Source: Rhodococcus sp. (in: high G+C Gram-positive bacteria) | GTDB taxonomy: Bacteria > Actinomycetota > Actinomycetes > Mycobacteriales > Mycobacteriaceae | Reading direction: 5' to 3' | DNA length: 64,000 bases | NCBI GenBank assembly: GCA_012514505.1 | Contig: JAAZAD010000512.1 | Span: forward strand, 1-64,000 | In this document: piece by piece, positions 1-64,000 of the stretch | How positions within the stretch are numbered: the first letter of the stretch is position 1 | How the letters are laid out: each line of letters starts with the position of its first letter | The notes under the pieces: generated by a model | Told to the model about the DNA's origin: nothing | Seen by the model: the letters and a program-made list of their open reading frames with translations, nothing else | The model's database searches: none | Translations under genes and position numbers: made by a program

Positions 1-1370
1 ACATTGAAGGTGCGGTCGAGGTCCCACAGGGTGAGCCCGTGCTGGGTGACATCGAGGTCGGGGTGGCTGCGGAACTTGTCTTTGACCAGGCGCAGCGGAT
101 CGGTGTCGGCCATCAGGTGACCGCGGTTGCGGTAGGCCGCGATCAGCTCGAGCACGCGCGCGCTCTTGTCGACGCCGCGCTCGCTGATGTCCTTGCGCCA
201 GCGGACCGGCTCGTACGGGATGTGCAGCGAGTGGAAGATCTCGTCGTAGAACTCGTCGCTGATGAGCAGGTGGTGGATCGACTTGAGGAACTCACCCGAC
301 TCCGCGCCCTGAATGATGCGGTGGTCGTAGGTGGAGGTCAGCGTCATGAGCTTGCCGACGCCCATCTCGGCGATCTTCTCGTCGCTCGAGCCCTGGAACT
401 CGGCGGGGTACTCCATCGCGCCGGCGCCGATTATGGCGCCCTGGCCCTTCATCAGGCGGGGGACGGAGTGGACGGTGCCGATGCCGCCGGGGTTGGTGAG
501 CGAAATGGTGACGCCCGCGAAGTCGTCGCCCGTCAGCTTGCCGTCCCGCGCGCGCCGAACGATGTCCTCGTAGGCGCTGTAGAACTGCGTGAAGGTGTGG
601 TTCTGGGTGTTCTTGATTGCCGCGACCACCAACGAGCGCTGGCCGTTCTTGCCGGGCAGGTCGATCGCCAGGCCCAGGTTGGTCTGAGCCGGGGTGACCG
701 CGTTCGGCTTGCCGTCGATCTCCGCGAAGTGACGGTTCATGCCCGGGTAGGCCTTGACGGCCTGGACGATGGCGTAGCCGAGGAGGTGGGTGAACGACAC
801 CTTGCCACCGCGGGTACGGGCCAGATGGTTGTTGATGACCGTCCGGTTGTCGAACATCAGCTTGGCGGGGATCGCCCGCACACTGGTGGCCGTCGGAATG
901 GTCAGCGACGCCGACATGTTCTTCGCGACGGCTGCTGCCGCACCACGCAGAACCTTCGACTCGTCTTCGGCGGGTGCCGCGGCCTTGGCGGAATCAGCCT
1001 GGGCGGAATCGGTCTTGGGTGCGGCTGCCTTCGGTGCAGCAGCAGGCTTGGAAGCAGTTGCCTTGGGCGCGGAGGCGGCGGCCTTCGGCGGTGCGGTTTT
1101 CGGCGGTGCGGCCTTCGGTGCGGAAGCAGCAGGGGCACTGGATGCGGTGCCCGTCGAGTGACCATTGGAAGAGTCAGGGCGCGAAGCCTGACCGTTGGTT
1201 GTACCCTTCACGCCGTTCGGCGCGTCGGTTGTTCCCGCATCAGGGGAGTAGTCCGTCAAGAACTCGTGCCAGCTGGCGTCCACGGACGACGGATCGTCCT
1301 GGAAACGCTGGTACATCTCGTCGACCAACCACTGATTCTGTCCGAACTGGGATGTAGAGCTGCTGCTCAC
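1..1370 (-). CDS. kgd: Multifunctional 2-oxoglutarate metabolism enzyme Kgd, N-terminal part (cut by window edge)
   Basis: This is the first ~456 codons of the large actinobacterial 2-oxoglutarate dehydrogenase/decarboxylase (SucA-type E1 fused to an E2-like succinyltransferase domain), a TCA-cycle enzyme. The start is a GTG giving [20 protein letters not shown], the typical Kgd beginning, with 'acgagg' upstream. Next comes the conserved [12 protein letters not shown] segment, then an Ala/Pro/Lys-rich flexible linker (about residues 45-115), then the E2-type acyltransferase domain ending near [16 protein letters not shown]. The fragment then enters the E1 region ([19 protein letters not shown]). 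The catalytic thiamine-diphosphate part lies outside the window. The ORF track shows only antisense shadows here because the gene is open at the edge. Identification is very secure. Confidence 0.95.
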
Positions 1371-1436
1371 GGCAGTTATTCGCCTCGTTTCTATTTCGGT
1401 ACCCGATCAGAGCGCCTATTTACATGAGACCAGTCG

Positions 1437-1467
1437 CCTGTGTGACGATCAATGTTCGGCACACAGG
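1437..1467 (-). terminator. Possible hairpin between the fused ABC exporter and kgd
   Basis: CCTGTGTG and its exact reverse complement CACACAGG are separated by 15 nt in the 114-bp gap between the exporter stop and the kgd GTG. It lies just downstream of the exporter on its strand. No clear U-tract follows, so terminator function is a guess; a protein-binding dyad upstream of kgd is the alternative. Confidence 0.35.
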
Positions 1468-1484
1468 TGTGATATGCCTCATGG

Positions 1485-4400
1485 TCATCCGATGGGGTCA
1501 CCATCGATGACGGTTCTCGCCCCCGGATTATTCCCTGCCGCGGCCTGGGATGCACACCACAGTCCCGAATAGTGGCCACCGGCGTGTCGAAGCGACGTGT
1601 GAGTGCCCGATTCGACGATGCGTCCCTGATCGATCACGACGATCAGATCGGCTCGAGCTGCGGTGGCAAGACGGTGCGCGACGACAACCGACGTGCGCCT
1701 CGTCGTGACGAGTCGACCGGCGTCGAGAACCGCTCTCTCCGTTGCGGGATCGAGTGTTGCGGTTGCCTCGTCGAGCAGGAGTAGGTCGGGTTCGACGAGC
1801 TCTGCCCGGGCAAGTGCGATGAGCTGTCGCTGACCCGCGGACAGCCCCTGCCCGCGTTCGCCGACGGAGTGACGCATCCCACCTCGTAAGCCCGCGATCG
1901 TGTCGAGGGCGCCGACTGCGCGCGCGGCTCGTTCGATGTCGCTGCGATCGGCCGACGGTCGGCCGTACGCGATGTTGTCGGCGACCGTTCCGGTGAACAG
2001 ATGCGCCTCCTGAGGGACGACACCGAGTCGGCTGCGGTACTGGTGGAGGTCGAAATTGCGTATGTCGTTCCCGTCGACGAGTACGGAGCCCGTCGTCGGG
2101 TCGTAGAACCGGGCCAGGAGTTTGACGATGGTGGACTTGCCGGCGCCGGTCTTGCCGACGAGCGCGACGGTGGCTCCTGCCGGGATGTGCAGCGCGATCT
2201 GCGAGAGTGCGTCACGGTCGGCGCCCGCGTAGCGGAACCCGACGTCGGCGAAGTTCACTTCGCCCCGAAGGTGCCCGTCGATGGGTGTGAGTGCTGCCGC
2301 GCCAACCGTCTCGATGGAGCTGGGGGTGCGCAGCAGGTCGCCGATGCGGCGTAGGCCGACCGAGGCCTGCTGATAGCCGTCGAACACCTGGGACAACTGC
2401 TGGATGGGCCCGAACAGCAGACCCAGGTAGAGCACGAACGCGACCAGCACGCCTGCGCTGATGTCACCGCTGCCGACCTGCCGGGCGCCAACGAACACCA
2501 CGGCGGCCAATGCCAGGTCGGACAGGAACGCGATGAACGGGAAGTACACGGATATCGCACGCTGTGATCGCATTCGGCTGCGGAGATAGCTTTCGGCGCG
2601 CTCGGTGAATCGCCTGGCTGCGTGCTCCTCGCGCCGGTACGCCTGGGCCGAGCGCAGACCTGCGATGTTCTCCTGGAACTCGGCATTGACGATCGAGATC
2701 CGCTCACGCGAGACCGTGTAGGCCGTCGACGAGATGCGTCGGAAGATCAGGGTGGCTACCGCGAGGGGAGGGATGACAGCGAGTGCGACCAGCGCCAGCG
2801 TGACATCGGTGACCAGGAGTGCGATGGCGACACCGACCAAGGTCAGGACACTGACCACTGCGGTCGACATCCCGGTTTGGATGAATGTCGACAATGCGTC
2901 GACGTCGGTGGTCATGCGGGTCATGATTCGGCCCGAGAGTTCGCGTTCGTAGTAGTCGAGCCCGAGCCGTTGGAGGTGGGCGTAGCTGCGAACCCGCAGG
3001 CCGAACAGGACACGTTCACCGGTTCGTGCGGTGAGCACCGTCATCACGGCGACGATCAGCCAGTCCACGGCGACGAGTGCGACCCCTCCGATCGCGGCCC
3101 ACCACAGCGTGGAGACCTGCCCGGTCAGTATCCCGTGGTCGATCGCATATCGAACGATCGACGGGAAGGCGATCGTGGCGAGGGAGTCGAGTGCCAGACA
3201 GACGACGACCGTCGCCAGCAGTGCCCGCACGGGACGCAGGATGCGCGCGAGCCGGAAATTCGGTTCCGGCGTGCGCAGTGCGGACGAATCCCCCGGAGGG
3301 ATCTCGTCGGCGGGAGGAAGAGCACGCACCGCCGCTTCGACTTCCGGAGTCGGCGCCACCGCACCCAGTGCGCCCGCGATGTGCCCCGCACCTCCTGCGG
3401 CTGCCGTGGTGGAGGGCTGCACCGAATTGTCGGCGTCGTCTGTGTCCGGCCAGAGATCCGTTTCGCCGGGCTCGTCACGATCATCGTCGGTGGCGCGCGG
3501 AGTCGGGTGCGGTTCCTCCTTGCCGAGTTCGTCTTCCACGTCAGCGAACAGTTGCCGGAACAGCGGGCAGCGCTCGTCGAGTTCGTCGATCGTGCCCTCG
3601 TCGACGATGCGGCCGTCGTCGAGGACGGCGACCCGGTCGGCGAGGGAGAGGGTGGACCGGCGATGAGCGAGGACCAGCGTGGTTCGGCGGTGACCGGATC
3701 GGAGTATCTCGAAGATCGCCGCCTCTGTGGTGGCGTCGACGGCGGAGGTGGCGTCGTCGAGGATCAGCACACGTGGGTCGGTGAGCAGAGCCCGTGCCAA
3801 AGCGATCCTTTGACGCTGCCCGCCGGACAGGGTCAGGCCACGCTCTCCGACGACGGTGTCGTAGCTGTCCTCGAGTGTGCTGATGAAGTCGTCGGCCTGC
3901 GCCATCTGCGCGGCGACCCGAATCTCCTCGGCGGTGGCGTCCGGTCGGCCGAGTGAGATGTTGGCTGCCACCGAATCCGAGAAGAGGAAGGGTTCGTCGA
4001 ACACGAGGGACACGGCACCGCGCAGATCACTCGCTCGTAGGTGAGCGATGTCGGTGGTCGCCTCGGCGGAGTCGAGCGAGATGGCGCCGGCGTCGGGTGC
4101 GTAGAAGCGGGGGAGCAGCAAGGACAGCGCGGTCTTGCCGGAGCCGGACGGCCCCACGACCGCTACTGTCTCGCCTGGAGCGACCTGCAGGTCGAGTCCG
4201 CTCAGAATCTTTCGATCTGGTTCGAAACCGAAGTCGACGCCGCGCAGGGTCACGCCGAGCGGTCCGTCGGGCAGCGGCGACGGATGAGGCGGGTCGTCCA
4301 CGTCGGGTTCGGTGTCGATCACGTCGTAGACCCGCTCGACGGCGGCCCTCGACAACTGTGCGAGCACGACCACCGACGACAGCTGGCGGGTCAGCGCAGC

Positions 4401-5318
4401 CATTGCCGTGACGTACGTGGCGAAGGCGAGGAACGTGCCCACGGTGATCGAACCGTGCATTGTGAGCAGACCACCGAACAGGATGACACCCACCAGGCCC
4501 AGTTGAGGCAGGCCGGCGATGGTCGGGGCGAATCGGGAATTGATGCGGGCGGTGCGGAGCCTGTGCGCGTACAGGGTGCGGCTGTGTCGTTCGAGTTGGT
4601 CGACGGCTCGCGCTTCTTGACCGAAGCCTTTGACGACGCGAACTCCGGTGACCGTTTCCTCGACATGTTGCGCCAGATCGGCGGCGCTCTGCTGGGCTGC
4701 CCAGGTGGCGGCGAAGAGCTTGGGCCTGGTGGTGGCCACGACGTATGCCACAGCGGGCGCGACCACCAGTGCGACGAGTGTGAGGAGGGGCGACAGCCAC
4801 ACCATGACCACCAGTGCGAGGATCAGTTGGAGCAGCGCGCCGATCGACATCGGCACCATGGCGAGCAGTCCCTGTACCAACTGAAGGTCGGTGATGGATC
4901 GGGAGACGACCTGCCCGGTGCGGATCTCGTCCTGCTTGCGGCCGTCGAGGCGCTGCAGCGAGCCCAGTAGTCGCAGCCGAAGAGCGTGTTGGACATCGAG
5001 CGACAACCGGCCGGCCAGCATGCGACGTCCGTACTGACACGCGAACCGGACGAGCGCGAGAACCGCGATGGCCCCTGCCGCTGCCGCCACCGTATTGCCC
5101 GGATCGCCGGAGGTAGCGGCATCGACGGCGATCTTGGTGAGAACCGGGAACGAGATGTCGATGACCGCCGCGATCACCGTGACGGTCAGGACCCCGATCA
5201 CGACACGGCGGTACACCCAGCACTCGTGTACCAACCGTCGAATCCAGCCCGACTCCGTCGCCGGCGGACTGGGGGTACCGGGCGCTTCGAGGCCCGGGGT
5301 CGCGGTCTGCTGGATCAT
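1485..5318 (-). CDS. Fused double ABC exporter (TMD-NBD-TMD-NBD), Rv0194-like
   Basis: A 1277-residue multidrug-type ABC exporter carrying two complete half-transporters in one chain, so it needs no partner. Half 1 has six predicted membrane helices (about residues 38-330) and an ATPase with Walker A GPSGSGKT near residue 389, signature LSGGQ near 500 and Walker B VLILDD. Half 2 has membrane helices from about 690 and an ATPase with GKTGAGKS near 1056, signature LSAGQ and Walker B LLLLDE. NBD1 has Asp where the catalytic Glu normally sits, while NBD2 keeps Glu, which is the asymmetric arrangement of heterodimeric exporters. An acidic linker joins the halves. Substrate is not predictable; efflux of drugs or lipids is usual for the family. 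A TAACGT -10-like hexamer lies 8 nt before the ATG. Confidence 0.9.
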   Translation of the reverse strand: MIQQTATPGLEAPGTPSPPATESGWIRRLVHECWVYRRVVIGVLTVTVIAAVIDISFPVLTKIAVDAATSGDPGNTVAAAAGAIAVLALVRFACQYGRRMLAGRLSLDVQHALRLRLLGSLQRLDGRKQDEIRTGQVVSRSITDLQLVQGLLAMVPMSIGALLQLILALVVMVWLSPLLTLVALVVAPAVAYVVATTRPKLFAATWAAQQSAADLAQHVEETVTGVRVVKGFGQEARAVDQLERHSRTLYAHRLRTARINSRFAPTIAGLPQLGLVGVILFGGLLTMHGSITVGTFLAFATYVTAMAALTRQLSSVVVLAQLSRAAVERVYDVIDTEPDVDDPPHPSPLPDGPLGVTLRGVDFGFEPDRKILSGLDLQVAPGETVAVVGPSGSGKTALSLLLPRFYAPDAGAISLDSAEATTDIAHLRASDLRGAVSLVFDEPFLFSDSVAANISLGRPDATAEEIRVAAQMAQADDFISTLEDSYDTVVGERGLTLSGGQRQRIALARALLTDPRVLILDDATSAVDATTEAAIFEILRSGHRRTTLVLAHRRSTLSLADRVAVLDDGRIVDEGTIDELDERCPLFRQLFADVEDELGKEEPHPTPRATDDDRDEPGETDLWPDTDDADNSVQPSTTAAAGGAGHIAGALGAVAPTPEVEAAVRALPPADEIPPGDSSALRTPEPNFRLARILRPVRALLATVVVCLALDSLATIAFPSIVRYAIDHGILTGQVSTLWWAAIGGVALVAVDWLIVAVMTVLTARTGERVLFGLRVRSYAHLQRLGLDYYERELSGRIMTRMTTDVDALSTFIQTGMSTAVVSVLTLVGVAIALLVTDVTLALVALAVIPPLAVATLIFRRISSTAYTVSRERISIVNAEFQENIAGLRSAQAYRREEHAARRFTERAESYLRSRMRSQRAISVYFPFIAFLSDLALAAVVFVGARQVGSGDISAGVLVAFVLYLGLLFGPIQQLSQVFDGYQQASVGLRRIGDLLRTPSSIETVGAAALTPIDGHLRGEVNFADVGFRYAGADRDALSQIALHIPAGATVALVGKTGAGKSTIVKLLARFYDPTTGSVLVDGNDIRNFDLHQYRSRLGVVPQEAHLFTGTVADNIAYGRPSADRSDIERAARAVGALDTIAGLRGGMRHSVGERGQGLSAGQRQLIALARAELVEPDLLLLDEATATLDPATERAVLDAGRLVTTRRTSVVVAHRLATAARADLIVVIDQGRIVESGTHTSLRHAGGHYSGLWCASQAAAGNNPGARTVIDGDPIG

Positions 5319-5352
5319 CGCGTCCCACGTTAGACGCGCCGGCCGACACCCG

Positions 5353-5369
5353 GCTCCGGGCCCCGGAGC
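5353..5369. repeat. GC-rich perfect dyad between two co-directional genes
   Basis: GCTCCGGG and CCCGGAGC flank one base, forming a near-continuous palindrome between the ABC-2 permease stop and the fused-exporter start. There is no T-run. It could be an attenuator hairpin or an operator; evidence is only the symmetry. Confidence 0.3.
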
Positions 5370-5381
5370 GCGAGGTCCCGG

Positions 5382-6155
5382 TCAGTCCTCGATATCGCGC
5401 CGTCTGGTGAGCACCCATCCCGCCACGGCGATCACGATCGCCCACAACATCATGGCGACCACGCCGACGGTCCACGACGGTAGAGATTCGAGGGGATCGG
5501 GGTTGGCGGCGTTGACGATCGCCCCGGCGGTCGCGGAGACGGGCAGGACACGTCCGATTCCGTCGGCCCCGATAGCACCGAGAATGAACCGGACGATCAA
5601 TTCTCCGAGCGTGTACCAGGCCAGGATGCCGATCGCGCCGATCGTCGCCGAACGGGTGAGCAGGGTGAGACCGTTGCCGATCAGCGACCACGCGACGGCC
5701 GCCAGCAGTGCAGAACCCAAATGGGCGAACAGGGATCCGTCGATGTGGAAATCGTCTCCACCGAACGCGAGCAACACCGGAAGTGCGGCGATCTCGATGA
5801 CGAGGCACAGTGCGAGTGCAAAGCCCACGGTCACGATCAGCTTCGACCCGATCACCACGTCGCGGTGCTGGGCAGTCAGGAAGCTGGTCGTCAGGGTCCG
5901 GTGACGCAGTTCGCTACCGACGATCAGTGCGCCGAACAGCCCCGAGAACAGCGCGGCCAGGGCAAGCGGCGCGGCCAGTGCAGTGATGGTGGCGTAGCGA
6001 TCGCTCGCGGCCAATTCGTCGGCCCGGAAGGCGCGCATGAGCGGAAAGGCGATTGCCGCCGCGAACATGCCGAGGAGAATCGGCACCAGTGCGACCAAAC
6101 CCGATTCTCGTATGCCGATGACCTTTCGGTATTCCGACTTCAGGGCGCCGGTCAT
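5382..6155 (-). CDS. ABC-2 type transporter permease subunit
   Basis: Membrane subunit of a two-component ABC transporter with the ATPase encoded just upstream. The 257-residue product starts MTGALKSEYRKVIGIRES, the usual ABC-2 opening in which a basic cytoplasmic stretch precedes the first helix, and has about six hydrophobic segments ending in VLTRRRDIED. The ORF track start at 6290 is rejected because the ATG at 6155 overlaps the TGA of the ATPase gene (ATGA), the classic sign of translational coupling, and the extra N-terminus is a Pro-rich shadow of the ATPase tail. Substrate is unknown. Confidence 0.85.
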   Translation of the reverse strand: MTGALKSEYRKVIGIRESGLVALVPILLGMFAAAIAFPLMRAFRADELAASDRYATITALAAPLALAALFSGLFGALIVGSELRHRTLTTSFLTAQHRDVVIGSKLIVTVGFALALCLVIEIAALPVLLAFGGDDFHIDGSLFAHLGSALLAAVAWSLIGNGLTLLTRSATIGAIGILAWYTLGELIVRFILGAIGADGIGRVLPVSATAGAIVNAANPDPLESLPSWTVGVVAMMLWAIVIAVAGWVLTRRRDIED

Positions 6156-7294
6156 CGGGGTCCTCCCATGCCTTGCGGGTGCTGGTGGGGTGGGTACCGG
6201 TTGGGTGGCTGCTGGTGGGGTGGGTAGTGATTCGGGTACCCGGGCGGCGGTTGGATCTGATTCGCCGGCGGCGGTGGGGGCGTCGGCCAACCGAAAGCGG
6301 GGACACCGTACCCAGCCGGGGAAGCAGCGCTGGCTCCTGCGACGAAATGTCCCGAGGCGATCTGCAGGTACAACTGATCCAGGTCGATCCGGTCACGCAC
6401 GACGTTGTACACGGTGACGCCGGTGGCCTGGGCGCTGGCGCGGACGGCGTCGTCCGGTGCGCCGCCCACCGCGAGTCTGCCGTCTGCCAGCGATCGGGCG
6501 TCGATGTATCCGCGGGCCGCGAGACCGGTTGCCAGGGCAGCCGGTGCGGAGCAGGCGATCACGAGCCGGTCCTGCTGTGCCCGGCGGAGGTCGTCGAAGC
6601 TCCCCTGGAAGGCGAGGCTTCCTTGGCTGAGGACCACCACATGGTCGACGAGATCCTGGACGTCGTGCAGGCGCGGGCTGGAGACGAGGACGCTGCCGCC
6701 TGCGGCAGCGAAGTTCTGCAGGAAGGCGCGCAGCCAGGCTCGGTCGTCGAGGGTGAAGCCGTCTCTCGGCCTGTCGGTGAACAGTTCGTCCAGGATGAGG
6801 ATGTGCGGATCACCCAGGAGTGCGGTCGCGATCGCCAGTCTCAGCCGGCTGCCCGGCGACAGTGTTTCGGCTCGATGGTGTGCAGACTCGGCCAGACCCA
6901 CTTCCGCGAGTACCTGGACTGCCCGATCGTCGGGTACATCGATCGCCGCCGTGTAGATCAACAGGTGTGTCAGTGCAGTGCGGTGGGGGTGCAGGCTCTG
7001 CAGATCGAGTACGGCACCGACCGTGCGGGCTGGGCGCGTGAGTTGTCCGAACGGCAGCCCGTTCACAGTGGCCTCGCCCGATGTCGGTTTCACGAGGCCC
7101 AGAATCGTGCGGAGTACGGTCGTTTTGCCGGACTCCGGGTGGCCGAGGAGCCCGGTGATCGAACCGCGGCGGACCTGGAACGTCACGTCTGTCAACGCGG
7201 GTACGTCTTTGTAGTCCTTCGACACGTGGCTTACCGCGACGGGCGGTGCGACGGTGCCGTTACCCGGTGTGGCCGGACCGGTCGGTGCGGTCAC
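6152..7294 (-). CDS. ABC transporter ATP-binding protein with degenerate signature and Pro/His/Gln-rich tail
   Basis: Energy-coupling subunit paired with the ABC-2 permease that follows with a 4-bp overlap. Walker A is GHPESGKT (fits GxxxxGKT) and Walker B is HILILDEL. Two other elements are unusual: the signature reads LSPGS instead of LSGGQ, and the H-loop region reads VSSPRLHDV, where this family normally has a His after SS. The C-terminus is a low-complexity tail with repeated YPPHQ units. Start: GTG at 7294 is preceded by GAGGAGAGG at good spacing, so it is preferred to the ATG at 7339. The ORF track start at 8593 lies inside the opposite-strand gad gene and is spurious. The permease partner makes a real transporter likely, but ATPase activity may be altered. 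Confidence 0.8.
   Translation of the reverse strand: MTAPTGPATPGNGTVAPPVAVSHVSKDYKDVPALTDVTFQVRRGSITGLLGHPESGKTTVLRTILGLVKPTSGEATVNGLPFGQLTRPARTVGAVLDLQSLHPHRTALTHLLIYTAAIDVPDDRAVQVLAEVGLAESAHHRAETLSPGSRLRLAIATALLGDPHILILDELFTDRPRDGFTLDDRAWLRAFLQNFAAAGGSVLVSSPRLHDVQDLVDHVVVLSQGSLAFQGSFDDLRRAQQDRLVIACSAPAALATGLAARGYIDARSLADGRLAVGGAPDDAVRASAQATGVTVYNVVRDRIDLDQLYLQIASGHFVAGASAASPAGYGVPAFGWPTPPPPPANQIQPPPGYPNHYPPHQQPPNRYPPHQHPQGMGGPR
6181..6226. repeat. 30-bp-period direct repeat in the ATPase gene 3' end
   Basis: A 16-bp identical block recurs at 6181-6196 and 6211-6226 (period 30 bp, ten codons) and encodes the repeated YPPHQ motif in the C-terminal tail. It is one of several short tandem duplications at gene ends in this window. 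Confidence 0.8.
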
Positions 7295-7411
7295 AGTGCG
7301 TGCCCTCTCCTCGTTACGGCAATTCCTGCCCTGCGACATTACTTCACCCGGTTTCGGGACACGGTCGCCTGCGGCGGGGCATGCTGGATGTACTCCGATT
7401 GGGGAAACGAC

Positions 7412-8794
7412 ATGACAGAAAAACGTCACAGTTCCGGCGCGCACCTGACGCCCGCGTACACGGGTCGTATGGCGGTGGATCCGTTCCCGGCATTGCAACT
7501 TCCGGAGACCCCCACCGACCCCGAGGCCGCATACCGGTTCATTCACGACGAGTTGATGCTGGACGGCAGTTCGCGTCTGAATCTGGCGACGTTCGTGACC
7601 ACGTGGATGGATCCGCAGGCCGACAAGTTGATGGCCGAGACGTTCGACAAGAACATGATCGACAAGGACGAGTATCCGGCGACCGCGGCGATCGAGGCGC
7701 GGTGTGTGGCGATGGTCGCCGACCTGTTCCATGCGCCGGGCCTGTCCGCCACGGACTCGGCGAGTGCGACGGGCGTATCCACCATCGGGTCCAGTGAGGC
7801 GGTGATGCTCGCCGGGCTGGCGATGAAATGGCGGTGGCGCGCCGCCCGCGAGGCGGCGAGCGCGGACACCAGCCGTCCGAATCTGGTGCTCGGCAGCAAT
7901 GTTCAGGTGGTGTGGGAGAAGTTCTGTCGCTACTTCGACGTCGAAGCGAAATATCTGCCGGTGGAGCCCGGCCGGTACGTGATCACCCCGGAGCAGGTAC
8001 GCGAAGCGGTGGACGGGAACACGATCGGTGTGGTGGCCATCGTGGGCACGACCTACACCGGCGAATTCGAGCCGGTCACGGAGATCGCCGAGGCACTCGA
8101 CAGCATGGCCGCAGCGGGTGGCCCGGACGTACCCATACACGTCGATGCGGCGAGCGGCGGATTTGTCGCACCGTTTCTGCACCCCGATCTGAAGTGGGAC
8201 TTCCGGGTGCCACGGGTCGTGTCGATCAACGTGAGTGGGCACAAGTACGGCCTCACCTATCCGGGGATCGGTTTCGCAGTGTGGCGCAGTGCCGAATACC
8301 TCCCCGAGGGATTGGTGTTCCACGTCAACTACCTGGGCGGTGACATGCCGACGTTCACGCTGAACTTTTCCAGGCCCGGCAACCAGGTGGTCGGCCAGTA
8401 TTACAACTTCTTGCGCCTGGGTCGTGGCGGGTATCTCGCCGTCATGGAAACCTTGCGTGACACAGCGGTTCGGGTGAGTACCCGGTTGTCGAAACTCGAG
8501 GCGGTGAAGGTGATCACCGACGGCAGCGCGATTCCTGTGGTGGCCTTCGAGCTTGCCGGTGACCCAGGCTTCACGGTGTTCGACGTCTCCCACGAGCTGC
8601 GCGCGCGGGGCTGGCAGGTCCCTGCGTACACCATGCCCCCTGACGCGGAGAGCGTCGCAGTCCTGCGCATCGTCGTCAGGGAAGGCTTCAGCGCAGACCT
8701 GGGGCGCTCACTGTGCGAGGCGATCGAGACCGTGTGCGCCGACCTACGAAAGAAGGGTGGCGGCCACTCCGAGGCCGAGCACTTCGCGCACTGA
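7412..8794 (+). CDS. gadB: Glutamate decarboxylase
   Basis: PLP-dependent enzyme converting L-glutamate to GABA and CO2 while consuming a proton, often linked to acid tolerance or GABA metabolism. The 460-residue length is normal for GadA/GadB. The cofactor lysine is seen in SINVSGHKYGL (about residue 278), and HVDAASGGFVAPF is the preceding PLP-pocket segment. The ATG at 7412 with GGGGAAA upstream begins MTEKRHSSG. The ORF track extends far upstream only because that frame is open through the antisense ATPase gene. It is divergent from the ABC ATPase gene. No glutamate/GABA antiporter gene is adjacent, so an acid-resistance role is not shown by context. Confidence 0.95.
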   Translation: MTEKRHSSGAHLTPAYTGRMAVDPFPALQLPETPTDPEAAYRFIHDELMLDGSSRLNLATFVTTWMDPQADKLMAETFDKNMIDKDEYPATAAIEARCVAMVADLFHAPGLSATDSASATGVSTIGSSEAVMLAGLAMKWRWRAAREAASADTSRPNLVLGSNVQVVWEKFCRYFDVEAKYLPVEPGRYVITPEQVREAVDGNTIGVVAIVGTTYTGEFEPVTEIAEALDSMAAAGGPDVPIHVDAASGGFVAPFLHPDLKWDFRVPRVVSINVSGHKYGLTYPGIGFAVWRSAEYLPEGLVFHVNYLGGDMPTFTLNFSRPGNQVVGQYYNFLRLGRGGYLAVMETLRDTAVRVSTRLSKLEAVKVITDGSAIPVVAFELAGDPGFTVFDVSHELRARGWQVPAYTMPPDAESVAVLRIVVREGFSADLGRSLCEAIETVCADLRKKGGGHSEAEHFAH

Positions 8795-8840
8795 GGTGGG
8801 CAGCTCGTTGGTGGGCGGCTCTGTTGGTGGGCGGCGCTCA
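8795..8840. repeat. Imperfect tandem repeat (15-16 bp, 3 copies) after the gadB stop
   Basis: Three head-to-tail copies starting GGTGGGC begin immediately after the gadB TGA and run into the stop codon of the converging hypothetical gene. It fills the whole intergenic gap. Confidence 0.75.
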
Positions 8841-9557
8841 GCTTGTGATGACGCCCGGATCGCCTTCCATGTCGATGACCAACGGGAACTGTGCGGGCGG
8901 CCGGCCGAAGGCGGCGCGAGCGTTCTTGATGACGCCCTTGCCGATCGCGCGGTTGCCGGCTCCACCGATGGCGGCTCCGATGCCTGCGGGAACGAGCTTC
9001 CCCAGTACCAAGGCGCTACGTTTCGCCGCGTACTTGGTGATCCATTTGCGCACCAGGGTGCTGTTCATGCCCCGCAACGTCCCGCCGGGTATGCGTGAGG
9101 TGATGGCCGTGCTCCAATTCTTCGCGGCCACTCCGGTTGCCTTCTCGACGATCTCCATTCCGGATTCTCCGAGTGCCACGGCCAGGACGAGCGCACGCCG
9201 CTGCTGGTGATCGGCGGGGGAGATGCCGTGTACTTCGGCGATGGCAAGGCTCAGCAGTGCGGAGGCTTCCAGGAAGAAGGCGGATTCTGCGCCGACCGCA
9301 GCCAGCGACGCGACGGTGCCCACCCCGGGGATGGCGGCAGCCGCCCCGACCGCGCCTCCGCTACCGGTGACCGCGTTCAGGAACATGTTTTCCATGCGCT
9401 CGATGATCTGGGCAGGGGACTCGTCGGGGTGCGCGCTGCGTACGTAGTTCACGTACTTTGCGACGGCGGGCGCCTGCAGACGGCTGCCGTTGTCCAGGAC
9501 GGAAACGAGGATCTTCTCGATACGTCCGTCGGGCGCCTGATCATGCTTGCCGGCCAT
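8838..9557 (-). CDS. Hypothetical hydrophobic protein, possibly EcsC-like
   Basis: No firm family recognised. The 239-residue product has a central glycine/alanine-rich hydrophobic block (GSGGAVGAAAAIPGVGTVASL) followed by an Ala/Leu-rich segment, and a second glycine-rich hairpin (VPAGIGAAIGGAGNRAIGK) near the C-terminus. This pattern recalls EcsC-family proteins, which carry similar Gly-rich membrane-inserting hairpins. The start at ATG 9557 (MAGKHDQAP) has GGGAG 8 nt upstream; the ATG at 9569 lacks a ribosome site, and the ORF track start at 9890 runs into the divergent AraC gene. It converges on gadB. Confidence 0.6.
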   Translation of the reverse strand: MAGKHDQAPDGRIEKILVSVLDNGSRLQAPAVAKYVNYVRSAHPDESPAQIIERMENMFLNAVTGSGGAVGAAAAIPGVGTVASLAAVGAESAFFLEASALLSLAIAEVHGISPADHQQRRALVLAVALGESGMEIVEKATGVAAKNWSTAITSRIPGGTLRGMNSTLVRKWITKYAAKRSALVLGKLVPAGIGAAIGGAGNRAIGKGVIKNARAAFGRPPAQFPLVIDMEGDPGVITS

Positions 9558-9610
9558 CGCTGCTCCCATCGCGGGTTGTGTATGCGGTATCGACTGTAGG
9601 CGAAACCTCC

Positions 9611-9616
9611 TAGGGT
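9611..9616 (+). promoter_or_regulatory. -10 hexamer TAGGGT for a leaderless AraC-family mRNA
   Basis: TAGGGT (TANNNT type) lies 7 nt before the in-frame GTG at 9624, the spacing expected when transcription starts at the start codon. It supports GTG 9624 over the GTG at 9615, which overlaps the hexamer. Confidence 0.5.
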
Positions 9617-9623
9617 GGATGGT

Positions 9624-10436
9624 GTGCAGGCCGAGCGCGGTATATCGGACGGCGTCAGCGCGGCGCCTACCCCTGGGCTGCGTGGGTTCGTGCACTCCTA
9701 CGACGGCTACCGGCTGATCGGGTTCGAACCAGGTGTTCATCTCGGATTGCCGTCGCCCTATCTCACTGTCGTGCTGACCCTGGACGGGCCGCTGACGGTC
9801 AATCGCGCGAGCGGAAGCGGAAGTTTCGAAACGTTGGCCGGTGGCATCTCCATGGCCGCCGTATCGCTTCCGCACAACGGTAATCAGCACGGAGTTCAGA
9901 TCTCACTGACTCCGCTGGGTGCGCGAACGCTCCTCGGGATGCCGACCGCCGAACTCGGTGATCAGGTGGTGGATCTGTACGACGTCATCGGATCCGACGC
10001 AACCGAACTGCACGAACGAATATCGGACGAACCGACGTGGTCGGGACGTTTCGCCATCTGCGACGAGGTGCTCGCTCGCCGCTCCGCCGACATCGAGGTC
10101 GAGCCCGATGTGCGCCGCGCGTGGGGACGGCTCGTTTCGGACGGAGCTGCCAGGGTCTCCGAGGTGGCGGAAGAGATCGGGTGGAGTCGGCGGCGCCTGG
10201 CGACCAGATTCTGGGCGGAATACGGTGTGTCGCCCAAGGACGCTGTGCGGCTCGGCCGGTTCCATGAGGCGCACCGGCTGCTTCGTCACCCGCGCATTCC
10301 GACGTTGGCCGATATCGCCGGTAGCTGCGGGTACTACGACCAGGCACATATGGCCAAGGATTGGCGTGACATGGCCGGTATGGCGCCGTCGGAGTGGAGG
10401 CGGTCGGACGCCCTCGCTGTCGCCCAGGATTCATAG
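9624..10436 (+). CDS. AraC-family transcriptional regulator
   Basis: DNA-binding regulator of 270 residues. The N-terminal two thirds is a sensor-like region (YRLIGFEPGVHLGLPSPYL), similar to regulators of the DUF6597 type. The C-terminal ~90 residues form the AraC double helix-turn-helix, including RVSEVAEEIGWSRRRLATRF and the second helix-turn-helix up to GYYDQAHMAKDWRDMAGMAPSEW. It lies 55 bp before a VOC-fold gene on the same strand; this AraC/VOC pairing is common and suggests it controls that gene. GTG 9624 was chosen from the -10 position. Confidence 0.9.
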   Translation: MQAERGISDGVSAAPTPGLRGFVHSYDGYRLIGFEPGVHLGLPSPYLTVVLTLDGPLTVNRASGSGSFETLAGGISMAAVSLPHNGNQHGVQISLTPLGARTLLGMPTAELGDQVVDLYDVIGSDATELHERISDEPTWSGRFAICDEVLARRSADIEVEPDVRRAWGRLVSDGAARVSEVAEEIGWSRRRLATRFWAEYGVSPKDAVRLGRFHEAHRLLRHPRIPTLADIAGSCGYYDQAHMAKDWRDMAGMAPSEWRRSDALAVAQDS

Positions 10437-10491
10437 GCCCCGGACCGATTTTTCCAAGACCCCGCCATAGTTGAGGCGGACAGTGGGACGT

Positions 10492-10887
10492 ATGAACACA
10501 ACGAATGCACACACTGTTGTCTGGCCCACCTTCACTTACGCGGATGCGCGTGGTGCGATCCGGTTCCTCGTCGACACCCTCGGATTCGTGGAGAAGGCGG
10601 TGTACGGGGAGGGGGATCGGGTCGATCACGCGGAACTCGCCTGGCCGGGTGGCGGCGCGATCATGCTCGGCTCGAAACGCCCGGACTCGGTGATCGGCGA
10701 CCTCCCCGCCGGTGTCGGCTCGGTCTATATCGTGATCGACAATCCAGACGAACTGTACGAACGGGTGGTGGCAGCAGGCGCCACCATCGCGCAGGGGCTA
10801 CGGGACGAGGATTACGGATCGCGGGGCTTCACCTGTCGTGATCCCGAAGGTGTGTTCTGGAACTTCGGGACGTACCCGGGCGCCTGA
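10492..10887 (+). CDS. VOC-fold (glyoxalase/bleomycin-resistance superfamily) protein
   Basis: Small 131-residue protein with the paired beta-alpha-beta-beta-beta modules of the vicinal-oxygen-chelate fold: FTYADARGAIRFLVDTLGF in module 1 and GSVYIVIDNPDELYERVVAAG then RGFTCRDPEGVFWNFG in module 2. Metal-ligand positions look incomplete, so it may bind or sequester a ligand rather than act as a metalloenzyme. ATG 10492 is preferred to the TTG at 10471. It probably forms a unit with the AraC regulator upstream. Confidence 0.8.
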   Translation: MNTTNAHTVVWPTFTYADARGAIRFLVDTLGFVEKAVYGEGDRVDHAELAWPGGGAIMLGSKRPDSVIGDLPAGVGSVYIVIDNPDELYERVVAAGATIAQGLRDEDYGSRGFTCRDPEGVFWNFGTYPGA

Positions 10888-10890
10888 AGT

Positions 10891-10923
10891 CTCAGGTCCA
10901 CCCAGATCTCAGGCCACCCAGTG
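10891..10923. repeat. Short imperfect tandem duplication between converging stops
   Basis: CTCAGGTCCACCCAGAT is followed directly by CTCAGGCCACCCAGTG; the two differ by one substitution, one indel and the last bases. The second copy contains the stop codon of the leftward hydroquinone-reductase-like gene, so the 3' end of that gene looks duplicated outward. Confidence 0.65.
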
Positions 10924-11955
10924 CGATGTGGGGACGACCTCGTCCGGCTTCGGAGGCTGCGGCGGCGTGCCTGCTCCGAACGGGTGCCCGCCGAGCTTCT
11001 CTCGTCCGTGGGGTTCGAGCCAGTTCTTCAGATCCGGCCCCTTGGGGATGATCCCGGTGGGATTCACGTCGCGGTGGACCACGTAGTAGTGGGCCTTGAT
11101 GTGCGTGAAATCGATGGTGTCGCCGAACCCCGGCGTCTGGAACAGGTCGCGCGCGTACGCCCACAGCACCGGCATCTCGGAGAGCTTGCTGCGGTTGCAC
11201 TTGAAGTGACCGTGATAGACGGCATCGAACCGTGCGAGGGTCGTGAACAGTCGTACGTCGGCCTCGGTGATGGTGTCGCCCACCAGGAATCGCTGCGTGG
11301 CCAGGCGCTCGGTCAACCAGTCGAGACGCGAGAACAGGCGATCGTAGGCCTTGTCGTACGACTCCTGTGATCCGGCGAAACCACAGCGGTACACGCCGTT
11401 GTTGACGTCACGGAACACCAGATCGGCAACCTCGTCGATCTCTCCGCGACGATCTTCCGGATAGAGGTCGGGGGCGCCGTCGCGGTGATACTGCTTCCAC
11501 TCCGTCGACAGGTCCAACGTCATCTGCGGATAGTTGTTCGTGACGACCTGTCCAGTGGGGACGTCGACGATCGCGGGAACCGTGATACCCCGCGGGTACT
11601 CCGGGTCTCGGGCGAAGTAGGCATCCTGGATGCGCGGGATCTTCAGGACCGGATCGACCCCACCCGGATCCAGATCGAAGGTCCAGCTCCGCTGGTCGTG
11701 GGTGGGGCCGCAAACACCCATCGACAGAACGTCTTCGAGACCGAGCAGGCGGCGGACGATGATTGCTCGGTTGGCCCAGGGGCATGCGCGTGCCACGACG
11801 AGGCGATAGCGGTTCGGCTCGACCGAGTAGCCGTCACGGCCGTCTGCGGTGATCCGGGTTTCGATGTAGTTCGTGTCCCTCTTGAACTCCGCGCCGGGCT
11901 CGACGTAGGTGCCTTGCTGGGTGGAATCGCCATCCTGGGGAGCGGTGTCGGTCAT
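10909..11955 (-). CDS. Glutathionyl-hydroquinone-reductase-like (Xi-class GST/ECM4/YqjG) protein
   Basis: The 348-residue product has the thioredoxin-fold N-domain with active-site RACPWANR (Cys at about residue 58) and the all-helical GST C-domain (TEADVRLFTTLARFDAVYHGHFKCN), both diagnostic of the Xi-class enzymes that reductively remove a thiol from quinone conjugates. Actinobacteria of this type make mycothiol rather than glutathione, so the natural thiol is probably mycothiol; that is inference. The ATG at 11955 has GGAG about 10 nt upstream. Convergent with the VOC gene. Confidence 0.88.
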   Translation of the reverse strand: MTDTAPQDGDSTQQGTYVEPGAEFKRDTNYIETRITADGRDGYSVEPNRYRLVVARACPWANRAIIVRRLLGLEDVLSMGVCGPTHDQRSWTFDLDPGGVDPVLKIPRIQDAYFARDPEYPRGITVPAIVDVPTGQVVTNNYPQMTLDLSTEWKQYHRDGAPDLYPEDRRGEIDEVADLVFRDVNNGVYRCGFAGSQESYDKAYDRLFSRLDWLTERLATQRFLVGDTITEADVRLFTTLARFDAVYHGHFKCNRSKLSEMPVLWAYARDLFQTPGFGDTIDFTHIKAHYYVVHRDVNPTGIIPKGPDLKNWLEPHGREKLGGHPFGAGTPPQPPKPDEVVPTSHWVA

Positions 11956-11997
11956 GGTCCATCATCTCCGTCTGCCGTCGGCCGTCTGGCAGGGAGC

Positions 11998-12711
11998 CTA
12001 CTCCGTATGTGGTTGAACGTTCACGGACGTATGGATTCCGGTTTCGCTGTAGCCGAGGCTGCGCGCCAGGGCGCGAGCCGCGAAATTGTCTCGGTGCACG
12101 CGGAATTGGGGAACGAGACCGCTGTCGAGGGCGTCCTCCGTGGCGATGCGGCCGATGATGGATGCGAAGCCCTTGCGACGCTGATCGGGTGCCGTCAGCA
12201 CGCCGACATCGGCTACGAACCCCTCGAATTCGGAGTATCCCGCTGTGGCAATCGGTGTCTCGTCGTCTGTGAGGAGGGTGAACACCGTCTCGCGGTGGCC
12301 CAGTGCGGATTCGGTGACATCGTCGGGAGGGCACAGGCCTGCGAGGGTGCGGGAATGAGCCGGGTCGCTCGACACCAGCGGCTGTTCGTCGTCGGGATGG
12401 GGAGACGACTCGGTGTAGTCGGAGGTGAACAGCAGTACCTCGGAGCCCGTGCACCGAGCGGACGGGTCATTGGTGAGGGTGAGGAGTGCCGCGGGGTCGG
12501 CGAGGTCCTCGAGATTTTCGTCATCGACCGTCTCGATCAACTCTGCCGGCCCGATGAGAGTGCAGACGTCGCCGAGACGAAGGAACGAGAGGATGCGCCT
12601 TGCCGGGGCGGGGTTCGCGGCCCGCACGCCCGAGGTCGTCAGCGCGTCGTCGTCGAGTCCGAGGGCGCGTGCCCAGGCGAGGCGCGCGATGGCGAGTTGG
12701 TGCGGTTCCAT
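11998..12711 (-). CDS. GNAT-family N-acetyltransferase
   Basis: The C-terminal half carries the acetyl-CoA-binding motif A, VGVLTAPDQRRKGFASII, and the following helix/strand (RDNFAARALARSLGYSETG). The N-terminal ~110 residues are an accessory region often seen in actinobacterial GNATs. Substrate is unknown. ATG 12711 (MEPHQLAIARL) is preferred: TACCGT lies 6 nt upstream of it, pointing to a leaderless transcript. The ORF track's longer start overlaps the PadR promoter. Confidence 0.8.
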   Translation of the reverse strand: MEPHQLAIARLAWARALGLDDDALTTSGVRAANPAPARRILSFLRLGDVCTLIGPAELIETVDDENLEDLADPAALLTLTNDPSARCTGSEVLLFTSDYTESSPHPDDEQPLVSSDPAHSRTLAGLCPPDDVTESALGHRETVFTLLTDDETPIATAGYSEFEGFVADVGVLTAPDQRRKGFASIIGRIATEDALDSGLVPQFRVHRDNFAARALARSLGYSETGIHTSVNVQPHTE

Positions 12712-12717
12712 GCATCC

Positions 12718-12723
12718 ACGGTA
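12718..12723 (-). promoter_or_regulatory. -10 hexamer TACCGT for leaderless GNAT mRNA
   Basis: On the minus strand TACCGT is followed by 6 nt and then the ATG at 12711. Confidence 0.45.
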
Positions 12724-12764
12724 ACGACGGCGTTCACGGTATCGACGAGGCGAGGTGATCCGCA

Positions 12765-12793
12765 TTGCCGGGCCAGCCGCACGAGCGTATAGT
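12765..12793 (+). promoter_or_regulatory. Promoter of the padR-MFS operon
   Basis: A -35-like TTGCCG (12765-12770) and a -10 TATAGT (12788-12793) are separated by exactly 17 bp. The -10 is overlapped by the operator dyad described next. Confidence 0.6.
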
Positions 12794-12806
12794 CCGACTG
12801 GACTAT
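12789..12806. promoter_or_regulatory. PadR operator: ATAGTCC-N4-GGACTAT perfect dyad
   Basis: Two perfect 7-bp arms with a 4-bp spacer cover the -10 element and likely start site of padR, ending 30 bp before its ATG. The position fits autorepression of padR and the coupled efflux gene. Confidence 0.7.
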
Positions 12807-12836
12807 TTCGGATGGAATAGCCGTTCAGGAGGTGGG

Positions 12837-13511
12837 ATGAGCACTGGGACCGATGGGGGAGCGGCAGCTCTGACTCCGCTGGCTCTGACGGTCCTCGGAC
12901 TGCTCGGTGAACGCCCTATGCATCCGTACGAGATGTATCAACTGGCCCAGTTCCGGCGTGGTGATCGTCTCGTGAAGATTCGGCGCGGTTCGCTCTATCA
13001 CGCGGTCGACAGGCTCGAGCGAGATGCATTCGTGCGGATCGTCGGGACGGATCGCGACGGGAAGCGCCCCGAGCGCACCACATACGACATCACCGAAGCG
13101 GGCCGAGACGCACTCGAGGCCGCGCTCCGCGAGATGCTCCGGTCACCGATCAACGAGTACCCGCGATTCCCTGTTGCCTTGGCCGAAGCGCACAACCTTC
13201 CGGTCGACGTCGTCGTCGGATTGTTGCGCCGGCGCATCGACGCATTGACCGCCGAGATCGAGGCGGTGTCCGAGACGTGGAAACTCGCGGACGAGGCGAA
13301 CCTGCCCCGAATCTTCAGGTTCGGCGACGAGTACCTGCAGGTTCTCGCACGCGCAGAGCGTGACTGGCTCATGGACCTGACCGAAGAGTTGGCGTCGGGG
13401 AAAACTCCCTGGCTATCTCCCGAACTTGTCGACAAAATAGCGGAATCGGTTCGCTTCAGGGGTGAACACGAGAGCAACCGATCCGTCACGCGAGCAGGGG
13501 GCACCACATGA
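12837..13511 (+). CDS. PadR-family transcriptional repressor
   Basis: 224 residues with the N-terminal winged helix of PadR proteins (LTVLGLLGERPMHPYEMYQL, then KIRRGSLYHAVDRLERDAFV) and a C-terminal helical dimerisation region (RRRIDALTAEIEAVSETWK). The start has AGGAGGTGGG directly upstream, so ATG 12837 is secure. The gene overlaps the MFS transporter by 4 bp (ATGA), and a perfect dyad covers its promoter; together these suggest a drug-responsive repressor of the efflux pump. Confidence 0.92.
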   Translation: MSTGTDGGAAALTPLALTVLGLLGERPMHPYEMYQLAQFRRGDRLVKIRRGSLYHAVDRLERDAFVRIVGTDRDGKRPERTTYDITEAGRDALEAALREMLRSPINEYPRFPVALAEAHNLPVDVVVGLLRRRIDALTAEIEAVSETWKLADEANLPRIFRFGDEYLQVLARAERDWLMDLTEELASGKTPWLSPELVDKIAESVRFRGEHESNRSVTRAGGTT

Positions 13512-15058
13512 CAACCAGCAGTGCGCAATCGGAACAGATGACCGAACGCAATCCGTGGCCGGCATTGTGGGCGCTGGTCATCGGATTCTTCATGATCCTC
13601 GTGGACAGCACGATCGTCGCCGTGGCCAATCCGGCGATCATGTCGGACCTGCAGACCGACATCAACAGTGTCGTGTGGGTGACGAGCGCATACCTTCTCG
13701 CTTACGCCGTGCCGTTGCTCGTCACGGGCAGGCTCGGTGACCGCTTCGGCCCGAAGAACGTCTACCTGATCGGACTGGTGCTCTTCACCGGCGCATCGTT
13801 GTGGTGCGGTCTGTCCGGGACGGTCACCATGCTGATCGTCGCCAGAGTGTTCCAGGGCTTCGGTGCGGCATTGATGACTCCGCACACCATGGCGGTCATC
13901 ACCCGCACGTTCCCGCCCGACCGTCGCGGTACGGCGATGGGCCTGTGGGGTGCGGTGGCCGGTGTCGCGACCCTGGTCGGACCGCTGGCCGGCGGTCTTC
14001 TCGTGGACAGCCTCGGATGGGAATGGATCTTCATCGTCAACGTCCCCGTCGGTGTGATCGCCTTCGTCATGGCCTGGCGGCTGGTCCCGGCACTGCCCAC
14101 GAACTCTCACAAATTCGATATTCCGGGTGTGATCCTGAGCGCCGCGGGCATGTTCTTCCTGGTGTTCGGAATCCAGGAGGGAAGTACCTACGACTGGTCG
14201 GGTCTCGTCCTGGCATCGATCGCGGCCGGACTGGTGATCCTCGGTGTATTCGTCTGGTACCAGTCGTGGAACCGAAACGAACCGTTGGTGCCCTTGAGTC
14301 TGTTCTCGGACCGCAACTTCTCACTTGCGAACCTGGCGATCATGTCGATGGGCTTCGCGATCACCGCGATGGTTCTGCCGCTGATGTTCTACACGCAGGC
14401 CGTGCGGGGTATGTCGCCCACCACGTCGGCGTTGCTGCTCATTCCGATGGCGGTCCTGACCGGTGTGTTCGCGCCCTTCGTCGGCAGGCTGGTCGACCGC
14501 ACCCACCCGCGGTACATCGCCGGAACGGGCTTCCTGCTTTTCGCGATTGCATTGGGCTGGCTGGCGACGGTGATGACCCCGCAGGCGCAGGTGTGGGAAC
14601 TCTTGTTGCCCATCGGACTGATCGGCTTTGCCAACGCCTGTATCTGGTCTCCGCTGGCCGCCACCGCCACGCACAACCTCGAGCCACAGAAGGCGGGTGC
14701 GGGCGCCGGTGTCTACAACACCACTCGTCAGGCTGGTGCCGTCCTGGGCAGTGCCGCGATGGGAGCTCTCATCACGGCGCGACTGGCGGCCGGTGGCGTC
14801 GATGGCGGCGGCGAGGAATCGACGATCAGGCAGCTCCCGGAGTTCGTGCGTGAACCGTTCAGTACCGCCATGTCCGAATCCATGTGGTTGCCGGCAGCGG
14901 TGTTGGTCGTCGGGTTCGTCTGTGCGGTGTGCTTTGCCCGGCCGGTCCGGGCGACTCACCCGGCTAGGACCGACCCGAATCAGGCAGCCGACCCGAATCA
15001 GGAAGCCGACCCGGATCAGGAAGCCGATACGAATCAGGAAAGAGCACTGCAGGATTGA
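13508..15058 (+). CDS. MFS drug exporter, DHA2/EmrB-QacA type (14 TM)
   Basis: Proton-driven multidrug efflux permease of 516 residues. Motif A is VTGRLGDRFGPKNVYLIG. The antiporter motif C region is AVAGVATLVGPLAGGLLVD, followed by GWEWIFIVNVPVG. Hydrophobicity suggests fourteen helices. Translationally coupled to padR. The C-terminal ~30 residues are a hydrophilic six-residue repeat (DPNQEA, DPDQEA, DTNQER) encoded by an 18-bp tandem array that also encodes the end of the converging oxidase gene. The tail is not part of the transporter fold. Confidence 0.92.
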   Translation: MTTSSAQSEQMTERNPWPALWALVIGFFMILVDSTIVAVANPAIMSDLQTDINSVVWVTSAYLLAYAVPLLVTGRLGDRFGPKNVYLIGLVLFTGASLWCGLSGTVTMLIVARVFQGFGAALMTPHTMAVITRTFPPDRRGTAMGLWGAVAGVATLVGPLAGGLLVDSLGWEWIFIVNVPVGVIAFVMAWRLVPALPTNSHKFDIPGVILSAAGMFFLVFGIQEGSTYDWSGLVLASIAAGLVILGVFVWYQSWNRNEPLVPLSLFSDRNFSLANLAIMSMGFAITAMVLPLMFYTQAVRGMSPTTSALLLIPMAVLTGVFAPFVGRLVDRTHPRYIAGTGFLLFAIALGWLATVMTPQAQVWELLLPIGLIGFANACIWSPLAATATHNLEPQKAGAGAGVYNTTRQAGAVLGSAAMGALITARLAAGGVDGGGEESTIRQLPEFVREPFSTAMSESMWLPAAVLVVGFVCAVCFARPVRATHPARTDPNQAADPNQEADPDQEADTNQERALQD

Positions 15059-16397
15059 GGAAGTTCTCGGGGTCGAAGGCACGCTTGAGCGTCCACATCG
15101 CCGCGATGTCCGCGCGCGTCAACGAGAGATCGAGATAGTTTCGTTTGAGCGTGCCCACCCCGTGTTCGGAACTGACGTTCCCGCGGTGCTTCCGCACGAG
15201 ATCGAGGATCGCCGGGTAGAGGGCTGCGTCGTCGGGGCAGCGCAACACGTTGAAATGGATGTTGCCTTCGGCGAGGTGGCCGAAGAGGACGGGGATCGCG
15301 TCGGGGACGAGGTCGTTCACCACCGCCACCGCTTCGTGGGTGAAGTCGGCCAAGGTGTCAGGCGGTAGTGCTGCATCGAACTTGACGGGCGGCCCGAACA
15401 GTCCGACGAGGTCCGCGAACACTTCTCGGGCTGCCCAGACACGCTGACGTCCGGCCGTGTCGATACCGACGGCAGGTTCTCCGCGAACAGCGCACTGCGA
15501 CAGTGCGGCTGCCAGTTCATCGGTGCGATCGTGGTTGCCGGAGAACTCCACCAGGACGTACCACGGGTGCCCGGTGGGCACCTCGGCGCCGAGGTGATCG
15601 CGAGCGAGTTGTAAACCTCGGCCGTCGATCAGCTCGAGTGCGTCCACTCCGTCCGAGGCCAGCACGGTGCGGCCGGCCGCGATCGCGTCCTCGAGAGATC
15701 CGAATCCGGCCAGGGCACACACCCGACGCGGGGGTTCGGGCCGTAGTCGCAGGTCGACGGCCGTCACGACACCCAGGGTGCCTTCACTGCCGCTCCACAG
15801 CGACAGCAGGTCGTATCCGGTGTTGTCCGCACGCACCTGCGGGTGACGCCGAACGATCGTGCCGTTCGGAAGGACGACCTCGAGTCCAGTCACTTGGGCG
15901 GACATGTTGCCGTAGCGCACCGTGTGGAGACCGCCGGCGTTTGTCGCCACCATCCCCCCGACGGTCGCCGAATCGCGGGAGGCGATGTCGACTCCGAACA
16001 GCAACCCGGCATCGGTCGCGAGTTCGTGCAGACGTGCGAGGGTGACACCCGCACCAACGGTTACCCGCAGTTCGTCGCGGTCCACCTCGCCGATGTCGAC
16101 GAGACGGTCTGTGGACAGGAGGATGTCGTCGTGCTCGGGCACGGTTCCTGCCACGAGACCCGTACGTCCGCCCTGAATCGTGACCTTGACGCCGCGCTCA
16201 CGGCAGACTGTCAAGATCGCCGATACCTCGGCCGCATCGGCGGGCCGCACGCGTGCGCTCGCCCGGCCGGACCAACGGCCGGTGTGGTCGGTCGCAAGAG
16301 ATGCCAGGACGTCCGGATCAGTGATCACATGACCTTCGCCGACGACGGCGACCAGCGCGTCGTAGACGTCTGGCGCGCAGGTGCCGTCGTTGGTCAT
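14964..16397 (-). CDS. FAD-linked D-2-hydroxyacid oxidase/dehydrogenase (GlcD/D-lactate dehydrogenase-like)
   Basis: VAO-fold flavoprotein of 477 residues oxidising a 2-hydroxyacid (glycolate, D-lactate or similar). The PP-loop and FAD site are VTIQGGRTGLVAGTVPEHDD and GGMVATNAGGLHTVRYGN. The C-terminal substrate/metal region has LFGHLAEGNIHFNVLR and SSEHGVGTLKRNYL. The family normally ends near FLNPAVLFP; here it continues for about 17 residues as LPDPGR/LPDSGR repeats, encoded by the array inside the MFS gene, giving a 95-bp antisense overlap. ATG 16397 is chosen: TACGAT lies 7 nt upstream (leaderless). Confidence 0.88.
   Translation of the reverse strand: MTNDGTCAPDVYDALVAVVGEGHVITDPDVLASLATDHTGRWSGRASARVRPADAAEVSAILTVCRERGVKVTIQGGRTGLVAGTVPEHDDILLSTDRLVDIGEVDRDELRVTVGAGVTLARLHELATDAGLLFGVDIASRDSATVGGMVATNAGGLHTVRYGNMSAQVTGLEVVLPNGTIVRRHPQVRADNTGYDLLSLWSGSEGTLGVVTAVDLRLRPEPPRRVCALAGFGSLEDAIAAGRTVLASDGVDALELIDGRGLQLARDHLGAEVPTGHPWYVLVEFSGNHDRTDELAAALSQCAVRGEPAVGIDTAGRQRVWAAREVFADLVGLFGPPVKFDAALPPDTLADFTHEAVAVVNDLVPDAIPVLFGHLAEGNIHFNVLRCPDDAALYPAILDLVRKHRGNVSSEHGVGTLKRNYLDLSLTRADIAAMWTLKRAFDPENFLNPAVLFPDSYRLPDPGRLPDSGRLPDSGRS
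14972..15043. repeat. 18-bp tandem array (4 copies) coding on both strands
   Basis: Four head-to-tail 18-bp copies (unit GACCCGAATCAGGAAGCC; the second copy matches it exactly, the others carry a few changes). On the plus strand they encode DPNQEA-type repeats ending the MFS protein; on the minus strand LPDSGR-type repeats ending the FAD oxidase. The length is a multiple of 3, so both frames stay open. Confidence 0.95.
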
Positions 16398-16404
16398 AGT
16401 CCCG

Positions 16405-16410
16405 ATCGTA
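16405..16410 (-). promoter_or_regulatory. -10 hexamer TACGAT for leaderless FAD-oxidase mRNA
   Basis: On the minus strand TACGAT is followed by 7 nt and the ATG at 16397. Confidence 0.45.
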
Positions 16411-16438
16411 AGCCCGCATCGTGTGGCACTCTTCAACC

Positions 16439-17254
16439 ATGGACGAGCCCAGCACGAGTAAGCCTTCCGGTCAGCCCACCCGTCTCGAGCGGACCACGAC
16501 CGACGCAGGCGCAGAGGTGGCGATCCTGACGTTCGCGCACGGTCCGCTCAACCTGTTCGACGCCGACATGTTCGCCTCCGTTCAGGCGCGAATTGCCGAG
16601 CTGACCGCGCACCCACCCCGTGCGGTGCTCTTGCGGGCCGAGGGCAAGGTCGTGTCCGCGGGCGTCGATGTCAACGTGTTCGCCGGCCTGAATGCGGAGC
16701 AGGGCACCCAGTTGTGGGAGGAACTCTTCGCCGAGGTATGCCACCGGATCGAAGCCCTGCCCTGCCCGGTGGTGTATTCCGCACACGGGCTCACCCTCAC
16801 CGCCGCATTCGAGATTGCCCTGTCGTGCGACATCATCCTGGCGGCCCCCAAAGCGAAGTTCGGTCTGGTCGAAACGGTGGTCGGGCTGACGCCGTCGATG
16901 GGCGGGCCGCAGCGACTCGCCGAGCGGGCAGGTTCGGGGCGGGCGCGCGAGTTGGTGATGACCGGGGATCTCTACGACGCTGCCACGATGCACTCCTGGG
17001 GTGTGGTCAATGCCGTGCACGACGACGTGGATGCCGCCGCACGTGCCCTCGCCGACCGGTTGGCAGACGGCCCGACGAAGGCGCACGCCTCAACCAAAAC
17101 GATCGTGGAGGCGTGGCGATCCGGAGGTGTAGCGCATGCCGATTCCGTGACCCCGACCGTATCCGGGGACCTGTTCGAGACGGAAGATCTCAAAGGAGCG
17201 GTTCGCAGCTTCCTCGATGTCGGACCGGGCAAGGCAACGTACACAGGCAAATGA
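16439..17254 (+). CDS. Enoyl-CoA hydratase/isomerase-family protein
   Basis: Crotonase-fold protein of 271 residues, probably acting on an acyl-CoA in beta-oxidation or a related pathway. Seen: the oxyanion-hole strand GKVVSAGVDVNVFAGL, CPVVYSAHGLTLTAAFEIALSCDIILAAPKA and FGLVETVVGLTPSMGGPQRL. The usual catalytic Glu positions are partly retained (the second in LVETVVG), but the first is replaced in the LTAAFEIAL segment, so the exact reaction is open. ATG 16439 was chosen. Its last codons and stop lie in a 17-bp tandem repeat. Divergent from the FAD oxidase with only 41 bp between starts. Confidence 0.82.
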   Translation: MDEPSTSKPSGQPTRLERTTTDAGAEVAILTFAHGPLNLFDADMFASVQARIAELTAHPPRAVLLRAEGKVVSAGVDVNVFAGLNAEQGTQLWEELFAEVCHRIEALPCPVVYSAHGLTLTAAFEIALSCDIILAAPKAKFGLVETVVGLTPSMGGPQRLAERAGSGRARELVMTGDLYDAATMHSWGVVNAVHDDVDAAARALADRLADGPTKAHASTKTIVEAWRSGGVAHADSVTPTVSGDLFETEDLKGAVRSFLDVGPGKATYTGK

Positions 17255-17306
17255 GGTACACAGGCAAGTGAGGTACGCAGGCAGGTGACCTACACAGGCA
17301 GGTCGA
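17239..17306. repeat. 17-bp tandem array (4 copies) across a stop codon
   Basis: Four 17-bp copies (first: GTACACAGGCAAATGAG) run head-to-tail from the last codons of the enoyl-CoA hydratase gene into the downstream spacer. The first copy supplies the C-terminal TGK and the TGA; the others repeat that gene end outside the reading frame. Confidence 0.95.
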
Positions 17307-17410
17307 GTGATCTGTCCGGATCGGTTCAGCGCCGCACTGTGCCCGGAGTGAGACGAATTGTGACCTGCGTCATATAGTCTTCGGTACTCATCGTGTGTGC
17401 GGAGGTGCGG

Positions 17411-18604
17411 ATGTCGTCATCGTTGGTGGAGTATCCGAGCAGTCGGCGGTTCTTCGGCGACGGCGCGATGGTGCGCGGACGCGATGGGTTGTTGCGGTAC
17501 GGAAGTCTCGAGCCGTCGCTCTCGGAATTGCTGGATGTCGCGGTGCACCGCTACGCGGATCGGGTTGCGGTGGAGGAACTCGATGGCAGGGCAGTGACCT
17601 ACGCAGGGCTGTGGCAGTCCGCGGCGCAGGTTGCGGGTGGCCTGAAAGCGCACGGTGTCGAGATCGGTGATCGCGTTGCCGTCCGGCAGCCCGTGGGGGT
17701 GCGCTGGGTGGAAGCGTTCCTCGGCGTCGTCCTCGCGGGCGGTGTGCCGGTCATGGTGGATCCGGCCTGGGATCGGCGCCGCATCGGGCAGGTGGAGGCG
17801 GACAGTGGATCGGTGTTCACCTTGGCCGCGGACCTCCCCGAGGATGTCTCGTTCATCGATGACGGTGCCGGCCCGGACGAGATGGCGCTACTTGCGTACA
17901 CATTCGATACAGGTTCCGTCACGGGCGTCGAACTCACCAACGAGAACTTGCTGTCGAGCATCGAATCCGTCGTGCACCTGTGGGGTTTCGGCACCGCGGG
18001 AATCCGGAATCTTCTGGTCGACCCCGATCTGCAGAGGGTGAGCTCGGTCGTCGAATTGCTGTCCACGCTGGTGATCGGTGGAACGGCGATCCTCACCACG
18101 AGTACCGAAGTGCAGTCTTGGTGGTCGAGCGGGGCAGACGTCCTCACAACGACGTCGGATACCTTGCTGACTGCCCTCGAATCGCATGACGTCACCGACT
18201 TCGGCCGTCGCGCAGTGCGGTGGATCGACTACGGCGGCAGTAGCGCGGTCGCAGAGGACACGAAGATCCTGCGTGAGGCATTTCCCGCAGCGAAACATTT
18301 CGCAGGCTGGGGGAGGACCGAGACCTGTGGGGTCGGCTTGGTGTTACCCGACGAATGCGGCCTCAGTCATGCCGACAGCGTCGGAATTGCGTTCGGCGGA
18401 ATGGAAGTGGCTCTGCACGGGCGAGATGCCGAACGGGGCCGTGGTGAGCTGCTCTGCCGAGGTCCGGGTGTGGCCCGCGGTTACTGGAACCGGCCGGAAC
18501 AGACCGCGAAGGCCTTCACCGGAGGGTGGTTTCACACCGGTGATTCCGCCTCGATCGACGGTGACGGGTTCGTACGGATCACGACAGGGGAGGCAGTCGC
18601 ATGA
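17411..18604 (+). CDS. Degenerate, truncated AMP-binding (acyl-CoA synthetase-like) protein
   Basis: Resembles the large N-domain of adenylate-forming enzymes (AVTYAGLWQSAAQVAGGL, GDRVAVRQPVGVRWVEAFLGV, GYWNRPEQTAKAF, GGWFHTGDSASIDGDGFV) but is only 397 residues. It stops right at the hinge where the mobile C-domain with the catalytic lysine should begin. The ATP P-loop, normally TSGTTGxPKG, reads TFDTGSVTGVELT near residue 160. It therefore probably cannot complete adenylation and may be a binding or regulatory relic. No frameshift is seen; the TGA overlaps the ATG of the deaminase gene (ATGA), so it is kept under translational coupling. ATG 17411 follows GGAGGT closely; GTG 17393 or 17405 are alternatives. 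Confidence 0.8.
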   Translation: MSSSLVEYPSSRRFFGDGAMVRGRDGLLRYGSLEPSLSELLDVAVHRYADRVAVEELDGRAVTYAGLWQSAAQVAGGLKAHGVEIGDRVAVRQPVGVRWVEAFLGVVLAGGVPVMVDPAWDRRRIGQVEADSGSVFTLAADLPEDVSFIDDGAGPDEMALLAYTFDTGSVTGVELTNENLLSSIESVVHLWGFGTAGIRNLLVDPDLQRVSSVVELLSTLVIGGTAILTTSTEVQSWWSSGADVLTTTSDTLLTALESHDVTDFGRRAVRWIDYGGSSAVAEDTKILREAFPAAKHFAGWGRTETCGVGLVLPDECGLSHADSVGIAFGGMEVALHGRDAERGRGELLCRGPGVARGYWNRPEQTAKAFTGGWFHTGDSASIDGDGFVRITTGEAVA

Positions 18605-19569
18605 GTCTTCCGGTCGCCGAGCTGCACATGCACATCGAGGGTTCACTCGAGCCTGAATTGATCTTCGAACTGGCCGAACGCAATTCGGTCACCTTGCCGT
18701 ACCGGGACATCGACGATCTTCGTTCGCGGTACGAGTTCACCGATCTGCAGTCGTTCCTGGATCTCTATTTCGCGAACATGCAGGTGCTCCGCACCGAACA
18801 AGACTTCGCCGACCTCGCGCGGGCCTACTTTGCTCGGGCGGCTCAGGGCGGTGTAGCTCACGCAGAGATCTTCTGTAATCCGCAGGCCCACATGGCTCGG
18901 GGTGTTTCCCTCGAAGTCGTCATCGACGGGATCATGGACGCCGTCTCGGCGAGCGAACGCGAATTCGGGCTCAGTAGCGGCGTCATAGCGGCGGTGCTGC
19001 GTGATCGCCCGGTCCGTGAGGCCGTCGACATGCTCGCAGACCTGCTCGCCATGCGTGCCCCGATCGTGGGAATCGGACTCGATTCTGCGGAAGTCGGGAA
19101 CCCGCCGTCACTGTTCGAGGATGTATTCGCGAGAGCGCGAGCAGAAGGTCTGCATACCGTCGCGCATGCCGGCGAGGAGGGGCCGCCCGAGTACATCTGG
19201 CAGGCGCTCGATCTCCTCGGCGCCGAGCGCATCGACCACGGTGTCCGGGCACTCGAAGACCCCGAACTCGTACGCCGGTTGGTGGACGAGCAGATCCCGC
19301 TCACGGTCTGCCCGCTGTCCAACGTCCGGCTTCGTGTGGTCGACACGATGGCAGTGCACCCCGTGCGCCGCATGATGACGGAAGGGCTGGTCGTCACCGT
19401 GAACTCCGACGACCCCGCCTACTTCGGTGGCTACGTCGACGACAACTTCACTGCCCTGCGTGATGCAGTGGATCTGACCGACGGCGAACGAGACATCCTT
19501 GCCCGCAACTCGATACGCGCATCGTTCGCGAGCGAAGCGCGGAAGTCGGAACTACTCGCCGCACGCTGA
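18601..19569 (+). CDS. Adenine deaminase-type metallohydrolase (adenosine deaminase superfamily)
   Basis: Zinc-dependent purine deaminase, 322 residues. Metal ligands: AELHMHIEGSLEPEL (His 9 and 11), TVAHAGEEGPPEYIW, ERIDHGVRAL and VTVNSDDPAYFGGY. The wording of several stretches (EEGPPEYIWQALDLL, GLDSAEVGNPP, YFGGYVDDNF) matches, from memory, the Aah1/PA0148-type adenine deaminases rather than classical adenosine deaminases, so adenine to hypoxanthine conversion for purine salvage is the better prediction. Automated annotation would probably say add. Coupled to the degenerate AMP-binding gene by a 4-bp overlap. Confidence 0.85.
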   Translation: MSLPVAELHMHIEGSLEPELIFELAERNSVTLPYRDIDDLRSRYEFTDLQSFLDLYFANMQVLRTEQDFADLARAYFARAAQGGVAHAEIFCNPQAHMARGVSLEVVIDGIMDAVSASEREFGLSSGVIAAVLRDRPVREAVDMLADLLAMRAPIVGIGLDSAEVGNPPSLFEDVFARARAEGLHTVAHAGEEGPPEYIWQALDLLGAERIDHGVRALEDPELVRRLVDEQIPLTVCPLSNVRLRVVDTMAVHPVRRMMTEGLVVTVNSDDPAYFGGYVDDNFTALRDAVDLTDGERDILARNSIRASFASEARKSELLAAR

Positions 19570-19612
19570 CCTCGAGTGCCCTGCCCTCGAGTGCCCTGAC
19601 CTCGCGCCTCGT
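19568..19612. repeat. 15-bp imperfect tandem repeat after the deaminase stop
   Basis: GACCTCGAGTGCCCT is followed by GCCCTCGAGTGCCCT and a partial third copy. It starts within the TGA of the deaminase gene and fills the gap to the converging oxidase gene. Confidence 0.75.
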
Positions 19613-19616
19613 CTCG

Positions 19617-20930
19617 TCAGTCGCCGAGAACTTGCTGCAAGTACGGGTTCTGGAACATCCGGTTCGGATCGTATTCGTCTCGTACCGAGAGGAAGTCGTC
19701 GAAATTCCGGTAGGTCGGGCGGAGGTCGTCCGCGGTGCGGCCGTGCATCTTGCCCCAGTGGGGGCGCCCGTCGACGGCCTTCGCGATCTGTTCCACGGCG
19801 TCGAAATAGGGGTTGTGGTCTCGTCGGTGGTACTGGTGCACGGCCACGTACGCGGTTTCCCGGCCGTTGGCGGTCGACAGCCAGACGTCGTCGGCGGCCG
19901 CGAATCGCACCTCGACAGGGAAGGCGACCGTGAAATCGGACTTCTCGATCCAGCTGTCGATCTCGGCGAGAGTATCCGTGAGTGATTCGACGGGGATCGC
20001 GTACTCCATCTCCCGGAACCGGACGCGGCGCGGCGAGGCGAATACGCGGTGGCTGTGGTCCGTGAACTCGCGTGCGCTCAACACGCGGGACGTCACTTGA
20101 TTGACGAACGGGATCGTTTTGGGCGCCAGCGTCGCGAACCTGTTGATGCCTTCGAATGCGACGTTGGACAGCAGTTCGTCCTCGATGTAGGCGCGCATCG
20201 GGTGTGCCGGTGTGACGGGCATGTTCCCGGGCATCCGTTTATTGCGCTTCGTCAGAGTGCGACGGGTGTGCGGGAACCAGTAGAACTCGAAGTGGTCGAC
20301 GAACTCTCGGTCGTAGTCGACTCGGGCCAAGGTCTCGTCGAGTGATTCCGGGGCTTCGACGGCGGTCATCGTGAAGCTCGGCACGCAGCGGAGGGTGACT
20401 GTCGAGAGGATGCCGACGGCGCCGAGGCCGAGGCGTCCGGCCTCGAACAGGTCGATGTTCTCGGTGGCCGAACACTTCACCACCGAACCGTCTGCCAGCA
20501 CGATCGTGAATCCGACGACCTGGGTGGCGAGTCCACCGAAACCAGCGCCCGTTCCGTGCGTTCCCGTGGCGATTGCTCCCGCGATCGACTGCACGTCGAT
20601 GTCACCGAGGTTGGTGAGGGCGAGTCCGCGATGCCACAGCAGTTCGTTGAGGTCGTGTAGACGTGTGCCGGCGAGGACCGTGGCGTCCGCGCCCCCGTCG
20701 TACAGGTCTACCGATTCGATGCCGGACAGTTCGTCCAGGCTGATCAGGACGCCGTCCGTGACCGCAACCCCGGTGAAGGAATGTCCAGCTCCAACAGCTT
20801 TTACGCGCAGACCGCGGCGTGCGGCATCCTGCACGATCGACTGAAGTTCGGACACCGAATGCGGTGTTTCGAATCGGTACGGGGTAGCCGATTGTGTGCC
20901 CGCCCAGTTGTGCCACGTTTCCACTGCCAT
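19617..20930 (-). CDS. Aldonolactone oxidase/dehydrogenase (L-gulono-1,4-lactone/D-arabinono-1,4-lactone type)
   Basis: FAD-binding VAO-fold enzyme of 437 residues similar in layout to mycobacterial Rv1771. The N-domain has RGLRVKAVGAGHSFTGVAVTDG (flavin loop; the His is the usual covalent FAD site in ALO-type enzymes) and IAGAIATGTHGTGAGFGG. The C-domain ends with the ALO motif HWGKMHG and YDPNRMFQNPYLQ. Substrate among sugar lactones or alditols is not settled by sequence. ATG 20930 is preferred to GTG 20936. A TGGACG-AG-CGTCCA dyad lies 17 bp upstream, shared with the divergent tetR gene, so it is probably TetR-repressed. Confidence 0.85.
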   Translation of the reverse strand: MAVETWHNWAGTQSATPYRFETPHSVSELQSIVQDAARRGLRVKAVGAGHSFTGVAVTDGVLISLDELSGIESVDLYDGGADATVLAGTRLHDLNELLWHRGLALTNLGDIDVQSIAGAIATGTHGTGAGFGGLATQVVGFTIVLADGSVVKCSATENIDLFEAGRLGLGAVGILSTVTLRCVPSFTMTAVEAPESLDETLARVDYDREFVDHFEFYWFPHTRRTLTKRNKRMPGNMPVTPAHPMRAYIEDELLSNVAFEGINRFATLAPKTIPFVNQVTSRVLSAREFTDHSHRVFASPRRVRFREMEYAIPVESLTDTLAEIDSWIEKSDFTVAFPVEVRFAAADDVWLSTANGRETAYVAVHQYHRRDHNPYFDAVEQIAKAVDGRPHWGKMHGRTADDLRPTYRNFDDFLSVRDEYDPNRMFQNPYLQQVLGD

Positions 20931-20946
20931 GATCACATCATGGACT

Positions 20947-20960
20947 TGGACGAGCGTCCA
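20947..20960. promoter_or_regulatory. TetR operator site 1 (TGGACG-AG-CGTCCA)
   Basis: Perfect 14-bp dyad in the divergent promoter region between the lactone oxidase and tetR genes. It shares TGGAC-N4-GTCCA with site 2 downstream of tetR, which makes autoregulation by the adjacent TetR protein likely. Confidence 0.65.
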
Positions 20961-20994
20961 GGCAAATATGCACTGCGGTACGGCTGTGGCGTTC

Positions 20995-21000
20995 TAGGAT
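20995..21000 (+). promoter_or_regulatory. -10 hexamer TAGGAT for leaderless tetR mRNA
   Basis: TAGGAT is followed by 6 nt and the ATG at 21007. Confidence 0.5.
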
Positions 21001-21006
21001 CGGTAC

Positions 21007-21657
21007 ATGCTGAACAGGCTTCCGGCGAACGAACGTCGCGCACAACTGGTGGAGTCGGCGCTGACCATTGCCGAACATAGTGGCGTGTCCTCGGTGACGG
21101 TGCGAGCAGTGGCAGAAGAGGCCGGTGTTTCTCTCGGTGTGGTTCATTACTGTTTCGAGAGCAAAGAGGCCCTCCTCGGGGCGATGGGCGAGGCGCTCGT
21201 CCTGCAGTTGAGTGAGTCGCTTCGATCCGCATTCGGTCAGGTTCAGCATGCTCCGGAGTTGACTGGCATGTCGGGGTTGCGAGCGCTGCTGCATATCGGG
21301 ATCAGCGCAATGTGGCCGCTTCTCGAAGCCACCCCGGATCGTCAGTTGCTGACGTACGAGATCACTGCACAGGCCTTGCGGCACCGCGGCGGAGGCGCAC
21401 CTCAGATCGGCGAGATTGCCACCGTGCAATACCGCACCATGGACGAGGAGGCCGTGCTCTTCTTCGAGGAGTGCGCGGACAGGACCAACGTGCGCTGGAC
21501 GGAGCCGGTTACGTCCATCGCCCGATTCGCCCTCGCGATGCTCGACGGGCTGGTGCTGCGGTGGCTGGTCGATCGCGACGGAGATGCCATGACCGTGGCG
21601 CTCGACGACATGGTGCAGATCGTCGCGTCGAAGGCCGTGGAGAGCCGAGACGATTGA
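21007..21657 (+). CDS. TetR-family transcriptional regulator
   Basis: 216-residue repressor with the TetR helix-turn-helix at the N-terminus: RRAQLVESALTIAEHSG, then VTVRAVAEEAGVSLGVVHYCFESKEALL. The C-terminal domain is the ligand-binding and dimerisation part (last helix VALDDMVQIVASKAVES); ligand unknown. Related dyads flank the gene: one between it and the divergent lactone oxidase, the other at its stop codon in front of the aldolase-like gene. It most likely controls both neighbours and itself. No ribosome site is visible; the mRNA looks leaderless. Confidence 0.93.
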   Translation: MLNRLPANERRAQLVESALTIAEHSGVSSVTVRAVAEEAGVSLGVVHYCFESKEALLGAMGEALVLQLSESLRSAFGQVQHAPELTGMSGLRALLHIGISAMWPLLEATPDRQLLTYEITAQALRHRGGGAPQIGEIATVQYRTMDEEAVLFFEECADRTNVRWTEPVTSIARFALAMLDGLVLRWLVDRDGDAMTVALDDMVQIVASKAVESRDD

Positions 21658-21677
21658 GCTGGACAATTGTCCAACTC
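21656..21677. promoter_or_regulatory. TetR operator site 2 (core TGGACAATTGTCCA)
   Basis: A perfect 14-bp palindrome, extended by matching GAG/CTC outside one mismatch per arm, overlaps the tetR stop and lies about 40 bp before the aldolase-like ATG. It shares TGGAC-N4-GTCCA with site 1. Confidence 0.75.
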
Positions 21678-21714
21678 GGTGGTTGACTCTGCCTTATCCG
21701 CGACGATTGGACGA

Positions 21715-22896
21715 ATGGTGACGCCGACACTCGACCGCCTGATGGCAGCGACGCAGACTTTCGATCCTCCCTTGGCGGCAGTGGATCTGCCCACGCTTCG
21801 CGCCAACGCGGCTGATCTCGTACGGCGCGCCGGCGGCACACCCGTTCGCGTGGCCAGCAAATCGGTGCGCTGCCGTGCGGTCCTCGAAGTGGCCCTGGGT
21901 GACGGGCTGACCGAGGCCAACGGGTTCCGGGGAATCATGGCGTATTCCCTGCGTGAGGCGATCTGGCTGGCCAGGTCGGGTGCACGCGACATCCTGATGG
22001 GGTACCCGACGGCGGATCGCGCCGCCCTGTCGGAACTCGCACACGACTCCGCTCTCCTCGAGCGCATCACCCTGATGATCGACTCACCTGCGCATCTCGC
22101 GCTGATCCGCGACGCAGCAGGAACCGCGACGGCGCGTCCACGAGTGTGTCTCGATGTTGATGCATCCTTGCGGCTCGGTCCGATTCACATCGGGGTTCGG
22201 CGGTCGCCGCTCCGGGAACCGGCAGCCGTGTCCGCCCTGGCGCGGCAAGCGCTCGAACAGAACTTCTCCGTTGTGGGAGTGATGTTCTACGAAGCCCAAA
22301 TCGCTGGATTGCCCGATACTTCCCGTCCCATCGAGTGGATGAAACGAGCATCGGCAAAGGAGCTGTCCACTCGTAGGCAGGCCGTCGTCGACGCGGTGCA
22401 GTCCGAGGTCGGCGAGTTGGAGATCGTCAACAGCGGTGGCACCGGCTCGCTCGAGGTGAGCTCCGCTGATCCCGCAGTCACCGAGGTGACAGCCGGCTCC
22501 GGGCTGTACACCCCCACCCTGTTCGACCGCTACCGTGCGTTCCGTCCACGGCCGTCGCTGTACTTCGCGCTGTCGGCAGTGCGTAAACCGACCTCGAAGA
22601 TCACCACGCTGTTCGGGGGTGGCTACATAGCCTCGGGTCCGGCCGGCAAGACGAGGGTTCCGTCGCCGGTGTGGCCGGGCGGTCTGAAACTACTGCGCAA
22701 CGAGGGCGCAGGAGAGGTGCAGACACCGGTGACCGGGTCTGCGGCCGGCAACATCGAGGTGGGAGATCGCGTCTGGTTCCGGCACGCCAAGGCAGGCGAG
22801 CTCTGCGAACGGTTCAACGTCGTCCACATGGTCGATTCGGATGGGTTGCACCACACCGTTCCGACGTATCGCGGCGAGGGCCTCAACTTCGGTTGA
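21715..22896 (+). CDS. D-threonine aldolase/D-serine dehydratase-like PLP enzyme (amino acid deaminase/aldolase family)
   Basis: Fold-type III (alanine-racemase-like barrel) PLP enzyme of 393 residues. The cofactor lysine is in VRVASKSVRC near the N-terminus, VNSGGTGSLE is the phosphate-binding loop, and the C-terminal DSD1 domain carries the metal-site segment RHAKAGELCERFNVVHMV. It probably cleaves or dehydrates a D-beta-hydroxy amino acid; the exact substrate is open. ATG 21715 is used; the ORF track's TTG 21667 sits inside the TetR operator. Its 3' end overlaps the converging nuclease-helicase gene by 14 bp. Confidence 0.83.
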   Translation: MVTPTLDRLMAATQTFDPPLAAVDLPTLRANAADLVRRAGGTPVRVASKSVRCRAVLEVALGDGLTEANGFRGIMAYSLREAIWLARSGARDILMGYPTADRAALSELAHDSALLERITLMIDSPAHLALIRDAAGTATARPRVCLDVDASLRLGPIHIGVRRSPLREPAAVSALARQALEQNFSVVGVMFYEAQIAGLPDTSRPIEWMKRASAKELSTRRQAVVDAVQSEVGELEIVNSGGTGSLEVSSADPAVTEVTAGSGLYTPTLFDRYRAFRPRPSLYFALSAVRKPTSKITTLFGGGYIASGPAGKTRVPSPVWPGGLKLLRNEGAGEVQTPVTGSAAGNIEVGDRVWFRHAKAGELCERFNVVHMVDSDGLHHTVPTYRGEGLNFG

Positions 22897-25800
22897 TCGC
22901 GGCAGTGCTGTGCGCCGTGAGTCGCATGAAGGCGCCGAGTTCCATCAGTGACTCGGGTGTGGTCGGCACGTACTGGGTCAACGCGGTCGACCGAACCACG
23001 AAGGCGGCCCATTTGGCACGGGACACCGCAACATTGAGTCGATTCCGCGAGAGCAGGAACGACATGCCTCGCGGCACATCCTCGACGGCGGACGCCGTCA
23101 TGGAGACTATGACCACGGGCGCTTCGCGGCCTTGAAACTTGTCGACGGTCCCGACTTCGATTCCGCCGAGCCCTGCCGCCGCCAAACGTCGCTCGATCAG
23201 TGCGACCTGAGCGTTGTAGGGGGCGACGACGAGGATGTCGGATTCGCCCAGCGGGTGGTCTGCGATCTTCTCGTGCGGATCGGACCAGTGCAGTCCCAGT
23301 AACTTGGTGGCCGTGGTGACGATCTCGTCTGCTTCCTCGGGGGACTGCGTCGCATTCCCGCGATGATCGACGTACACGGTGTGGACGCCCGGTTCGACGC
23401 CCGTGAGCGTGCGTGCCCCGGACACCGATTCCTGAGAACGAAGGCGGCCCTCGTAGGACAGTGCGGAGACCGGGGCACACAGTTCGGGGTGCATCCGCCA
23501 TGTTCGCTCGAGAAAGTACCCACGTTCCGGGGGGAGCGCGCCGTGTCCGGCCGCAAGCCAACCCAACGCGGATTCGTCAACGGGTTCGGGATGAGTGCCT
23601 TGACTGACCTGCGGCAACTGCTGGGGGTCTCCGAGCAAAAGTAGGTTGCGTGCGGCCACACTCACAGCGATGGTGTTGGCCAGCGCGAATTGTCCTGCCT
23701 CGTCGATCACGAGGAGATCGAGCGACCCCGGAGGAACACGGTCGGTGTTCGCGAAATCCCATGACGTGCCACCGATCACGCATCCGGTCCCCTCTGATCG
23801 CTCCAGAAAGCCGGGGTAGTCCTTCGACTCGAGGTCGGTCCACGGTGTGTCGCGTCCCCGGCCTTCCTTCTTGCCGACGACGTCCGGGTCGAGTCCGGCT
23901 TTGATGACACCGCGCAGCATGTTCTCGATGACCGCGTGTGATTGTGCGACGACGCCGATACGCCAATGATGCTGTTCCACAAGTGTCTTGACCACACGGG
24001 CACCGGTGAACGTCTTGCCCGTTCCGGGTGGTCCCTGGACGGCGACGTAGGAGTCGTCGAGGTCGAGTACTGCTTCGGTGATGGCGGTGATGTAATCGTT
24101 GCCTTCGGCGGTAGGCAACGGACGACCACTGGCGGTTCGTGGATCGACGCGGCGCAGGATGTCGACCGCGGCGGTGTGGGGCAGGTCCGGCAGGCACGAT
24201 GCGGCCCTCGCCGCGGTATCCCGAATGGAGGACTCGATGCGGTCGGTGGTGATCGGCGGTCCCGGTGTCAATGCCATAGGCAGATCCAGGTATTCGTCGC
24301 CGCTGAGGAGTTCCTCGACCACCACAACGTCTCTGCGTTGCTCGTCCTTGCTCACCGAAATGACCTTCGCGGTACACGTGCCCCGAAGATGTGCGCTGTC
24401 ACCCGCCACCGCATCCGGGGCCGGCGTGTCGTACAGGGCGTACATGGTGGTCCCTGCGCCCACGGTGCTGCCGGTCCCGAACCGGCCCACGAGGCTCGTG
24501 TGACGGCGAAGCTTCTTCTGGCGCGGCGAGCTCTTGTGCCACTCCTGCTCGACGCGAGCCGAGCCGACAAACAGAACGTCACGTACATCGGACAGGTCCG
24601 ACGACGCCTCCAAGCGGTCGAAGTGTGCCCACCAGAACGGCTTCCGTTCACGCTTGTGGTACTCGAGGGCTGCTGCCATCAGGGCCGCGGCGCGCCTGTC
24701 GTCGGACTCGGCCGCAGTGTCCGAGGCGCCCGGTATCAAGGCGAAGTCGCGCAGCGCCGTCTCGGTGGGCGAAGGCTCTTCCATGACAGCGAGCGATGCC
24801 TGGCCGCCCGGCCGTGGGGCAACGGAATGCTCTTCGGCCCGCGCCAGCAGCCAATCCCGTAGGCGCAGCGTGGACTCGCAGTCGTATTCGTTGTAGTCCG
24901 CGATTCCCTGCAGCAGCTCGTCCGCTGCGTCGTGCTTGTCGTCGTCACGAAGGGCGCAGTAGTCGGCGTAGGCAACAACCGACGCCGCCGCGTTGGTGAC
25001 GTCGCCGCCGCGGTTGTGTTCACCCATGTACAGGGGTTCGAGCTTTTTGATGCTGTACGAGCGTTCGCCGATTCTGAGTGCGCCGCGCACCACCGGGTAC
25101 AGGTCGACCAGAACGTTGTCGCGCAACAGGTTGTCCACCACGTCTTCTCCGACGCCGTGCCGTCCGGCGAGGCGCAGCAGCGCCGATTTCTCGTAGGCCG
25201 CGTAGTGGTAGACGTGCATGTTCGGGTACTGGCGTCGGCGCTGCGTGACGTAATCGAGAAAGTCGATCAACGCTGTGCGTTCCTGTGCGCGGTCGTGGGC
25301 CCAGAACGGTTTGAACGTGAATCGGTCGGCCGTTCCCTCGACCACACCGAAGAGATACTCGAGCCCCCAATCCGTCGACCCGTCCTCGGTCCACAACGGA
25401 TCACCCTCGAAGTCGAAGAAGATGTCGCCGTCGTCCGGTGCCGGAATGGCGGACAGGGTCTCGGGGGAGTGAAGCGCGAACTCGGGCTCCCCGGAGCGCT
25501 CTTGGCGCAGCTGAATGCCGGCTTGCTCACGCAGACCGGCGAGGGTGCGCTCGTGAACACCGTCGATCTTGCCGTGGTGCGTGGCGAGTTCGTCGATCGT
25601 GGTGATTCCGCCCGCCAGAAGTCGCGACCGTGCGATCGAACGCATTCCCGCCACCAGCATGAGATCGCGGTGCTTCTCCAATTCTGGTGCACAGGTATCG
25701 CAGCGTCCGCACGCCGTATATCGCGCATCGCCCCACTCTGCCGCCCGGTCACTGCGGTAGTGGGTGTCGAGGAGGTGTTCGAGGGCGGACCTGCGCGCGT

Positions 25801-26359
25801 CGAACACCGGGGTGATGTCGCCGAGAGAATGCGCCGTGACGGTTCCGTCGCCGAGTAGCAGATGAACCTCGGGAGAGACGGTGATCCCGTTGTTCTCCAG
25901 GGCATTCGCGTAGGCCGCCAACTGCAGGAGAGCCGGAACGCGCGCGTGCCTGGACAGTTTCGTGTCGTATACAGCGACGGACTCGGTCTCGCGCACCAGG
26001 AAATCGCAGAAACCGAGAAAGCGACCGTCGAAGAACGTGCCCTGGTAAACGACGTCTGCCCCGGAGCGGACCGCGTTCACGGTAGCCAGGTTGGCGTCGA
26101 ACAGAGACTGGCGATCGTGCTCGGGCCGTTCCATGACAACTACGCCGTCTCCAAAACGTTCTTGGAGACGGCGTAGGTGTGCTCGTTCGTGTGCATCACC
26201 GAGCCCGGAGGTCCGGGTCAGCATTGCGTCGTCCTCGGTGGGAGTGGCCTCTACGCGCCCGAGCGTGGCGTCGAGGCGCCGCAGCAGCCCGAACTCACAG
26301 GCCGCAGCAGAGGTGAGATCAGCGGCGCTGTAGACGATGGAATCGTCGAGTACGAACAT
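22883..26359 (-). CDS. RecB-like nuclease fused to RNase H-like domain and superfamily 1 helicase (TM0106 family)
   Basis: Large 1158-residue DNA/RNA processing protein. N-terminal Cas4/RecB-type nuclease (about 1-270): GFCDFL, YDTKLSRHARVPALLQLAAY (D-x-K and QLxxY motifs), and four cysteines (C21 and CGRCDTC near 217-223) placed as in iron-sulfur AddB/Dna2-type nucleases. Middle: DEDD/RNase H-like domain beginning IFFDFEGDPLWTEDG (about 315). C-terminal SF1 (Upf1/Dna2-like) helicase: GPPGTGKT near 778, VIDEAGQ, LLGDPQQLPQ and VAVSRAKWAAFVV. Cellular role is unclear; repair or processing of nucleic-acid ends is the family expectation. A 36-bp gap separates it from the upstream fadD gene. Confidence 0.88.
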   Translation of the reverse strand: MFVLDDSIVYSAADLTSAAACEFGLLRRLDATLGRVEATPTEDDAMLTRTSGLGDAHERAHLRRLQERFGDGVVVMERPEHDRQSLFDANLATVNAVRSGADVVYQGTFFDGRFLGFCDFLVRETESVAVYDTKLSRHARVPALLQLAAYANALENNGITVSPEVHLLLGDGTVTAHSLGDITPVFDARRSALEHLLDTHYRSDRAAEWGDARYTACGRCDTCAPELEKHRDLMLVAGMRSIARSRLLAGGITTIDELATHHGKIDGVHERTLAGLREQAGIQLRQERSGEPEFALHSPETLSAIPAPDDGDIFFDFEGDPLWTEDGSTDWGLEYLFGVVEGTADRFTFKPFWAHDRAQERTALIDFLDYVTQRRRQYPNMHVYHYAAYEKSALLRLAGRHGVGEDVVDNLLRDNVLVDLYPVVRGALRIGERSYSIKKLEPLYMGEHNRGGDVTNAAASVVAYADYCALRDDDKHDAADELLQGIADYNEYDCESTLRLRDWLLARAEEHSVAPRPGGQASLAVMEEPSPTETALRDFALIPGASDTAAESDDRRAAALMAAALEYHKRERKPFWWAHFDRLEASSDLSDVRDVLFVGSARVEQEWHKSSPRQKKLRRHTSLVGRFGTGSTVGAGTTMYALYDTPAPDAVAGDSAHLRGTCTAKVISVSKDEQRRDVVVVEELLSGDEYLDLPMALTPGPPITTDRIESSIRDTAARAASCLPDLPHTAAVDILRRVDPRTASGRPLPTAEGNDYITAITEAVLDLDDSYVAVQGPPGTGKTFTGARVVKTLVEQHHWRIGVVAQSHAVIENMLRGVIKAGLDPDVVGKKEGRGRDTPWTDLESKDYPGFLERSEGTGCVIGGTSWDFANTDRVPPGSLDLLVIDEAGQFALANTIAVSVAARNLLLLGDPQQLPQVSQGTHPEPVDESALGWLAAGHGALPPERGYFLERTWRMHPELCAPVSALSYEGRLRSQESVSGARTLTGVEPGVHTVYVDHRGNATQSPEEADEIVTTATKLLGLHWSDPHEKIADHPLGESDILVVAPYNAQVALIERRLAAAGLGGIEVGTVDKFQGREAPVVIVSMTASAVEDVPRGMSFLLSRNRLNVAVSRAKWAAFVVRSTALTQYVPTTPESLMELGAFMRLTAHSTAAINRS

Positions 26360-26395
26360 GCGCCGATTGTGCCACCGCCCACCGACAACGAAGCG

Positions 26396-28183
26396 TCAGG
26401 CGTAGAGGGCCTCGATCTCGGCCCCGTGCTCCTTGTGAATGATGTTGCGCTTGAGCTTCAGAGTCGGAGTCAGCTCGCCCGTCTCCTGGCTGAAGTCGAC
26501 GGTCAGGAGGCGGTACTTCTTGACCTGCTCGGCGCTCGAGACCTTCTTGTTGCCCTCGGCCACTGCGGCATCGATCTCCGCGATCAGTTCGGGGTTCTTC
26601 ACGATGTCCGCGATCGGAGTGTCCTCCGGAATGTTGTTGCGCTCCTTCCAGCCCGGAAGAGTTTCCTCGTCGAGGGTGATGAGTGCGCCGATGAACGGCT
26701 TGGCATCTCCGACAACCAGGCACTGGCTGACCAGCGGGTGCGCACGGATGGCATCCTCGATCACGGCCGGTGCGACGTTCTTGCCGCCGGCGGTGACGAT
26801 GATCTCCTTCTTGCGGCCGGTGATCGAGACATAGCCTTCCTCGTCGATCGCGCCGAGGTCGCCGGTGTGGAACCAGCCGTCGCGGATCGAGTCCGCGGTT
26901 GCCTGGTCGTTGTGCCAGTAGCCGCCGAACACGACGGGGCCCTGCACGAGCAGTTCGCCGTCTTCGCCGATCTTCGCGGCGTGACCGTTGACCGGCTTGC
27001 CGACGGTCCCGATCTTCTGGCTCGCCGTGGTGTTCACCGAGAAGGCCGCGCTGGTCTCGGTCAGTCCGTAGCCCTCGTAGACGGGGATACCGACACCACG
27101 GAAGAAGTGTCCGAGGCGGGCACCGAGCGCCGCACCGCCGGAGACCGCGCGATCGCATTCGCCGCCCAGGGCTGCTCGCAGCTTCGCGTAGACCAGCTTG
27201 TCGAACAGTGCGTGCTTGAGCTTGAGGCCCAGTCCCGCACCGCCGTTGTCCTGAGCCTCACTCCAGGCGATGGCCGTGGCAGAAGCCTTCTCGAAGATGT
27301 TGCCCTTCCCGCCGTCGTACGCCTTCTGCTTGGCGGAGTTGTAGACCTTCTCGAACACGCGGGGGACGGACAGGATGAAGTTCGGCTTGAACTCGGCGAA
27401 CTGATCGAGCAGCGTCGTCAGATCGGCGGTGTGGGCCACCGTCACCTTGGCGTCGAAAGCACCGAACGAGATCGCGCGAGCGAACACGTGGGCCAGCGGG
27501 AGGAACATCAGGGTGCGCTTGCCCGGCACCATCGCATCGCCCAACGCGATCCTCACCGAAGCCGATTCCGCGTAGAAGTTGGAGTGGGTGAGCTGCACGC
27601 CCTTGGGTTTTCCCGTGGTGCCGGACGTGTAGATGAGGGTGGCGGCGGATGAGGCGCGTACCTGGTGGCGGCGTTCGTCCAGCTGCTCGTCCGTGACGGA
27701 TGCGCCGCGAGCCGTGAGATCCTCGATGGCACCGCCGTCGATCTGCAGAACCTCACGCAAGGCTTCGGCTTCGGACGTCACCGTTTCGAGGTTGTCGGCC
27801 TGGGCTTGGTTCTCGATGACGAGGAGCGAGGTGGCGGAGTCCTCGAGGATCCACTTGGCCTGGTCCGGAGAGGAGGTCTCGTAGATCGCGACAGTGCAGC
27901 CACCGGCGGTCCAGATGGCGTAGTCGAATACGACCCACTCGTACCTGGTGCCCGACAGGAGGGCGACGCGGTCACCGAGCTCGACGCCCGATGCGATCAA
28001 GCCCTTGGCCACGGCCGTGACCTGCGCCGCGAACTCGGCGGCGGTGACATTCACCCATGCCGAGCCCTGCCGACGCTGAAACGGAACGAAGTTCGGGTCT
28101 TCGCTTGCGTGCCGGAACACGGTGTCCGCCATTGAGGCGTCCTCCGGGATCTCGAACGACTGCGGTACCGAGAATTCACGCAC
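26396..28183 (-). CDS. Long-chain acyl-CoA synthetase, FadD15-like
   Basis: Adenylate-forming ligase of 595 residues activating fatty acids to acyl-CoA. P-loop YTSGTTGKPKGVQLTHSN, adenine motif YEGYGLTETSAAFSVNT, GWFHTGDLGAIDEEGYVSITGRKKEI with the hinge, and C-domain PLVSQCLVVGDAKPFIGALI. The start is GTG 28183 (VREFSVPQSF), matching the VRE beginning of mycobacterial FadD15, with GAGGATGGGG upstream; the longer ORF-track start is a shadow. A second, clearly paralogous gene lies at 49497. A CRP-like site is 33 bp upstream, which suggests control by cAMP/carbon status. Confidence 0.93.
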   Translation of the reverse strand: MREFSVPQSFEIPEDASMADTVFRHASEDPNFVPFQRRQGSAWVNVTAAEFAAQVTAVAKGLIASGVELGDRVALLSGTRYEWVVFDYAIWTAGGCTVAIYETSSPDQAKWILEDSATSLLVIENQAQADNLETVTSEAEALREVLQIDGGAIEDLTARGASVTDEQLDERRHQVRASSAATLIYTSGTTGKPKGVQLTHSNFYAESASVRIALGDAMVPGKRTLMFLPLAHVFARAISFGAFDAKVTVAHTADLTTLLDQFAEFKPNFILSVPRVFEKVYNSAKQKAYDGGKGNIFEKASATAIAWSEAQDNGGAGLGLKLKHALFDKLVYAKLRAALGGECDRAVSGGAALGARLGHFFRGVGIPVYEGYGLTETSAAFSVNTTASQKIGTVGKPVNGHAAKIGEDGELLVQGPVVFGGYWHNDQATADSIRDGWFHTGDLGAIDEEGYVSITGRKKEIIVTAGGKNVAPAVIEDAIRAHPLVSQCLVVGDAKPFIGALITLDEETLPGWKERNNIPEDTPIADIVKNPELIAEIDAAVAEGNKKVSSAEQVKKYRLLTVDFSQETGELTPTLKLKRNIIHKEHGAEIEALYA

Positions 28184-28215
28184 TTCTACCCCATCCTCTG
28201 AAACATCATGACGAG

Positions 28216-28231
28216 TGTGCATTCGATCACA
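28216..28231. promoter_or_regulatory. CRP/GlxR-like site TGTGCATTCGATCACA
   Basis: Matches the TGTGA-N6-TCACA consensus of cAMP-receptor-type regulators at 9 of 10 defined bases. It lies 33 bp upstream of the FadD15-like GTG. The -10 element could not be placed, so activation versus repression is unclear. Confidence 0.55.
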
Positions 28232-28302
28232 TTTTGGACGTTTGTGCACCATCGTCACTGTCCGGTTTGGGTGGTTTGACCCACAACCTGGGGAAATAGG
28301 TG

Positions 28303-28821
28303 TTACGCGGCTTGCATCGATACCTGGTTCGGGGGGCTTTCGACGGTCTGCCTCGGCAGTCCGATGCCGGCCAGAGCCAGGAAATGCGACCACGCGGCAT
28401 CGCCGTCGGCGCCGCACGCCTCGACCCACGCGTCGTGAATCTGTTCGAGTGCGGCCTGGTCGCGCGCGGTATCGACCAGGTCGTCGATGGTGTCGATCCG
28501 GCGGTCGTAGAGCAGTGTTGCGGCCTGTTGGATGTGCCGGGCTTCGATGGGTACTCCCGTCGCGGAGTAGCGGCGCTTGTAGCTGGCGACCTTGCCGGCC
28601 CACTGGTCGGAGCTGCCGACCTCTTCGAACGTCCTCAGCAACGCGCGGGCGCCGTCCGTGACGGGCTGTTCGTGGCGTGCGCGGCGGTATGCGACATATC
28701 GGTCGACGACCCCGATGTCGTCCTGTCCGAGATGCGACTGAACCGATTCGATGATGCACAGCGCGAGGCTGTGCCGGTAGTCGTCGCCGACTGCTTCCGG
28801 TGCGTCGATCGAGGTGGTCAC
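28303..28821 (-). CDS. Hypothetical protein (172 aa)
   Basis: No family recognised. The product is soluble and mostly helical: HSLALCIIESVQSHLGQDD, VVDRYVAYRRARHEQPVTDG, then a basic stretch WAGKVASYKRRYSATG and a C-terminal ALAGIGLPRQTVESP. The C-terminal half loosely recalls helix-hairpin-helix DNA glycosylase-like proteins, but this is too weak for a call. GTG 28821 is chosen because GGAGG sits 5 nt upstream; the ORF-track TTG 28833 overlaps that site. It follows the phosphoribosyltransferase gene on the same strand with a 73-bp gap. Confidence 0.65.
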   Translation of the reverse strand: MTTSIDAPEAVGDDYRHSLALCIIESVQSHLGQDDIGVVDRYVAYRRARHEQPVTDGARALLRTFEEVGSSDQWAGKVASYKRRYSATGVPIEARHIQQAATLLYDRRIDTIDDLVDTARDQAALEQIHDAWVEACGADGDAAWSHFLALAGIGLPRQTVESPPNQVSMQAA

Positions 28822-28894
28822 GAGATCCTCCAAGTGCAGTACTTCGTGCTCTGGAGGATGTATCGGCGCGGTCCGGTGAAATGTTGCAGTTCGG

Positions 28895-29515
28895 CTACAA
28901 GAGATTGCTCGCTTCCGTGTCGGTCAGTTGATGGAAGTCGTCGTACGCGGCTCCCACACCGCCCAGATCGGTCGGAATCCACGGGCAGACGACCTCGTCC
29001 GCGACCACGTTCACTCGCTGCACGGCCTCGGGGCACGCGACAGGGACGGCCACGATCACTCGATCGGCTCCCTCGATGCGGACCGAATGGCAGGCCACTG
29101 CCACCGTCGCCCCGGTAGCCATTCCGTCGTCGACGAGGACGACGGTTCGCCCATGCAGGTCGATGCGGGGGCGTCCGCCGCGGAGCACCTTGGCGCGCCG
29201 GGCCAGTTCGTGACGCTCGTCGGCCTCGACCTTCTTCAATGCCGAGGGGGAAACTCGCGAATGCCGCACCACGTCGTCGTTCATCACACGGGTTCCGCCC
29301 TCTCCGATCGCGCCCATCGCCAATTCGGGTTGCCAGGGCAGGCCCAGTTTGCGGACCACGAGAATGTCGAACGGCGCGTGCAGGGCCAGTGCCACTTCTC
29401 GGCCGACGGGGACCCCGCCACGTGGGAGAGCGAGTACGACGACACCTCGCCCCCGCAGGTGAGTGAGCGAGTCGCACAGTGTGCGTCCCGCCGCGGTTCG
29501 GTCGGAGTAATGCAT
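28895..29515 (-). CDS. Phosphoribosyltransferase-domain protein
   Basis: Type I PRTase fold, 206 residues. The PRPP-binding loop is TVVLVDDGMATGATV, and the N-terminal ALPRGGVPVGREVALAL is the second phosphate-binding element. Such stand-alone actinobacterial proteins have no firmly assigned substrate and may hydrolyse or transfer onto an unknown base. Of two in-frame ATGs, 29515 is preferred because GGAG lies 6 nt before it, while the same GGAG directly abuts the ATG at 29521. Confidence 0.87.
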   Translation of the reverse strand: MHYSDRTAAGRTLCDSLTHLRGRGVVVLALPRGGVPVGREVALALHAPFDILVVRKLGLPWQPELAMGAIGEGGTRVMNDDVVRHSRVSPSALKKVEADERHELARRAKVLRGGRPRIDLHGRTVVLVDDGMATGATVAVACHSVRIEGADRVIVAVPVACPEAVQRVNVVADEVVCPWIPTDLGGVGAAYDDFHQLTDTEASNLL

Positions 29516-29581
29516 CGTCATCTCCGATATCGACGCTACCCGCGGAGCGTCGCCGATGCTTGCCTGGTCGGGCCGTTCGGG

Positions 29582-30379
29582 TCAGGGTGCGGCGACGCGG
29601 AATCTGCGTAGCTCGAGCGCCGGGTTCTTCTCTCGAACCTCACGCACCCGTTCCGCGGTCAGGGAACTGTGGACGACCCCTGGCGATTCGCCGAGAGACG
29701 CACAGACCACCCCCATCGGGTCGACGATCATGCTGTTTCCTGCCCCGCCCCGCCCACATTGGTCGGCGGCCGCCACGTAGATGGTGTTCTCGATCGCCCG
29801 CGCCCGCACGAGCGTCGTCCAGTGATCTTCCTTCAGGGGGCCGGGGATCCATTGTGCGGGCAACACCACAACGTCCGTCCCGGCGTCGACGAGGTGGCGG
29901 GTGGTCTCGGGGAAGCGAAGGTCGTAACAGGTCTGCATGCCGAAGGTGAGACCGCCGGCCGTGAACGTCTCCGGTTTCGCGATCTCGCCGGGGCGGATGA
30001 CGTCCGACTCGGTGAACCCGAATGCGTCGTACAGGTGCAGTTTGCGGTACACGGCCGCCAGGTTGCCGGTGGGCGAGAGCGAGACCAGGGTGTTGGAGAT
30101 GCGCTCGTCCCCGGACAGTTCTTCGGCGATACCCGCAACGAGGTGGATCTTCAGAGCTGCGGCGACGTCCGCCAGGCCGGTGACGAATTCGCCGTCCAGC
30201 GGCTCGGCCGCGTCGACGATGCGTTCGTCGACGCTCGGCGCGGTGAACATCGAATACTCGGGCACGACGACGACGTCGGCACCGAAATCAGCCGCTTCCT
30301 GTGCGAGCATGCGCACCGTGCGCAGGTTTTCCTGCTTGTCCTGACCCGGACCGAACTGAGCGACCGCAACCTCGACCAT
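29582..30379 (-). CDS. Carbon-nitrogen hydrolase (nitrilase superfamily amidase)
   Basis: 265-residue nitrilase-fold amidase. The catalytic triad is visible as E41 (VVVVPEYSMF), K113 (AVYRKLHLYD) and C151 (MQTCYDLRFPE). Likely substrates are omega-amides or deaminated thiol-peptide repair products, as for Nit1/Nit2-like relatives, but this is inference. ATG 30379 (MVEVAVAQFG) is preferred to the ORF-track start: TAGCGT lies 7 nt before it. Divergent from the RNA helicase gene. Confidence 0.9.
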   Translation of the reverse strand: MVEVAVAQFGPGQDKQENLRTVRMLAQEAADFGADVVVVPEYSMFTAPSVDERIVDAAEPLDGEFVTGLADVAAALKIHLVAGIAEELSGDERISNTLVSLSPTGNLAAVYRKLHLYDAFGFTESDVIRPGEIAKPETFTAGGLTFGMQTCYDLRFPETTRHLVDAGTDVVVLPAQWIPGPLKEDHWTTLVRARAIENTIYVAAADQCGRGGAGNSMIVDPMGVVCASLGESPGVVHSSLTAERVREVREKNPALELRRFRVAAP

Positions 30380-30386
30380 GATCACC

Positions 30387-30392
30387 ACGCTA
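30387..30392 (-). promoter_or_regulatory. -10 hexamer TAGCGT for leaderless amidase mRNA
   Basis: On the minus strand TAGCGT is followed by 7 nt and the ATG at 30379. Confidence 0.45.
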
Positions 30393-30486
30393 TGCGAGCA
30401 AATGTGAGATGGCATCCGTCACTGTTTGCGGCGGATTTGCGCGGGCCGTCCTTCGGGTAGTTGATCGTGCACTAAACTGCTGGTCA

Positions 30487-32250
30487 ATGAGTGAGAACGA
30501 GCAAGCCCCCGAGAATCCCACCTTTGCCGACCTCGACATCGACGATCGGGTGTTGAAGGCATTGTCCGACGTGGGGTACGAGTCGCCCTCACCGATCCAG
30601 GCGGCCACTATTCCGCCGCTCCTCGCCGGCAACGACGTGGTCGGTCTTGCGCAGACCGGTACCGGTAAGACTGCAGCCTTCGCGGTGCCGATTCTCTCCC
30701 GAATCGACTTGTCGCAGAAGTCTCCGCAAGCATTGATCCTCGCACCGACGCGTGAGCTCGCGTTGCAGGTCGCGGAGGCTTTCGGGAAGTACTCGGCGCA
30801 CATCCCCGGCTTGCACGTGCTGCCCATCTACGGCGGCCAGGCGTACGGCGTTCAGCTTTCCGGCCTGCGCCGCGGCGCGCACGTGGTGGTGGGGACGCCG
30901 GGGCGTGTCATCGACCACCTCGAGAAGGGCACGCTCGACATCTCGAAGCTCGCGTTCCTCGTTCTCGACGAGGCGGACGAGATGCTGAAGATGGGATTCC
31001 AGGAGGACGTCGAGCGCATCCTCGCAGATACCCCGGAATACAAGCAGGTCGCGCTCTTCTCGGCCACCATGCCCGGTGCGATCCGGAAGATCTCCAAGCA
31101 GTATCTGCACGACCCCATCGAGATCACGGTCAAGTCGAAGACGTCGACGGCCTCCAACATCTCGCAGCGGTACGTGCTCGTTGCGCACCAGCGCAAACTC
31201 GACGCCCTCACGCGTATTCTCGAGGTCGAGACATTCGGGGCCATGATCATCTTCGTCCGTACCAAGCAGGCGACGGAGGATCTCGCGGAACGTCTCCGCG
31301 CACGAGGGTTCTCTGCGGCGGCGATCAACGGTGACATCGTGCAGGCCCAACGTGAGCGCACCATCGGGCAACTGAAGAACGGCGCACTCGACATTCTGGT
31401 GGCCACTGATGTCGCCGCCCGCGGACTCGACGTCGAGCGCATCTCCCACGTGGTCAACTACGACATTCCGCACGACACCGAGTCGTACGTCCACCGCATC
31501 GGCCGTACCGGCCGTGCGGGCCGTGCAGGTGAGGCACTCCTGTTCGTCGCCCCGCGCGAACGTCATCTGTTGAAGGCGATCGAGCGCGCCACTCGCCAGC
31601 CGCTCGCCGAGATGCAGTTGCCCAGCGTGGAGGATGTCAACGCACAGCGAGTCGCCAAGTTCGGTGACTCGATCACCGAGAGCCTCACGTCGGACAACCT
31701 GGGGTTGTTCCGGAAGATGATCGAGGATTACGAGCGCGAGCACGACGTGCCGCTCGCCGACATCGCTGCCGCGCTCGCCGTGCAGTCCCTCGAGTGCGAT
31801 TCGTTCTTGATGGATCCCGAGCCGCCGCCCCCGCCGCGCCGTGAACGCGAGCCGCGTGAGCGCCCGGCGCGCCGCTTCGACGACGGCCCGCCCAAGCGTT
31901 CGCGTGGGCCGGGGGAGCAGGAATTGTCGACGTACCGCATCGCGGTCGGCAAACGGCATCGTGTCGTTCACGGGGCCATCGTCGGCGCGATCGCGAACGA
32001 GGGTGGTCTGCGCCGCAGCGACTTCGGGCACATCAGCATCCGGCCCGACCACAGTCTCGTGGAGCTACCGGCAGACCTGCCGCGGGAAACACTCGAGGCG
32101 TTGCGTCGTACCCGCATCTCGGGCGTGCTGATCCAGCTTCAGCCGGACCAAGGCCCACCCAGTGGCCGACCCGGGCGCGGCGGACGGGACGACCGTGCCG
32201 GCGGTCGCTTCAAACGCGACCGCGACGGAAAGCGCAATCCGCGGGGTTAG
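30487..32250 (+). CDS. deaD: DEAD-box ATP-dependent RNA helicase, DeaD/CsdA type
   Basis: 587-residue RNA helicase for RNA remodelling, ribosome assembly and cold response in relatives. Q motif region FADLDIDDRVLKAL; motif I AQTGTGKT; motif II LDEADEM; motif III SATMPG; motif VI HRIGRTGRAGRAGE. After a Pro/Arg-rich linker comes the DbpA/CsdA-type RNA-binding domain (YRIAVGKRHRVVHGAIVGAI, FGHISIRPDHSLVELP), then a basic Gly/Arg tail (GRGGRDDRAGGRFKRD) typical of RNA contact. ATG 30487 (MSENEQAPE) fits the domain start; a TAAACT hexamer lies 8 nt upstream. Confidence 0.95.
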   Translation: MSENEQAPENPTFADLDIDDRVLKALSDVGYESPSPIQAATIPPLLAGNDVVGLAQTGTGKTAAFAVPILSRIDLSQKSPQALILAPTRELALQVAEAFGKYSAHIPGLHVLPIYGGQAYGVQLSGLRRGAHVVVGTPGRVIDHLEKGTLDISKLAFLVLDEADEMLKMGFQEDVERILADTPEYKQVALFSATMPGAIRKISKQYLHDPIEITVKSKTSTASNISQRYVLVAHQRKLDALTRILEVETFGAMIIFVRTKQATEDLAERLRARGFSAAAINGDIVQAQRERTIGQLKNGALDILVATDVAARGLDVERISHVVNYDIPHDTESYVHRIGRTGRAGRAGEALLFVAPRERHLLKAIERATRQPLAEMQLPSVEDVNAQRVAKFGDSITESLTSDNLGLFRKMIEDYEREHDVPLADIAAALAVQSLECDSFLMDPEPPPPPRREREPRERPARRFDDGPPKRSRGPGEQELSTYRIAVGKRHRVVHGAIVGAIANEGGLRRSDFGHISIRPDHSLVELPADLPRETLEALRRTRISGVLIQLQPDQGPPSGRPGRGGRDDRAGGRFKRDRDGKRNPRG

Positions 32251-32298
32251 TTCCTCTTCGGTTCGAAGTCGCGGTGCGGCAGCGGGTGTTTCGTGCTG

Positions 32299-32928
32299 CT
32301 ATTTCCGTGCTGCGACTTCGGCGGGCAGCGGGCCCTCCTCGGGAACGTAGAACGATCCGACCGTCGGGAGCACGTGACATGCGGCTGTTGCGTAATTGAC
32401 CGTGCCGAACATGGCGGCGACCACCGTGCCCGAACCGGTGTGCACCGTTGTGGACAGTGACGGGTACCCGCCTGCTGTCGTCTCGTCCAGCGCGTCGATT
32501 CCGCTCGCCCCGGTGGTGGTGTTGATCCACGCAACACTCAGTAAGGACGTCGTCACGACGCCGGGGTGTGCGGACAGCGCCTGAAAGCTGACCGCGTCCC
32601 CGTGAACGACGGGGTTGGTGCTCGGCGCCATCGTCACGGTGACGGGCGCGCTGGGTCCGCAACCGATCGTGGGCGCGGTGTAGAAGAACGGTGTGTGCTC
32701 GTCGGCGACGTCGGAGAGCTTCGGCGAGGCCGTGAGGGCCTGCAGTGCAGCGTGAGCCGCTGCACCTTCGACCTTCTCGTGGATGGAGCCCACTCCCGGG
32801 AGATCGGGGATGCCTGACAGGTCGGGGGTGAAGGGGGCGGCCGCTGCCTGGCCGGTCAGGGCGAGTGGCATTGCGATCGCTACCGCGCCAGTGGCGAACG
32901 TGCGCAGTATCCGACCCTCGACGTGCAC
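32299..32928 (-). CDS. Secreted protein of unknown function
   Basis: 209-residue exported protein. The N-terminus (HVEGRILRTFATGAVAIAMP, then LALTGQAAAAPF) is a standard Sec signal peptide with an A-x-A cleavage site. The mature part has PDLSGIPDLPGVGSIHEKV, two cysteines (one in PTIGCGPSAP, one in TAACHVLPTVG) that could pair, and Thr/Ser-rich beta-like sequence. No family recognised. GTG 32928 is chosen: AGGAGA lies 6 nt before it, better than ATG 32943. Convergent with the RNA helicase gene; a short duplicated block overlaps its stop codon. Confidence 0.78.
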   Translation of the reverse strand: MHVEGRILRTFATGAVAIAMPLALTGQAAAAPFTPDLSGIPDLPGVGSIHEKVEGAAAHAALQALTASPKLSDVADEHTPFFYTAPTIGCGPSAPVTVTMAPSTNPVVHGDAVSFQALSAHPGVVTTSLLSVAWINTTTGASGIDALDETTAGGYPSLSTTVHTGSGTVVAAMFGTVNYATAACHVLPTVGSFYVPEEGPLPAEVAARK

Positions 32929-33020
32929 GTGTGTTCTCCTCATTGCCCCTGCGCTGAGGGGCCGTCCCGACTCGTGAGCACTCCCCGACAACAAATGCCC
33001 GCGGAAAACTTACCCGAGCG

Positions 33021-35003
33021 TCAGGATGAGGTGAGTGACCGGGCCGACATCGTGTCGTCCTCGGTGTCGAAGCTCGCGTCCCGCTCGGTGTCTGAGCTCG
33101 CGTCCCGCTCGGTGGCGAAGCTCGCGTCCCGCTCGGTGTCCGAACCCTCGTCGAACTGGGTGCGATAGAGCTGTTCGTAGCGTCCGCGGCGTGCCAGGAG
33201 TTGATCGTGCGTTCCGCGTTCGACGATGCGACCTGCTTCGACCACCAGAATCAGATCTGCGGCACGCACGGTGGACAACCGGTGCGCGATCACGATGGAC
33301 GTTCGCCCTGCCAGAGCCTCACCGAGCGCCGCCTGGACTGCCGCTTCGGAGGTGGAATCGAGGTGTGCGGTCGCCTCGTCGAGGATGACGACGCGGGGTT
33401 GGGCCAAAAGTAGGCGCGCGATCGTCAGCCGTTGTCGTTCGCCACCCGACAGTCGGTAGCCGCGCTCGCCGACGACGGTGTCGAGTCCGGCCGGCAACGA
33501 TGCGATCAGCTCGGTAAGGCGCGCCCGTTCGAGTACGTCGGCGACGTCGTCATCCGTGGCTGCGGGATTGGCGAGGAGAAGATTGGCTCGAACCGTGTCG
33601 TGAAACAGGTGGCCATCCTGGGTGACCATGCCGACGGTGGCCCGCAATGAATCCGTCGTCACGTCGCGGACATCGACGCCCGCGATTTCGATCGAACCGT
33701 GGTCGACGTCGTAGAGCCGTGGAACGAGTTGCGCGATGGTGGATTTGCCGGCCCCGGACGATCCGACGAGCGCGATCATCTGTCCAGGCTCGGCGCGGAA
33801 CGAGAGACCGTGCAGCACCTCCACGCCGCCCCGAGTGTCCAGGGAAGCGACCTCCTCCAGCGAGGCCAGCGACACCCGGTCGGCGGACGGGTACGCGAAC
33901 TCGACGTTCTCGAACTCGACCGAGGCAGGCCCCGTGGGCACGGGGACGGCGTCGGCCTTCTCCTGGATCAGGGGCTCGAGGTCGAGGACCTCGAAAACTC
34001 TCTCGAAGCTGACGAGGGCACTCATCACATCCATGCGTGCACTGGCCAACGAGGTCAGAGGTGAATACAGGCGGGTCAGCAGCATCGCCATGGCCACCAC
34101 CGCGCCGGCGTCGAGGATCTGGCGCAAGGCATAGAACCCGCCGAGTCCGTAGACCAGCGCCAGCGCCAGCGCCGAGACGAGCGTGAGTGCGGTGACGAAC
34201 ACCGCCTGCAGCATGGCGGTTTTGACCCCGATGTTGCGTACCCGTCGGGCGCGGACCGCGAACTCGGCCGATTCCTCGGATGGGCGGCCGAACAATTTCA
34301 CCAGCGTCGCGCCCGGTGCCGAGAACCGCTCGGTCATCTGCGTGCTCATCACCGAGTTGTGGTTGGCGGCCTCGCGGTTGAGTCGCGCCAGCCGGGCACC
34401 CATGTGACGTGCGGGCAGCACGAAGATGGGCAGCAGAAGAAGCGCGAACAGTGTGATCTGCCAGGAGATTCCGATCATCACGACGAGCGTGATGAGCAGT
34501 GTGACGATATTGCTGACGACGCCCGACAGTGTGTTGCTGAAGGCGCGCTGAGCGCCGATCACGTCATTGTTGAGGCGGCTCACGAGAGCGCCGGTACGCG
34601 TGCGGGTGAAGAAAGCAACCGGCATGCGTTGAACATGGTCGAACACTGCGGTGCGCAGGTCGAGGATGAGGTCCTCGCCGATGCTCGACGAGAACCAGCG
34701 AGTGGCCAGTGCCAGGGCAGCTTCGAGCACTGCGATGACCGCGATCAACACGGCGAGACGGACCACGACGCCCACATCGTCGCCGTCGACGATGGCATTG
34801 ACGACCCGCCCGGCGAGTACTGGTGTGGCAACAGCGAGTGCTGCCGTGGCCACACTGAGCAGGAGAAACCAGATGAGACTACGGCGGTGCGGTAGTGCGA
34901 ATCCTCCGATGCGGCGAAGTGTTGCCCGCGAGAACGGGCGCTTGTCCTCCTGTGCATGCATCGCGTTGTACATCGAGTTCCACGCGGTGACTTCCATGCT
35001 CAT
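33021..35003 (-). CDS. ABC exporter half-transporter (TMD-NBD)
   Basis: 660-residue ABC exporter that would act as a homodimer. Six membrane helices (about 38-330; DHVQRMPVAFFTRTRTGALVS is the usual coupling-helix region), then an ATPase with GSSGAGKS, RLSGGERQRLTIARLLL, VVILDEATAHLD and an intact H-loop (IVIAHRLSTV). The C-terminus is an eight-residue repeat TERDASSD/TERDASFD encoded by a 24-bp tandem array. ATG 35003 has AAGGAG 7 nt upstream. Its promoter has the 19-bp-spacer dyad of MerR-family activators, so it is probably induced by a redox, metal or drug signal. Confidence 0.92.
   Translation of the reverse strand: MSMEVTAWNSMYNAMHAQEDKRPFSRATLRRIGGFALPHRRSLIWFLLLSVATAALAVATPVLAGRVVNAIVDGDDVGVVVRLAVLIAVIAVLEAALALATRWFSSSIGEDLILDLRTAVFDHVQRMPVAFFTRTRTGALVSRLNNDVIGAQRAFSNTLSGVVSNIVTLLITLVVMIGISWQITLFALLLLPIFVLPARHMGARLARLNREAANHNSVMSTQMTERFSAPGATLVKLFGRPSEESAEFAVRARRVRNIGVKTAMLQAVFVTALTLVSALALALVYGLGGFYALRQILDAGAVVAMAMLLTRLYSPLTSLASARMDVMSALVSFERVFEVLDLEPLIQEKADAVPVPTGPASVEFENVEFAYPSADRVSLASLEEVASLDTRGGVEVLHGLSFRAEPGQMIALVGSSGAGKSTIAQLVPRLYDVDHGSIEIAGVDVRDVTTDSLRATVGMVTQDGHLFHDTVRANLLLANPAATDDDVADVLERARLTELIASLPAGLDTVVGERGYRLSGGERQRLTIARLLLAQPRVVILDEATAHLDSTSEAAVQAALGEALAGRTSIVIAHRLSTVRAADLILVVEAGRIVERGTHDQLLARRGRYEQLYRTQFDEGSDTERDASFATERDASSDTERDASFDTEDDTMSARSLTSS
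33061..33147. repeat. 24-bp tandem array (3 full copies plus a partial) at the ABC exporter C-terminus
   Basis: Each copy begins TCGGTG and contains CTCGCGTCCCGC; copies start at 33061, 33085, 33109 and 33133. They encode the acidic/basic TERDAS repeats at the end of the protein. Confidence 0.92.
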
Positions 35004-35055
35004 GCCGGTGCTCCTTATCGGTTGCCGCCCAGGCTAGGGGAGGCCACTGACACCG

Positions 35056-35086
35056 ACGGTAGAACCTGAAGTGAACTTCAGGTCAA
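35056..35086 (-). promoter_or_regulatory. MerR-family-type promoter and operator for the ABC exporter
   Basis: On the minus strand -35 TTGACC and -10 TACCGT are separated by 19 bp instead of 17, and the spacer region contains a perfect dyad, ACCTGAAGT-N2-ACTTCAGGT (35064-35083). Over-long spacers filled by a dyad are the hallmark of MerR/SoxR-activated promoters, and the arms differ from the SoxR box mainly by a C/G swap. The regulator gene is not in this window. Confidence 0.72.
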
Positions 35087-35087
35087 G

Positions 35088-35675
35088 TCACGTGGCAATG
35101 TCGACCACCAGACGAGTCGGCCCGGTCAGCGCGTGGACCGAGAAGGGTCGTCCCTTTTCCGAAACACCGATGAACGATTGGGTGACCCCCTCGAACACCA
35201 GAGCGCCGTTGACATCGGTGACCACGCCACCCGGAATGCCGGAGACGGGGTCCGGCCCGGAGTACGGCTCGACCTTGCTGTCGAACGGGTATGCCGAACC
35301 GGTGATCCGAACCTCCAGAATCGCCTGCCCGCCCACATCGACGGGGCGGCCGCTGCCGTCCTGAGCTGCCGCGTCGACGTACTCGACATTCCATCCGGGG
35401 GTTCCGGTGCCACCGAGTTCGTACACGACGCGGTTGAACCCCTCGTGTTCGCCTACGCGGATGTCGGTGACCGACAGGGCAGCTCCCTCGGAACGCTGCG
35501 CTTCCTTCGGCGACGTGTCGGTGGGGATCGCATCGTCGCTCGCCACAGAGGTGGTGGGCAGCAACGACGATACCGAGGTGGTGGCGGAGTCGCTCTCGGC
35601 ACAACCGCCGAGCACGAGCGCGCACGCGGCTATCGCGGCGAGTGGGGCAAGGCGTCGAGGTGTCGTCCGAGTCAT
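35088..35675 (-). CDS. Lipoprotein with AMIN-like domain
   Basis: 195 residues. Lipobox LVLGGC near residue 25, a Ser/Thr-rich linker, then a beta domain GFNRVVYELGGTGTPGWNVEYVD that resembles the AMIN-like domain found in actinobacterial cell-envelope lipoproteins, ending GPTRLVVDIAT. It would be anchored to the outer face of the membrane; function unknown, perhaps peptidoglycan or envelope binding. TACGAT lies 6 nt before the ATG, so the mRNA may be leaderless. It ends just before the MerR-type promoter. Confidence 0.8.
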   Translation of the reverse strand: MTRTTPRRLAPLAAIAACALVLGGCAESDSATTSVSSLLPTTSVASDDAIPTDTSPKEAQRSEGAALSVTDIRVGEHEGFNRVVYELGGTGTPGWNVEYVDAAAQDGSGRPVDVGGQAILEVRITGSAYPFDSKVEPYSGPDPVSGIPGGVVTDVNGALVFEGVTQSFIGVSEKGRPFSVHALTGPTRLVVDIAT

Positions 35676-35681
35676 CCTCCG

Positions 35682-35687
35682 ATCGTA
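35682..35687 (-). promoter_or_regulatory. -10 hexamer TACGAT for leaderless lipoprotein mRNA
   Basis: On the minus strand TACGAT is followed by 6 nt and the ATG at 35675. Confidence 0.45.
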
Positions 35688-35734
35688 AGCCCGCAGGGGC
35701 CTCGAGTGATCGACCGACGTGCGCTCGGGTTGTT

Positions 35735-35786
35735 ACCAGGTGACGTCTATCGGCGCGTGCGTCACCAGGTGACGTCTATCGGCGCG
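35735..35786. repeat. Duplicated 3' end of the arabinosyltransferase gene (23-bp identical copies, period 29)
   Basis: The last codons of the emb-type gene (encoding APIDVTW) and sequence around its stop are repeated exactly just downstream. The copies run 35735-35757 and 35764-35786, so a second APIDVTW-stop is encoded in another frame. Confidence 0.92.
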
Positions 35787-38700
35787 GGACTCCACAATCC
35801 CGAGCGCGTGACGCTGGTGGTGTCGATGTCTGCGGGAACGGTGCCCGGATCCACCGGTTCGTATTGTTCGAGGGATCCCCAGTCGCGTCCGAAGTCGTTG
35901 CTCAGATAGGTCGGAACGGTCCGCGCCTGCGTGGTCATGTTGATCCAGCCGAGTGGTCCGCCGCCGTCGTGGCCCTGCCAGAGATTGGTCATGGTGACGG
36001 CGGGCCGGTCGGGCAGGATCCGATACTCGGGGATCTCGGCGACCCCGTTGCGGTGATCGAAGGGTCGCTGGCACGGAAACTGCAGTGCGACAGCCCAGTC
36101 GATCATCGCTGGTGTGTCGCTGCCGACGACCTCGTTGAGCGTCTGGGTGTGCGGCACCCGGGGCGGTGTGAGGGCAACCCAACCCTTCGGCCCGGTGTTG
36201 GTGTCTTCGGCCACCAGTCGGATCGCGTCGGCGCCTTCGGGTGCTTGGTTCAGCGGGACACGCAGATTTCGCCACGACGGGGTGGGGCCGATATCGAGGG
36301 GCCGGGCCGAGCCGAGCGTGTCGACGGTGGTGCCGTCCCCGCGCTTTCCGAACTCGACGGTGACCTCGGAGCCGGGTGTCACCACACCGTCCGAGTCGAC
36401 CGAACGGACGCTGCCGGCCGCAGCGATCGAGATCAGGTCTCCTCGGTCGGGTAGCGAGTACCACTCGGAGGTCAAGGTGGCCGGGCCAGGCGTGCCGTAG
36501 CTACCCAGTACAGGTGTTGTGGCGGGGTCGAGGCCGAACGGTAGTGCAACGTCGCTTCCGTTGATGCCCACCGCGCCGGTTCCACCGCCGGTTCCGGCAC
36601 CCGACCGTGTCGAATCGGTATCGGTTTCCTCGGTGAGGGTGCTCGAGATGCTCTCGTCCGACGTCGCCTCGTCGTCAGCGGTCAGATCGGACGCCACCCC
36701 GTTCGGGGTGAATCCAGTGTTCTGGGCAGCGAGAGCTTCGCCCGGTGGCGCGGCGATCGGTTGCAGGACGGATCGGTTGGGGTCGGTTTCGACGAGTACG
36801 TCCTCGGCCACGCCGCAGCTGTTCCCTGCGAGGGCTCCGACATTGGATTTCGCCAGAGAGAACGCGGGGTACTGATCGATAGCGGCTTTCCCCAACGACA
36901 GGACGCTGATCGCGACCATCGCGGCAGCTGCGATCGTCAATGGCGGTGCGGACCACAGGCGACCGGGTTTCCTCGGCTGCTTCTCGAACGGTTCGCGGAG
37001 GTAGAGCCATCCTGCGACCATCAGCGCGAGGAGGGTCGCGCCCAACAGCATGGTGCTGACACCCAGCCCGGCGATACTGACCGGCTTGTCCCACCACGGA
37101 ACACCCCAGGCGGAGACGTACCACCAGGAATTGCTTCCGGTGAAGCACACGGCGAGGAGGAACAACACGGCTGCGGTGAAGAGTGTCCGGTTGCGCGGCG
37201 ACCGCAACACTGCCGGTCCTACGGCGATCGCAGCCAGAACCGCCATCGCACCGGCCAGGCCGGCGAACACCCCGAATTGGTGGGTCCATTTGGTGGGTGT
37301 GAAGGTCATCAGCGCCACCGCGGCGATACTGATCCCGACGAGCCGTCGGCCGGGTCCGAGCGCGACACCCGGGATGCGTCCACCGCGACTCATCATCACC
37401 ATCAGAGTGGCGCCTATCGACAACAGCATGGCGAACACGGCGAACCGTCGCGTCAACGAGCCGTCGGCGCCCATGTTGAGTAGCCAGTCGTAGCGCTTGT
37501 ACTCGTGGAACCACGGCTCGGATGGGGGAACGGAGTGCACGCGCTGCATTTCCAGGACTGCAGCCAGCGTTTGGTCCGCGAAGCAGGCGACGAGTACCGC
37601 CAGACCCGCAGCCACCATGGGCCCGAGAAGTGCGAGGTAGCCGACCTGCTTGGCGCGAGCAGCGATGATCTGCTGGATCGGGCGAGCTCCGGCGATCAAC
37701 GCACCGAAGCAGATGACCCCCGACGGGCCGGATGTGAGCGTGAAGGCAGCGACAAGCAGTGCCACCGCCGCAGGTAACAGGCGACGGGTCGCGATTGCGC
37801 GTTCCACGCAGCACCACGTGAGCAGCGCGCCGACGGCGATCGCCGGCTCGGGGCGCAATCCGTTGTTGTACGGCAGCCAGAAGGCCAGGAAGAGAAGACC
37901 GCCGGTCCACAGCGCCACCCTGTTGCGCCGGACGGAGACGCCGAGCCGCGGCACCACCTCACGGCTGATCAGGAGCCATCCCACGATCCCCAGGATCAGG
38001 GCGGGCAATCGAACCCACGGGCTTGCCGTCGAGATCGATGCCAGTAGTCCGAAGAGGTCGTAATAGGGCGTGCCGAACGGGGCCTCGGGGACACCGAACC
38101 AGCGGAAGTAGTTCGCCATGTAGCCCGATTCGATCGACGATCGGGCCATCGTGAACTGGTAGCCGTCATCGGAGGTGGTGGCACCGATGAAGTGCCACAA
38201 CACCAGGGTCCCGATCACGCCGGCGTCGGCGAGACCGAACCGCCACCAGTTCGAGGGGAAGAACCTGCGTGCGGAGCGTCCGTCGAGTGTGTCGATGCGG
38301 TGCAGCGCGAACAGAGATATGGCGACCGAGAGGACCGCAAGGTTCATCGCGGCGAGTTTCAGCGCACTCGGTGTCGACGAGAACCGTGAATCGATGTCCG
38401 CATGGACCGACAACCCGGCGGGGGCTTGTCCTGTCAGGTCGGTGAACACGCCGACCACCTGCGGGCGCAGGTCACCCGAAACGACGATGTCGTCGTCGCG
38501 CCACGACGGACTCACCGTTGTTCCTGCCGCGGTGGCAGACACCGACACCGTTCCTCGTGCGGCCTCCGCCGCGGGCGCCGAGAACAGCACCCGATTGCGT
38601 TGCACGATCTCGAACAGCGACTCCTGCTCGTCGGTTACGACGCGGGCGAAGAATCCGTACTGCTGCGCGCCCTTCCCGTCGGTGGGCGCCGACGACACGA

Positions 38701-39004
38701 CCACGCCTCCGGTGTCTGCCAAGGCGCCGACCGCGGTACCTGGAATCTGCACATCGAAGGTCAAGGGTGCGTACGACACCAGCGGTGCGTCGACACTGGT
38801 CACCTCACCACCACTGGATGGCCACGACAGGCTCGCCGCGTCCTGCTCGACCGGCAGAAACGGCACCGCCAACGCGCACAGCGCACCGATCAGGGATGCG
38901 ATGATCGCGATCCGGCGGGTGATGTGCCGGTCGCGGCGGGGAGTCGACCGGTCGACTTTCGCGGGTGCGCTGGAAGGAATGTCGGACTCACGCGTCCCCG
39001 TCAT
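35762..39004 (-). CDS. Arabinosyltransferase of the EmbA/EmbB/EmbC family
   Basis: GT-C glycosyltransferase of 1080 residues that adds arabinose from decaprenyl-phosphoryl-arabinose to cell-wall arabinogalactan or lipoarabinomannan. One N-terminal helix (IAIIASLIGALCALAVPFLP), a periplasmic jelly-roll-like domain, the catalytic-loop motif GATTSDDGYQFTMAR near residue 280, a multi-helix membrane core, and a C-terminal carbohydrate-binding domain (LTSEWYSLPDRGDLISIAAAG). EmbC, EmbA and EmbB usually cluster with one another; here one gene stands alone. ATG 39004 is used; GTG 39016, 8 nt after TACAGT, is an alternative. The target of ethambutol in relatives. Confidence 0.93.
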   Translation of the reverse strand: MTGTRESDIPSSAPAKVDRSTPRRDRHITRRIAIIASLIGALCALAVPFLPVEQDAASLSWPSSGGEVTSVDAPLVSYAPLTFDVQIPGTAVGALADTGGVVVSSAPTDGKGAQQYGFFARVVTDEQESLFEIVQRNRVLFSAPAAEAARGTVSVSATAAGTTVSPSWRDDDIVVSGDLRPQVVGVFTDLTGQAPAGLSVHADIDSRFSSTPSALKLAAMNLAVLSVAISLFALHRIDTLDGRSARRFFPSNWWRFGLADAGVIGTLVLWHFIGATTSDDGYQFTMARSSIESGYMANYFRWFGVPEAPFGTPYYDLFGLLASISTASPWVRLPALILGIVGWLLISREVVPRLGVSVRRNRVALWTGGLLFLAFWLPYNNGLRPEPAIAVGALLTWCCVERAIATRRLLPAAVALLVAAFTLTSGPSGVICFGALIAGARPIQQIIAARAKQVGYLALLGPMVAAGLAVLVACFADQTLAAVLEMQRVHSVPPSEPWFHEYKRYDWLLNMGADGSLTRRFAVFAMLLSIGATLMVMMSRGGRIPGVALGPGRRLVGISIAAVALMTFTPTKWTHQFGVFAGLAGAMAVLAAIAVGPAVLRSPRNRTLFTAAVLFLLAVCFTGSNSWWYVSAWGVPWWDKPVSIAGLGVSTMLLGATLLALMVAGWLYLREPFEKQPRKPGRLWSAPPLTIAAAAMVAISVLSLGKAAIDQYPAFSLAKSNVGALAGNSCGVAEDVLVETDPNRSVLQPIAAPPGEALAAQNTGFTPNGVASDLTADDEATSDESISSTLTEETDTDSTRSGAGTGGGTGAVGINGSDVALPFGLDPATTPVLGSYGTPGPATLTSEWYSLPDRGDLISIAAAGSVRSVDSDGVVTPGSEVTVEFGKRGDGTTVDTLGSARPLDIGPTPSWRNLRVPLNQAPEGADAIRLVAEDTNTGPKGWVALTPPRVPHTQTLNEVVGSDTPAMIDWAVALQFPCQRPFDHRNGVAEIPEYRILPDRPAVTMTNLWQGHDGGGPLGWINMTTQARTVPTYLSNDFGRDWGSLEQYEPVDPGTVPADIDTTSVTRSGLWSPAPIDVTW

Positions 39005-39149
39005 ACTGTCGACCACAGCATGCCACTGTATCTACCGTGTGATCGCCTGGCATCGACAGCGTGAGCATCCGGCATTCTCACCCCCGTGGATGCCGCTCGC
39101 ACTAGATTGATGGCTGCTCGATCACCGAGGAATCCGATGGGAGTGCTGA

Positions 39150-39518
39150 ATGAAGCGTGGCGCCGCGATCCTGGCTGCTATTGCGATGGTGTCGCTCACC
39201 GCGTGCGGTGACGACGACGGGACTCAGGCGCCGAGCACGGGGGAGCGTTCGTCTGCGCCGGTCGCAGACACGGATTCACCGTTCCCCGGACGAAACGATT
39301 CGTTCGACCCCAACGATCCGAACAGCCTGTGTTTCGGGGCATCGCCCGATATCCCGAACCCGTACGAAGGCTGCCCCGGTTACAGTCCGGAGCAGGAGTC
39401 TCTGGTGAAGAACTTCCCGACACCACCGTCGCCGGTCCCGTCCGAACCGGCCCCGCCGGCTCCGACCCCAACCGAAACGGTTCCGCCGACCACGGCCGAG
39501 GGTGTGCCCCCCGAGTAG
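39150..39518 (+). CDS. Small proline-rich lipoprotein
   Basis: 122 residues: MKRGAAILAAIAMVSLTACG is a lipoprotein signal with the lipid-attached Cys at 19, followed by an acidic/polar region with two cysteines (NSLCFGASP, YEGCPGYSP) and a Pro/Thr/Glu-rich C-terminus. No enzymatic domain. Function unknown, presumably cell-envelope. The ATG has GGGAG upstream. Its stop codon directly abuts the stop of the converging UPF0225 gene. Confidence 0.78.
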   Translation: MKRGAAILAAIAMVSLTACGDDDGTQAPSTGERSSAPVADTDSPFPGRNDSFDPNDPNSLCFGASPDIPNPYEGCPGYSPEQESLVKNFPTPPSPVPSEPAPPAPTPTETVPPTTAEGVPPE

Positions 39519-39905
39519 TCAGCCGTTCGGAAACGTGCCGTCCAGGTAAAACCACTCGCCGTCCTCTTTGAGGAAGCGGCTGTTCTCGTGCAGTGACCCC
39601 CGCGCGCCGTCGTGGCGAAAATGCGCCCGAAACTCGACGGTGCCCGCATCGTCCAGGAGGCTCCCTCGTTCGGTGGCGAGAATGTCGAGGCGCACCCACT
39701 GCTGGTCCGGGTCGAGGTCGACGGCCTTCGGCCTCGTTCGGGGGTGCCATGTCCGCAACAGGTAGTCGGCGTCTCCGACGGCGAACGCCGTGAAACGTGA
39801 CCGCATGAGCCGTTCGGCGGTCGGGGGTGTGGCCTCTCCGCTGTGGAACCGGCCGCAGCAGAGGTCGTAGGGTTCGCCGAGTCGGCAGGGGCAGGTGGTG
39901 GTCAC
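39519..39905 (-). CDS. UPF0225/YchJ-like protein with SEC-C-type N-terminus
   Basis: 128-residue cytosolic protein. The N-terminus TTTCPCRLGEPYDLCCGRFH is the CxCx(8-10)CC zinc-binding motif of SEC-C/YchJ proteins, followed by the NTF2-like YchJ domain (RFTAFAVGDADYLLRTWHP, VEFRAHFR, SRFLKEDGEWFYLDG). Biochemical role is unknown. GTG 39905 overlaps the TGA of the upstream membrane-protein gene (GTGA), supporting this start and co-translation. Confidence 0.87.
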   Translation of the reverse strand: MTTTCPCRLGEPYDLCCGRFHSGEATPPTAERLMRSRFTAFAVGDADYLLRTWHPRTRPKAVDLDPDQQWVRLDILATERGSLLDDAGTVEFRAHFRHDGARGSLHENSRFLKEDGEWFYLDGTFPNG

Positions 39906-40717
39906 CGCTCCAGTATCGCGGACTCCGGTTTGTTGGAGTACTGGCGCATGGCGATGCCGCTGACGGCGCCGATCACGATCAGAAGGATCGCGACCCAGTC
40001 GGGGTCGTTGTCGGTCACGAGCATCGCGATGCCGACGGCGGTCACGAACGGCGGCAGAAAGTCGATCAAACCCGTCCACGGCGGTATCGGTTCCGACGTG
40101 TCGCCGGCGGCAGCCGCTTCGCGAGCGCTGACGTAGTCGGGGTACCACTCGGTGAACGCCACAGCGAACAGCAGGGTGCCGAGCGGGATGATCCATCCGG
40201 TCCAGAAGCCGTTCGGTTCACCCAGAACCACGTCCGCGAACAGTCCGACCAGAGCGTTGACGGCGAAGGCGCCGCCCCAGACCAGGGTGATGTTGCGGTT
40301 GACGCGGTAGAAGATGGGCGTGTTCCACAATTCTTCCGGAGCTTGTTCCCGGGCGTATTGCAGCGTGAACGGATTGCGGATCAGGATCGATCCGAATGCG
40401 AACACGACGAGGGCGATGTTGGTCATCTCGCCGGCCCACTGCTCCAACCACGTGATGAGACTGTCGGAGGCGACCAGGCCGATCACCGCCAACGTGCCGA
40501 AATAGGCGAGGTCGAACAGTTCGAGCAGCTTGAACGACGTTCCCCGTTTGTGGCCCAGGAACGTGAACAGCAGTGAGAGGCCGAGCGCGGTGCATACCGC
40601 GACCTCGAAGCGATCCGGCCCCACGAGGATCGCCATCGCGATCCACGGCAGGAGCCCGGCCAGTGGGGACTCGAGGAAGGTCTCGAGTAAACGGGGTTTC
40701 GATCTCAGGTTGACCAC
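39902..40717 (-). CDS. Integral membrane protein of unknown function
   Basis: 271 residues with about seven predicted helices: LAGLLPWIAMAILVG, VAVCTALGLSLLFTFLG, ELFDLAYFGTLAVIGLV, NIALVVFAFGSILI, LVWGGAFAVNALVGLFA, WIIPLGTLLFAVAF and WVAILLIVIGAVSGIAM. No transport motif identified. GTG 40717 (VVNLRSKPR) has AAGGAG close upstream; the very long ORF-track start is an antisense artefact. It is translationally coupled to the UPF0225 gene downstream. Confidence 0.78.
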   Translation of the reverse strand: MVNLRSKPRLLETFLESPLAGLLPWIAMAILVGPDRFEVAVCTALGLSLLFTFLGHKRGTSFKLLELFDLAYFGTLAVIGLVASDSLITWLEQWAGEMTNIALVVFAFGSILIRNPFTLQYAREQAPEELWNTPIFYRVNRNITLVWGGAFAVNALVGLFADVVLGEPNGFWTGWIIPLGTLLFAVAFTEWYPDYVSAREAAAAGDTSEPIPPWTGLIDFLPPFVTAVGIAMLVTDNDPDWVAILLIVIGAVSGIAMRQYSNKPESAILER

Positions 40718-40738
40718 GGAGTCTCCTTCACATCGACC

Positions 40739-40774
40739 TTCTCGAATTCTCGGACGTTCTCGAATTCTCGCAGG
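40739..40774. repeat. 18-bp tandem duplication upstream of the membrane-protein gene
   Basis: Two adjacent 18-bp copies share TTCTCGAATTCTCG and differ only in the last four bases. Located about 22 bp upstream of the leftward GTG, within the 162-bp divergent gap to the ABC operon. The rest of that gap shows no clear promoter. Confidence 0.85.
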
Positions 40775-40879
40775 TCGTGCCGCTACCTGTTGGGGGAATT
40801 GCCTGGTCTGCTCGCCAACCCGAGATCTCAGGGTTCTACCTGATGGCGGCGTGTCCGGATTTCCACAAGGATGGTGCGC

Positions 40880-41644
40880 ATGAGCACGCACGCCGCAGCC
40901 CGCGCAATCGACTTGTCCAAGACCTATGGAGAGGGCGATACCACCGTCCACGCCCTCGCAGGCGTTTCCGCAGACTTCGCGCGAGGTGAGTTCACCGCGA
41001 TCATGGGCCCGTCCGGCTCTGGAAAGTCGACGCTGATGCACTGCTTGGCCGGTCTCGATGTTGCGTCGTCGGGCTCGGTCCTCATCGGGGACACCGAACT
41101 GACGACCCTGTCGGACAAGGACATGACGGCGTTGCGGCGGGACCGGATCGGGTTCGTGTTCCAGGCATTCAACCTCGTGCCGACGCTGACGGCCCTCGAG
41201 AACATCACGCTGCCGCTGGACATCGCAGGGCGCACCCCGGATGCGTCCTGGCTCGACAACGTCCTGACCCGGCTGGGATTGAACGACCGTCTCGATCACC
41301 GGCCCGGGGAGCTGTCCGGTGGTCAGCAGCAGCGCGTGGCATGTGCCCGCGCACTGGCCGGACAGCCCGAGATCATCTTCGGCGACGAGCCCACCGGCAA
41401 TCTCGATTCGAAGTCGTCCGGCGAGGTGCTGGCGATTCTGCGTGCGGCAGTGGACGAATTCGGGCAGACGGTGGTGATCGTGACCCACGATCCGCGCGCC
41501 GCTGCGTACGCCGACCGTGTCGTGTTTCTCGCGGACGGCCAGATCGTCGACGAACTGCGTGAGCCCACCGCCGATTCGGTGCTGGACACGATGAAGCGAC
41601 TGGACGAGCCTGCGTCCGGCACCGGCGTGAACGCGGCGGTCTGA
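40880..41644 (+). CDS. ABC transporter ATP-binding protein, MacB/LolD type
   Basis: 254-residue ATPase that would power the FtsX-type permease encoded 3 bp downstream. Walker A GPSGSGKS, Q-loop VFQAFNLVPTLTALENI, signature ELSGGQQQRVACARAL, Walker B IIFGDEPTGNLDSKSS, and H-loop VIVTHDPRAAAYADRV. The FQAFNLVPTLTALENI and FGDEPTGNLDSKS wording is typical of the MacB/LolD/SalX group involved in lipid, lipoprotein or peptide export. ATG 40880 has AAGG upstream at suitable spacing; ATG 40871 is an alternative. Confidence 0.93.
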   Translation: MSTHAAARAIDLSKTYGEGDTTVHALAGVSADFARGEFTAIMGPSGSGKSTLMHCLAGLDVASSGSVLIGDTELTTLSDKDMTALRRDRIGFVFQAFNLVPTLTALENITLPLDIAGRTPDASWLDNVLTRLGLNDRLDHRPGELSGGQQQRVACARALAGQPEIIFGDEPTGNLDSKSSGEVLAILRAAVDEFGQTVVIVTHDPRAAAYADRVVFLADGQIVDELREPTADSVLDTMKRLDEPASGTGVNAAV

Positions 41645-41647
41645 TCC

Positions 41648-44170
41648 ATGGCTGTTTCGCCCATGCGCAGGGTGTCTTTGAGAAACCTGGCAGCGCACAA
41701 GGTTCGGCTTGCTCTCACCGTTCTGTCGGTGGTGCTCGGTACTGCTTTCGTGGCTGGTTCGTTCGTGTTCACCGACACGCTGGCGCGCACGTTCGATTCG
41801 ATTTTCGAGGACACCGCAGAAGGGGTGGACGTCCGGTTCTCCACCGAAGAGTTGACCTCGCGGGGCGTTCCCATTGCCGAGATCGACAAAATCGCGGCCA
41901 TCGACGGAGTGCGAGCAGTCGCGCCGTTCGCGAGCGGCTCGGTCGTGCTCCTGAACTCGGAAGGCGCCGCCGTGCAGACCGGTGGCGCACCGACAGTGGG
42001 TGTGTCGTATCTGCCACCGGATCAGGCGCTGGCGGAACCTGATCCCATCGTGGCGGGAACCGCGCCGGCCGAGCCGGGACAGGTGGCGATCAACACGAGT
42101 GCTGCCGAACGGGCAGGACTGTCGGTGGGCGACGCCACCGAGATTCTCGTGCCGACGCGCGGAATGGTGGATGTGACGGTGACGGGCATCTACGACACCG
42201 GTAACGATACCGGTGGGTTCATCGGGGTGGCCTTCGTCGACTCCCAGGCTCGGGAGCTGTTCACGGATGGGAAGCACGTCGAATACGTCGACGTGGCGGG
42301 CAGTGGGGTATCTCCTTCGGAGCTGAAGGAGACCATCAGCGCGGCGCTGCCGGATTACCAGGTGCAGACCGGCGACGAGGTGCGGGAGGAAACCAAGTCG
42401 CAGATCTCCCAGGCGCTCAGCTTCGTCAACTACTTCCTCCTCGCGTTCGGTGCGATTGCTCTGCTGGTCGGCACGTTCATCATCTACAACACCTTCTCCA
42501 TGCTCGTGGCGCAGCGACTCAAGGAACTCGCCCTGCTGCGGGCTGTCGGGGCCAGCCGGCAGCAGATCGGCCGGTCGGTGGTGTTCGAGGCGCTGGTGGT
42601 CGGCGTGATCGGTAGTGCCCTGGGCATCGTCGCCGGAATCGGACTGGCCTACGGACTGCGCGGGCTGCTCAACGCGTTCGACCTGGGGCTGCCTGAAGGG
42701 TCGCTGCAGGTCGGGCCGCGCACGATCATCATCGCGCTCGTCGTCGGCGTACTGGTCACCACGGTCAGCGCATACGCGCCGGCCCGCCGCGCCTCGAAGG
42801 TGCCGCCGGTGGCCGCCATGCGCGAGGAGTTCGCATCCACCGGCGATTCTCTGCGGACCCGCACATTCTTCGGTATCGGTCTCGGCGCAGTCGGTGTGGT
42901 CGCCCTGGTTGTGGGTTCACAGGGGACCGGCAAAGGCGCAGCCGCTCTGGTCGGCGTTGCCGCGTTCGCGTTGATCCTTGCGGTTCTGCTGGGCGCACCC
43001 GCATTGTCGAGGCCGATCGTCGGGGCGCTAGGTTCGGTGCTGGCGAAACCCTTCGGATCGATCGGAAAGCTGGCTCGCACCAACGCGGTCCGCAACCCCC
43101 GCCGAACCGCGGCCACCGCATTCGCGCTCACCCTGGGTTTGATGCTCGTGTCGGTGATCGGGGTGTTCGGCTCGTCGGCGAAGGCCAGTGTCAACGCACT
43201 GGTCGACGTGGGAGTTACGGCCGACTACATCCTCACCGGCCCGGACATGATGGGTGTCCCGACGGGAGCAGCGCCAGCCGTCGAGAAGCTCGACGACGTG
43301 AGCAGTGCGGTGTCGCTGCACCGCTTGTCCGTGAAGATCGACGGCGAAGACCAGAACGGGGCGTCGTACGACGGTCCCCTCGATGGCGTTCTCGATGTCA
43401 CCATGGTCGACGGGACGGCCGACATCAGTGGTACCGACATGCTGGTGTCGGAGACGACAGCCGACGAGAAGGGCTGGCAGGTCGGGTCCACCGTCGACCT
43501 GGTCGACGGTGACGAGCAGACGGTCACCACTACGGTCACCGGGATCTACGAGGACACTCCGCTGATGGGTACGTGGCTGGTTTCGGACGAGGTCTATCGC
43601 GCCACCATGCCGGCGTTCTCGATGCCCGACATGCTCGTGTTCGTCGACGCGGCGGAGGGCGCGGATATTGCACAGTTGCGGAGCGAACTCGAGCAGGCCA
43701 CCGAGCAGTTCGTGGTAGTTCAGGTGTTGGATCCGGAGCAGTTCAAAGGCGTTCAGGCGCAGCAGATCGACATGCTGCTCGCCATCCTGTACGGACTGCT
43801 GGCCTTGGCCGTGGTGATTGCCGTGCTCGGAATCGTGAACACACTGGCGCTGTCGGTGGTGGAACGGCGACGGGAGATCGGCATGCTGCGTGCGGTAGGT
43901 ATGCAGCGTGCCCAGATGCGCCGCACCATTTACCTCGAGTCGGTGCTGATCGCCGTGTTCGGTGCCGCTGTCGGAGTGCTGCTGGGTGTGGCGTTCGGTT
44001 GGGGATTCGTCAGCACCCTCGCGGACCAGGGCATCGACCGAGTGGCAGTCCCGTGGGGGCAGATCGTGGCGATGCTCGTCGGCTCCGGTGTGGTGGGTGT
44101 GCTGGCAGCCCTGTGGCCTGCGAACAGGGCTGCGCGAACACGGCCGCTGGAGGCGATCGCGGACCTGTAG
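41648..44170 (+). CDS. FtsX-type ABC transporter permease (MacB/SalY-like, duplicated)
   Basis: 840-residue permease partner of the ATPase upstream. N-terminal helix in RLALTVLSVVLGTAFVAGSF, a periplasmic MacB-type domain, then an FtsX block (NYFLLAFGAIALLVGTFIIY, ELALLRAVGASRQQIGRS). A second half repeats the layout, ending in the FtsX block VVIAVLGIVNTLALSVVERR, EIGMLRAVGMQRAQMRRTIY and RPLEAIADL. Such mechanotransmission transporters push lipids, peptides or drugs outward rather than transporting across the bilayer. The substrate is unknown. Confidence 0.92.
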   Translation: MAVSPMRRVSLRNLAAHKVRLALTVLSVVLGTAFVAGSFVFTDTLARTFDSIFEDTAEGVDVRFSTEELTSRGVPIAEIDKIAAIDGVRAVAPFASGSVVLLNSEGAAVQTGGAPTVGVSYLPPDQALAEPDPIVAGTAPAEPGQVAINTSAAERAGLSVGDATEILVPTRGMVDVTVTGIYDTGNDTGGFIGVAFVDSQARELFTDGKHVEYVDVAGSGVSPSELKETISAALPDYQVQTGDEVREETKSQISQALSFVNYFLLAFGAIALLVGTFIIYNTFSMLVAQRLKELALLRAVGASRQQIGRSVVFEALVVGVIGSALGIVAGIGLAYGLRGLLNAFDLGLPEGSLQVGPRTIIIALVVGVLVTTVSAYAPARRASKVPPVAAMREEFASTGDSLRTRTFFGIGLGAVGVVALVVGSQGTGKGAAALVGVAAFALILAVLLGAPALSRPIVGALGSVLAKPFGSIGKLARTNAVRNPRRTAATAFALTLGLMLVSVIGVFGSSAKASVNALVDVGVTADYILTGPDMMGVPTGAAPAVEKLDDVSSAVSLHRLSVKIDGEDQNGASYDGPLDGVLDVTMVDGTADISGTDMLVSETTADEKGWQVGSTVDLVDGDEQTVTTTVTGIYEDTPLMGTWLVSDEVYRATMPAFSMPDMLVFVDAAEGADIAQLRSELEQATEQFVVVQVLDPEQFKGVQAQQIDMLLAILYGLLALAVVIAVLGIVNTLALSVVERRREIGMLRAVGMQRAQMRRTIYLESVLIAVFGAAVGVLLGVAFGWGFVSTLADQGIDRVAVPWGQIVAMLVGSGVVGVLAALWPANRAARTRPLEAIADL

Positions 44171-44173
44171 CGT
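44168..44173 (+). promoter_or_regulatory. -10 hexamer TAGCGT overlapping the permease stop
   Basis: TAGCGT includes the TAG stop of the permease gene and is followed by 7 nt and GTG 44181, so the HNH-like gene may also have its own leaderless transcript. Confidence 0.4.
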
Positions 44174-44180
44174 CACTGCT

Positions 44181-44624
44181 GTGAGCACACTTACCGAGGT
44201 CGGCGACAGAGATTCGTGGCGATGCTGGCTGTGCGACGAACCCGTCGATCCGGACATGTCCGTCAACGATCCACGCGGTCCCAGCGTCGACAGCATCACC
44301 ACGGCAAAGAAGGGCAAGAAGAAGCCCGGCGTGGAGCGGCTGGCGCATCGCGCCTGCAACACCAAGAAGGGCGCCGTGAAGCCTGTTGTGCCGTGGCCGG
44401 ATCGGCTGTTCGTCGTGGATCCCGCGCCGATCGTCGGTGTGGTGGAACAACTGGAACGCAAGGGCGGCCGAGTCGCCGTCGCGCGGTGCCCTGGCCGATC
44501 CGATGCCGAAGACGCAGCCGAGTGGTTGCTCGATCGCCTGTCCCGATTCGCTCCGGACCTTCGGGTGACGACGGAAATCGACGAGGTGGGCGGCGGCACA
44601 CTCCTCGTGTTGAAGACGGTTTAG
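44181..44624 (+). CDS. HNH-fold-like zinc protein lacking the catalytic His
   Basis: 147 residues. WRCWLCDEPVD and LAHRACNTKKG give the two CxxC/HxxC knuckles of an HNH (treble-clef) nuclease with the usual CN..KG ending. The central strand, which in active enzymes reads VDHI, reads PSVDSITTAKKG: the metal/catalytic His is Ser. The fold is likely kept as a zinc-binding module but nuclease activity is doubtful. The C-terminal half (KGGRVAVARCPGRSDAEDAA) is unassigned. GTG 44181 is used; the ORF-track extension is a shadow of the permease. Confidence 0.65.
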   Translation: MSTLTEVGDRDSWRCWLCDEPVDPDMSVNDPRGPSVDSITTAKKGKKKPGVERLAHRACNTKKGAVKPVVPWPDRLFVVDPAPIVGVVEQLERKGGRVAVARCPGRSDAEDAAEWLLDRLSRFAPDLRVTTEIDEVGGGTLLVLKTV

Positions 44625-44685
44625 GGAGAACGCCCGCAGGAGATCGGTGGATGCGGTTCCATGGACGCGAGACGGAAGGGGCACG

Positions 44686-45861
44686 ATGAACCTGAGCCTG
44701 ACGGATGAGGAACTCGCGTTTCGCGACGAGATGCGGACGTTCTTCACGACGCAGATACCGGAAGAGATTCGCACGCGATACGCAAACGGTGACGCTTTGG
44801 GCCGTGACGCGATGATCGAATCTCATCGGATCCTCAACGCGCACGGTCTGGCTGTTCCGCATTGGCCGGTCGAATGGGGCGGGAAGGATTGGACGCCGAT
44901 CCAGCACCACATCTGGCTCGACGAACTGCAGTTGGCGTCCGTGCCGGAACCGCTCGCCTTCAACGCGAACATGGTCGGTCCGGTGATCGCGGCTTTCGGT
45001 TCGCAGGAGCAGAAGGAGAAGTTTCTGCCTCCCACTGCGAACCTCGACATTTGGTGGTGCCAAGGGTTTTCCGAGCCGGAAGCGGGCTCGGACCTGGCGT
45101 CGTTGAAGACTCGTGCGGTACGTGACGGCGATTCCTATGTCATCAACGGGCAGAAGACGTGGACGACACTCGGTCAGTACGCGGACTGGATCTTCTGCCT
45201 CGTCCGGACCGACCCTGATGCTCCCAAGAGGCAGGCCGGTATCTCGTTCGTTCTGGTGGACATGGCGACACCAGGCGTCACGGTGCGTCCGATCAAACTG
45301 ATCGACGGGGGATACGAGGTCAACGAGGTCTTCTTCGAGGACGTCCGGATTCCGGCCGAGAATCTCGTCGGCGAGGAGAACCAGGGGTGGAGCTACGCGA
45401 AGTTCCTTCTCGGGAACGAGCGCATCGGCGTCACCCGCCTCGGCTTCACGAAGGTGCGCCTCGCGCAAGCACGTGAACGTGCCGCGCAGATCGACGTCGA
45501 CGGTGGGACCCTGCTGGACGACCCGCTGTTCGCGGCGCGGCTGGCGGAACTCGAGAACGAGATTCTTGCGCTCGAGCTCACCCAATTGCGGGTGGTGGCG
45601 AGTTCGGCGGACGGTAAACCGAACCCGGCGTCGTCTCTTCTCAAACTGCGCGGTTCCGAACTGCAGCAGGAAGCGCTGGAGTTGCTGACGGACGTTGCGG
45701 GCCAGGACTCGTTGCCGTTCTCGGCGGGCGCCGACATCGCCTCGCCGGTGTGGGCTCAGCGCACCGCGCCGACTTATCTGAACTACCGCAAGGTCTCCAT
45801 CTACAGCGGATCGAGCGAGGTGCAGCGCACCATCATCGCCTCCTCGATTCTCGGATTGTGA
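44686..45861 (+). CDS. Acyl-CoA dehydrogenase (FadE-type), subunit 1
   Basis: 391-residue FAD enzyme introducing a 2,3-double bond into an acyl-CoA. FAD/substrate motif QGFSEPEAGSDLASLKT; INGQKTWTTLGQYADWIFCLV; C-terminal YSGSSEVQRTIIASSILGL. Followed after 9 bp by a second acyl-CoA dehydrogenase gene; such pairs in mycolata often assemble as alpha2beta2 heterotetramers acting on sterol side chains or other bulky acyl groups. Whether this pair is heteromeric is inference. ATG 44686 with GGAAGGGG upstream. Confidence 0.92.
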   Translation: MNLSLTDEELAFRDEMRTFFTTQIPEEIRTRYANGDALGRDAMIESHRILNAHGLAVPHWPVEWGGKDWTPIQHHIWLDELQLASVPEPLAFNANMVGPVIAAFGSQEQKEKFLPPTANLDIWWCQGFSEPEAGSDLASLKTRAVRDGDSYVINGQKTWTTLGQYADWIFCLVRTDPDAPKRQAGISFVLVDMATPGVTVRPIKLIDGGYEVNEVFFEDVRIPAENLVGEENQGWSYAKFLLGNERIGVTRLGFTKVRLAQARERAAQIDVDGGTLLDDPLFAARLAELENEILALELTQLRVVASSADGKPNPASSLLKLRGSELQQEALELLTDVAGQDSLPFSAGADIASPVWAQRTAPTYLNYRKVSIYSGSSEVQRTIIASSILGL

Positions 45862-45870
45862 GGGTCGGAC

Positions 45871-46995
45871 ATGGACTTCGAACTCGACGACGAACAGAAG
45901 TTGCTGCGCGACACCACCCGTGACCTGCTGGCAAAGGCCTACGACCCGGAGAAGCGCAACGAGGTGATCGCCACCGATCGCGGCTGGAGTCCGGATGTGT
46001 GGCGCCAATTGGCGGAACTCGGGCTCCTGGGCCTTCCTTTCCCGGAGGAAGACGACGGTATGGGTGCCGGCGCCGTCGAGATCGATGCCGTGATGACGGA
46101 GATCGGACGCCGGCTCGCACCCGAACCGGTTCTGGACGCGGTCCTCGTTCCCGGTGGCCTCGTCGCCGACGCCGGGAGTGCCGATCAGCGGGCGAAGATT
46201 CTGCCGGCCTTGGCTTCTGGTGAGAAGCTCATGGCATTCGCGCACAGCGAGCCGGGCGTACGGTGGCCGTCCACGAAGATCTCCACGGCTGCAACGAAGA
46301 AGGGATCGGGGTGGACGCTCACGGGGGTGAAGAACCCGGTTCTGCATGGCGGTGATGCCACGACGTTCGTCGTCAGCGCGGTTCTGCCGGACGGTGGCGT
46401 GGGACTGTTCCTCGTGGCGAGTGAAGCAGACGGAGTCACGGTGAACTCGTATGCGACGCACGATGGTCTGCGGGGCGCGCAAGTGTCGTTACAGGATGCG
46501 CAGGCCGAACAACTCGGCGACGGCGGTGACGCGAGCGGTCATATCGAGGTATGCGAAATCCGCACTCACGCAGCCCTGTGTGCCGAAGCGGTCGGTGTCA
46601 TGGAAGAAGCTCTACGGCTCACCACCGAGTACCTGAAGACGCGCAAGCAGTTCGGTGTTCCGATTGCCAAGTTCCAGACGCTGACCCACCGCGCCGCGGA
46701 CATGTACGTGCTGCTCGAGCTCGCGCGCAGTATGAGCCTGTACGGGACGTTGTCGCTTGCCGCAGGTAAGAAGGACCGCATCGTGGCCTCACGTGCGCGT
46801 CTGCAGATCAGCCGCTCGGCCCGAAAGATCGGTCAGGAGGCCATTCAGATGCATGGCGGAATCGGGATGACCGCCGAATATCCGGTGGGGCACTACGTCA
46901 GCCGATTGACCGCAATCGAGCACACTCTGGGCGGCGGTGACGACCATCTGCGGGTGCTCTCGTCGGTGGTCGCGGAGCCCGTCCAGCTGCTCTGA
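45871..46995 (+). CDS. Acyl-CoA dehydrogenase (FadE-type), subunit 2
   Basis: 374 residues, partner of the preceding gene. N-terminal MDFELDDEQKLLRDTTRDLL, middle domain with a weak, less conserved FAD/substrate loop (AFAHSEPGVRWPSTKIS instead of the GxTEPxAGSD form), and a well conserved C-terminus: TRKQFGVPIAKFQTLTHRAADMY and IQMHGGIGMTAEYPVGHY. The divergent loop fits the non-catalytic or co-catalytic subunit in heteromeric dehydrogenases. The genes form a two-gene operon. Confidence 0.9.
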   Translation: MDFELDDEQKLLRDTTRDLLAKAYDPEKRNEVIATDRGWSPDVWRQLAELGLLGLPFPEEDDGMGAGAVEIDAVMTEIGRRLAPEPVLDAVLVPGGLVADAGSADQRAKILPALASGEKLMAFAHSEPGVRWPSTKISTAATKKGSGWTLTGVKNPVLHGGDATTFVVSAVLPDGGVGLFLVASEADGVTVNSYATHDGLRGAQVSLQDAQAEQLGDGGDASGHIEVCEIRTHAALCAEAVGVMEEALRLTTEYLKTRKQFGVPIAKFQTLTHRAADMYVLLELARSMSLYGTLSLAAGKKDRIVASRARLQISRSARKIGQEAIQMHGGIGMTAEYPVGHYVSRLTAIEHTLGGGDDHLRVLSSVVAEPVQLL

Positions 46996-47013
46996 ACTGC
47001 GATTTCGGAGCAG

Positions 47014-47053
47014 GCCCGGTCTGTAAAGGTCTCGAATTGGTATCGGACCGGGC
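47014..47053. repeat. Inverted repeat GCCCGGTC-N24-GACCGGGC downstream of the acyl-CoA dehydrogenase pair
   Basis: Exact 8-bp arms with a 24-nt loop, about 20 bp after the operon stop. No T-run follows. Possibly a weak terminator; low weight. Confidence 0.3.
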
Positions 47054-47082
47054 AATTCGGACGTGTCGTGCACGGGATTGGC

Positions 47083-47112
47083 GTTGCGCGTGATTAACGT
47101 CTCACGCGCAAC
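47083..47112. promoter_or_regulatory. Large perfect dyad (11-bp arms, 8-bp spacer) upstream of the small membrane protein gene
   Basis: GTTGCGCGTGA and TCACGCGCAAC flank TTAACGTC, ending 53 bp before the ATG at 47166. Arms this long are unlikely by chance; an operator for an unknown regulator is more likely than a terminator because no T-run follows. The GTGA-N8-TCAC centre is not a standard CRP spacing. Confidence 0.55.
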
Positions 47113-47165
47113 ACAACCCAGAACGAGTGGGGGAGCGTTCGCACACCGTACGAAGGAGTACCGCT

Positions 47166-47390
47166 ATGCGGTCCGCCGTTTTCAAAGCAGTCATCTGGAC
47201 TCTGTTCGCCATCGGATTGATCGGCGCCGGCCTCGGTATCGCCGAGCTGCACGTCGAATGGATAGTTGCTTCACTCATCGTCGCGTCCGTTTCCGGACTC
47301 GTCCTTCTCCGAATACGCGCTGATGCACACCCTGAGATGGAGATGGGTATCGATCTCGAGCGACCGGCTCGCCGGGTCAGCGCGGGCTGA
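47166..47390 (+). CDS. Small two-helix membrane protein (74 aa)
   Basis: Begins MRSAVFKAVIWTLFAIGLIG and continues AGLGIAEL, then WIVASLIVASVSGLVLL, so two predicted membrane helices joined by a short loop, with a charged C-terminal tail (RADAHPEMEMGIDLERPARR). No family recognised. The start is well supported: AAGGAG lies 7 nt before ATG 47166. A long dyad upstream suggests dedicated regulation. The last 14 bp overlap the converging DUF5691 gene. Confidence 0.7.
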   Translation: MRSAVFKAVIWTLFAIGLIGAGLGIAELHVEWIVASLIVASVSGLVLLRIRADAHPEMEMGIDLERPARRVSAG

Positions 47391-48714
47391 CCGCGCGGCG
47401 CACATCAGTGCCCGCGATTCCCAGATTCGACAATGACGCTCGCCGGCGCTCGATGGCGCTGGCGGCGGATGCAAAGGCGTTCTGCCAGTCCGAATCGGCA
47501 GCGCCGTGCGCAGCTTCCGTCAACAATCCGGCGGCCGACAGCGGAAAATGCGTTTCGGCCGACCTGAGCACCGTGTGATGGTTCTGTGGGGAGAATGCGC
47601 CCAAAGGACGGCCGGATCGGGCCTGTCGCGCCGCAACCTGCTCGAGCTGTGCCACCACTCGGCGCGCAACTCGCAACGGCCACGGGTGGCCCAGACCCTC
47701 CAACAGGGCGAGGCCGTCGACACCCAGAAGATAGCGATCGGCCGATCCGGAACTCACATAGTCGTCGAGCGTTCTACGTGGCACCAGAGAAGCGATGCGG
47801 CGACTCAACTGTCTGCCCTCACGCGCGAGGAACGCTTCCGCCCAACCACCGTTGCGCTGCGAAACGGTCGCACCTCGCCATGCCTCGAGCATCACCGATC
47901 GCCAGCGTTGCTCGATCGGCATCTCGAGTGCGGCTGCTGCGGAGCCGGTCATGTCTTCCCACACGCTCAACGGTGTCGCTGCGACGACCATCCGAAGCCA
48001 CCACGCACGTATGCCCTTGTTCTTGAAATGCACGTCTTCGATTCCGTCGCGTCGCGCCGAGCTGTCCAGCGATCCTGGGATTCGGATGACCAACCGCTTG
48101 CGCAACGGCTTGGTCTCGACGCGAATCCACGTGCGGGCACGGTCGGCCATGCGACTGGCGAACTGGGAATTCGGGAGGCGACGCAGCAACTGGACTGCGC
48201 GCTCGCGTACCGCCTTCACCGAATCGTCGAGTGCACGCTCGAGTAGGTTCTCGTCGGCCGGTCCAGTGCCGAGGTTCAACGCAGTGAGGAAGTCGGCGCG
48301 ATGCTCTCCCGTCTCTGCGTCCCATTCGCGTTCGAGGTGGCGGACCGCGTCCACGGGATCGAGCGTGCGAGCGACCGTGAGCCATTCGAGTCGTTCCGTA
48401 TGGGTGCCGTGGCGCCATGCGTCGTGGTCTGCGCCGGACCCGGTGCACAGGATGGCCCACTCGGGTTTGTGCGCGGCCAGCTGTTGCCCATGTGCTCCGG
48501 CGAGCGCGAGTAGGCGTGCGCGATGCCTTCGGTCGGTCATCGCGGCGTCGAGAAGGTGGGGTACGACGTCGTCGGGTGCGCGATAGGACTGGGAGGTCGC
48601 GGCGGTCAGCCATTCCTCCAACATCCACGACTTCGATTCGAGGAGGCGCAGTAGATCGTCGACAGCGGCGCGGGAGAGAACCCGCTCACTGTCGTCGAAC
48701 CGGACTGCCGTCAC
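47377..48714 (-). CDS. DUF5691-like protein, apparently orphan
   Basis: 445-residue alpha-helical repeat protein. Stretches such as LLALAGAHGQQLAAHKPEWA, GPADENLLERALDDSVKAVR and RLPNSQFASRMADRARTWI match, from memory, the DUF5691 family. Its members are usually encoded beside a SWIM zinc-finger protein, a MoxR ATPase, a DUF5682 protein and a VWA protein. None of these partners is within this window. Function unknown; HEAT-like scaffolding is a reasonable guess. Start: GTG 48714 with TAATGT 7 nt upstream (leaderless) is preferred to GTG 48720, which is only 1 nt from that hexamer. Confidence 0.75.
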   Translation of the reverse strand: MTAVRFDDSERVLSRAAVDDLLRLLESKSWMLEEWLTAATSQSYRAPDDVVPHLLDAAMTDRRHRARLLALAGAHGQQLAAHKPEWAILCTGSGADHDAWRHGTHTERLEWLTVARTLDPVDAVRHLEREWDAETGEHRADFLTALNLGTGPADENLLERALDDSVKAVRERAVQLLRRLPNSQFASRMADRARTWIRVETKPLRKRLVIRIPGSLDSSARRDGIEDVHFKNKGIRAWWLRMVVAATPLSVWEDMTGSAAAALEMPIEQRWRSVMLEAWRGATVSQRNGGWAEAFLAREGRQLSRRIASLVPRRTLDDYVSSGSADRYLLGVDGLALLEGLGHPWPLRVARRVVAQLEQVAARQARSGRPLGAFSPQNHHTVLRSAETHFPLSAAGLLTEAAHGAADSDWQNAFASAASAIERRRASLSNLGIAGTDVRRAVSPR

Positions 48715-48721
48715 GTCCACG

Positions 48722-48727
48722 ACATTA
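48722..48727 (-). promoter_or_regulatory. -10 hexamer TAATGT for leaderless DUF5691 mRNA
   Basis: On the minus strand TAATGT is followed by 7 nt and GTG 48714. Confidence 0.4.
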
Positions 48728-48738
48728 GGGCAGACGTT

Positions 48739-49332
48739 TCAGAGCGCGTAGAAGGGATCGGCGTAACGGAACGTGCCGGTCATGTCAGGTCGCCATGTAG
48801 CGAGAGGGCGAACCTGGAAATGCGAGGTCCAGGAGGTTTCGTCGGGTTCGATTCCGATCGAGTCGGCCGCCACGAAACCGAAACGCGGGTAGTAGTCCAG
48901 GTGGCCGAGGAGGGCCACCAATGGCGCATTCATCGCGTCGGCGCCGCCGAGTGCAGCATGCATCAATGCCGCCCCCACACCGGAACCCTGCTGTGCGGGA
49001 AGCACGCCGATGGGCCCGAGGGCCAGAACCGGTAGATCGCCGAGGTGCGCACGGGTGAGGCAGACGTGACCGACCACCGCTGTGTTCGGTGCCGCGGAGT
49101 CGGATCCTGTTGTGCCCAGTTCGGCGACGAGTGACAGTTCCGGAATCCAGGACGGGTGTCCCCTCAAGGTGTCGACCAGTGACACTTCGGCAGGTTCGTC
49201 ACCGTCGAAGGCATGGCGATGGACGTCGGCGATCGCCGCGATGTCTGCGGGAGTTTCCCTTCTGATGATCACCGGACGAAATGTTTCATGCGTGGCTTTC
49301 TGCCGCAAGGGAATTTCGGGCAGGGAAGACAT
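48739..49332 (-). CDS. GNAT-family N-acetyltransferase
   Basis: 197 residues. VIIRRETPADIAAIADVHRHAF opens the fold; VLALGPIGVLPAQQGSGVGAALM is the acetyl-CoA pyrophosphate loop (motif A); LLGHLDYYPRFGFVAADSIGI is the C-terminal part. It resembles the YhbS/predicted N-acetyltransferase group; substrate unknown. No convincing ribosome site exists for ATG 49332, and GTG 49272, just before VIIRRET, is a credible shorter start. Divergent from the FadD gene, tandem with the DUF5691 gene (24-bp gap). Confidence 0.82.
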   Translation of the reverse strand: MSSLPEIPLRQKATHETFRPVIIRRETPADIAAIADVHRHAFDGDEPAEVSLVDTLRGHPSWIPELSLVAELGTTGSDSAAPNTAVVGHVCLTRAHLGDLPVLALGPIGVLPAQQGSGVGAALMHAALGGADAMNAPLVALLGHLDYYPRFGFVAADSIGIEPDETSWTSHFQVRPLATWRPDMTGTFRYADPFYAL

Positions 49333-49496
49333 CAGAGCTGCTGGGCGGTAGCTGGTTGCCGATCTTCCAGGGTGGATTCGGGTCGTGTTTCGGGAGCGAA
49401 GAACCCGCAGGTACTCGTGTATTACCGGTTACAGTGGCGAGGTGCACCCATTTGCGCAACGTTCGCTGGCTACCCGAGGGAATGGAGACACCTTTC

Positions 49497-51296
49497 GTGC
49501 GTGAATACACCAGCCCCGACACTTTCACCGTGGCAGACAGGGAGAACGCAGTCCTCACGGTCTTCGCACAGGCAGAGAGTAATCCGGACCGGGTGATGTA
49601 CTCACGCCCGGAAAACAGCGGATGGGTCGACGTCAATGCGCAGGATTTCGCCGCGCTGGTTCTGGGCGTGGCAAAAGGGTTCATCGCAAACGGTGTCGAG
49701 TCGGGCGACCGCATCGCACTGCTCTCCGCCACGAGATTCGAATGGTCGCTCCTCGACTACGCGATCTGGGCGGCCGGCTGCGCATCGGTCCCCATCTACG
49801 ATTCTTCGTCCCCCGACCAGATTCGGTGGATCATCGAGGATTCGGGCGCGGTGGCGGCCGTCGTCGAAACGGCCGAGCATGCGAAGAGCTTCGAAGGGGA
49901 CGGCACCCCGTACACGTTGAAGCGCACGCTCGTCATCGACCAGGACGCAGTCGGCACGTTGATCAAGGACGGAGCAGCGATCGACGACTCAGAGGTGTTC
50001 AAGCGGGTCGTGGCCCTCACGGCCGCAGATCTCGCGTCCCTCGTCTACACCTCGGGTACCACCGGCCGTCCCAAGGGTTGTGTGCTGACGCATCGCAACT
50101 TTCTGTCCGAGGTGCGTGCGCTGCTCGCTGCACCGATCGGTGATGTTGCGCGGCCCGGAAATCGGGCGCTGACCTTCCTGCCGCTCGCGCACGTGCTGGC
50201 GAGGGCCGTGTCGCTCGCCATGTTCGAGGGCGGCGCCACACAGGCGCACTGGTCCGATTTCGGCAGCGTCACCGGTCAGTTCGAACGGTTCGAACCGAAC
50301 ACGATTCTCGGTGTCCCACGGGTGTTCGAGAAGGTGCGGGACGGGGCGGCGGCGAAAGCGGCCAAGGGTGGAAAGCTGCAGAAGACGATCTTCGAGTTCG
50401 CCGAGTCGACCGCCGTCGCCTACAGCGAGGCGCAGGACAACGGCGGACCCAACGCCGTTCTGAAAGCGAAGCGTGCGGTCGCGGACAAGTTGGTTTATGC
50501 GAAGCTTCGCGCCGCGCTCGGTGGCGACTGTTGGTGGGCGATATCCGGTGGCGGCGCACTCATGCCGAGCCTCGGCCACTTCTTTCGCGGGATGGGTGTT
50601 CCGGTGTACGAAGGGTATGGGCTCACCGAATCCACTGCCGCGCACTGCGTCAACGTTCCGGGGGAGCAGAAGATCGGAACGGTGGGGAAGCCACTCGGCG
50701 GCCACGGCGTGCGGGTGCGCGACGACGGTGAGCTCGAACTGCGTGGTGGCGTGATCTTCGAGGGCTACTGGAGAAACGAGAAGGCCACCGCAGAATCGCT
50801 CCACGACGGGTGGTTTCGTACCGGCGACCTCGGTGAGATCGACGACGAGGGGTACGTCACGATCACCGGCCGGACGAAGGATCTACTCGTCACCGCCGGC
50901 GGAAAGAACGTGTCACCAGGCCCACTGGAAGACCGCCTGAGGTCGCATCCGATCGTGTCGCAGGCGGTGGTGGTGGGTGACGGCCGCCCGTTCATCGGCG
51001 TCCTGCTCACCCTCGACGAGTCCGAGTTCGGCAAGTGGAAGTCAGCGAACGGCAGGCCGTCCGACGCCACGCCTGCCGACCTGCAAGACGACGAGCAGTT
51101 GCGTGTCGAGGTCCAGAAGGCCGTCGACGACGCGAACACGACGGTGTCTCACACGGAGTCCATCAAGAAGTTCGTGCTGCTCGGCCAAGACCTGAGCGAG
51201 GAGGGCGGCGAACTGACCGCGACTCTCAAGGTCAAACGCAACGTCGTCACCGAACGGTTCGCCGACGAGATCGACGGGATGTACCGGAAGGGATGA
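49497..51296 (+). CDS. Long-chain acyl-CoA synthetase, FadD15-like (second copy)
   Basis: 599-residue fatty acyl-CoA ligase paralogous along its whole length to the gene at 26396. P-loop YTSGTTGRPKGCVLTHRN, YEGYGLTESTAAHCVNV, GWFRTGDLGEIDDEGYVTITGRTKDL, and C-domain HPIVSQAVVVGDGRPFIGVLL. GTG 49497 (VREYTSPDTF) is chosen because GGAG lies 9 nt upstream and the paralogue also begins GTG-Arg-Glu; the ORF track extends it into the leader. A TACAGT hexamer about 60 bp upstream could be its -10. Convergent with the endonuclease IV gene. Confidence 0.93.
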   Translation: MREYTSPDTFTVADRENAVLTVFAQAESNPDRVMYSRPENSGWVDVNAQDFAALVLGVAKGFIANGVESGDRIALLSATRFEWSLLDYAIWAAGCASVPIYDSSSPDQIRWIIEDSGAVAAVVETAEHAKSFEGDGTPYTLKRTLVIDQDAVGTLIKDGAAIDDSEVFKRVVALTAADLASLVYTSGTTGRPKGCVLTHRNFLSEVRALLAAPIGDVARPGNRALTFLPLAHVLARAVSLAMFEGGATQAHWSDFGSVTGQFERFEPNTILGVPRVFEKVRDGAAAKAAKGGKLQKTIFEFAESTAVAYSEAQDNGGPNAVLKAKRAVADKLVYAKLRAALGGDCWWAISGGGALMPSLGHFFRGMGVPVYEGYGLTESTAAHCVNVPGEQKIGTVGKPLGGHGVRVRDDGELELRGGVIFEGYWRNEKATAESLHDGWFRTGDLGEIDDEGYVTITGRTKDLLVTAGGKNVSPGPLEDRLRSHPIVSQAVVVGDGRPFIGVLLTLDESEFGKWKSANGRPSDATPADLQDDEQLRVEVQKAVDDANTTVSHTESIKKFVLLGQDLSEEGGELTATLKVKRNVVTERFADEIDGMYRKG

Positions 51297-51305
51297 CCCT
51301 CGGCC

Positions 51306-52079
51306 TCAGTTTGCGGTGGCCTCGCGTAGGTAAGCCAGGTCCTCCGCCATGCCGTCGGCGGGAGTTTCGAGGATCACCGGGGCATCTGCGGTCCGCACCA
51401 CTTCGGCTAGCACTTCGGGGTCGATGGTGCCCTCGGAGATGTTGGCGTGCCGGTCGCGTGCAGACCCGAACTCGTCGCGCGAATTGTTGAGGTGGACGAG
51501 GTCGATGCGGCCGGTGATGGCCTTGATTCGTTCCACGGCACCGACGAGGTCCTCACCTGCCGCCCACGCGTGACAGGTGTCGAGGCAGAAACCGGCGCCG
51601 TAATCGCCGACCGCGTCCCACAGCCTCGCGATGTCGTCGAAGTAACGGGTCATCGCGGCATCGCCGCCCGCGGTGTTCTCGATCAAGATCGGGACCGGGA
51701 ACCCGCCCTTCTCCTCCTGGCGGGTGAACAGCTTGCGCCAGTTCGTCACCCCTTCCGCGACGTCCTCACCCGCGCGAACATGCCCACCGTGAACGACGAG
51801 CCCGATGGCGCCGATGTCGGCGGCAGCCTGCGCCTGCTCCGACACCGCCTTCCGTGAAGGCATCCGCAGCCGGTTGTTCAGGCTCGCCACGTTGATGACG
51901 TACGACGAGTGGACCACCACGTCGATCGGGCTGGCCAGAATCTGCTCCGTCCGCGGGTGCGGCGCCGGTTTGTTCCACTTCTGCGGATCGGTGACGAACA
52001 GTTGGACGATGTCCGCGCCCAGTTCCTCACCGTGACCGATCGGGTCGTCGTCCTGGCGTACGTGTGCCCCTAGTCGCAT
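51306..52079 (-). CDS. nfo: Endonuclease IV (AP endonuclease)
   Basis: Base-excision-repair enzyme that cleaves 5' to abasic sites using three zinc ions. TIM-barrel of 257 residues with the metal-ligand motifs VVHSSYVINVAS, VVHGGHV, ILIENTAGG, CLDTCHAWAAG, LVHLNNSRDEFGSARDRHANI and VILETP. Short compared with E. coli Nfo (285) but normal for actinobacteria. TACCCT lies 6 nt before the ATG, so the mRNA is probably leaderless. It lies upstream of, and on the same strand as, nothing obviously linked; the FadD gene converges on it. Confidence 0.95.
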   Translation of the reverse strand: MRLGAHVRQDDDPIGHGEELGADIVQLFVTDPQKWNKPAPHPRTEQILASPIDVVVHSSYVINVASLNNRLRMPSRKAVSEQAQAAADIGAIGLVVHGGHVRAGEDVAEGVTNWRKLFTRQEEKGGFPVPILIENTAGGDAAMTRYFDDIARLWDAVGDYGAGFCLDTCHAWAAGEDLVGAVERIKAITGRIDLVHLNNSRDEFGSARDRHANISEGTIDPEVLAEVVRTADAPVILETPADGMAEDLAYLREATAN

Positions 52080-52085
52080 GTATTC

Positions 52086-52091
52086 AGGGTA
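52086..52091 (-). promoter_or_regulatory. -10 hexamer TACCCT for leaderless endonuclease IV mRNA
   Basis: On the minus strand TACCCT is followed by 6 nt and the ATG at 52079. Confidence 0.5.
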
Positions 52092-52119
52092 TGCGGTTGG
52101 TGTGGAGTACGGAGTGCGT

Positions 52120-52887
52120 CTAGACGACGCCGACGTAGCGGAGCATCATTGAATCGGGACCGCCTGACACCACGTCGGCGCTGATACCGAAGACGTCGGC
52201 GAGCAGTCCGGTGGTGAGCACAGCCTCCGGCGCGCCATCGGCCACGACGCGACCGCGATCGATCACCGCGATGCGAGTGCAGATGGTCGCCGCCAACTGG
52301 ATGTCGTGCAACACCACGGCGGTCGCCTTCTCCGGACTCTCGCGAATCAAGCGCATGAGCTGCAGCTGACTGCGAATATCCAGATGATTGGTCGGTTCGT
52401 CCAGCAACATGACCGGTGCCTCCTGTGCGAACGCTCTCGCCAGCTGGGTGCGCTGCTTTTCGCCACCCGACAGTGTCCGCCACCGGCGGTCGGCGAAATT
52501 CGCAAGTTCCACGCGGTCGAGTGCCGAGCAGATGGCCACACGATCGGCCTCGGACAGCCCGGACAGACGACCGCGGTGGGGAATTCGGCCCAACGCCACC
52601 ACGTCGGCCACCGTCAGATCCACCTCGGTCGTCGGATTCTGGCCCACGAAGGCAATGCGACGGGAGCGCTGCCGGCCGCCGAGTCGGCCGAGGATCTGCT
52701 CATCGAATGTCACGGTGCCGGAACTGGCTTCGGTGATCCCGCCCAGGCAGCGCAACAGTGACGTCTTCCCCGATCCGTTGGGTCCGAGGATTCCCAGCAC
52801 CTCGCCGGCGTCCACGGACAGCGAGACGCGGTCGACGATGGTGCGCGAGCGGGCTTTCCACGTGAGGTGGTGTGCGGTCAGACTCAC
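52120..52887 (-). CDS. ABC importer ATP-binding protein, FecE/BtuD type ('proposed F420-0 transporter' group)
   Basis: 255-residue ATPase of a metal-chelate/cobalamin-type importer and last gene of a four-gene operon. Walker A GPNGSGKTSLLRCLGG, Q-loop FVGQNPTTEVDLTVADVV, signature TLSGGEKQRTQLARAFA, Walker B PVMLLDEPTNHLDI and H-loop TAVVLHDIQLAAT. GTG 52887 overlaps the TGA of the permease gene (GTGA), which fixes the start; the ORF-track start is inside the permease. The last codons, GGPDSMMLRYVGVV, are not needed for function. Zn or Zn-chelate import is inferred from the operon's Zur-like box. Confidence 0.9.
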   Translation of the reverse strand: MSLTAHHLTWKARSRTIVDRVSLSVDAGEVLGILGPNGSGKTSLLRCLGGITEASSGTVTFDEQILGRLGGRQRSRRIAFVGQNPTTEVDLTVADVVALGRIPHRGRLSGLSEADRVAICSALDRVELANFADRRWRTLSGGEKQRTQLARAFAQEAPVMLLDEPTNHLDIRSQLQLMRLIRESPEKATAVVLHDIQLAATICTRIAVIDRGRVVADGAPEAVLTTGLLADVFGISADVVSGGPDSMMLRYVGVV

Positions 52888-53936
52888 GACGCACCCGCCC
52901 CGGTCTGCTCGCGACGACGCATGATCATCAAGAATGCGGGCACTCCGATGAGCGCGGTCACCACGCCGACCGGGATCTCGGAATCGAGTGCCGAACGAGC
53001 CACGGCGTCGGCCCAGATCAGGAAGACCGCACCGACCACAGCCGAACCTGCGAGCAGGCTGCGGTGCGCCGTGAGGCCTAGCATGCGCACTGCGTGCGGG
53101 ACGATCAGTCCTACGAACCCGATGGCCCCCACGGCGGCAACCACCGCCGCGACAGAGAGCGCCGTGACCATCACCATCCGGCGCCGGACCCGATCGATGT
53201 CGATGCCCAGCCCAGCCGCCGTCTCCCCGCCGAACGCCAACCCGTCGAGCGTGAGGCTCCGTGTCCAGAACGCGACACCGGCCACAGCTGTGACCAGGGC
53301 GACCACCGCCAGAGAGTCCCATCGCGCCGTCGACATGGATCCCAACAGCCAGTAGAGGATTCCGCGCGCGGCGTCGGCATCACCCGCCGCCGTGACGACC
53401 AGCGACGTGAGAGCCGCGAACAGCTGACCCACCACGACGCCGATCAGCACGATCCGCGACGAGGACGTGAATCCTCGCCCCAACAACGCGAATACCAGTG
53501 CCAACGACAGCACCGCGCCTGCGAATGCCCCCGCCGACATGCTCACCGCTCCGCCGCCCATTCCCAGGACGAACACCAGGACCGCACCTGTCGAGGCACC
53601 CGAGGACACACCCAGCAGATACGGGTCTGCAAGCGGGTTCCCCGTGATCGCCTGCAACACACAACCGCAGATCGCGAGGGCCGCGCCCACCACGCCGGCC
53701 ATGAGCGTGCGCGGCAACCGCAGTTCCCAGATCACCGAATCGATCAACGGCGGTGGCATGGTGACCGGAAGACCCAGGTGACCGGCGATCGACGTGACAA
53801 CCAGCTGAGGCGACAGCCCCGCCGACCCCACGAGAACCGCGCCGACGACCGAGAGCAACAACGCCGCGACGATCAGCAGACCGGTCCAGGCGGGCCTGTG
53901 TGTACGGCCACCCGAACGGGTGGCGGTGGTGGTCAT
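52884..53936 (-). CDS. ABC importer permease, FecCD/BtuC type ('proposed F420-0 transporter' group)
   Basis: 350-residue permease with about ten helices. Conserved segments VIWELRLPRTLMAGVVGAAL, VLQAITGNPLADPYLLGVSS, SLVVTAAGDADAARGILYWL, GAIGFVGLIVPHAVRML and SEIPVGVVTALIGVPAFLMI. The ADPYLLGVSSGASTGAV and ARGILYWLLGSMSTARW wording resembles, from memory, the group some pipelines call 'putative F420-0 ABC transporter permease', a name based on profile inference rather than transport data. ATG 53936 overlaps the methyltransferase TGA (ATGA). Confidence 0.9.
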   Translation of the reverse strand: MTTTATRSGGRTHRPAWTGLLIVAALLLSVVGAVLVGSAGLSPQLVVTSIAGHLGLPVTMPPPLIDSVIWELRLPRTLMAGVVGAALAICGCVLQAITGNPLADPYLLGVSSGASTGAVLVFVLGMGGGAVSMSAGAFAGAVLSLALVFALLGRGFTSSSRIVLIGVVVGQLFAALTSLVVTAAGDADAARGILYWLLGSMSTARWDSLAVVALVTAVAGVAFWTRSLTLDGLAFGGETAAGLGIDIDRVRRRMVMVTALSVAAVVAAVGAIGFVGLIVPHAVRMLGLTAHRSLLAGSAVVGAVFLIWADAVARSALDSEIPVGVVTALIGVPAFLMIMRRREQTGAGAS

Positions 53937-54700
53937 TTCTGCGCGAGGATTACGTAATCGTCGTACAACTGCCACAGCGTTCCGGCCTCGCCGAAGCCGC
54001 CGATCCGTAGGGCGCCGATATGAAAATCGGGGCTGAGGTCCGGGTTGGGCGGCCGGTTGGCGAACCTGCGGGTTCGTTCGTCCGCATACTTTGCCCACGG
54101 GCCCTGTTCCGTTGCGGCGGTGAACCACTCGTTCCACGTCAACGAGCCCTCCGTGCGACCACGCTCCTGGCTGCGCCGATCATCTGCGTCCGACAGCAGG
54201 GAGAACAGTCGGCGTCCATCGTCGAATCGCAGGTGGTCGGCGTTGAGGAACACCCCGCCCACGGGCAACAGCCCTCCGAGGTCTTGGTAGAGGCCGGTGA
54301 GAACCGGCGCCGACAGCCAGTGGAGCGCAGTAGAGCTCACCGCTGCGGAGATCTCGGTGTGGGGAAGGGCGGCGGTCCAGTCGGGATCGGTGAGGTCGAC
54401 ATCGAGGAGGGTGACGCGATCCCCGTATCCGGCCAGTGCGTGCCGACCGAGTTCCAGGAGCAGCGGGTCGTAGTCCACGCCCACCACTCGCACCGACTCG
54501 AAGCGCTGCAAAATGCGCTCGGTCAGCGATCCGGGTCCACAGGCGAGATCGAGGACGACGCTGTCGGACTCGATCACCGCTGCCAGCGCGTCGAGGACGA
54601 TCTCGAACCGGGCTTCTCGGTCGGTGATGTAGGCGGTTTGCTGCGAGTCCCAGGTTCGCAGGAGTGTCTGGGCGCGTACGGAATCTGCTGTGGCGTTCAT
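53933..54700 (-). CDS. Class I SAM-dependent methyltransferase inside the importer operon
   Basis: 255 residues with the Rossmann SAM site VVLDLACGPGSLTERIL (motif I), VRVVGVDYDPLLLELGR (motif II) and the late strand GGVFLNADHLRFDDGRR. It is overlapped by its neighbours on both sides with ATGA junctions, so it is expressed in step with the substrate-binding protein and permease. It might modify or process an imported chelator, or be regulatory; no direct evidence separates these. Small-molecule rather than DNA methylation is suggested by the fold class. ATG 54700. Confidence 0.88.
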   Translation of the reverse strand: MNATADSVRAQTLLRTWDSQQTAYITDREARFEIVLDALAAVIESDSVVLDLACGPGSLTERILQRFESVRVVGVDYDPLLLELGRHALAGYGDRVTLLDVDLTDPDWTAALPHTEISAAVSSTALHWLSAPVLTGLYQDLGGLLPVGGVFLNADHLRFDDGRRLFSLLSDADDRRSQERGRTEGSLTWNEWFTAATEQGPWAKYADERTRRFANRPPNPDLSPDFHIGALRIGGFGEAGTLWQLYDDYVILAQK

Positions 54701-55686
54701 TCGAAACTTTCTGTGTTCGTCAGCCAGTGGTCGAGCTCGGAGACAGCTGCGGCGGAGCGGATGGAGGGATCCATGGCGGTCCCGGAGAGTGCGACGATCC
54801 GGTCGGTGCGGACCGCGGACAGATTCCATGCGACCGGATCGGACCGCAGGAGTTCGATCTTCTCCTCGGCGCTGTCACCCGGTCGCCCTCGACTACTCAG
54901 ATCGGCCACCACGATCACGTCGGGATCGCGCTTTGCGATCTGTTCCCAGGACATCTCCGGCCAACTGCTGGTGGTGACATCGTCGAAAGCATTGCGCAGC
55001 CCTACCGCCTCGCTGATTGCCGAGGGCATCCCGCCTGCGCCCGCCACGATCGGAACGCCGTTGTAGGTGGAGTAGAACCACGCGACTGTCGGCGGGTTGT
55101 CGGAATCACGTGAGGCGTCGTCGAGGATCTGTTGTTGTTCGGCAACCAACTGTGCGGCCGCAGCCTCGGCACCGAAGATTTCGCCCAGATCGCGATACTC
55201 GTCGAACAATCTCTCGAAGGATGCGGGGACTGACGAGGTGCCAGGGCAGTTCGTCTCGGAAACATAGGACGGCACTCCGAGTCGTCGCAGTTCTTCGACC
55301 GTGCCGACACCGGCGTCGCTGTAGAACGATCCGAGCGTCGAGTAGGTGAAGTCGGGGAGCGCCGCACGCAACTGCTCGGCAGAGATGCTCGCCGAATTGA
55401 GCACCGGTATGTCCTCGTAGTCGTGCGCGAGTTCGGGGAGCGGCTCGTCGACTTGGTATCCCTGCCCGGCCATGCGATCGCCGACGCCGAGCGCGACCAG
55501 GATCTCGGTCGCGTTCTGTTCCAGAGTGACCGCGCGCTCCGGAGGGCCGTCGACGTGGATGTCATGGCCACAGTTCTCGATTGTGACGTCCGCATCCGCA
55601 GCCGCGGCGTCGTGCTCGGTCACCGAGCATCCCGCGAGAGCCGCTGCGAGCACCATCCCACAACAGGGAATGGAAATCATTTTCAT
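54697..55686 (-). CDS. ABC importer substrate-binding lipoprotein, FecB/BtuF type
   Basis: 329-residue lipoprotein capturing the ligand outside the membrane. Short signal MKMISIPCCGMVLAAALAGC with lipid Cys at 20. Mature domain VTIENCGHDIHVDGPPERAV, EQNATEILVALGVGDRMAGQ, then long interdomain helix and PEMSWEQIAKRDPDVIVVAD. These features match the type III metal-chelate/cobalamin binding fold and the 'F420-0' binding-protein group. No His cluster typical of ZnuA is seen, so a chelated ligand is more likely than free Zn. First gene of the operon; a Zur-like box covers codons 1-5 and TAATCT lies 6 nt upstream. Confidence 0.88.
   Translation of the reverse strand: MKMISIPCCGMVLAAALAGCSVTEHDAAAADADVTIENCGHDIHVDGPPERAVTLEQNATEILVALGVGDRMAGQGYQVDEPLPELAHDYEDIPVLNSASISAEQLRAALPDFTYSTLGSFYSDAGVGTVEELRRLGVPSYVSETNCPGTSSVPASFERLFDEYRDLGEIFGAEAAAAQLVAEQQQILDDASRDSDNPPTVAWFYSTYNGVPIVAGAGGMPSAISEAVGLRNAFDDVTTSSWPEMSWEQIAKRDPDVIVVADLSSRGRPGDSAEEKIELLRSDPVAWNLSAVRTDRIVALSGTAMDPSIRSAAAVSELDHWLTNTESFE
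55671..55685. promoter_or_regulatory. Zur (zinc uptake regulator)-like box over the importer start codon
   Basis: On the minus strand TGAAAATGATTTCCA differs at one position from TGAAAATGATTTTCA, a perfect dyad corresponding to the core I recall for actinobacterial Zur boxes. It begins at the T of the ATG, i.e. at the predicted transcription start, an ideal place for repression. DtxR/IdeR boxes (TTAGGTTAG-type) look different. The identification rests on remembered consensus, not on a motif scan. Confidence 0.65.
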
Positions 55687-55692
55687 AAACGG

Positions 55693-55698
55693 AGATTA
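55693..55698 (-). promoter_or_regulatory. -10 hexamer TAATCT for the leaderless importer operon
   Basis: On the minus strand TAATCT is followed by 6 nt and the ATG at 55686, placing the start site on the start codon next to the Zur-like box. Confidence 0.55.
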
Positions 55699-55811
55699 GC
55701 ATCGGTCCACGATGTCCAGCGCACCTGGTCGGCTCCTGTGCGGGGGTAGTCTCGGCGTGTCAAGAACTCCCGGAATCCGCGATGCGGATGCAGGGTCCGC
55801 TAGGAGGCGCC

Positions 55812-57017
55812 ATGTCGGACACCCCACGAGACCCGTCCGATTTCGAGACGGTCGAGGAGCGTCGCGCTCGCGTGTCCGCCCAAGTGCGGGCCTGGTGTGA
55901 GAACGCCCGCATCGACGGCCGCCACGAGCAGCTGTCCGACGAGGCGGCGGTTCTCATCGCGAGTGGACACCTCGACGAGGCAACACGAGACGTTCTCGCA
56001 AACCGTCGTCGTGCGGGTAGACAGATCCCGTCGATCGGCGGATTCGCGGCGTTGCGCGCGCTGACCGACGAGTACCACGACGTTGCGCGCAGGGCCGACT
56101 CGATGAAGCCCGGACCTGCTCAATTGGTGTTCAAGTTCCGGGCCACCGAAGTAGCCAAAAAGCTGAAGGCCATGCGCGCGACCGTGGTCAACTCGACCAC
56201 GCACTACGCCACCGGCGTACGGCAGATCCGCCGCGACCGCCGCGACGGACTGCACCTCGACCCCGCCCAGCGGGACGCGTTGTTCGCGGCCCTGCAACAC
56301 ACTCCGACGCCGAGCACCGGGAACTGGCTGTCCGACGCCGGAAAGGTCGTCCGGAACACCACCGTCGACAGACTTTCCGAGCTGTCCGGGACGGGCACCG
56401 TTGCGGGCCTCGGACGCAGGGTGGCGGATGTCATCGGCCGCGGGACCGAACCCGAGCACGACGAATTCGCCGACCCTTACGACGCCCTCCTGTTCCTGGC
56501 AGGGATGCTCTACGACCGCATCAACGGTTCGTCGACCTGGCATTCGGAGCACTTCGCGATTCAGCGGCACCAACTCGATCTCGGTCTGGAGCTGACGCAG
56601 ATCGCAGTCGACGCCATCGCTCTGCGTGGGATCACGGGGGAGCTGGCGCAGGCCTTGCGGGGCACCTATGGCGATGCCGCGCGCGAGCAAATTCGGTCGA
56701 GGCAGCAGGCGCTGGGTCCGGTGTGGGGGCAATTGGTCGAGCGGGTAGCGGCGTTGGCTCGTATCGGTGATCTCGTGGCTCAGGCCGAGGTTGCGCTGCG
56801 GTCGGTGATGGCGGTGCGCCACACGATGAGCTTGGACAGCCGGATCGACGAGTTGATCGCACGATCCGGGAATCGGGAGCTTTCGGTGGAGAACACGCAC
56901 TTCGTCGGGGATCAGTTCGCAGGGGTCGACGAGCTGATGGGCACGTATCAGAGCGCGTTGTACGGCGATATTGCCGCGTTGACGGCCTGGTCCGATCACG
57001 GCAGCGCCGGACGGTAG
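55812..57017 (+). CDS. Hypothetical protein (401 aa)
   Basis: No family recognised. The product is soluble and helix-rich: charged N-terminus (MSDTPRDPSDFETVEERRAR), EVAKKLKAMRATVVNSTTHY, RQIRRDRRDGLHLDPAQRD, then PYDALLFLAGMLYDRINGSS and a long C-terminal helical region (LGPVWGQLVERVAALARIGD). No signal peptide or membrane helix. The start ATG 55812 has AGGAGG upstream and begins a clear coding frame; the ORF-track start at 55782 is not supported. Divergent from the metal importer operon, convergent with nothing; followed by thiolase on the same strand. Confidence 0.72.
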   Translation: MSDTPRDPSDFETVEERRARVSAQVRAWCENARIDGRHEQLSDEAAVLIASGHLDEATRDVLANRRRAGRQIPSIGGFAALRALTDEYHDVARRADSMKPGPAQLVFKFRATEVAKKLKAMRATVVNSTTHYATGVRQIRRDRRDGLHLDPAQRDALFAALQHTPTPSTGNWLSDAGKVVRNTTVDRLSELSGTGTVAGLGRRVADVIGRGTEPEHDEFADPYDALLFLAGMLYDRINGSSTWHSEHFAIQRHQLDLGLELTQIAVDAIALRGITGELAQALRGTYGDAAREQIRSRQQALGPVWGQLVERVAALARIGDLVAQAEVALRSVMAVRHTMSLDSRIDELIARSGNRELSVENTHFVGDQFAGVDELMGTYQSALYGDIAALTAWSDHGSAGR

Positions 57018-57045
57018 GCACCGGACCCCGAATACTTCGGTGTCC

Positions 57046-57051
57046 TACCAT
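57046..57051 (+). promoter_or_regulatory. -10 hexamer TACCAT for leaderless thiolase mRNA
   Basis: TACCAT is followed by 6 nt and ATG 57058, supporting that start over GTG 57040. Confidence 0.5.
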
Positions 57052-57057
57052 TTGCTG

Positions 57058-58239
57058 ATGACCAATCCCGAAAAGATCATCGTCGTCGACGGAGCACGGA
57101 CCCCGATCGGCAGTTTCGGTGGCGCGTTCAAGGACGTGCCCGCCCACGAACTCGGCGCCACTGCAACGAAGGCAGCCCTCGAACGTGCGGGTGTGGCCGC
57201 CGAGGACATCGACGAGGTGGTGATGGGCTGCATCGGTCAGGTCGGGCCGGACGCCTACAACGCTCGTCGGGTCGCGCTTGCTTCCGGGCTGCCCGAGAGC
57301 ACTCCGGCGTTCACAGTGAACCGCCTGTGCGGCAGTGGCCTCCAGGCAGTGTGGAGCGCGGCTCAGCAGATGCGCTGGGGCAGCGCGGACATCACCGTCG
57401 CCGGTGGTGACGAGTCGATGTCCCGGATGCCGTTCTACGACTTCTCGTCGCGCAGCGGTTACAAGCTGGGTGACCGCAAGCTGGTCGACGGCACGGTCGC
57501 GATGCTCACCGATCCGTTCAGCAACGCCCACATGGGACGCACCGCCGAGGCGGTTGCCCGTAAGTACGACGTGAGCCGCGAGCAGCAGGACGAGTTCGCC
57601 GTCGAGTCGCAGCGCCGCGCAGCCACCGATGCCGCGCAGGCCGCGTTCGCAGAGGAGATCACGGCGGTCGAGACCGGTGGCCGTCGGTCGGTGACGGTCG
57701 ACAAGGACGAGCACCTCAAGCCGGGCACGACGATGGAAACCCTGGCCAAGCTGCGGCCCGCGTTCGAAGAGGGCGGCTCGGTCACGGCTGGAAATGCCTC
57801 CGGCATCAACGACGGCGCTGGCTCGCTCGTGCTGGCTCGTGAGTCGGTCGCGCAGGAGAAGGGGCTGACCGGGTTGGTCAGCCTGGAGGCCGTTGCTACC
57901 GCAGCGATGGATCCGGGTCTCATGGGCTATGCGCCCGTGTTGGCGCTGCGGAACCTGTTCGAGCAGACCGGCACCACGCCGGGCGACATCGATGTCGTCG
58001 AACTCAACGAGGCGTTCGCGTCGCAGGCCATCGCCGTGATCCGTGATGCGAACCTCGATCCGGAGAAGACCAACCCGTACGGCGGGGCCATTGCGCTCGG
58101 ACACCCTGTCGGTGCGACAGGCGCGATCCTGAGCCTGCGTGTCGCCAAGGATCTGGTGCGTCGCGATCTCGAACTCGGCGTCGTCACCATGTGCATCGGT
58201 GGCGGTCAGGCGCTCGCAGCACTGTTCCGTCGGGTCTGA
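57058..58239 (+). CDS. Acetyl-CoA C-acetyltransferase (thiolase)
   Basis: 393-residue thiolase joining or cleaving acetyl/acyl-CoA. Nucleophilic Cys in VNRLCGSGLQAV (about residue 90), ELNEAFASQAIAV, NPYGGAIALGHPVGATGA (His) and the second catalytic Cys in TMCIGGGQALAALF. Length is normal. The reaction could be biosynthetic (2 acetyl-CoA to acetoacetyl-CoA) or degradative; the neighbourhood does not decide. ATG 57058 gives MTNPEKIIVVDGARTP, the typical N-terminus. Confidence 0.95.
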   Translation: MTNPEKIIVVDGARTPIGSFGGAFKDVPAHELGATATKAALERAGVAAEDIDEVVMGCIGQVGPDAYNARRVALASGLPESTPAFTVNRLCGSGLQAVWSAAQQMRWGSADITVAGGDESMSRMPFYDFSSRSGYKLGDRKLVDGTVAMLTDPFSNAHMGRTAEAVARKYDVSREQQDEFAVESQRRAATDAAQAAFAEEITAVETGGRRSVTVDKDEHLKPGTTMETLAKLRPAFEEGGSVTAGNASGINDGAGSLVLARESVAQEKGLTGLVSLEAVATAAMDPGLMGYAPVLALRNLFEQTGTTPGDIDVVELNEAFASQAIAVIRDANLDPEKTNPYGGAIALGHPVGATGAILSLRVAKDLVRRDLELGVVTMCIGGGQALAALFRRV

Positions 58240-58252
58240 CCACACCCCCTCG

Positions 58253-58307
58253 CCCGACCAATGTCACACCGGTTCAGCTCACGCGAACCGCTGTGACATT
58301 GGTCGGG
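58253..58307. terminator. Very long hairpin (22 pairs, one mismatch) between thiolase and dihydroxyacetone kinase genes
   Basis: CCCGACCAATGTCACA is matched by TGTGACATTGGTCGGG 23 nt later. After one mismatch the stem continues through six more pairs including GGTTC/GAACC, leaving a 9-nt loop. It begins 14 bp after the thiolase stop. No U-tract follows, so it could be a terminator, a processing site or a repetitive palindromic element that may recur in the genome. Confidence 0.65.
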
Positions 58308-58323
58308 GCAGGGGTGGGGTCGC

Positions 58324-58329
58324 TAGCCT
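58324..58329 (+). promoter_or_regulatory. -10 hexamer TAGCCT for leaderless dihydroxyacetone kinase mRNA
   Basis: TAGCCT is followed by 6 nt and ATG 58336. Confidence 0.5.
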
Positions 58330-58335
58330 GGGTTC

Positions 58336-60051
58336 ATGGGATCGCCACAGTTCCTGAACTCGCCCAAGACGTTCGTCGTCGACGCCATCCGAGGTGCGGT
58401 CGCATCCTCTGACGACCTCCGATGGCACTCCGAACCCGGCTATCTGACACGACGAGAATCGCTGCCGCGCGGTCAGGTGGCGCTGCTGTCCGGCGGCGGT
58501 TCCGGGCACGAACCTTTGCATGCCGGATTCATCGGCCAGGGAATGTTGACCGGGGCCTGCCCGGGATTGATCTTCACCTCACCCAACGCACTGCAGGTAC
58601 GCGCCGCCACCGAGTCGGTGGATGCCGGAGCCGGGGTCGTGCATATCGTCAAGAACTACACCGGTGACGTTCTCAACTTCACCATCGCCGAGAAAATGGT
58701 GGCAGAGAACGGAATCGCGGTCGAACAGGTTCTCGTGGACGACGACGTGGCCTCCGAAAGCGACGACGGTCCGGGACGGCGAGGAACGGCTGCGACGGTG
58801 GCGGTCGAGAAGATCTGCGGCGCTTCCGCCGATCGGGGTGACGACCTCGCCACGGTCGCCGAATTCGGTCGCCGCACTGCCGACAATGCGCGGAGCATGG
58901 CCGTCGCGCTGCGAGCGTGCACGCTACCCGGTGCAGACCGGCCGTCGTTCGATCTACCTGATGGCGAGATCGAGTTGGGCATCGGCATTCACGGGGAGCG
59001 CGGAACCGAACGAGTCCCGGGTATGGCGGCGTCGGAGTTGGTGCGTCGGTTGATCGACCCTGTCATGGCGTCACTCGGACTCGGCGACGGTGAGCGGGTG
59101 ATCGTGAACGTGAACGGGTTGGGCGCCACGCACGAGTTGTCCTTGAATCTTCTGTTTGCCGAAGCCGCAACGTATCTCGCCGATAAAGGTGTGACGATCG
59201 AGCGCTCGCTCGTCGGCAGTTTCGTGACGGCGCTCGACATGGACGGGGCATCGATCACTCTCGTTCGAGCCGACGACGCCATGCTCGAGTTGTGGGACGC
59301 ACCCACGGCTGCGCCGGGCTGGCCCAATGCGCCGAGCCGCACATTCCGCGAGGTGCCGGGCGGTATCGAATTTCGAGCCCCGATCGCGGATGAGGAGAGC
59401 ACCGACTCGATTCCCGATTCCGACGTCCGGTTGGGCCGCCCGGCCGTGGGCCGCTGGATTGCAGATTTCGCCGAGAAGGTGCTGGCGGAAGAACCGAACC
59501 TCACGGATCTGGACCGGAAGGCCGGGGACGGAGACTTCGGCACCAACATGGTGGCCGCACTCGAGCATGTCGACATCGCCAGAATCCGCGAGGGCTTCGC
59601 CTTGCCGACGGTCTTCGAGACGGTGTCGGATGCGTACCTCGGTCATGCGGGTGGTACGTCCGGTGCGTTGTTCGGCATCTGGTTTCGGCAGTTCTATCGC
59701 GCCGCGGTCGACAACCCGGACGGACTCGACAGGTCGGCGCTGGCGACGGCAGCTCGTGCCGGTATGGAGGCGATCATGGAGTTGGGTGGTGCGCGGCCTG
59801 GCGACAAGACGATGATCGACGCGATCGCCCCTGCCGTCTCCGCGCTGGAGGGTGCCACCGACGCGGGCCTCGAGGACGCGTTGCGGCAGGCGGCCGTCGC
59901 CGCCGCGGACGGCGCTGAGGCGACCCGGGAGTCCACGGCGAAGCGTGGCCGTGCCAGTTATGTGGGGGAGGCCTCGCGGGGCGTCGTCGATCCCGGCGCG
60001 TTGGTTCTGGCCTGGTTCTTCGAGAGCGCGGTGGGTACGCGGAGTCGCTGA
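58336..60051 (+). CDS. Dihydroxyacetone kinase, single-chain DhaK-DhaL type
   Basis: 571-residue ATP-dependent kinase converting dihydroxyacetone to DHAP in glycerol/triose metabolism. DhaK domain: LLSGGGSGHEPLHAGFIGQGM, VKNYTGDVLNFTIAEKM, and the covalent substrate His in GIGIHGERGTERVPG (about residue 218). A linker leads to DhaL (about 375-571): DRKAGDGDFGTNM metal/ADP site and GHAGGTSGALFGIWF. DhaK and DhaL fused and no PTS subunit nearby indicate the ATP-dependent class. Confidence 0.94.
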   Translation: MGSPQFLNSPKTFVVDAIRGAVASSDDLRWHSEPGYLTRRESLPRGQVALLSGGGSGHEPLHAGFIGQGMLTGACPGLIFTSPNALQVRAATESVDAGAGVVHIVKNYTGDVLNFTIAEKMVAENGIAVEQVLVDDDVASESDDGPGRRGTAATVAVEKICGASADRGDDLATVAEFGRRTADNARSMAVALRACTLPGADRPSFDLPDGEIELGIGIHGERGTERVPGMAASELVRRLIDPVMASLGLGDGERVIVNVNGLGATHELSLNLLFAEAATYLADKGVTIERSLVGSFVTALDMDGASITLVRADDAMLELWDAPTAAPGWPNAPSRTFREVPGGIEFRAPIADEESTDSIPDSDVRLGRPAVGRWIADFAEKVLAEEPNLTDLDRKAGDGDFGTNMVAALEHVDIARIREGFALPTVFETVSDAYLGHAGGTSGALFGIWFRQFYRAAVDNPDGLDRSALATAARAGMEAIMELGGARPGDKTMIDAIAPAVSALEGATDAGLEDALRQAAVAAADGAEATRESTAKRGRASYVGEASRGVVDPGALVLAWFFESAVGTRSR

Positions 60052-60151
60052 GACCGGACCCGTATGGTGGGACGACAGTTCGAGTTGTGCCGCTGAACCC
60101 GTCGCCACTGCTCCTCAACAGCGCTCGGGCCGCAGCGACAGGACGGACACG

Positions 60152-60937
60152 ATGGAAGACACCGCGAGCAGAGGAATACACGCATTCATCGCAGACGTCG
60201 TCCAGCGAGGTGGGAAGGCGAAACGCCTCACTCATTCGCGGCGAAACCCGGTCCAGGTGTGGGGCGAGGCCGGCGAGAGTTGCGTGGTCCGCGTTCGCTC
60301 GAAACTGAGCGGCGATTGGCAGGCGCGTAAACAGGACGAGTCGCTCGAGGACGACGACACGGGTTCACAGTTCTGGGTGTTCGTCGACCTTGCGGCATCG
60401 CCGGAGGAATTCTTCGTGATCCCGTCAGCGGAGATCGCCGACGATATTCGTGAGGAAGTCGATCTGTGGATGATGGAGACCCCGGGTCGCACGCGAACGG
60501 GGCACCACGCCATTGGTTTGGCGCGTATTGCACACGGGCGTGATCGTTGGGATCTACTGGGGCTGAAGGGGCGTAGGGATCCGAGTTTGTACGCCGATTC
60601 GGAGTCCGAACGCGCGCAGGCGCGCCGCGACGACAAGCGCGCCGGCGCGGCGCGGCGTCGCCCAGCCGAAGCGGCGGTTGCAGACGAGGTGGTCGATTCG
60701 CGTCTACAGGTGGTGGCCGACTGCGAGGGCTACCGTCTGGTTGCCAGATTCGATCCGGTTTCTCATGGGCTCGAGATCACTCGGGGTCCGATGGAGGGCC
60801 GCCGTTTCCCCGATCCCACAACTGCTGCATCTGCCGTCGCCAGCCACATCAGCGGCGACGTGGAGAACCGTGACGGATGGGTGTTCTGGGAAATCGACAC
60901 GCCCGCCCGCCTCCCGTTGGGCAAACATGTGGCGTAG
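60152..60937 (+). CDS. PD-(D/E)XK-like degenerate domain plus RAMA/DUF4357-like domain
   Basis: 261 residues, two parts. The N-half (about 1-140) follows the layout of a widespread PD-(D/E)XK nuclease-like domain (SCVVRVRSKLSGDWQAR, FWVFVDLAASPEEFFVIPSA, HGRDRWDLLGLKG). However, the central (E/Q)xK strand reads VRVRSK, so catalytic residues are not clearly retained. After a basic linker, the C-half (about 185-255) resembles the RAMA/DUF4357 type, thought to read modified DNA: DPTTAASAVASHISGD then GWVFWEID. A GIY-YIG gene follows after 25 bp. Function is not established. ATG 60152 has AGGACGG upstream. Confidence 0.6.
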   Translation: MEDTASRGIHAFIADVVQRGGKAKRLTHSRRNPVQVWGEAGESCVVRVRSKLSGDWQARKQDESLEDDDTGSQFWVFVDLAASPEEFFVIPSAEIADDIREEVDLWMMETPGRTRTGHHAIGLARIAHGRDRWDLLGLKGRRDPSLYADSESERAQARRDDKRAGAARRRPAEAAVADEVVDSRLQVVADCEGYRLVARFDPVSHGLEITRGPMEGRRFPDPTTAASAVASHISGDVENRDGWVFWEIDTPARLPLGKHVA

Positions 60938-60950
60938 CGACCCGACCGCA

Positions 60951-60956
60951 TAGAGT
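60951..60956 (+). promoter_or_regulatory. -10 hexamer TAGAGT for leaderless GIY-YIG mRNA
   Basis: TAGAGT is followed by 6 nt and ATG 60963, inside the 25-bp gap after the upstream gene, so the GIY-YIG gene can be transcribed alone. Confidence 0.5.
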
Positions 60957-60962
60957 CGGGTA

Positions 60963-62084
60963 ATGGCTACAGTCTGGACGGTTCCGCTCGACATCCTTTC
61001 CCGCTGGCTCGACTCCGACGAGGTTCAGACCTTCCTGTCGTCCAACGACCTGGCAGATGCTTCGGCTGATCCGAAGGTGCGCTTGGCGCAGTTCGCTACC
61101 GTCACCGAGTCGTTGCAGCAGCACGTTGGCGAAACGTACACCTCGGTTCAGGCGGCGTCCGCGGCACTCTTCGACGGAATAAATACCGGTCTCGGCGTGC
61201 CCGTCGGCTTGAAGCTCGCCGCGTTGCGCCTTGTGGTCACCGCGGTGCACCAGACCCGTCCGTCGCCGCAGCCGTTGCCGAATACGGTGACCGAAGAACT
61301 GGGCCGGTATATTTTCGCGCTCCGGGACCCGCGGAGTCGCCGCGTCTTCTACGTCGGATCGGGTACGGGCAACCGGGTGTTCGGCCACGTGTGGGCGGCG
61401 TTGGAAGAGAACGAGAAACGCCAGGTGCTCACCGATCCCGAGACTGACTCCGCTGCGGTTCGTGATGCCGTGATCGAGCGTATCCGTGCCATCTACGACT
61501 CGGGACACGATGTCGAGCACTACGTCCTCGCGCATGGAATCGGCCCCGCCGCAGACGGCTCCGCCTCGGCGACGGATCGTCTGAATGCGCTCGTTGCCGG
61601 GTTCGGGCTGTACGAGCGCGGTGGGGATCGGCCGACGCTGACCAATCTCTCGGGTGGCGACGACGGAAAGGCCACGCGCATAGAAGATCTGGCACTGCTG
61701 TACTCGGCGGAGCGAGTACCGGACCTGCCCGTCCCGTGCGTGCTGTTGGAGGTGAAGCAGGCTGCGAGTCGTGAGGCCACCGCAGAGGAGATCTACGCAG
61801 CCTCACGTCAGGCGTGGCCGGCGGGCACTGCGGTGCGCAACACTTCGGATCTTCCGTTGATCGTGTTTGCCGACAACATCGTTCGCGCCGTGTACCGAGC
61901 CGAATCGTGGGAGATCGCTTCCCGCTCGGCCGACGCGGCGCAGTGGAAGTTCACCGGTGAGGTCGATGCGGAACTCGAGAAGCAGTTCGTGCACAAGCGT
62001 GTCACTCCGGATCGGGTCGGCCTCAAGCGGTGGCCGGCCCACGGCTGGGTACCGCACCTGACCAGCGCCCGTCCCGGGCTCTGA
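60963..62084 (+). CDS. GIY-YIG nuclease-family protein (LEM-3-like)
   Basis: 373 residues. A helical N-terminal region (1-110) of unknown fold, then the GIY-YIG core: GRYIFALRDPRSRRVFYVGS, GTGNRVFGHVWAALEENEK (about 114-150), with the first 'YIF' and second 'FYVGSGTGNR...H' strands, as in the LEM-3-like branch. The C-terminal segment IVRAVYRAESWEIASRS and KFTGEVDAELEKQFVHKRV is an extra domain often attached to these nucleases. A single-strand or Holliday-like DNA cleavage role is known for LEM-3 relatives; substrate here is unknown. Adjacent to the PD-(D/E)XK-like gene. Confidence 0.82.
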   Translation: MATVWTVPLDILSRWLDSDEVQTFLSSNDLADASADPKVRLAQFATVTESLQQHVGETYTSVQAASAALFDGINTGLGVPVGLKLAALRLVVTAVHQTRPSPQPLPNTVTEELGRYIFALRDPRSRRVFYVGSGTGNRVFGHVWAALEENEKRQVLTDPETDSAAVRDAVIERIRAIYDSGHDVEHYVLAHGIGPAADGSASATDRLNALVAGFGLYERGGDRPTLTNLSGGDDGKATRIEDLALLYSAERVPDLPVPCVLLEVKQAASREATAEEIYAASRQAWPAGTAVRNTSDLPLIVFADNIVRAVYRAESWEIASRSADAAQWKFTGEVDAELEKQFVHKRVTPDRVGLKRWPAHGWVPHLTSARPGL

Positions 62085-62087
62085 TCC

Positions 62088-63035
62088 TCAGTCGAGTTCT
62101 GGCGGTACGGGGAAACAGGGCACCGGTCGCGGGTGCTCCGGATCGAGCGCATTGAGTACGTGTACTCCGGCGATCGGGTCGTCCACGATGTCGCCATGCT
62201 CGATGAGGTCGGCCGGGCACTGTTCTTGAAGAACGATGTTGGTGGCGTTCGGCGCCTTCAGGATTCCGCTCGTGTACGGCACCACGACGGTGTCGTATTT
62301 GGTGACGATGTTGGTGTAGTGGACGCTGTCGGCGTACGGGCCGACCGCGCTCAACTTACGAAACCAAGACGAATCCGCGATGAGCTGCGGGCAGGAACCG
62401 CAGCCGACTTCACGTAGGCCCTCTTCGAGTTGGTCTCGGATTCCGTATCGATCCGCGGTCTGCACAATCTGCTCATAGGGTGGGCGGTGGCTGCCCGCCC
62501 ACATCGAGGCAAGCGAGACGTACTTGTCCACCTTGGTTTCACCGCCGAGAAAGCGGACGTAGTGGGCTGGCATGATGGTGCCCTGGGAATGTCCGACGAG
62601 GTCCACCCGGTCGGCGTTGGTTGCGGCCAGCACTCGGTCGACGAAAGCTGCCAGGTCTTTCGCGCTGTCCTCCATCGGCCGAATGCCGCCGACCGCATTC
62701 AACGGCCACGGCATCGTCGGAAAGTTTCCGAACGTCGGTGCGAATACGCAGTAACCTTCACCTTTCAAAACCGGGGAGAGCGTTTTCCAGTCGTTCTGGC
62801 GGTTCTGCGAGGTGCCGTGCAGCAACACGACCGGGTTGGGGTGTTCGGTTGTCGGCGCACAGGTCCAGTCGTTCGACCCCGCGGCGTGACCATCCGGTGT
62901 GCCCACCAGGCTCACGACAGGTGCCGGCAACGGAATTGCGGCGTGAACCGGGCTTCCCCCGATCCAGACGAGTGCCGCGGCGACGCCGACTATCGCAGAT
63001 CGATCACGGTATGAACGAAGATTGATTCTGCCCAT
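62088..63035 (-). CDS. Secreted lipase/esterase (alpha/beta hydrolase)
   Basis: 315 residues with an N-terminal signal (AIVGVAAALVWIGGSPVHAA) and a lipase class 2-like hydrolase. Oxyanion region NPVVLLHGTSQNRQNDW, nucleophile elbow RVDLVGHSQGTIMPAHYV, six cysteines including VGCGSCPQL that may form disulfides, and a late His in IEHGDIVDDPIAGVHVL. Likely hydrolyses extracellular acylglycerols or esters. ATG 63035 has GAGGGG 5 nt upstream. Two palindromes in the 218-bp region upstream suggest regulation. Confidence 0.88.
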   Translation of the reverse strand: MGRINLRSYRDRSAIVGVAAALVWIGGSPVHAAIPLPAPVVSLVGTPDGHAAGSNDWTCAPTTEHPNPVVLLHGTSQNRQNDWKTLSPVLKGEGYCVFAPTFGNFPTMPWPLNAVGGIRPMEDSAKDLAAFVDRVLAATNADRVDLVGHSQGTIMPAHYVRFLGGETKVDKYVSLASMWAGSHRPPYEQIVQTADRYGIRDQLEEGLREVGCGSCPQLIADSSWFRKLSAVGPYADSVHYTNIVTKYDTVVVPYTSGILKAPNATNIVLQEQCPADLIEHGDIVDDPIAGVHVLNALDPEHPRPVPCFPVPPELD

Positions 63036-63060
63036 TGGTTACCCCTCAGCAATCTGTATC

Positions 63061-63072
63061 TCGTTCGAACGA
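63061..63072. promoter_or_regulatory. Perfect palindrome TCGTTCGAACGA upstream of the lipase gene
   Basis: 12-bp perfect palindrome 26 bp before the lipase ATG. Candidate operator. Confidence 0.4.
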
Positions 63073-63075
63073 TAC

Positions 63076-63087
63076 AACCGGTCGGTT
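63076..63087. promoter_or_regulatory. Dyad AACCG-GT-CGGTT upstream of the lipase gene
   Basis: Perfect 5-bp arms with a 2-bp centre, next to the previous palindrome, resembling TetR-family operators of mycolata. The remaining ~165 bp up to the divergent secreted-protein gene shows no other clear element. Confidence 0.4.
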
Positions 63088-63253
63088 TACTTTCGATGGC
63101 GCCGAGAGATCGGCCCGATTACGTTGTCGTCACAAAATGACAAACGAATGTGAGCGTGAATGCGTTGCCACGATTGACCGTCGCAGCTCGGGCGTTCGAG
63201 AATGAGTACGCGCCGACCAGCAAACGCGCAGTTCGTCGGCGTGGAGGCAGGAA

Positions 63254-63625
63254 ATGAACATCGACAAGCGATTGATGGTGTTGGCCGCTGTCCCGTCAGC
63301 GTTCGGGCTCATGATCCCGGCCGTCGCCCAAGGGCAGGAATCGGCTCCGACAGCCGTGATTCAGCAGGTCCAACAGCCCGGTCCGCCCGTTTATCCGTTC
63401 GGCGTACCTGGCTGCAACGACTACATCGACCCGTGGGAGGACTCGGTTCCCGAAGGCGGGCAACCGCACTATGACCGGCTCGACGAATGGTGTGAAAATT
63501 GGCAAGGCGACGACGATCCGTACGAGGGTGACAACGGCGAGGGTGAGAACGGCGTAGTGCCCGAGGACGGTGTGCAACCCGACAACGGCGATGACGATGG
63601 TGGCGGCACCATCTACATGAATTGA
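63254..63625 (+). CDS. Small secreted acidic protein (123 aa)
   Basis: MNIDKRLMVLAAVPSAFGLM continues to AVAQGQES, a Sec signal peptide. The mature ~95 residues are Pro-rich then very acidic (WQGDDDPYEGDNGEGENG, ending GDDDGGGTIYMN) with two cysteines (PGCNDYIDPWE, LDEWCENWQ) that probably pair. No family recognised. GGAGG lies upstream of ATG 63254. Divergent from the lipase gene, so both may share regulation. Confidence 0.7.
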   Translation: MNIDKRLMVLAAVPSAFGLMIPAVAQGQESAPTAVIQQVQQPGPPVYPFGVPGCNDYIDPWEDSVPEGGQPHYDRLDEWCENWQGDDDPYEGDNGEGENGVVPEDGVQPDNGDDDGGGTIYMN

Positions 63626-63668
63626 CCTGCTAATTCAGGCATTCGGGTGTTGTTGCACGGACCCCTGG

Positions 63669-64000
63669 TCAGGTGTGCTGTCGCTGCCGACGAGTCTTGC
63701 GGCGGTGTGCGCGCATGGTGGCGATGCGAACACGGTCTCGCGCGCGTCGAAGTACTTGTCGCATCGGCCGTACGCGGGGAGTGGGATCTCGCTCCTCGAT
63801 CGGGATCTCGAACTTCTCGACGCGCGGAGGCGCGTCGCCCTCCCACCAGAAGGGTTCGACGAGGTGCTCGATCATCGGCAGCGATTCCTCCACCGACTTC
63901 TGGCCCCAGTGCACCGCCCGGTCGAGTGCCCGCGGCGACGGTGCGAGGTTCAGCGCGGACAAGGTGGGACGGAACCGCACAATACGGTCGGCGAACGGGG
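63669..64000 (-). CDS. C-terminal fragment of an unidentified protein (runs off window)
   Basis: An open frame continues to the window end and encodes RPTLSALNLAPSPRALDRAV, VEESLPMIEHLVEPFWWEGD, then a strongly basic tail (RQVLRRARDRVRIATMRAHRRKTRRQRQHT). The in-frame GTG at 63980 need not be the true start, as coding continues upstream without a break. No family recognised from this piece; the basic tail would favour a cytosolic or nucleic-acid/membrane-surface location. Confidence 0.5.
   Translation of the reverse strand, partial: PFADRIVRFRPTLSALNLAPSPRALDRAVHWGQKSVEESLPMIEHLVEPFWWEGDAPPRVEKFEIPIEERDPTPRVRPMRQVLRRARDRVRIATMRAHRRKTRRQRQHT

Follow-up and report, generated by a model that had tools for sequence, protein, structure and literature searches.

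The two adjacent genes analysed here, located in a window of 64,000 nucleotides (the whole stretch of Rhodococcus DNA that was studied), do not constitute the two-gene restriction system that had been proposed for them. They are independent chromosomal genes, for the most part belonging to the core genome, whose contact at this locus is coincidental, and the downstream gene, ORF 2, represents instead a conserved branch of the CMoRE family that appears to be dead. CMoRE is an enzyme, described only recently, that cuts phage DNA; the sister lineage that includes ORF 2 is without its catalytic residues and is near-universal in Rhodococcus.

ORF 1 and ORF 2 are encoded on the same strand and are separated by a 25-bp gap that contains the sequence TAGAGT, and in these respects, as in the ORF coordinates, the original prediction was accurate. 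The window is C474 among the 609 contigs of its assembly, for which contamination is estimated at 6.9%; homologous contigs in named genomes come from R. opacus, R. jostii, R. erythropolis and others, which places the host in Rhodococcus. The neighbours of the pair are a Dak kinase, a thiolase and a lipase-like ORF (the last two read from sequence), and the two genes sit among metabolic genes rather than in a defence island. A 411-aa ORF at 55782–57017, for which no significant Pfam match was obtained, is conserved in the neighbourhood of ORF 1 in the erythropolis clade and in R. marinonascens. The features of the locus are:

60063..60068, + strand: TATGGT, probable −10 (TANNNT) of the ORF 1 promoter, from orthologue comparison.
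60075..60151, + strand: conserved 5′ leader of ORF 1, with the blocks CGAGT[C/T]GTG, CCCGTCG and ACGGG.
60152..60937, + strand: ORF 1, 261 aa, an eroded PD-(D/E)XK-like domain joined to a RAMA domain.
60152..60571, + strand: N-terminal PD-(D/E)XK-like domain of ORF 1 with a worn active site; Foldseek matches 2ost, 9qcc and 2eo0.
60692..60904, + strand: C-terminal RAMA domain of ORF 1; sub-threshold PF18755 match and fold match to 7ydw.
60951..60956, + strand: TAGAGT, putative −10 (TANNNT) of ORF 2, six bases 5′ of the ATG in a leaderless arrangement.
60963..62084, + strand: ORF 2, 373 aa, a CMoRE/PD-T4-3 homologue that appears catalytically degenerate.
60963..61274, + strand: N-terminal extension of ORF 2 (aa 1–104), common to the plasmid copies.
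61275..61658, + strand: GIY-YIG domain of ORF 2 (aa 105–232), its active site probably lost.
61359..61361, + strand: Ser133 codon, aligned with the FYVGKG lysine of CMoRE.
61581..61583, + strand: Leu207 codon, aligned with the catalytic metal-binding glutamate of CMoRE.
61659..62012, + strand: C-terminal domain of ORF 2 (aa 233–350), homologous to the 5hmC-sensing domain of CMoRE, with Tyr247 at the Tyr127 position.

ORF 2 was matched by the PD-T4-3 model of PADLOC (E = 1.2e-17), and its residues 105–337 matched PDB entries 9u7u and 9u75 (E = 4e-12). These structures are of CMoRE, a type IV restriction enzyme encoded by a single gene, in which a GIY-YIG domain at the N-terminus is followed by a 5hmC-sensing domain at the C-terminus (PMC12923530). 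ORF 2 is colinear with CMoRE across both domains and belongs to the PD-T4-3/CMoRE family, although it had been stated that no named system was known for the pair. The N-terminal extension of 104 aa is also found on the homologues carried by Rhodococcus plasmids. Because ORF 2 has a sensor-type domain of its own at the C-terminus it needs no sensor partner. A tyrosine occupies the position of CMoRE Tyr127 in 38 of the 40 chromosomal homologues and is Tyr247 in the window protein; since Tyr127 contacts 5hmC via its main chain (PMC12923530), this residue would be weak evidence of ligand binding. A loop region of ORF 2 is longer and acidic, and its alignment to the negatively charged autoinhibitory loop of CMoRE is of low confidence.

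Every active-site mutation tested in CMoRE abolished cleavage in vitro (PMC12923530). When ORF 2 is aligned to this enzyme, the metal-binding glutamate is replaced by Leu207 and the lysine of FYVGKG by Ser133. In a set of 40 unique homologues encoded on the chromosomes of Rhodococcus and related genera, the glutamate is found in none (here the alignment around residue 207 is gappy and the column less certain than the other motif columns), the lysine in 2, the histidine in 12, the arginine in 21 and the YIG tyrosine in 31; position 138, the arginine site, is K, Q or D in 19/40. The first tyrosine of the motif is invariant in this set (n = 40), and the third tyrosine of GIYxY-YIG, which is Phe118 in the window protein, is retained in 33/40. 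Three further chromosomal sequences, from genus g9, are also without the glutamate and the lysine. Outside the chromosomal lineage, 17/17 relatives have the full set of Y, Y, Y, K, R, H, E and N; these come from plasmids of Rhodococcus, E. coli, Enterobacter, Komagataeibacter and Roseibium, from the jumbo phages OBP and Yubaba, from two viral contigs, from genera g4 and g40, and from second copies in g10. ORF 2 had been described correctly as a GIY-YIG domain preceded by a long N-terminal extension, but the intactness that was attributed to its nuclease does not hold at Leu207 and Ser133.

The tree would fit a single active-site loss at the base of the chromosomal lineage; its support is modest (72/53, 70% of bootstrap trees) and it has long branches. 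Because the AF2 model of ORF 2 was poor (mean pLDDT 46, 12 sequences), the argument about the active site rests on sequence columns. Omega between close species was 0.01–0.11 for ORF 1 and 0.03–0.17 for ORF 2, indicating that both genes are under purifying selection. Among the papers searched, none reported a dead GIY-YIG restriction homologue in Rhodococcus. The CMoRE-like genes of Rhodococcus plasmids (L160–L162), which encode intact active-site residues and the N-terminal extension, each lie just downstream of a serine recombinase gene.

The distribution of the two genes shows that they are independent. Of 28 Rhodococcus genomes, 27 carry ORF 2, the remaining one being 75% complete, and 23 carry ORF 1; the two are adjacent in a single genome, that of the window. 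The distance between them is 0.8 kb in R. marinonascens and 6.0–6.5 kb, with a large gene in between, in ten genomes of the opacus group and its neighbours, and in at least ten Rhodococcus genomes they are megabases apart or on different contigs. The same picture was obtained in a family sample of 251 genomes covering related genera, where either gene may be present singly: genus g6 carries ORF 1 but not ORF 2, g10 carries ORF 2 at full length but no full-length ORF 1, and in g48 both are mostly present, at a separation of over 1 Mb in the four cases that could be placed on one contig. Core genes held in one constant place had been named as a finding that would contradict the proposal; much of this applies, since the genes are near-universal, although the position of the pair is not constant. 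A two-gene module is ruled out by this distribution, by the distances between the genes and by their separate promoters.

Among 27 Rhodococcus genomes with ORF 2 there are 12 in which recC directly follows the ORF 2 homologue in the same orientation (G001, G005, G006, G007, G013, G016, G019, G020, G021, G024, G025 and G027; for example L044:13379–17860), at a distance of about 0.12 kb in eight of them and about 1.1 kb in four.

Separate control of ORF 2, which had been suggested from the −10 hexamer in the gap, proved to be better founded than originally stated. The first base of a TANNNT motif is placed exactly at −12 relative to the ATG of ORF 2 in 40/40 homologues (37 chromosomal, 3 plasmid), across which the neighbouring genes differ and the three middle bases vary. 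As background, 8 of the 1340 ATG triplets in the window and 6 of its 48 predicted genes show this arrangement. Leaderless promoters of M. tuberculosis have a TANNNT −10 element centred 7–12 bp upstream of the start site (PMC3898074), and the predicted ORF 2 promoter is of this known actinobacterial leaderless arrangement. An inverted repeat (ACCCGAC...GTCGGGT, 60940–60961) overlaps the ORF 2 −10, and the 51-nt region there folds better than shuffled sequences (z −2.5); the repeat was not seen by eye in the other ORF 2 upstream sequences that were compared.

ORF 1 has no TANNNT at the −12 position. It has its own TANNNT[G/C] at −89 to −102 in all orthologues with this type of leader, and the leader itself is conserved in most groups, the erythropolis clade being the exception. 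These separate promoters argue against a module. The leader blocks CGAGT[C/T]GTG and CCCGTCG are near-invariant across several genera and may belong to an operator or an RNA element. A structured RNA is not claimed for the leader, for which we found no Rfam match and no covariation. An in-frame start upstream of ORF 1 was also rejected, since the leaders have lengths that are not divisible by three and the upstream GTG of the window is out of frame (our own reading), and the ATG at 60152 was therefore kept as the start.

The architecture predicted for ORF 1, a nuclease-like fold with a worn active site followed by a RAMA-like C-terminus, is supported by weak profile and marginal fold matches. 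RAMA (PF18755) matches occur at the same place in the window fragment and in two orthologues (best E = 0.0098, Pfam), with scores of 12.7–16.3 bits against a Pfam threshold of 35.2. An AlphaFold model built from 23 sequences reached a mean pLDDT of 71.5, with the RAMA part mostly at 82–93, and its C-terminal part was matched by 7ydw, the structure of the MPND RAMA domain with DNA (Foldseek probability 1.00, E = 0.017). Fold matches for the N-terminal domain were to I-Ssp6803I, a SPARDA effector and a Holliday-junction resolvase (Foldseek probability 0.82–0.99, E = 0.01–0.07). The best fold matches of the predicted structure all fall within the PD-(D/E)XK and RAMA families, none being decisive singly. 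The PD-(D/E)XK acids are not kept: by our own reading, VRVRSK stands at the likely D...(E/Q)xK position, without acidic residues. An NCBIfam search gave no match for either the ORF 1 or the ORF 2 protein, and a PDB profile search with the ORF 1 alignment returned a chance match only. The modified-base preference of RAMA itself is unsettled: a preference of MPND for 6mA was not confirmed, and the RAMA domain of CcrM touches only the DNA backbone (PMC9963953, PMC11037411).

Relatives of the ORF 1 domains were found in several fusion proteins. Fusions of the N-terminal domain to EVE and NOV_C (DUF3883) occur in the R. qingshengii strain IEGM 1359 (L136:9998–11290) and in R. fascians (L137:10001–11300) and are candidate modification-dependent restriction proteins. 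On a Tsukamurella plasmid (L170:949–4169), a ResIII/DEAD helicase protein, the helicase part of which matches the PbeA models of PADLOC, ends in an ORF 1-like N-domain and RAMA module; its gene adjoins those for a Vsr endonuclease and a DUF262 protein. Domains of the ORF 1 type therefore recur in restriction-like proteins. On another contig of the window genome (C374; L052:803–3738), a helicase-like ORF is followed by an ORF of 384 aa, the C-terminus of which is related to the RAMA-like domain of ORF 1. Spread of ORF 1 by phages or plasmids was considered and set aside, there being no phage match, no relative on a viral contig and only two distant plasmid matches.

The explanation that we favour, and consider probable, is that ORF 2 is a domesticated and catalytically dead CMoRE lineage that binds DNA without cutting it, and that ORF 1 is an independent DNA-binding protein that likewise does not cut. 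This model builds on computed results, namely the homology, the missing residues, the presence of the genes in nearly all of the genus, their independence of each other, the conserved promoters and the selection, from which we infer a loss of nuclease activity, DNA binding, a ligand and a role. ORF 2 would descend from a modification-dependent restriction enzyme of the CMoRE/PD-T4-3 type; the ancestor of the chromosomal lineage would have lost the catalytic metal-binding glutamate and the lysine of the GKG motif, while purifying selection across several actinobacterial genera would have preserved the fold together with the extension at the N-terminus and the sensor domain at the C-terminus. 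The protein, made from a leaderless promoter of its own, would bind DNA via the retained sensor domain without cutting. By descent its ligand would most likely be DNA with modified cytosine, as suggested by the overall homology and one aligned tyrosine, and it may act as a regulator or a blocker. ORF 1, with its eroded PD-(D/E)XK-like domain and RAMA domain, would act on DNA independently. More tentatively, domestication in several actinobacterial genera may have produced a core, non-cutting reader of modified cytosine that either marks or silences modified phage DNA or reads a host mark; were phage DNA marked or silenced in this way, it would amount to interference without cleavage.

A serious rival, although we hold it to be unlikely, is that ORF 2 serves as a conserved factor for DNA ends or repair, with a possible link to RecBCD, and binds DNA regardless of base modification. 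It is serious because the gene lies just upstream of recC in the 12 genomes noted above, and the near-universality of ORF 2 in the genus, unlike that of a sporadic defence gene, would fit such a role; however, adjacency to recC is absent from the window, from the erythropolis clade and from several small-genome species, and where it occurs it may be mere shared ancestry of gene order. Less probable still is that ORF 2 remains an active nuclease, either with a different acidic residue (E218, for instance) or by a changed mechanism. An acidic residue is conserved at position 218, 11 positions downstream of 207, in 39/40 homologues (E or D), D198 is found in 35/40, the first tyrosine is invariant and the arginine is kept in about half; E218 could serve in place of the canonical glutamate. 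Plasmid copies with the canonical glutamate also have glutamate at position 218, however, and because they carry both residues E218 is not obviously a replacement; moreover, the lysine, histidine, arginine and YIG tyrosine drift along with the glutamate.

It is also conceivable, though improbable, that ORF 2 is an immunity factor that joins and poisons CMoRE-type tetramers encoded on plasmids or in phages. CMoRE works as a tetramer (PMC12923530), and relatives with intact active sites are present on Rhodococcus plasmids and in jumbo phages, but identity between ORF 2 and the plasmid copies is only about 36%, and these are found on so few plasmids that upkeep throughout the genus for such a purpose is unlikely. 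We give almost no credence to the original reading in which ORF 1 is the sensor of modified bases and brings in ORF 2 as the cutter: the genes are adjacent in the window and their component domain types recur in restriction-like proteins, but the active site of ORF 2 appears lost, the promoters are separate, the genes are not adjacent elsewhere, and each occurs singly in related genera. What stands of that proposal is the general link to modification-dependent restriction, through CMoRE homology and the domain fusions, and not the pairing of a sensor with a nuclease.

A lineage in which the catalytic residues are gone and the sensor domain is retained is a case in which nature has apparently uncoupled sensing from cutting, and it points to a function of such sensors in the host. 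The Rhodococcus plasmid copies with intact active-site residues are a ready positive control. Defence surveys based on profiles could report a PD-T4-3 system for almost all Rhodococcus genomes, in which the enzyme probably has no activity.

Compared with known systems, ORF 2 most resembles CMoRE/PD-T4-3, with which it shares the single-gene format and, over aa 105–337, the colinear GIY-YIG and C-terminal sensing domains; it keeps the first and YIG tyrosines, the arginine and, with Tyr247, a tyrosine at the 5hmC-contact position. It differs from CMoRE in having neither the catalytic glutamate nor the motif lysine, in the phenylalanine at the third tyrosine, in the N-terminal extension of 104 aa and in being vertically inherited, near-universal and apparently equipped with its own leaderless promoter, whereas CMoRE is a sporadic defence gene. 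The ‘GIY-YIG nuclease family protein’ of Rhodococcus plasmids (pN9T4-1, pCRE138 and the RL1 plasmid) matches ORF 2 over its full length, including the N-terminal extension, and has TANNNT at −12, but keeps the whole active-site set and is about 36% identical. The C-terminus of ORF 1 resembles, weakly, the PF18755 profile of RAMA proteins such as CcrM and MPND and, in fold, the RAMA domain of MPND; unlike in these proteins it is joined to an eroded PD-(D/E)XK-like domain. The predicted fold of that domain (aa 1–140) may be shared, given marginal matches (E = 0.01–0.07), with the homing endonuclease I-Ssp6803I and Holliday-junction resolvases, from which ORF 1 differs in being without the catalytic acids.
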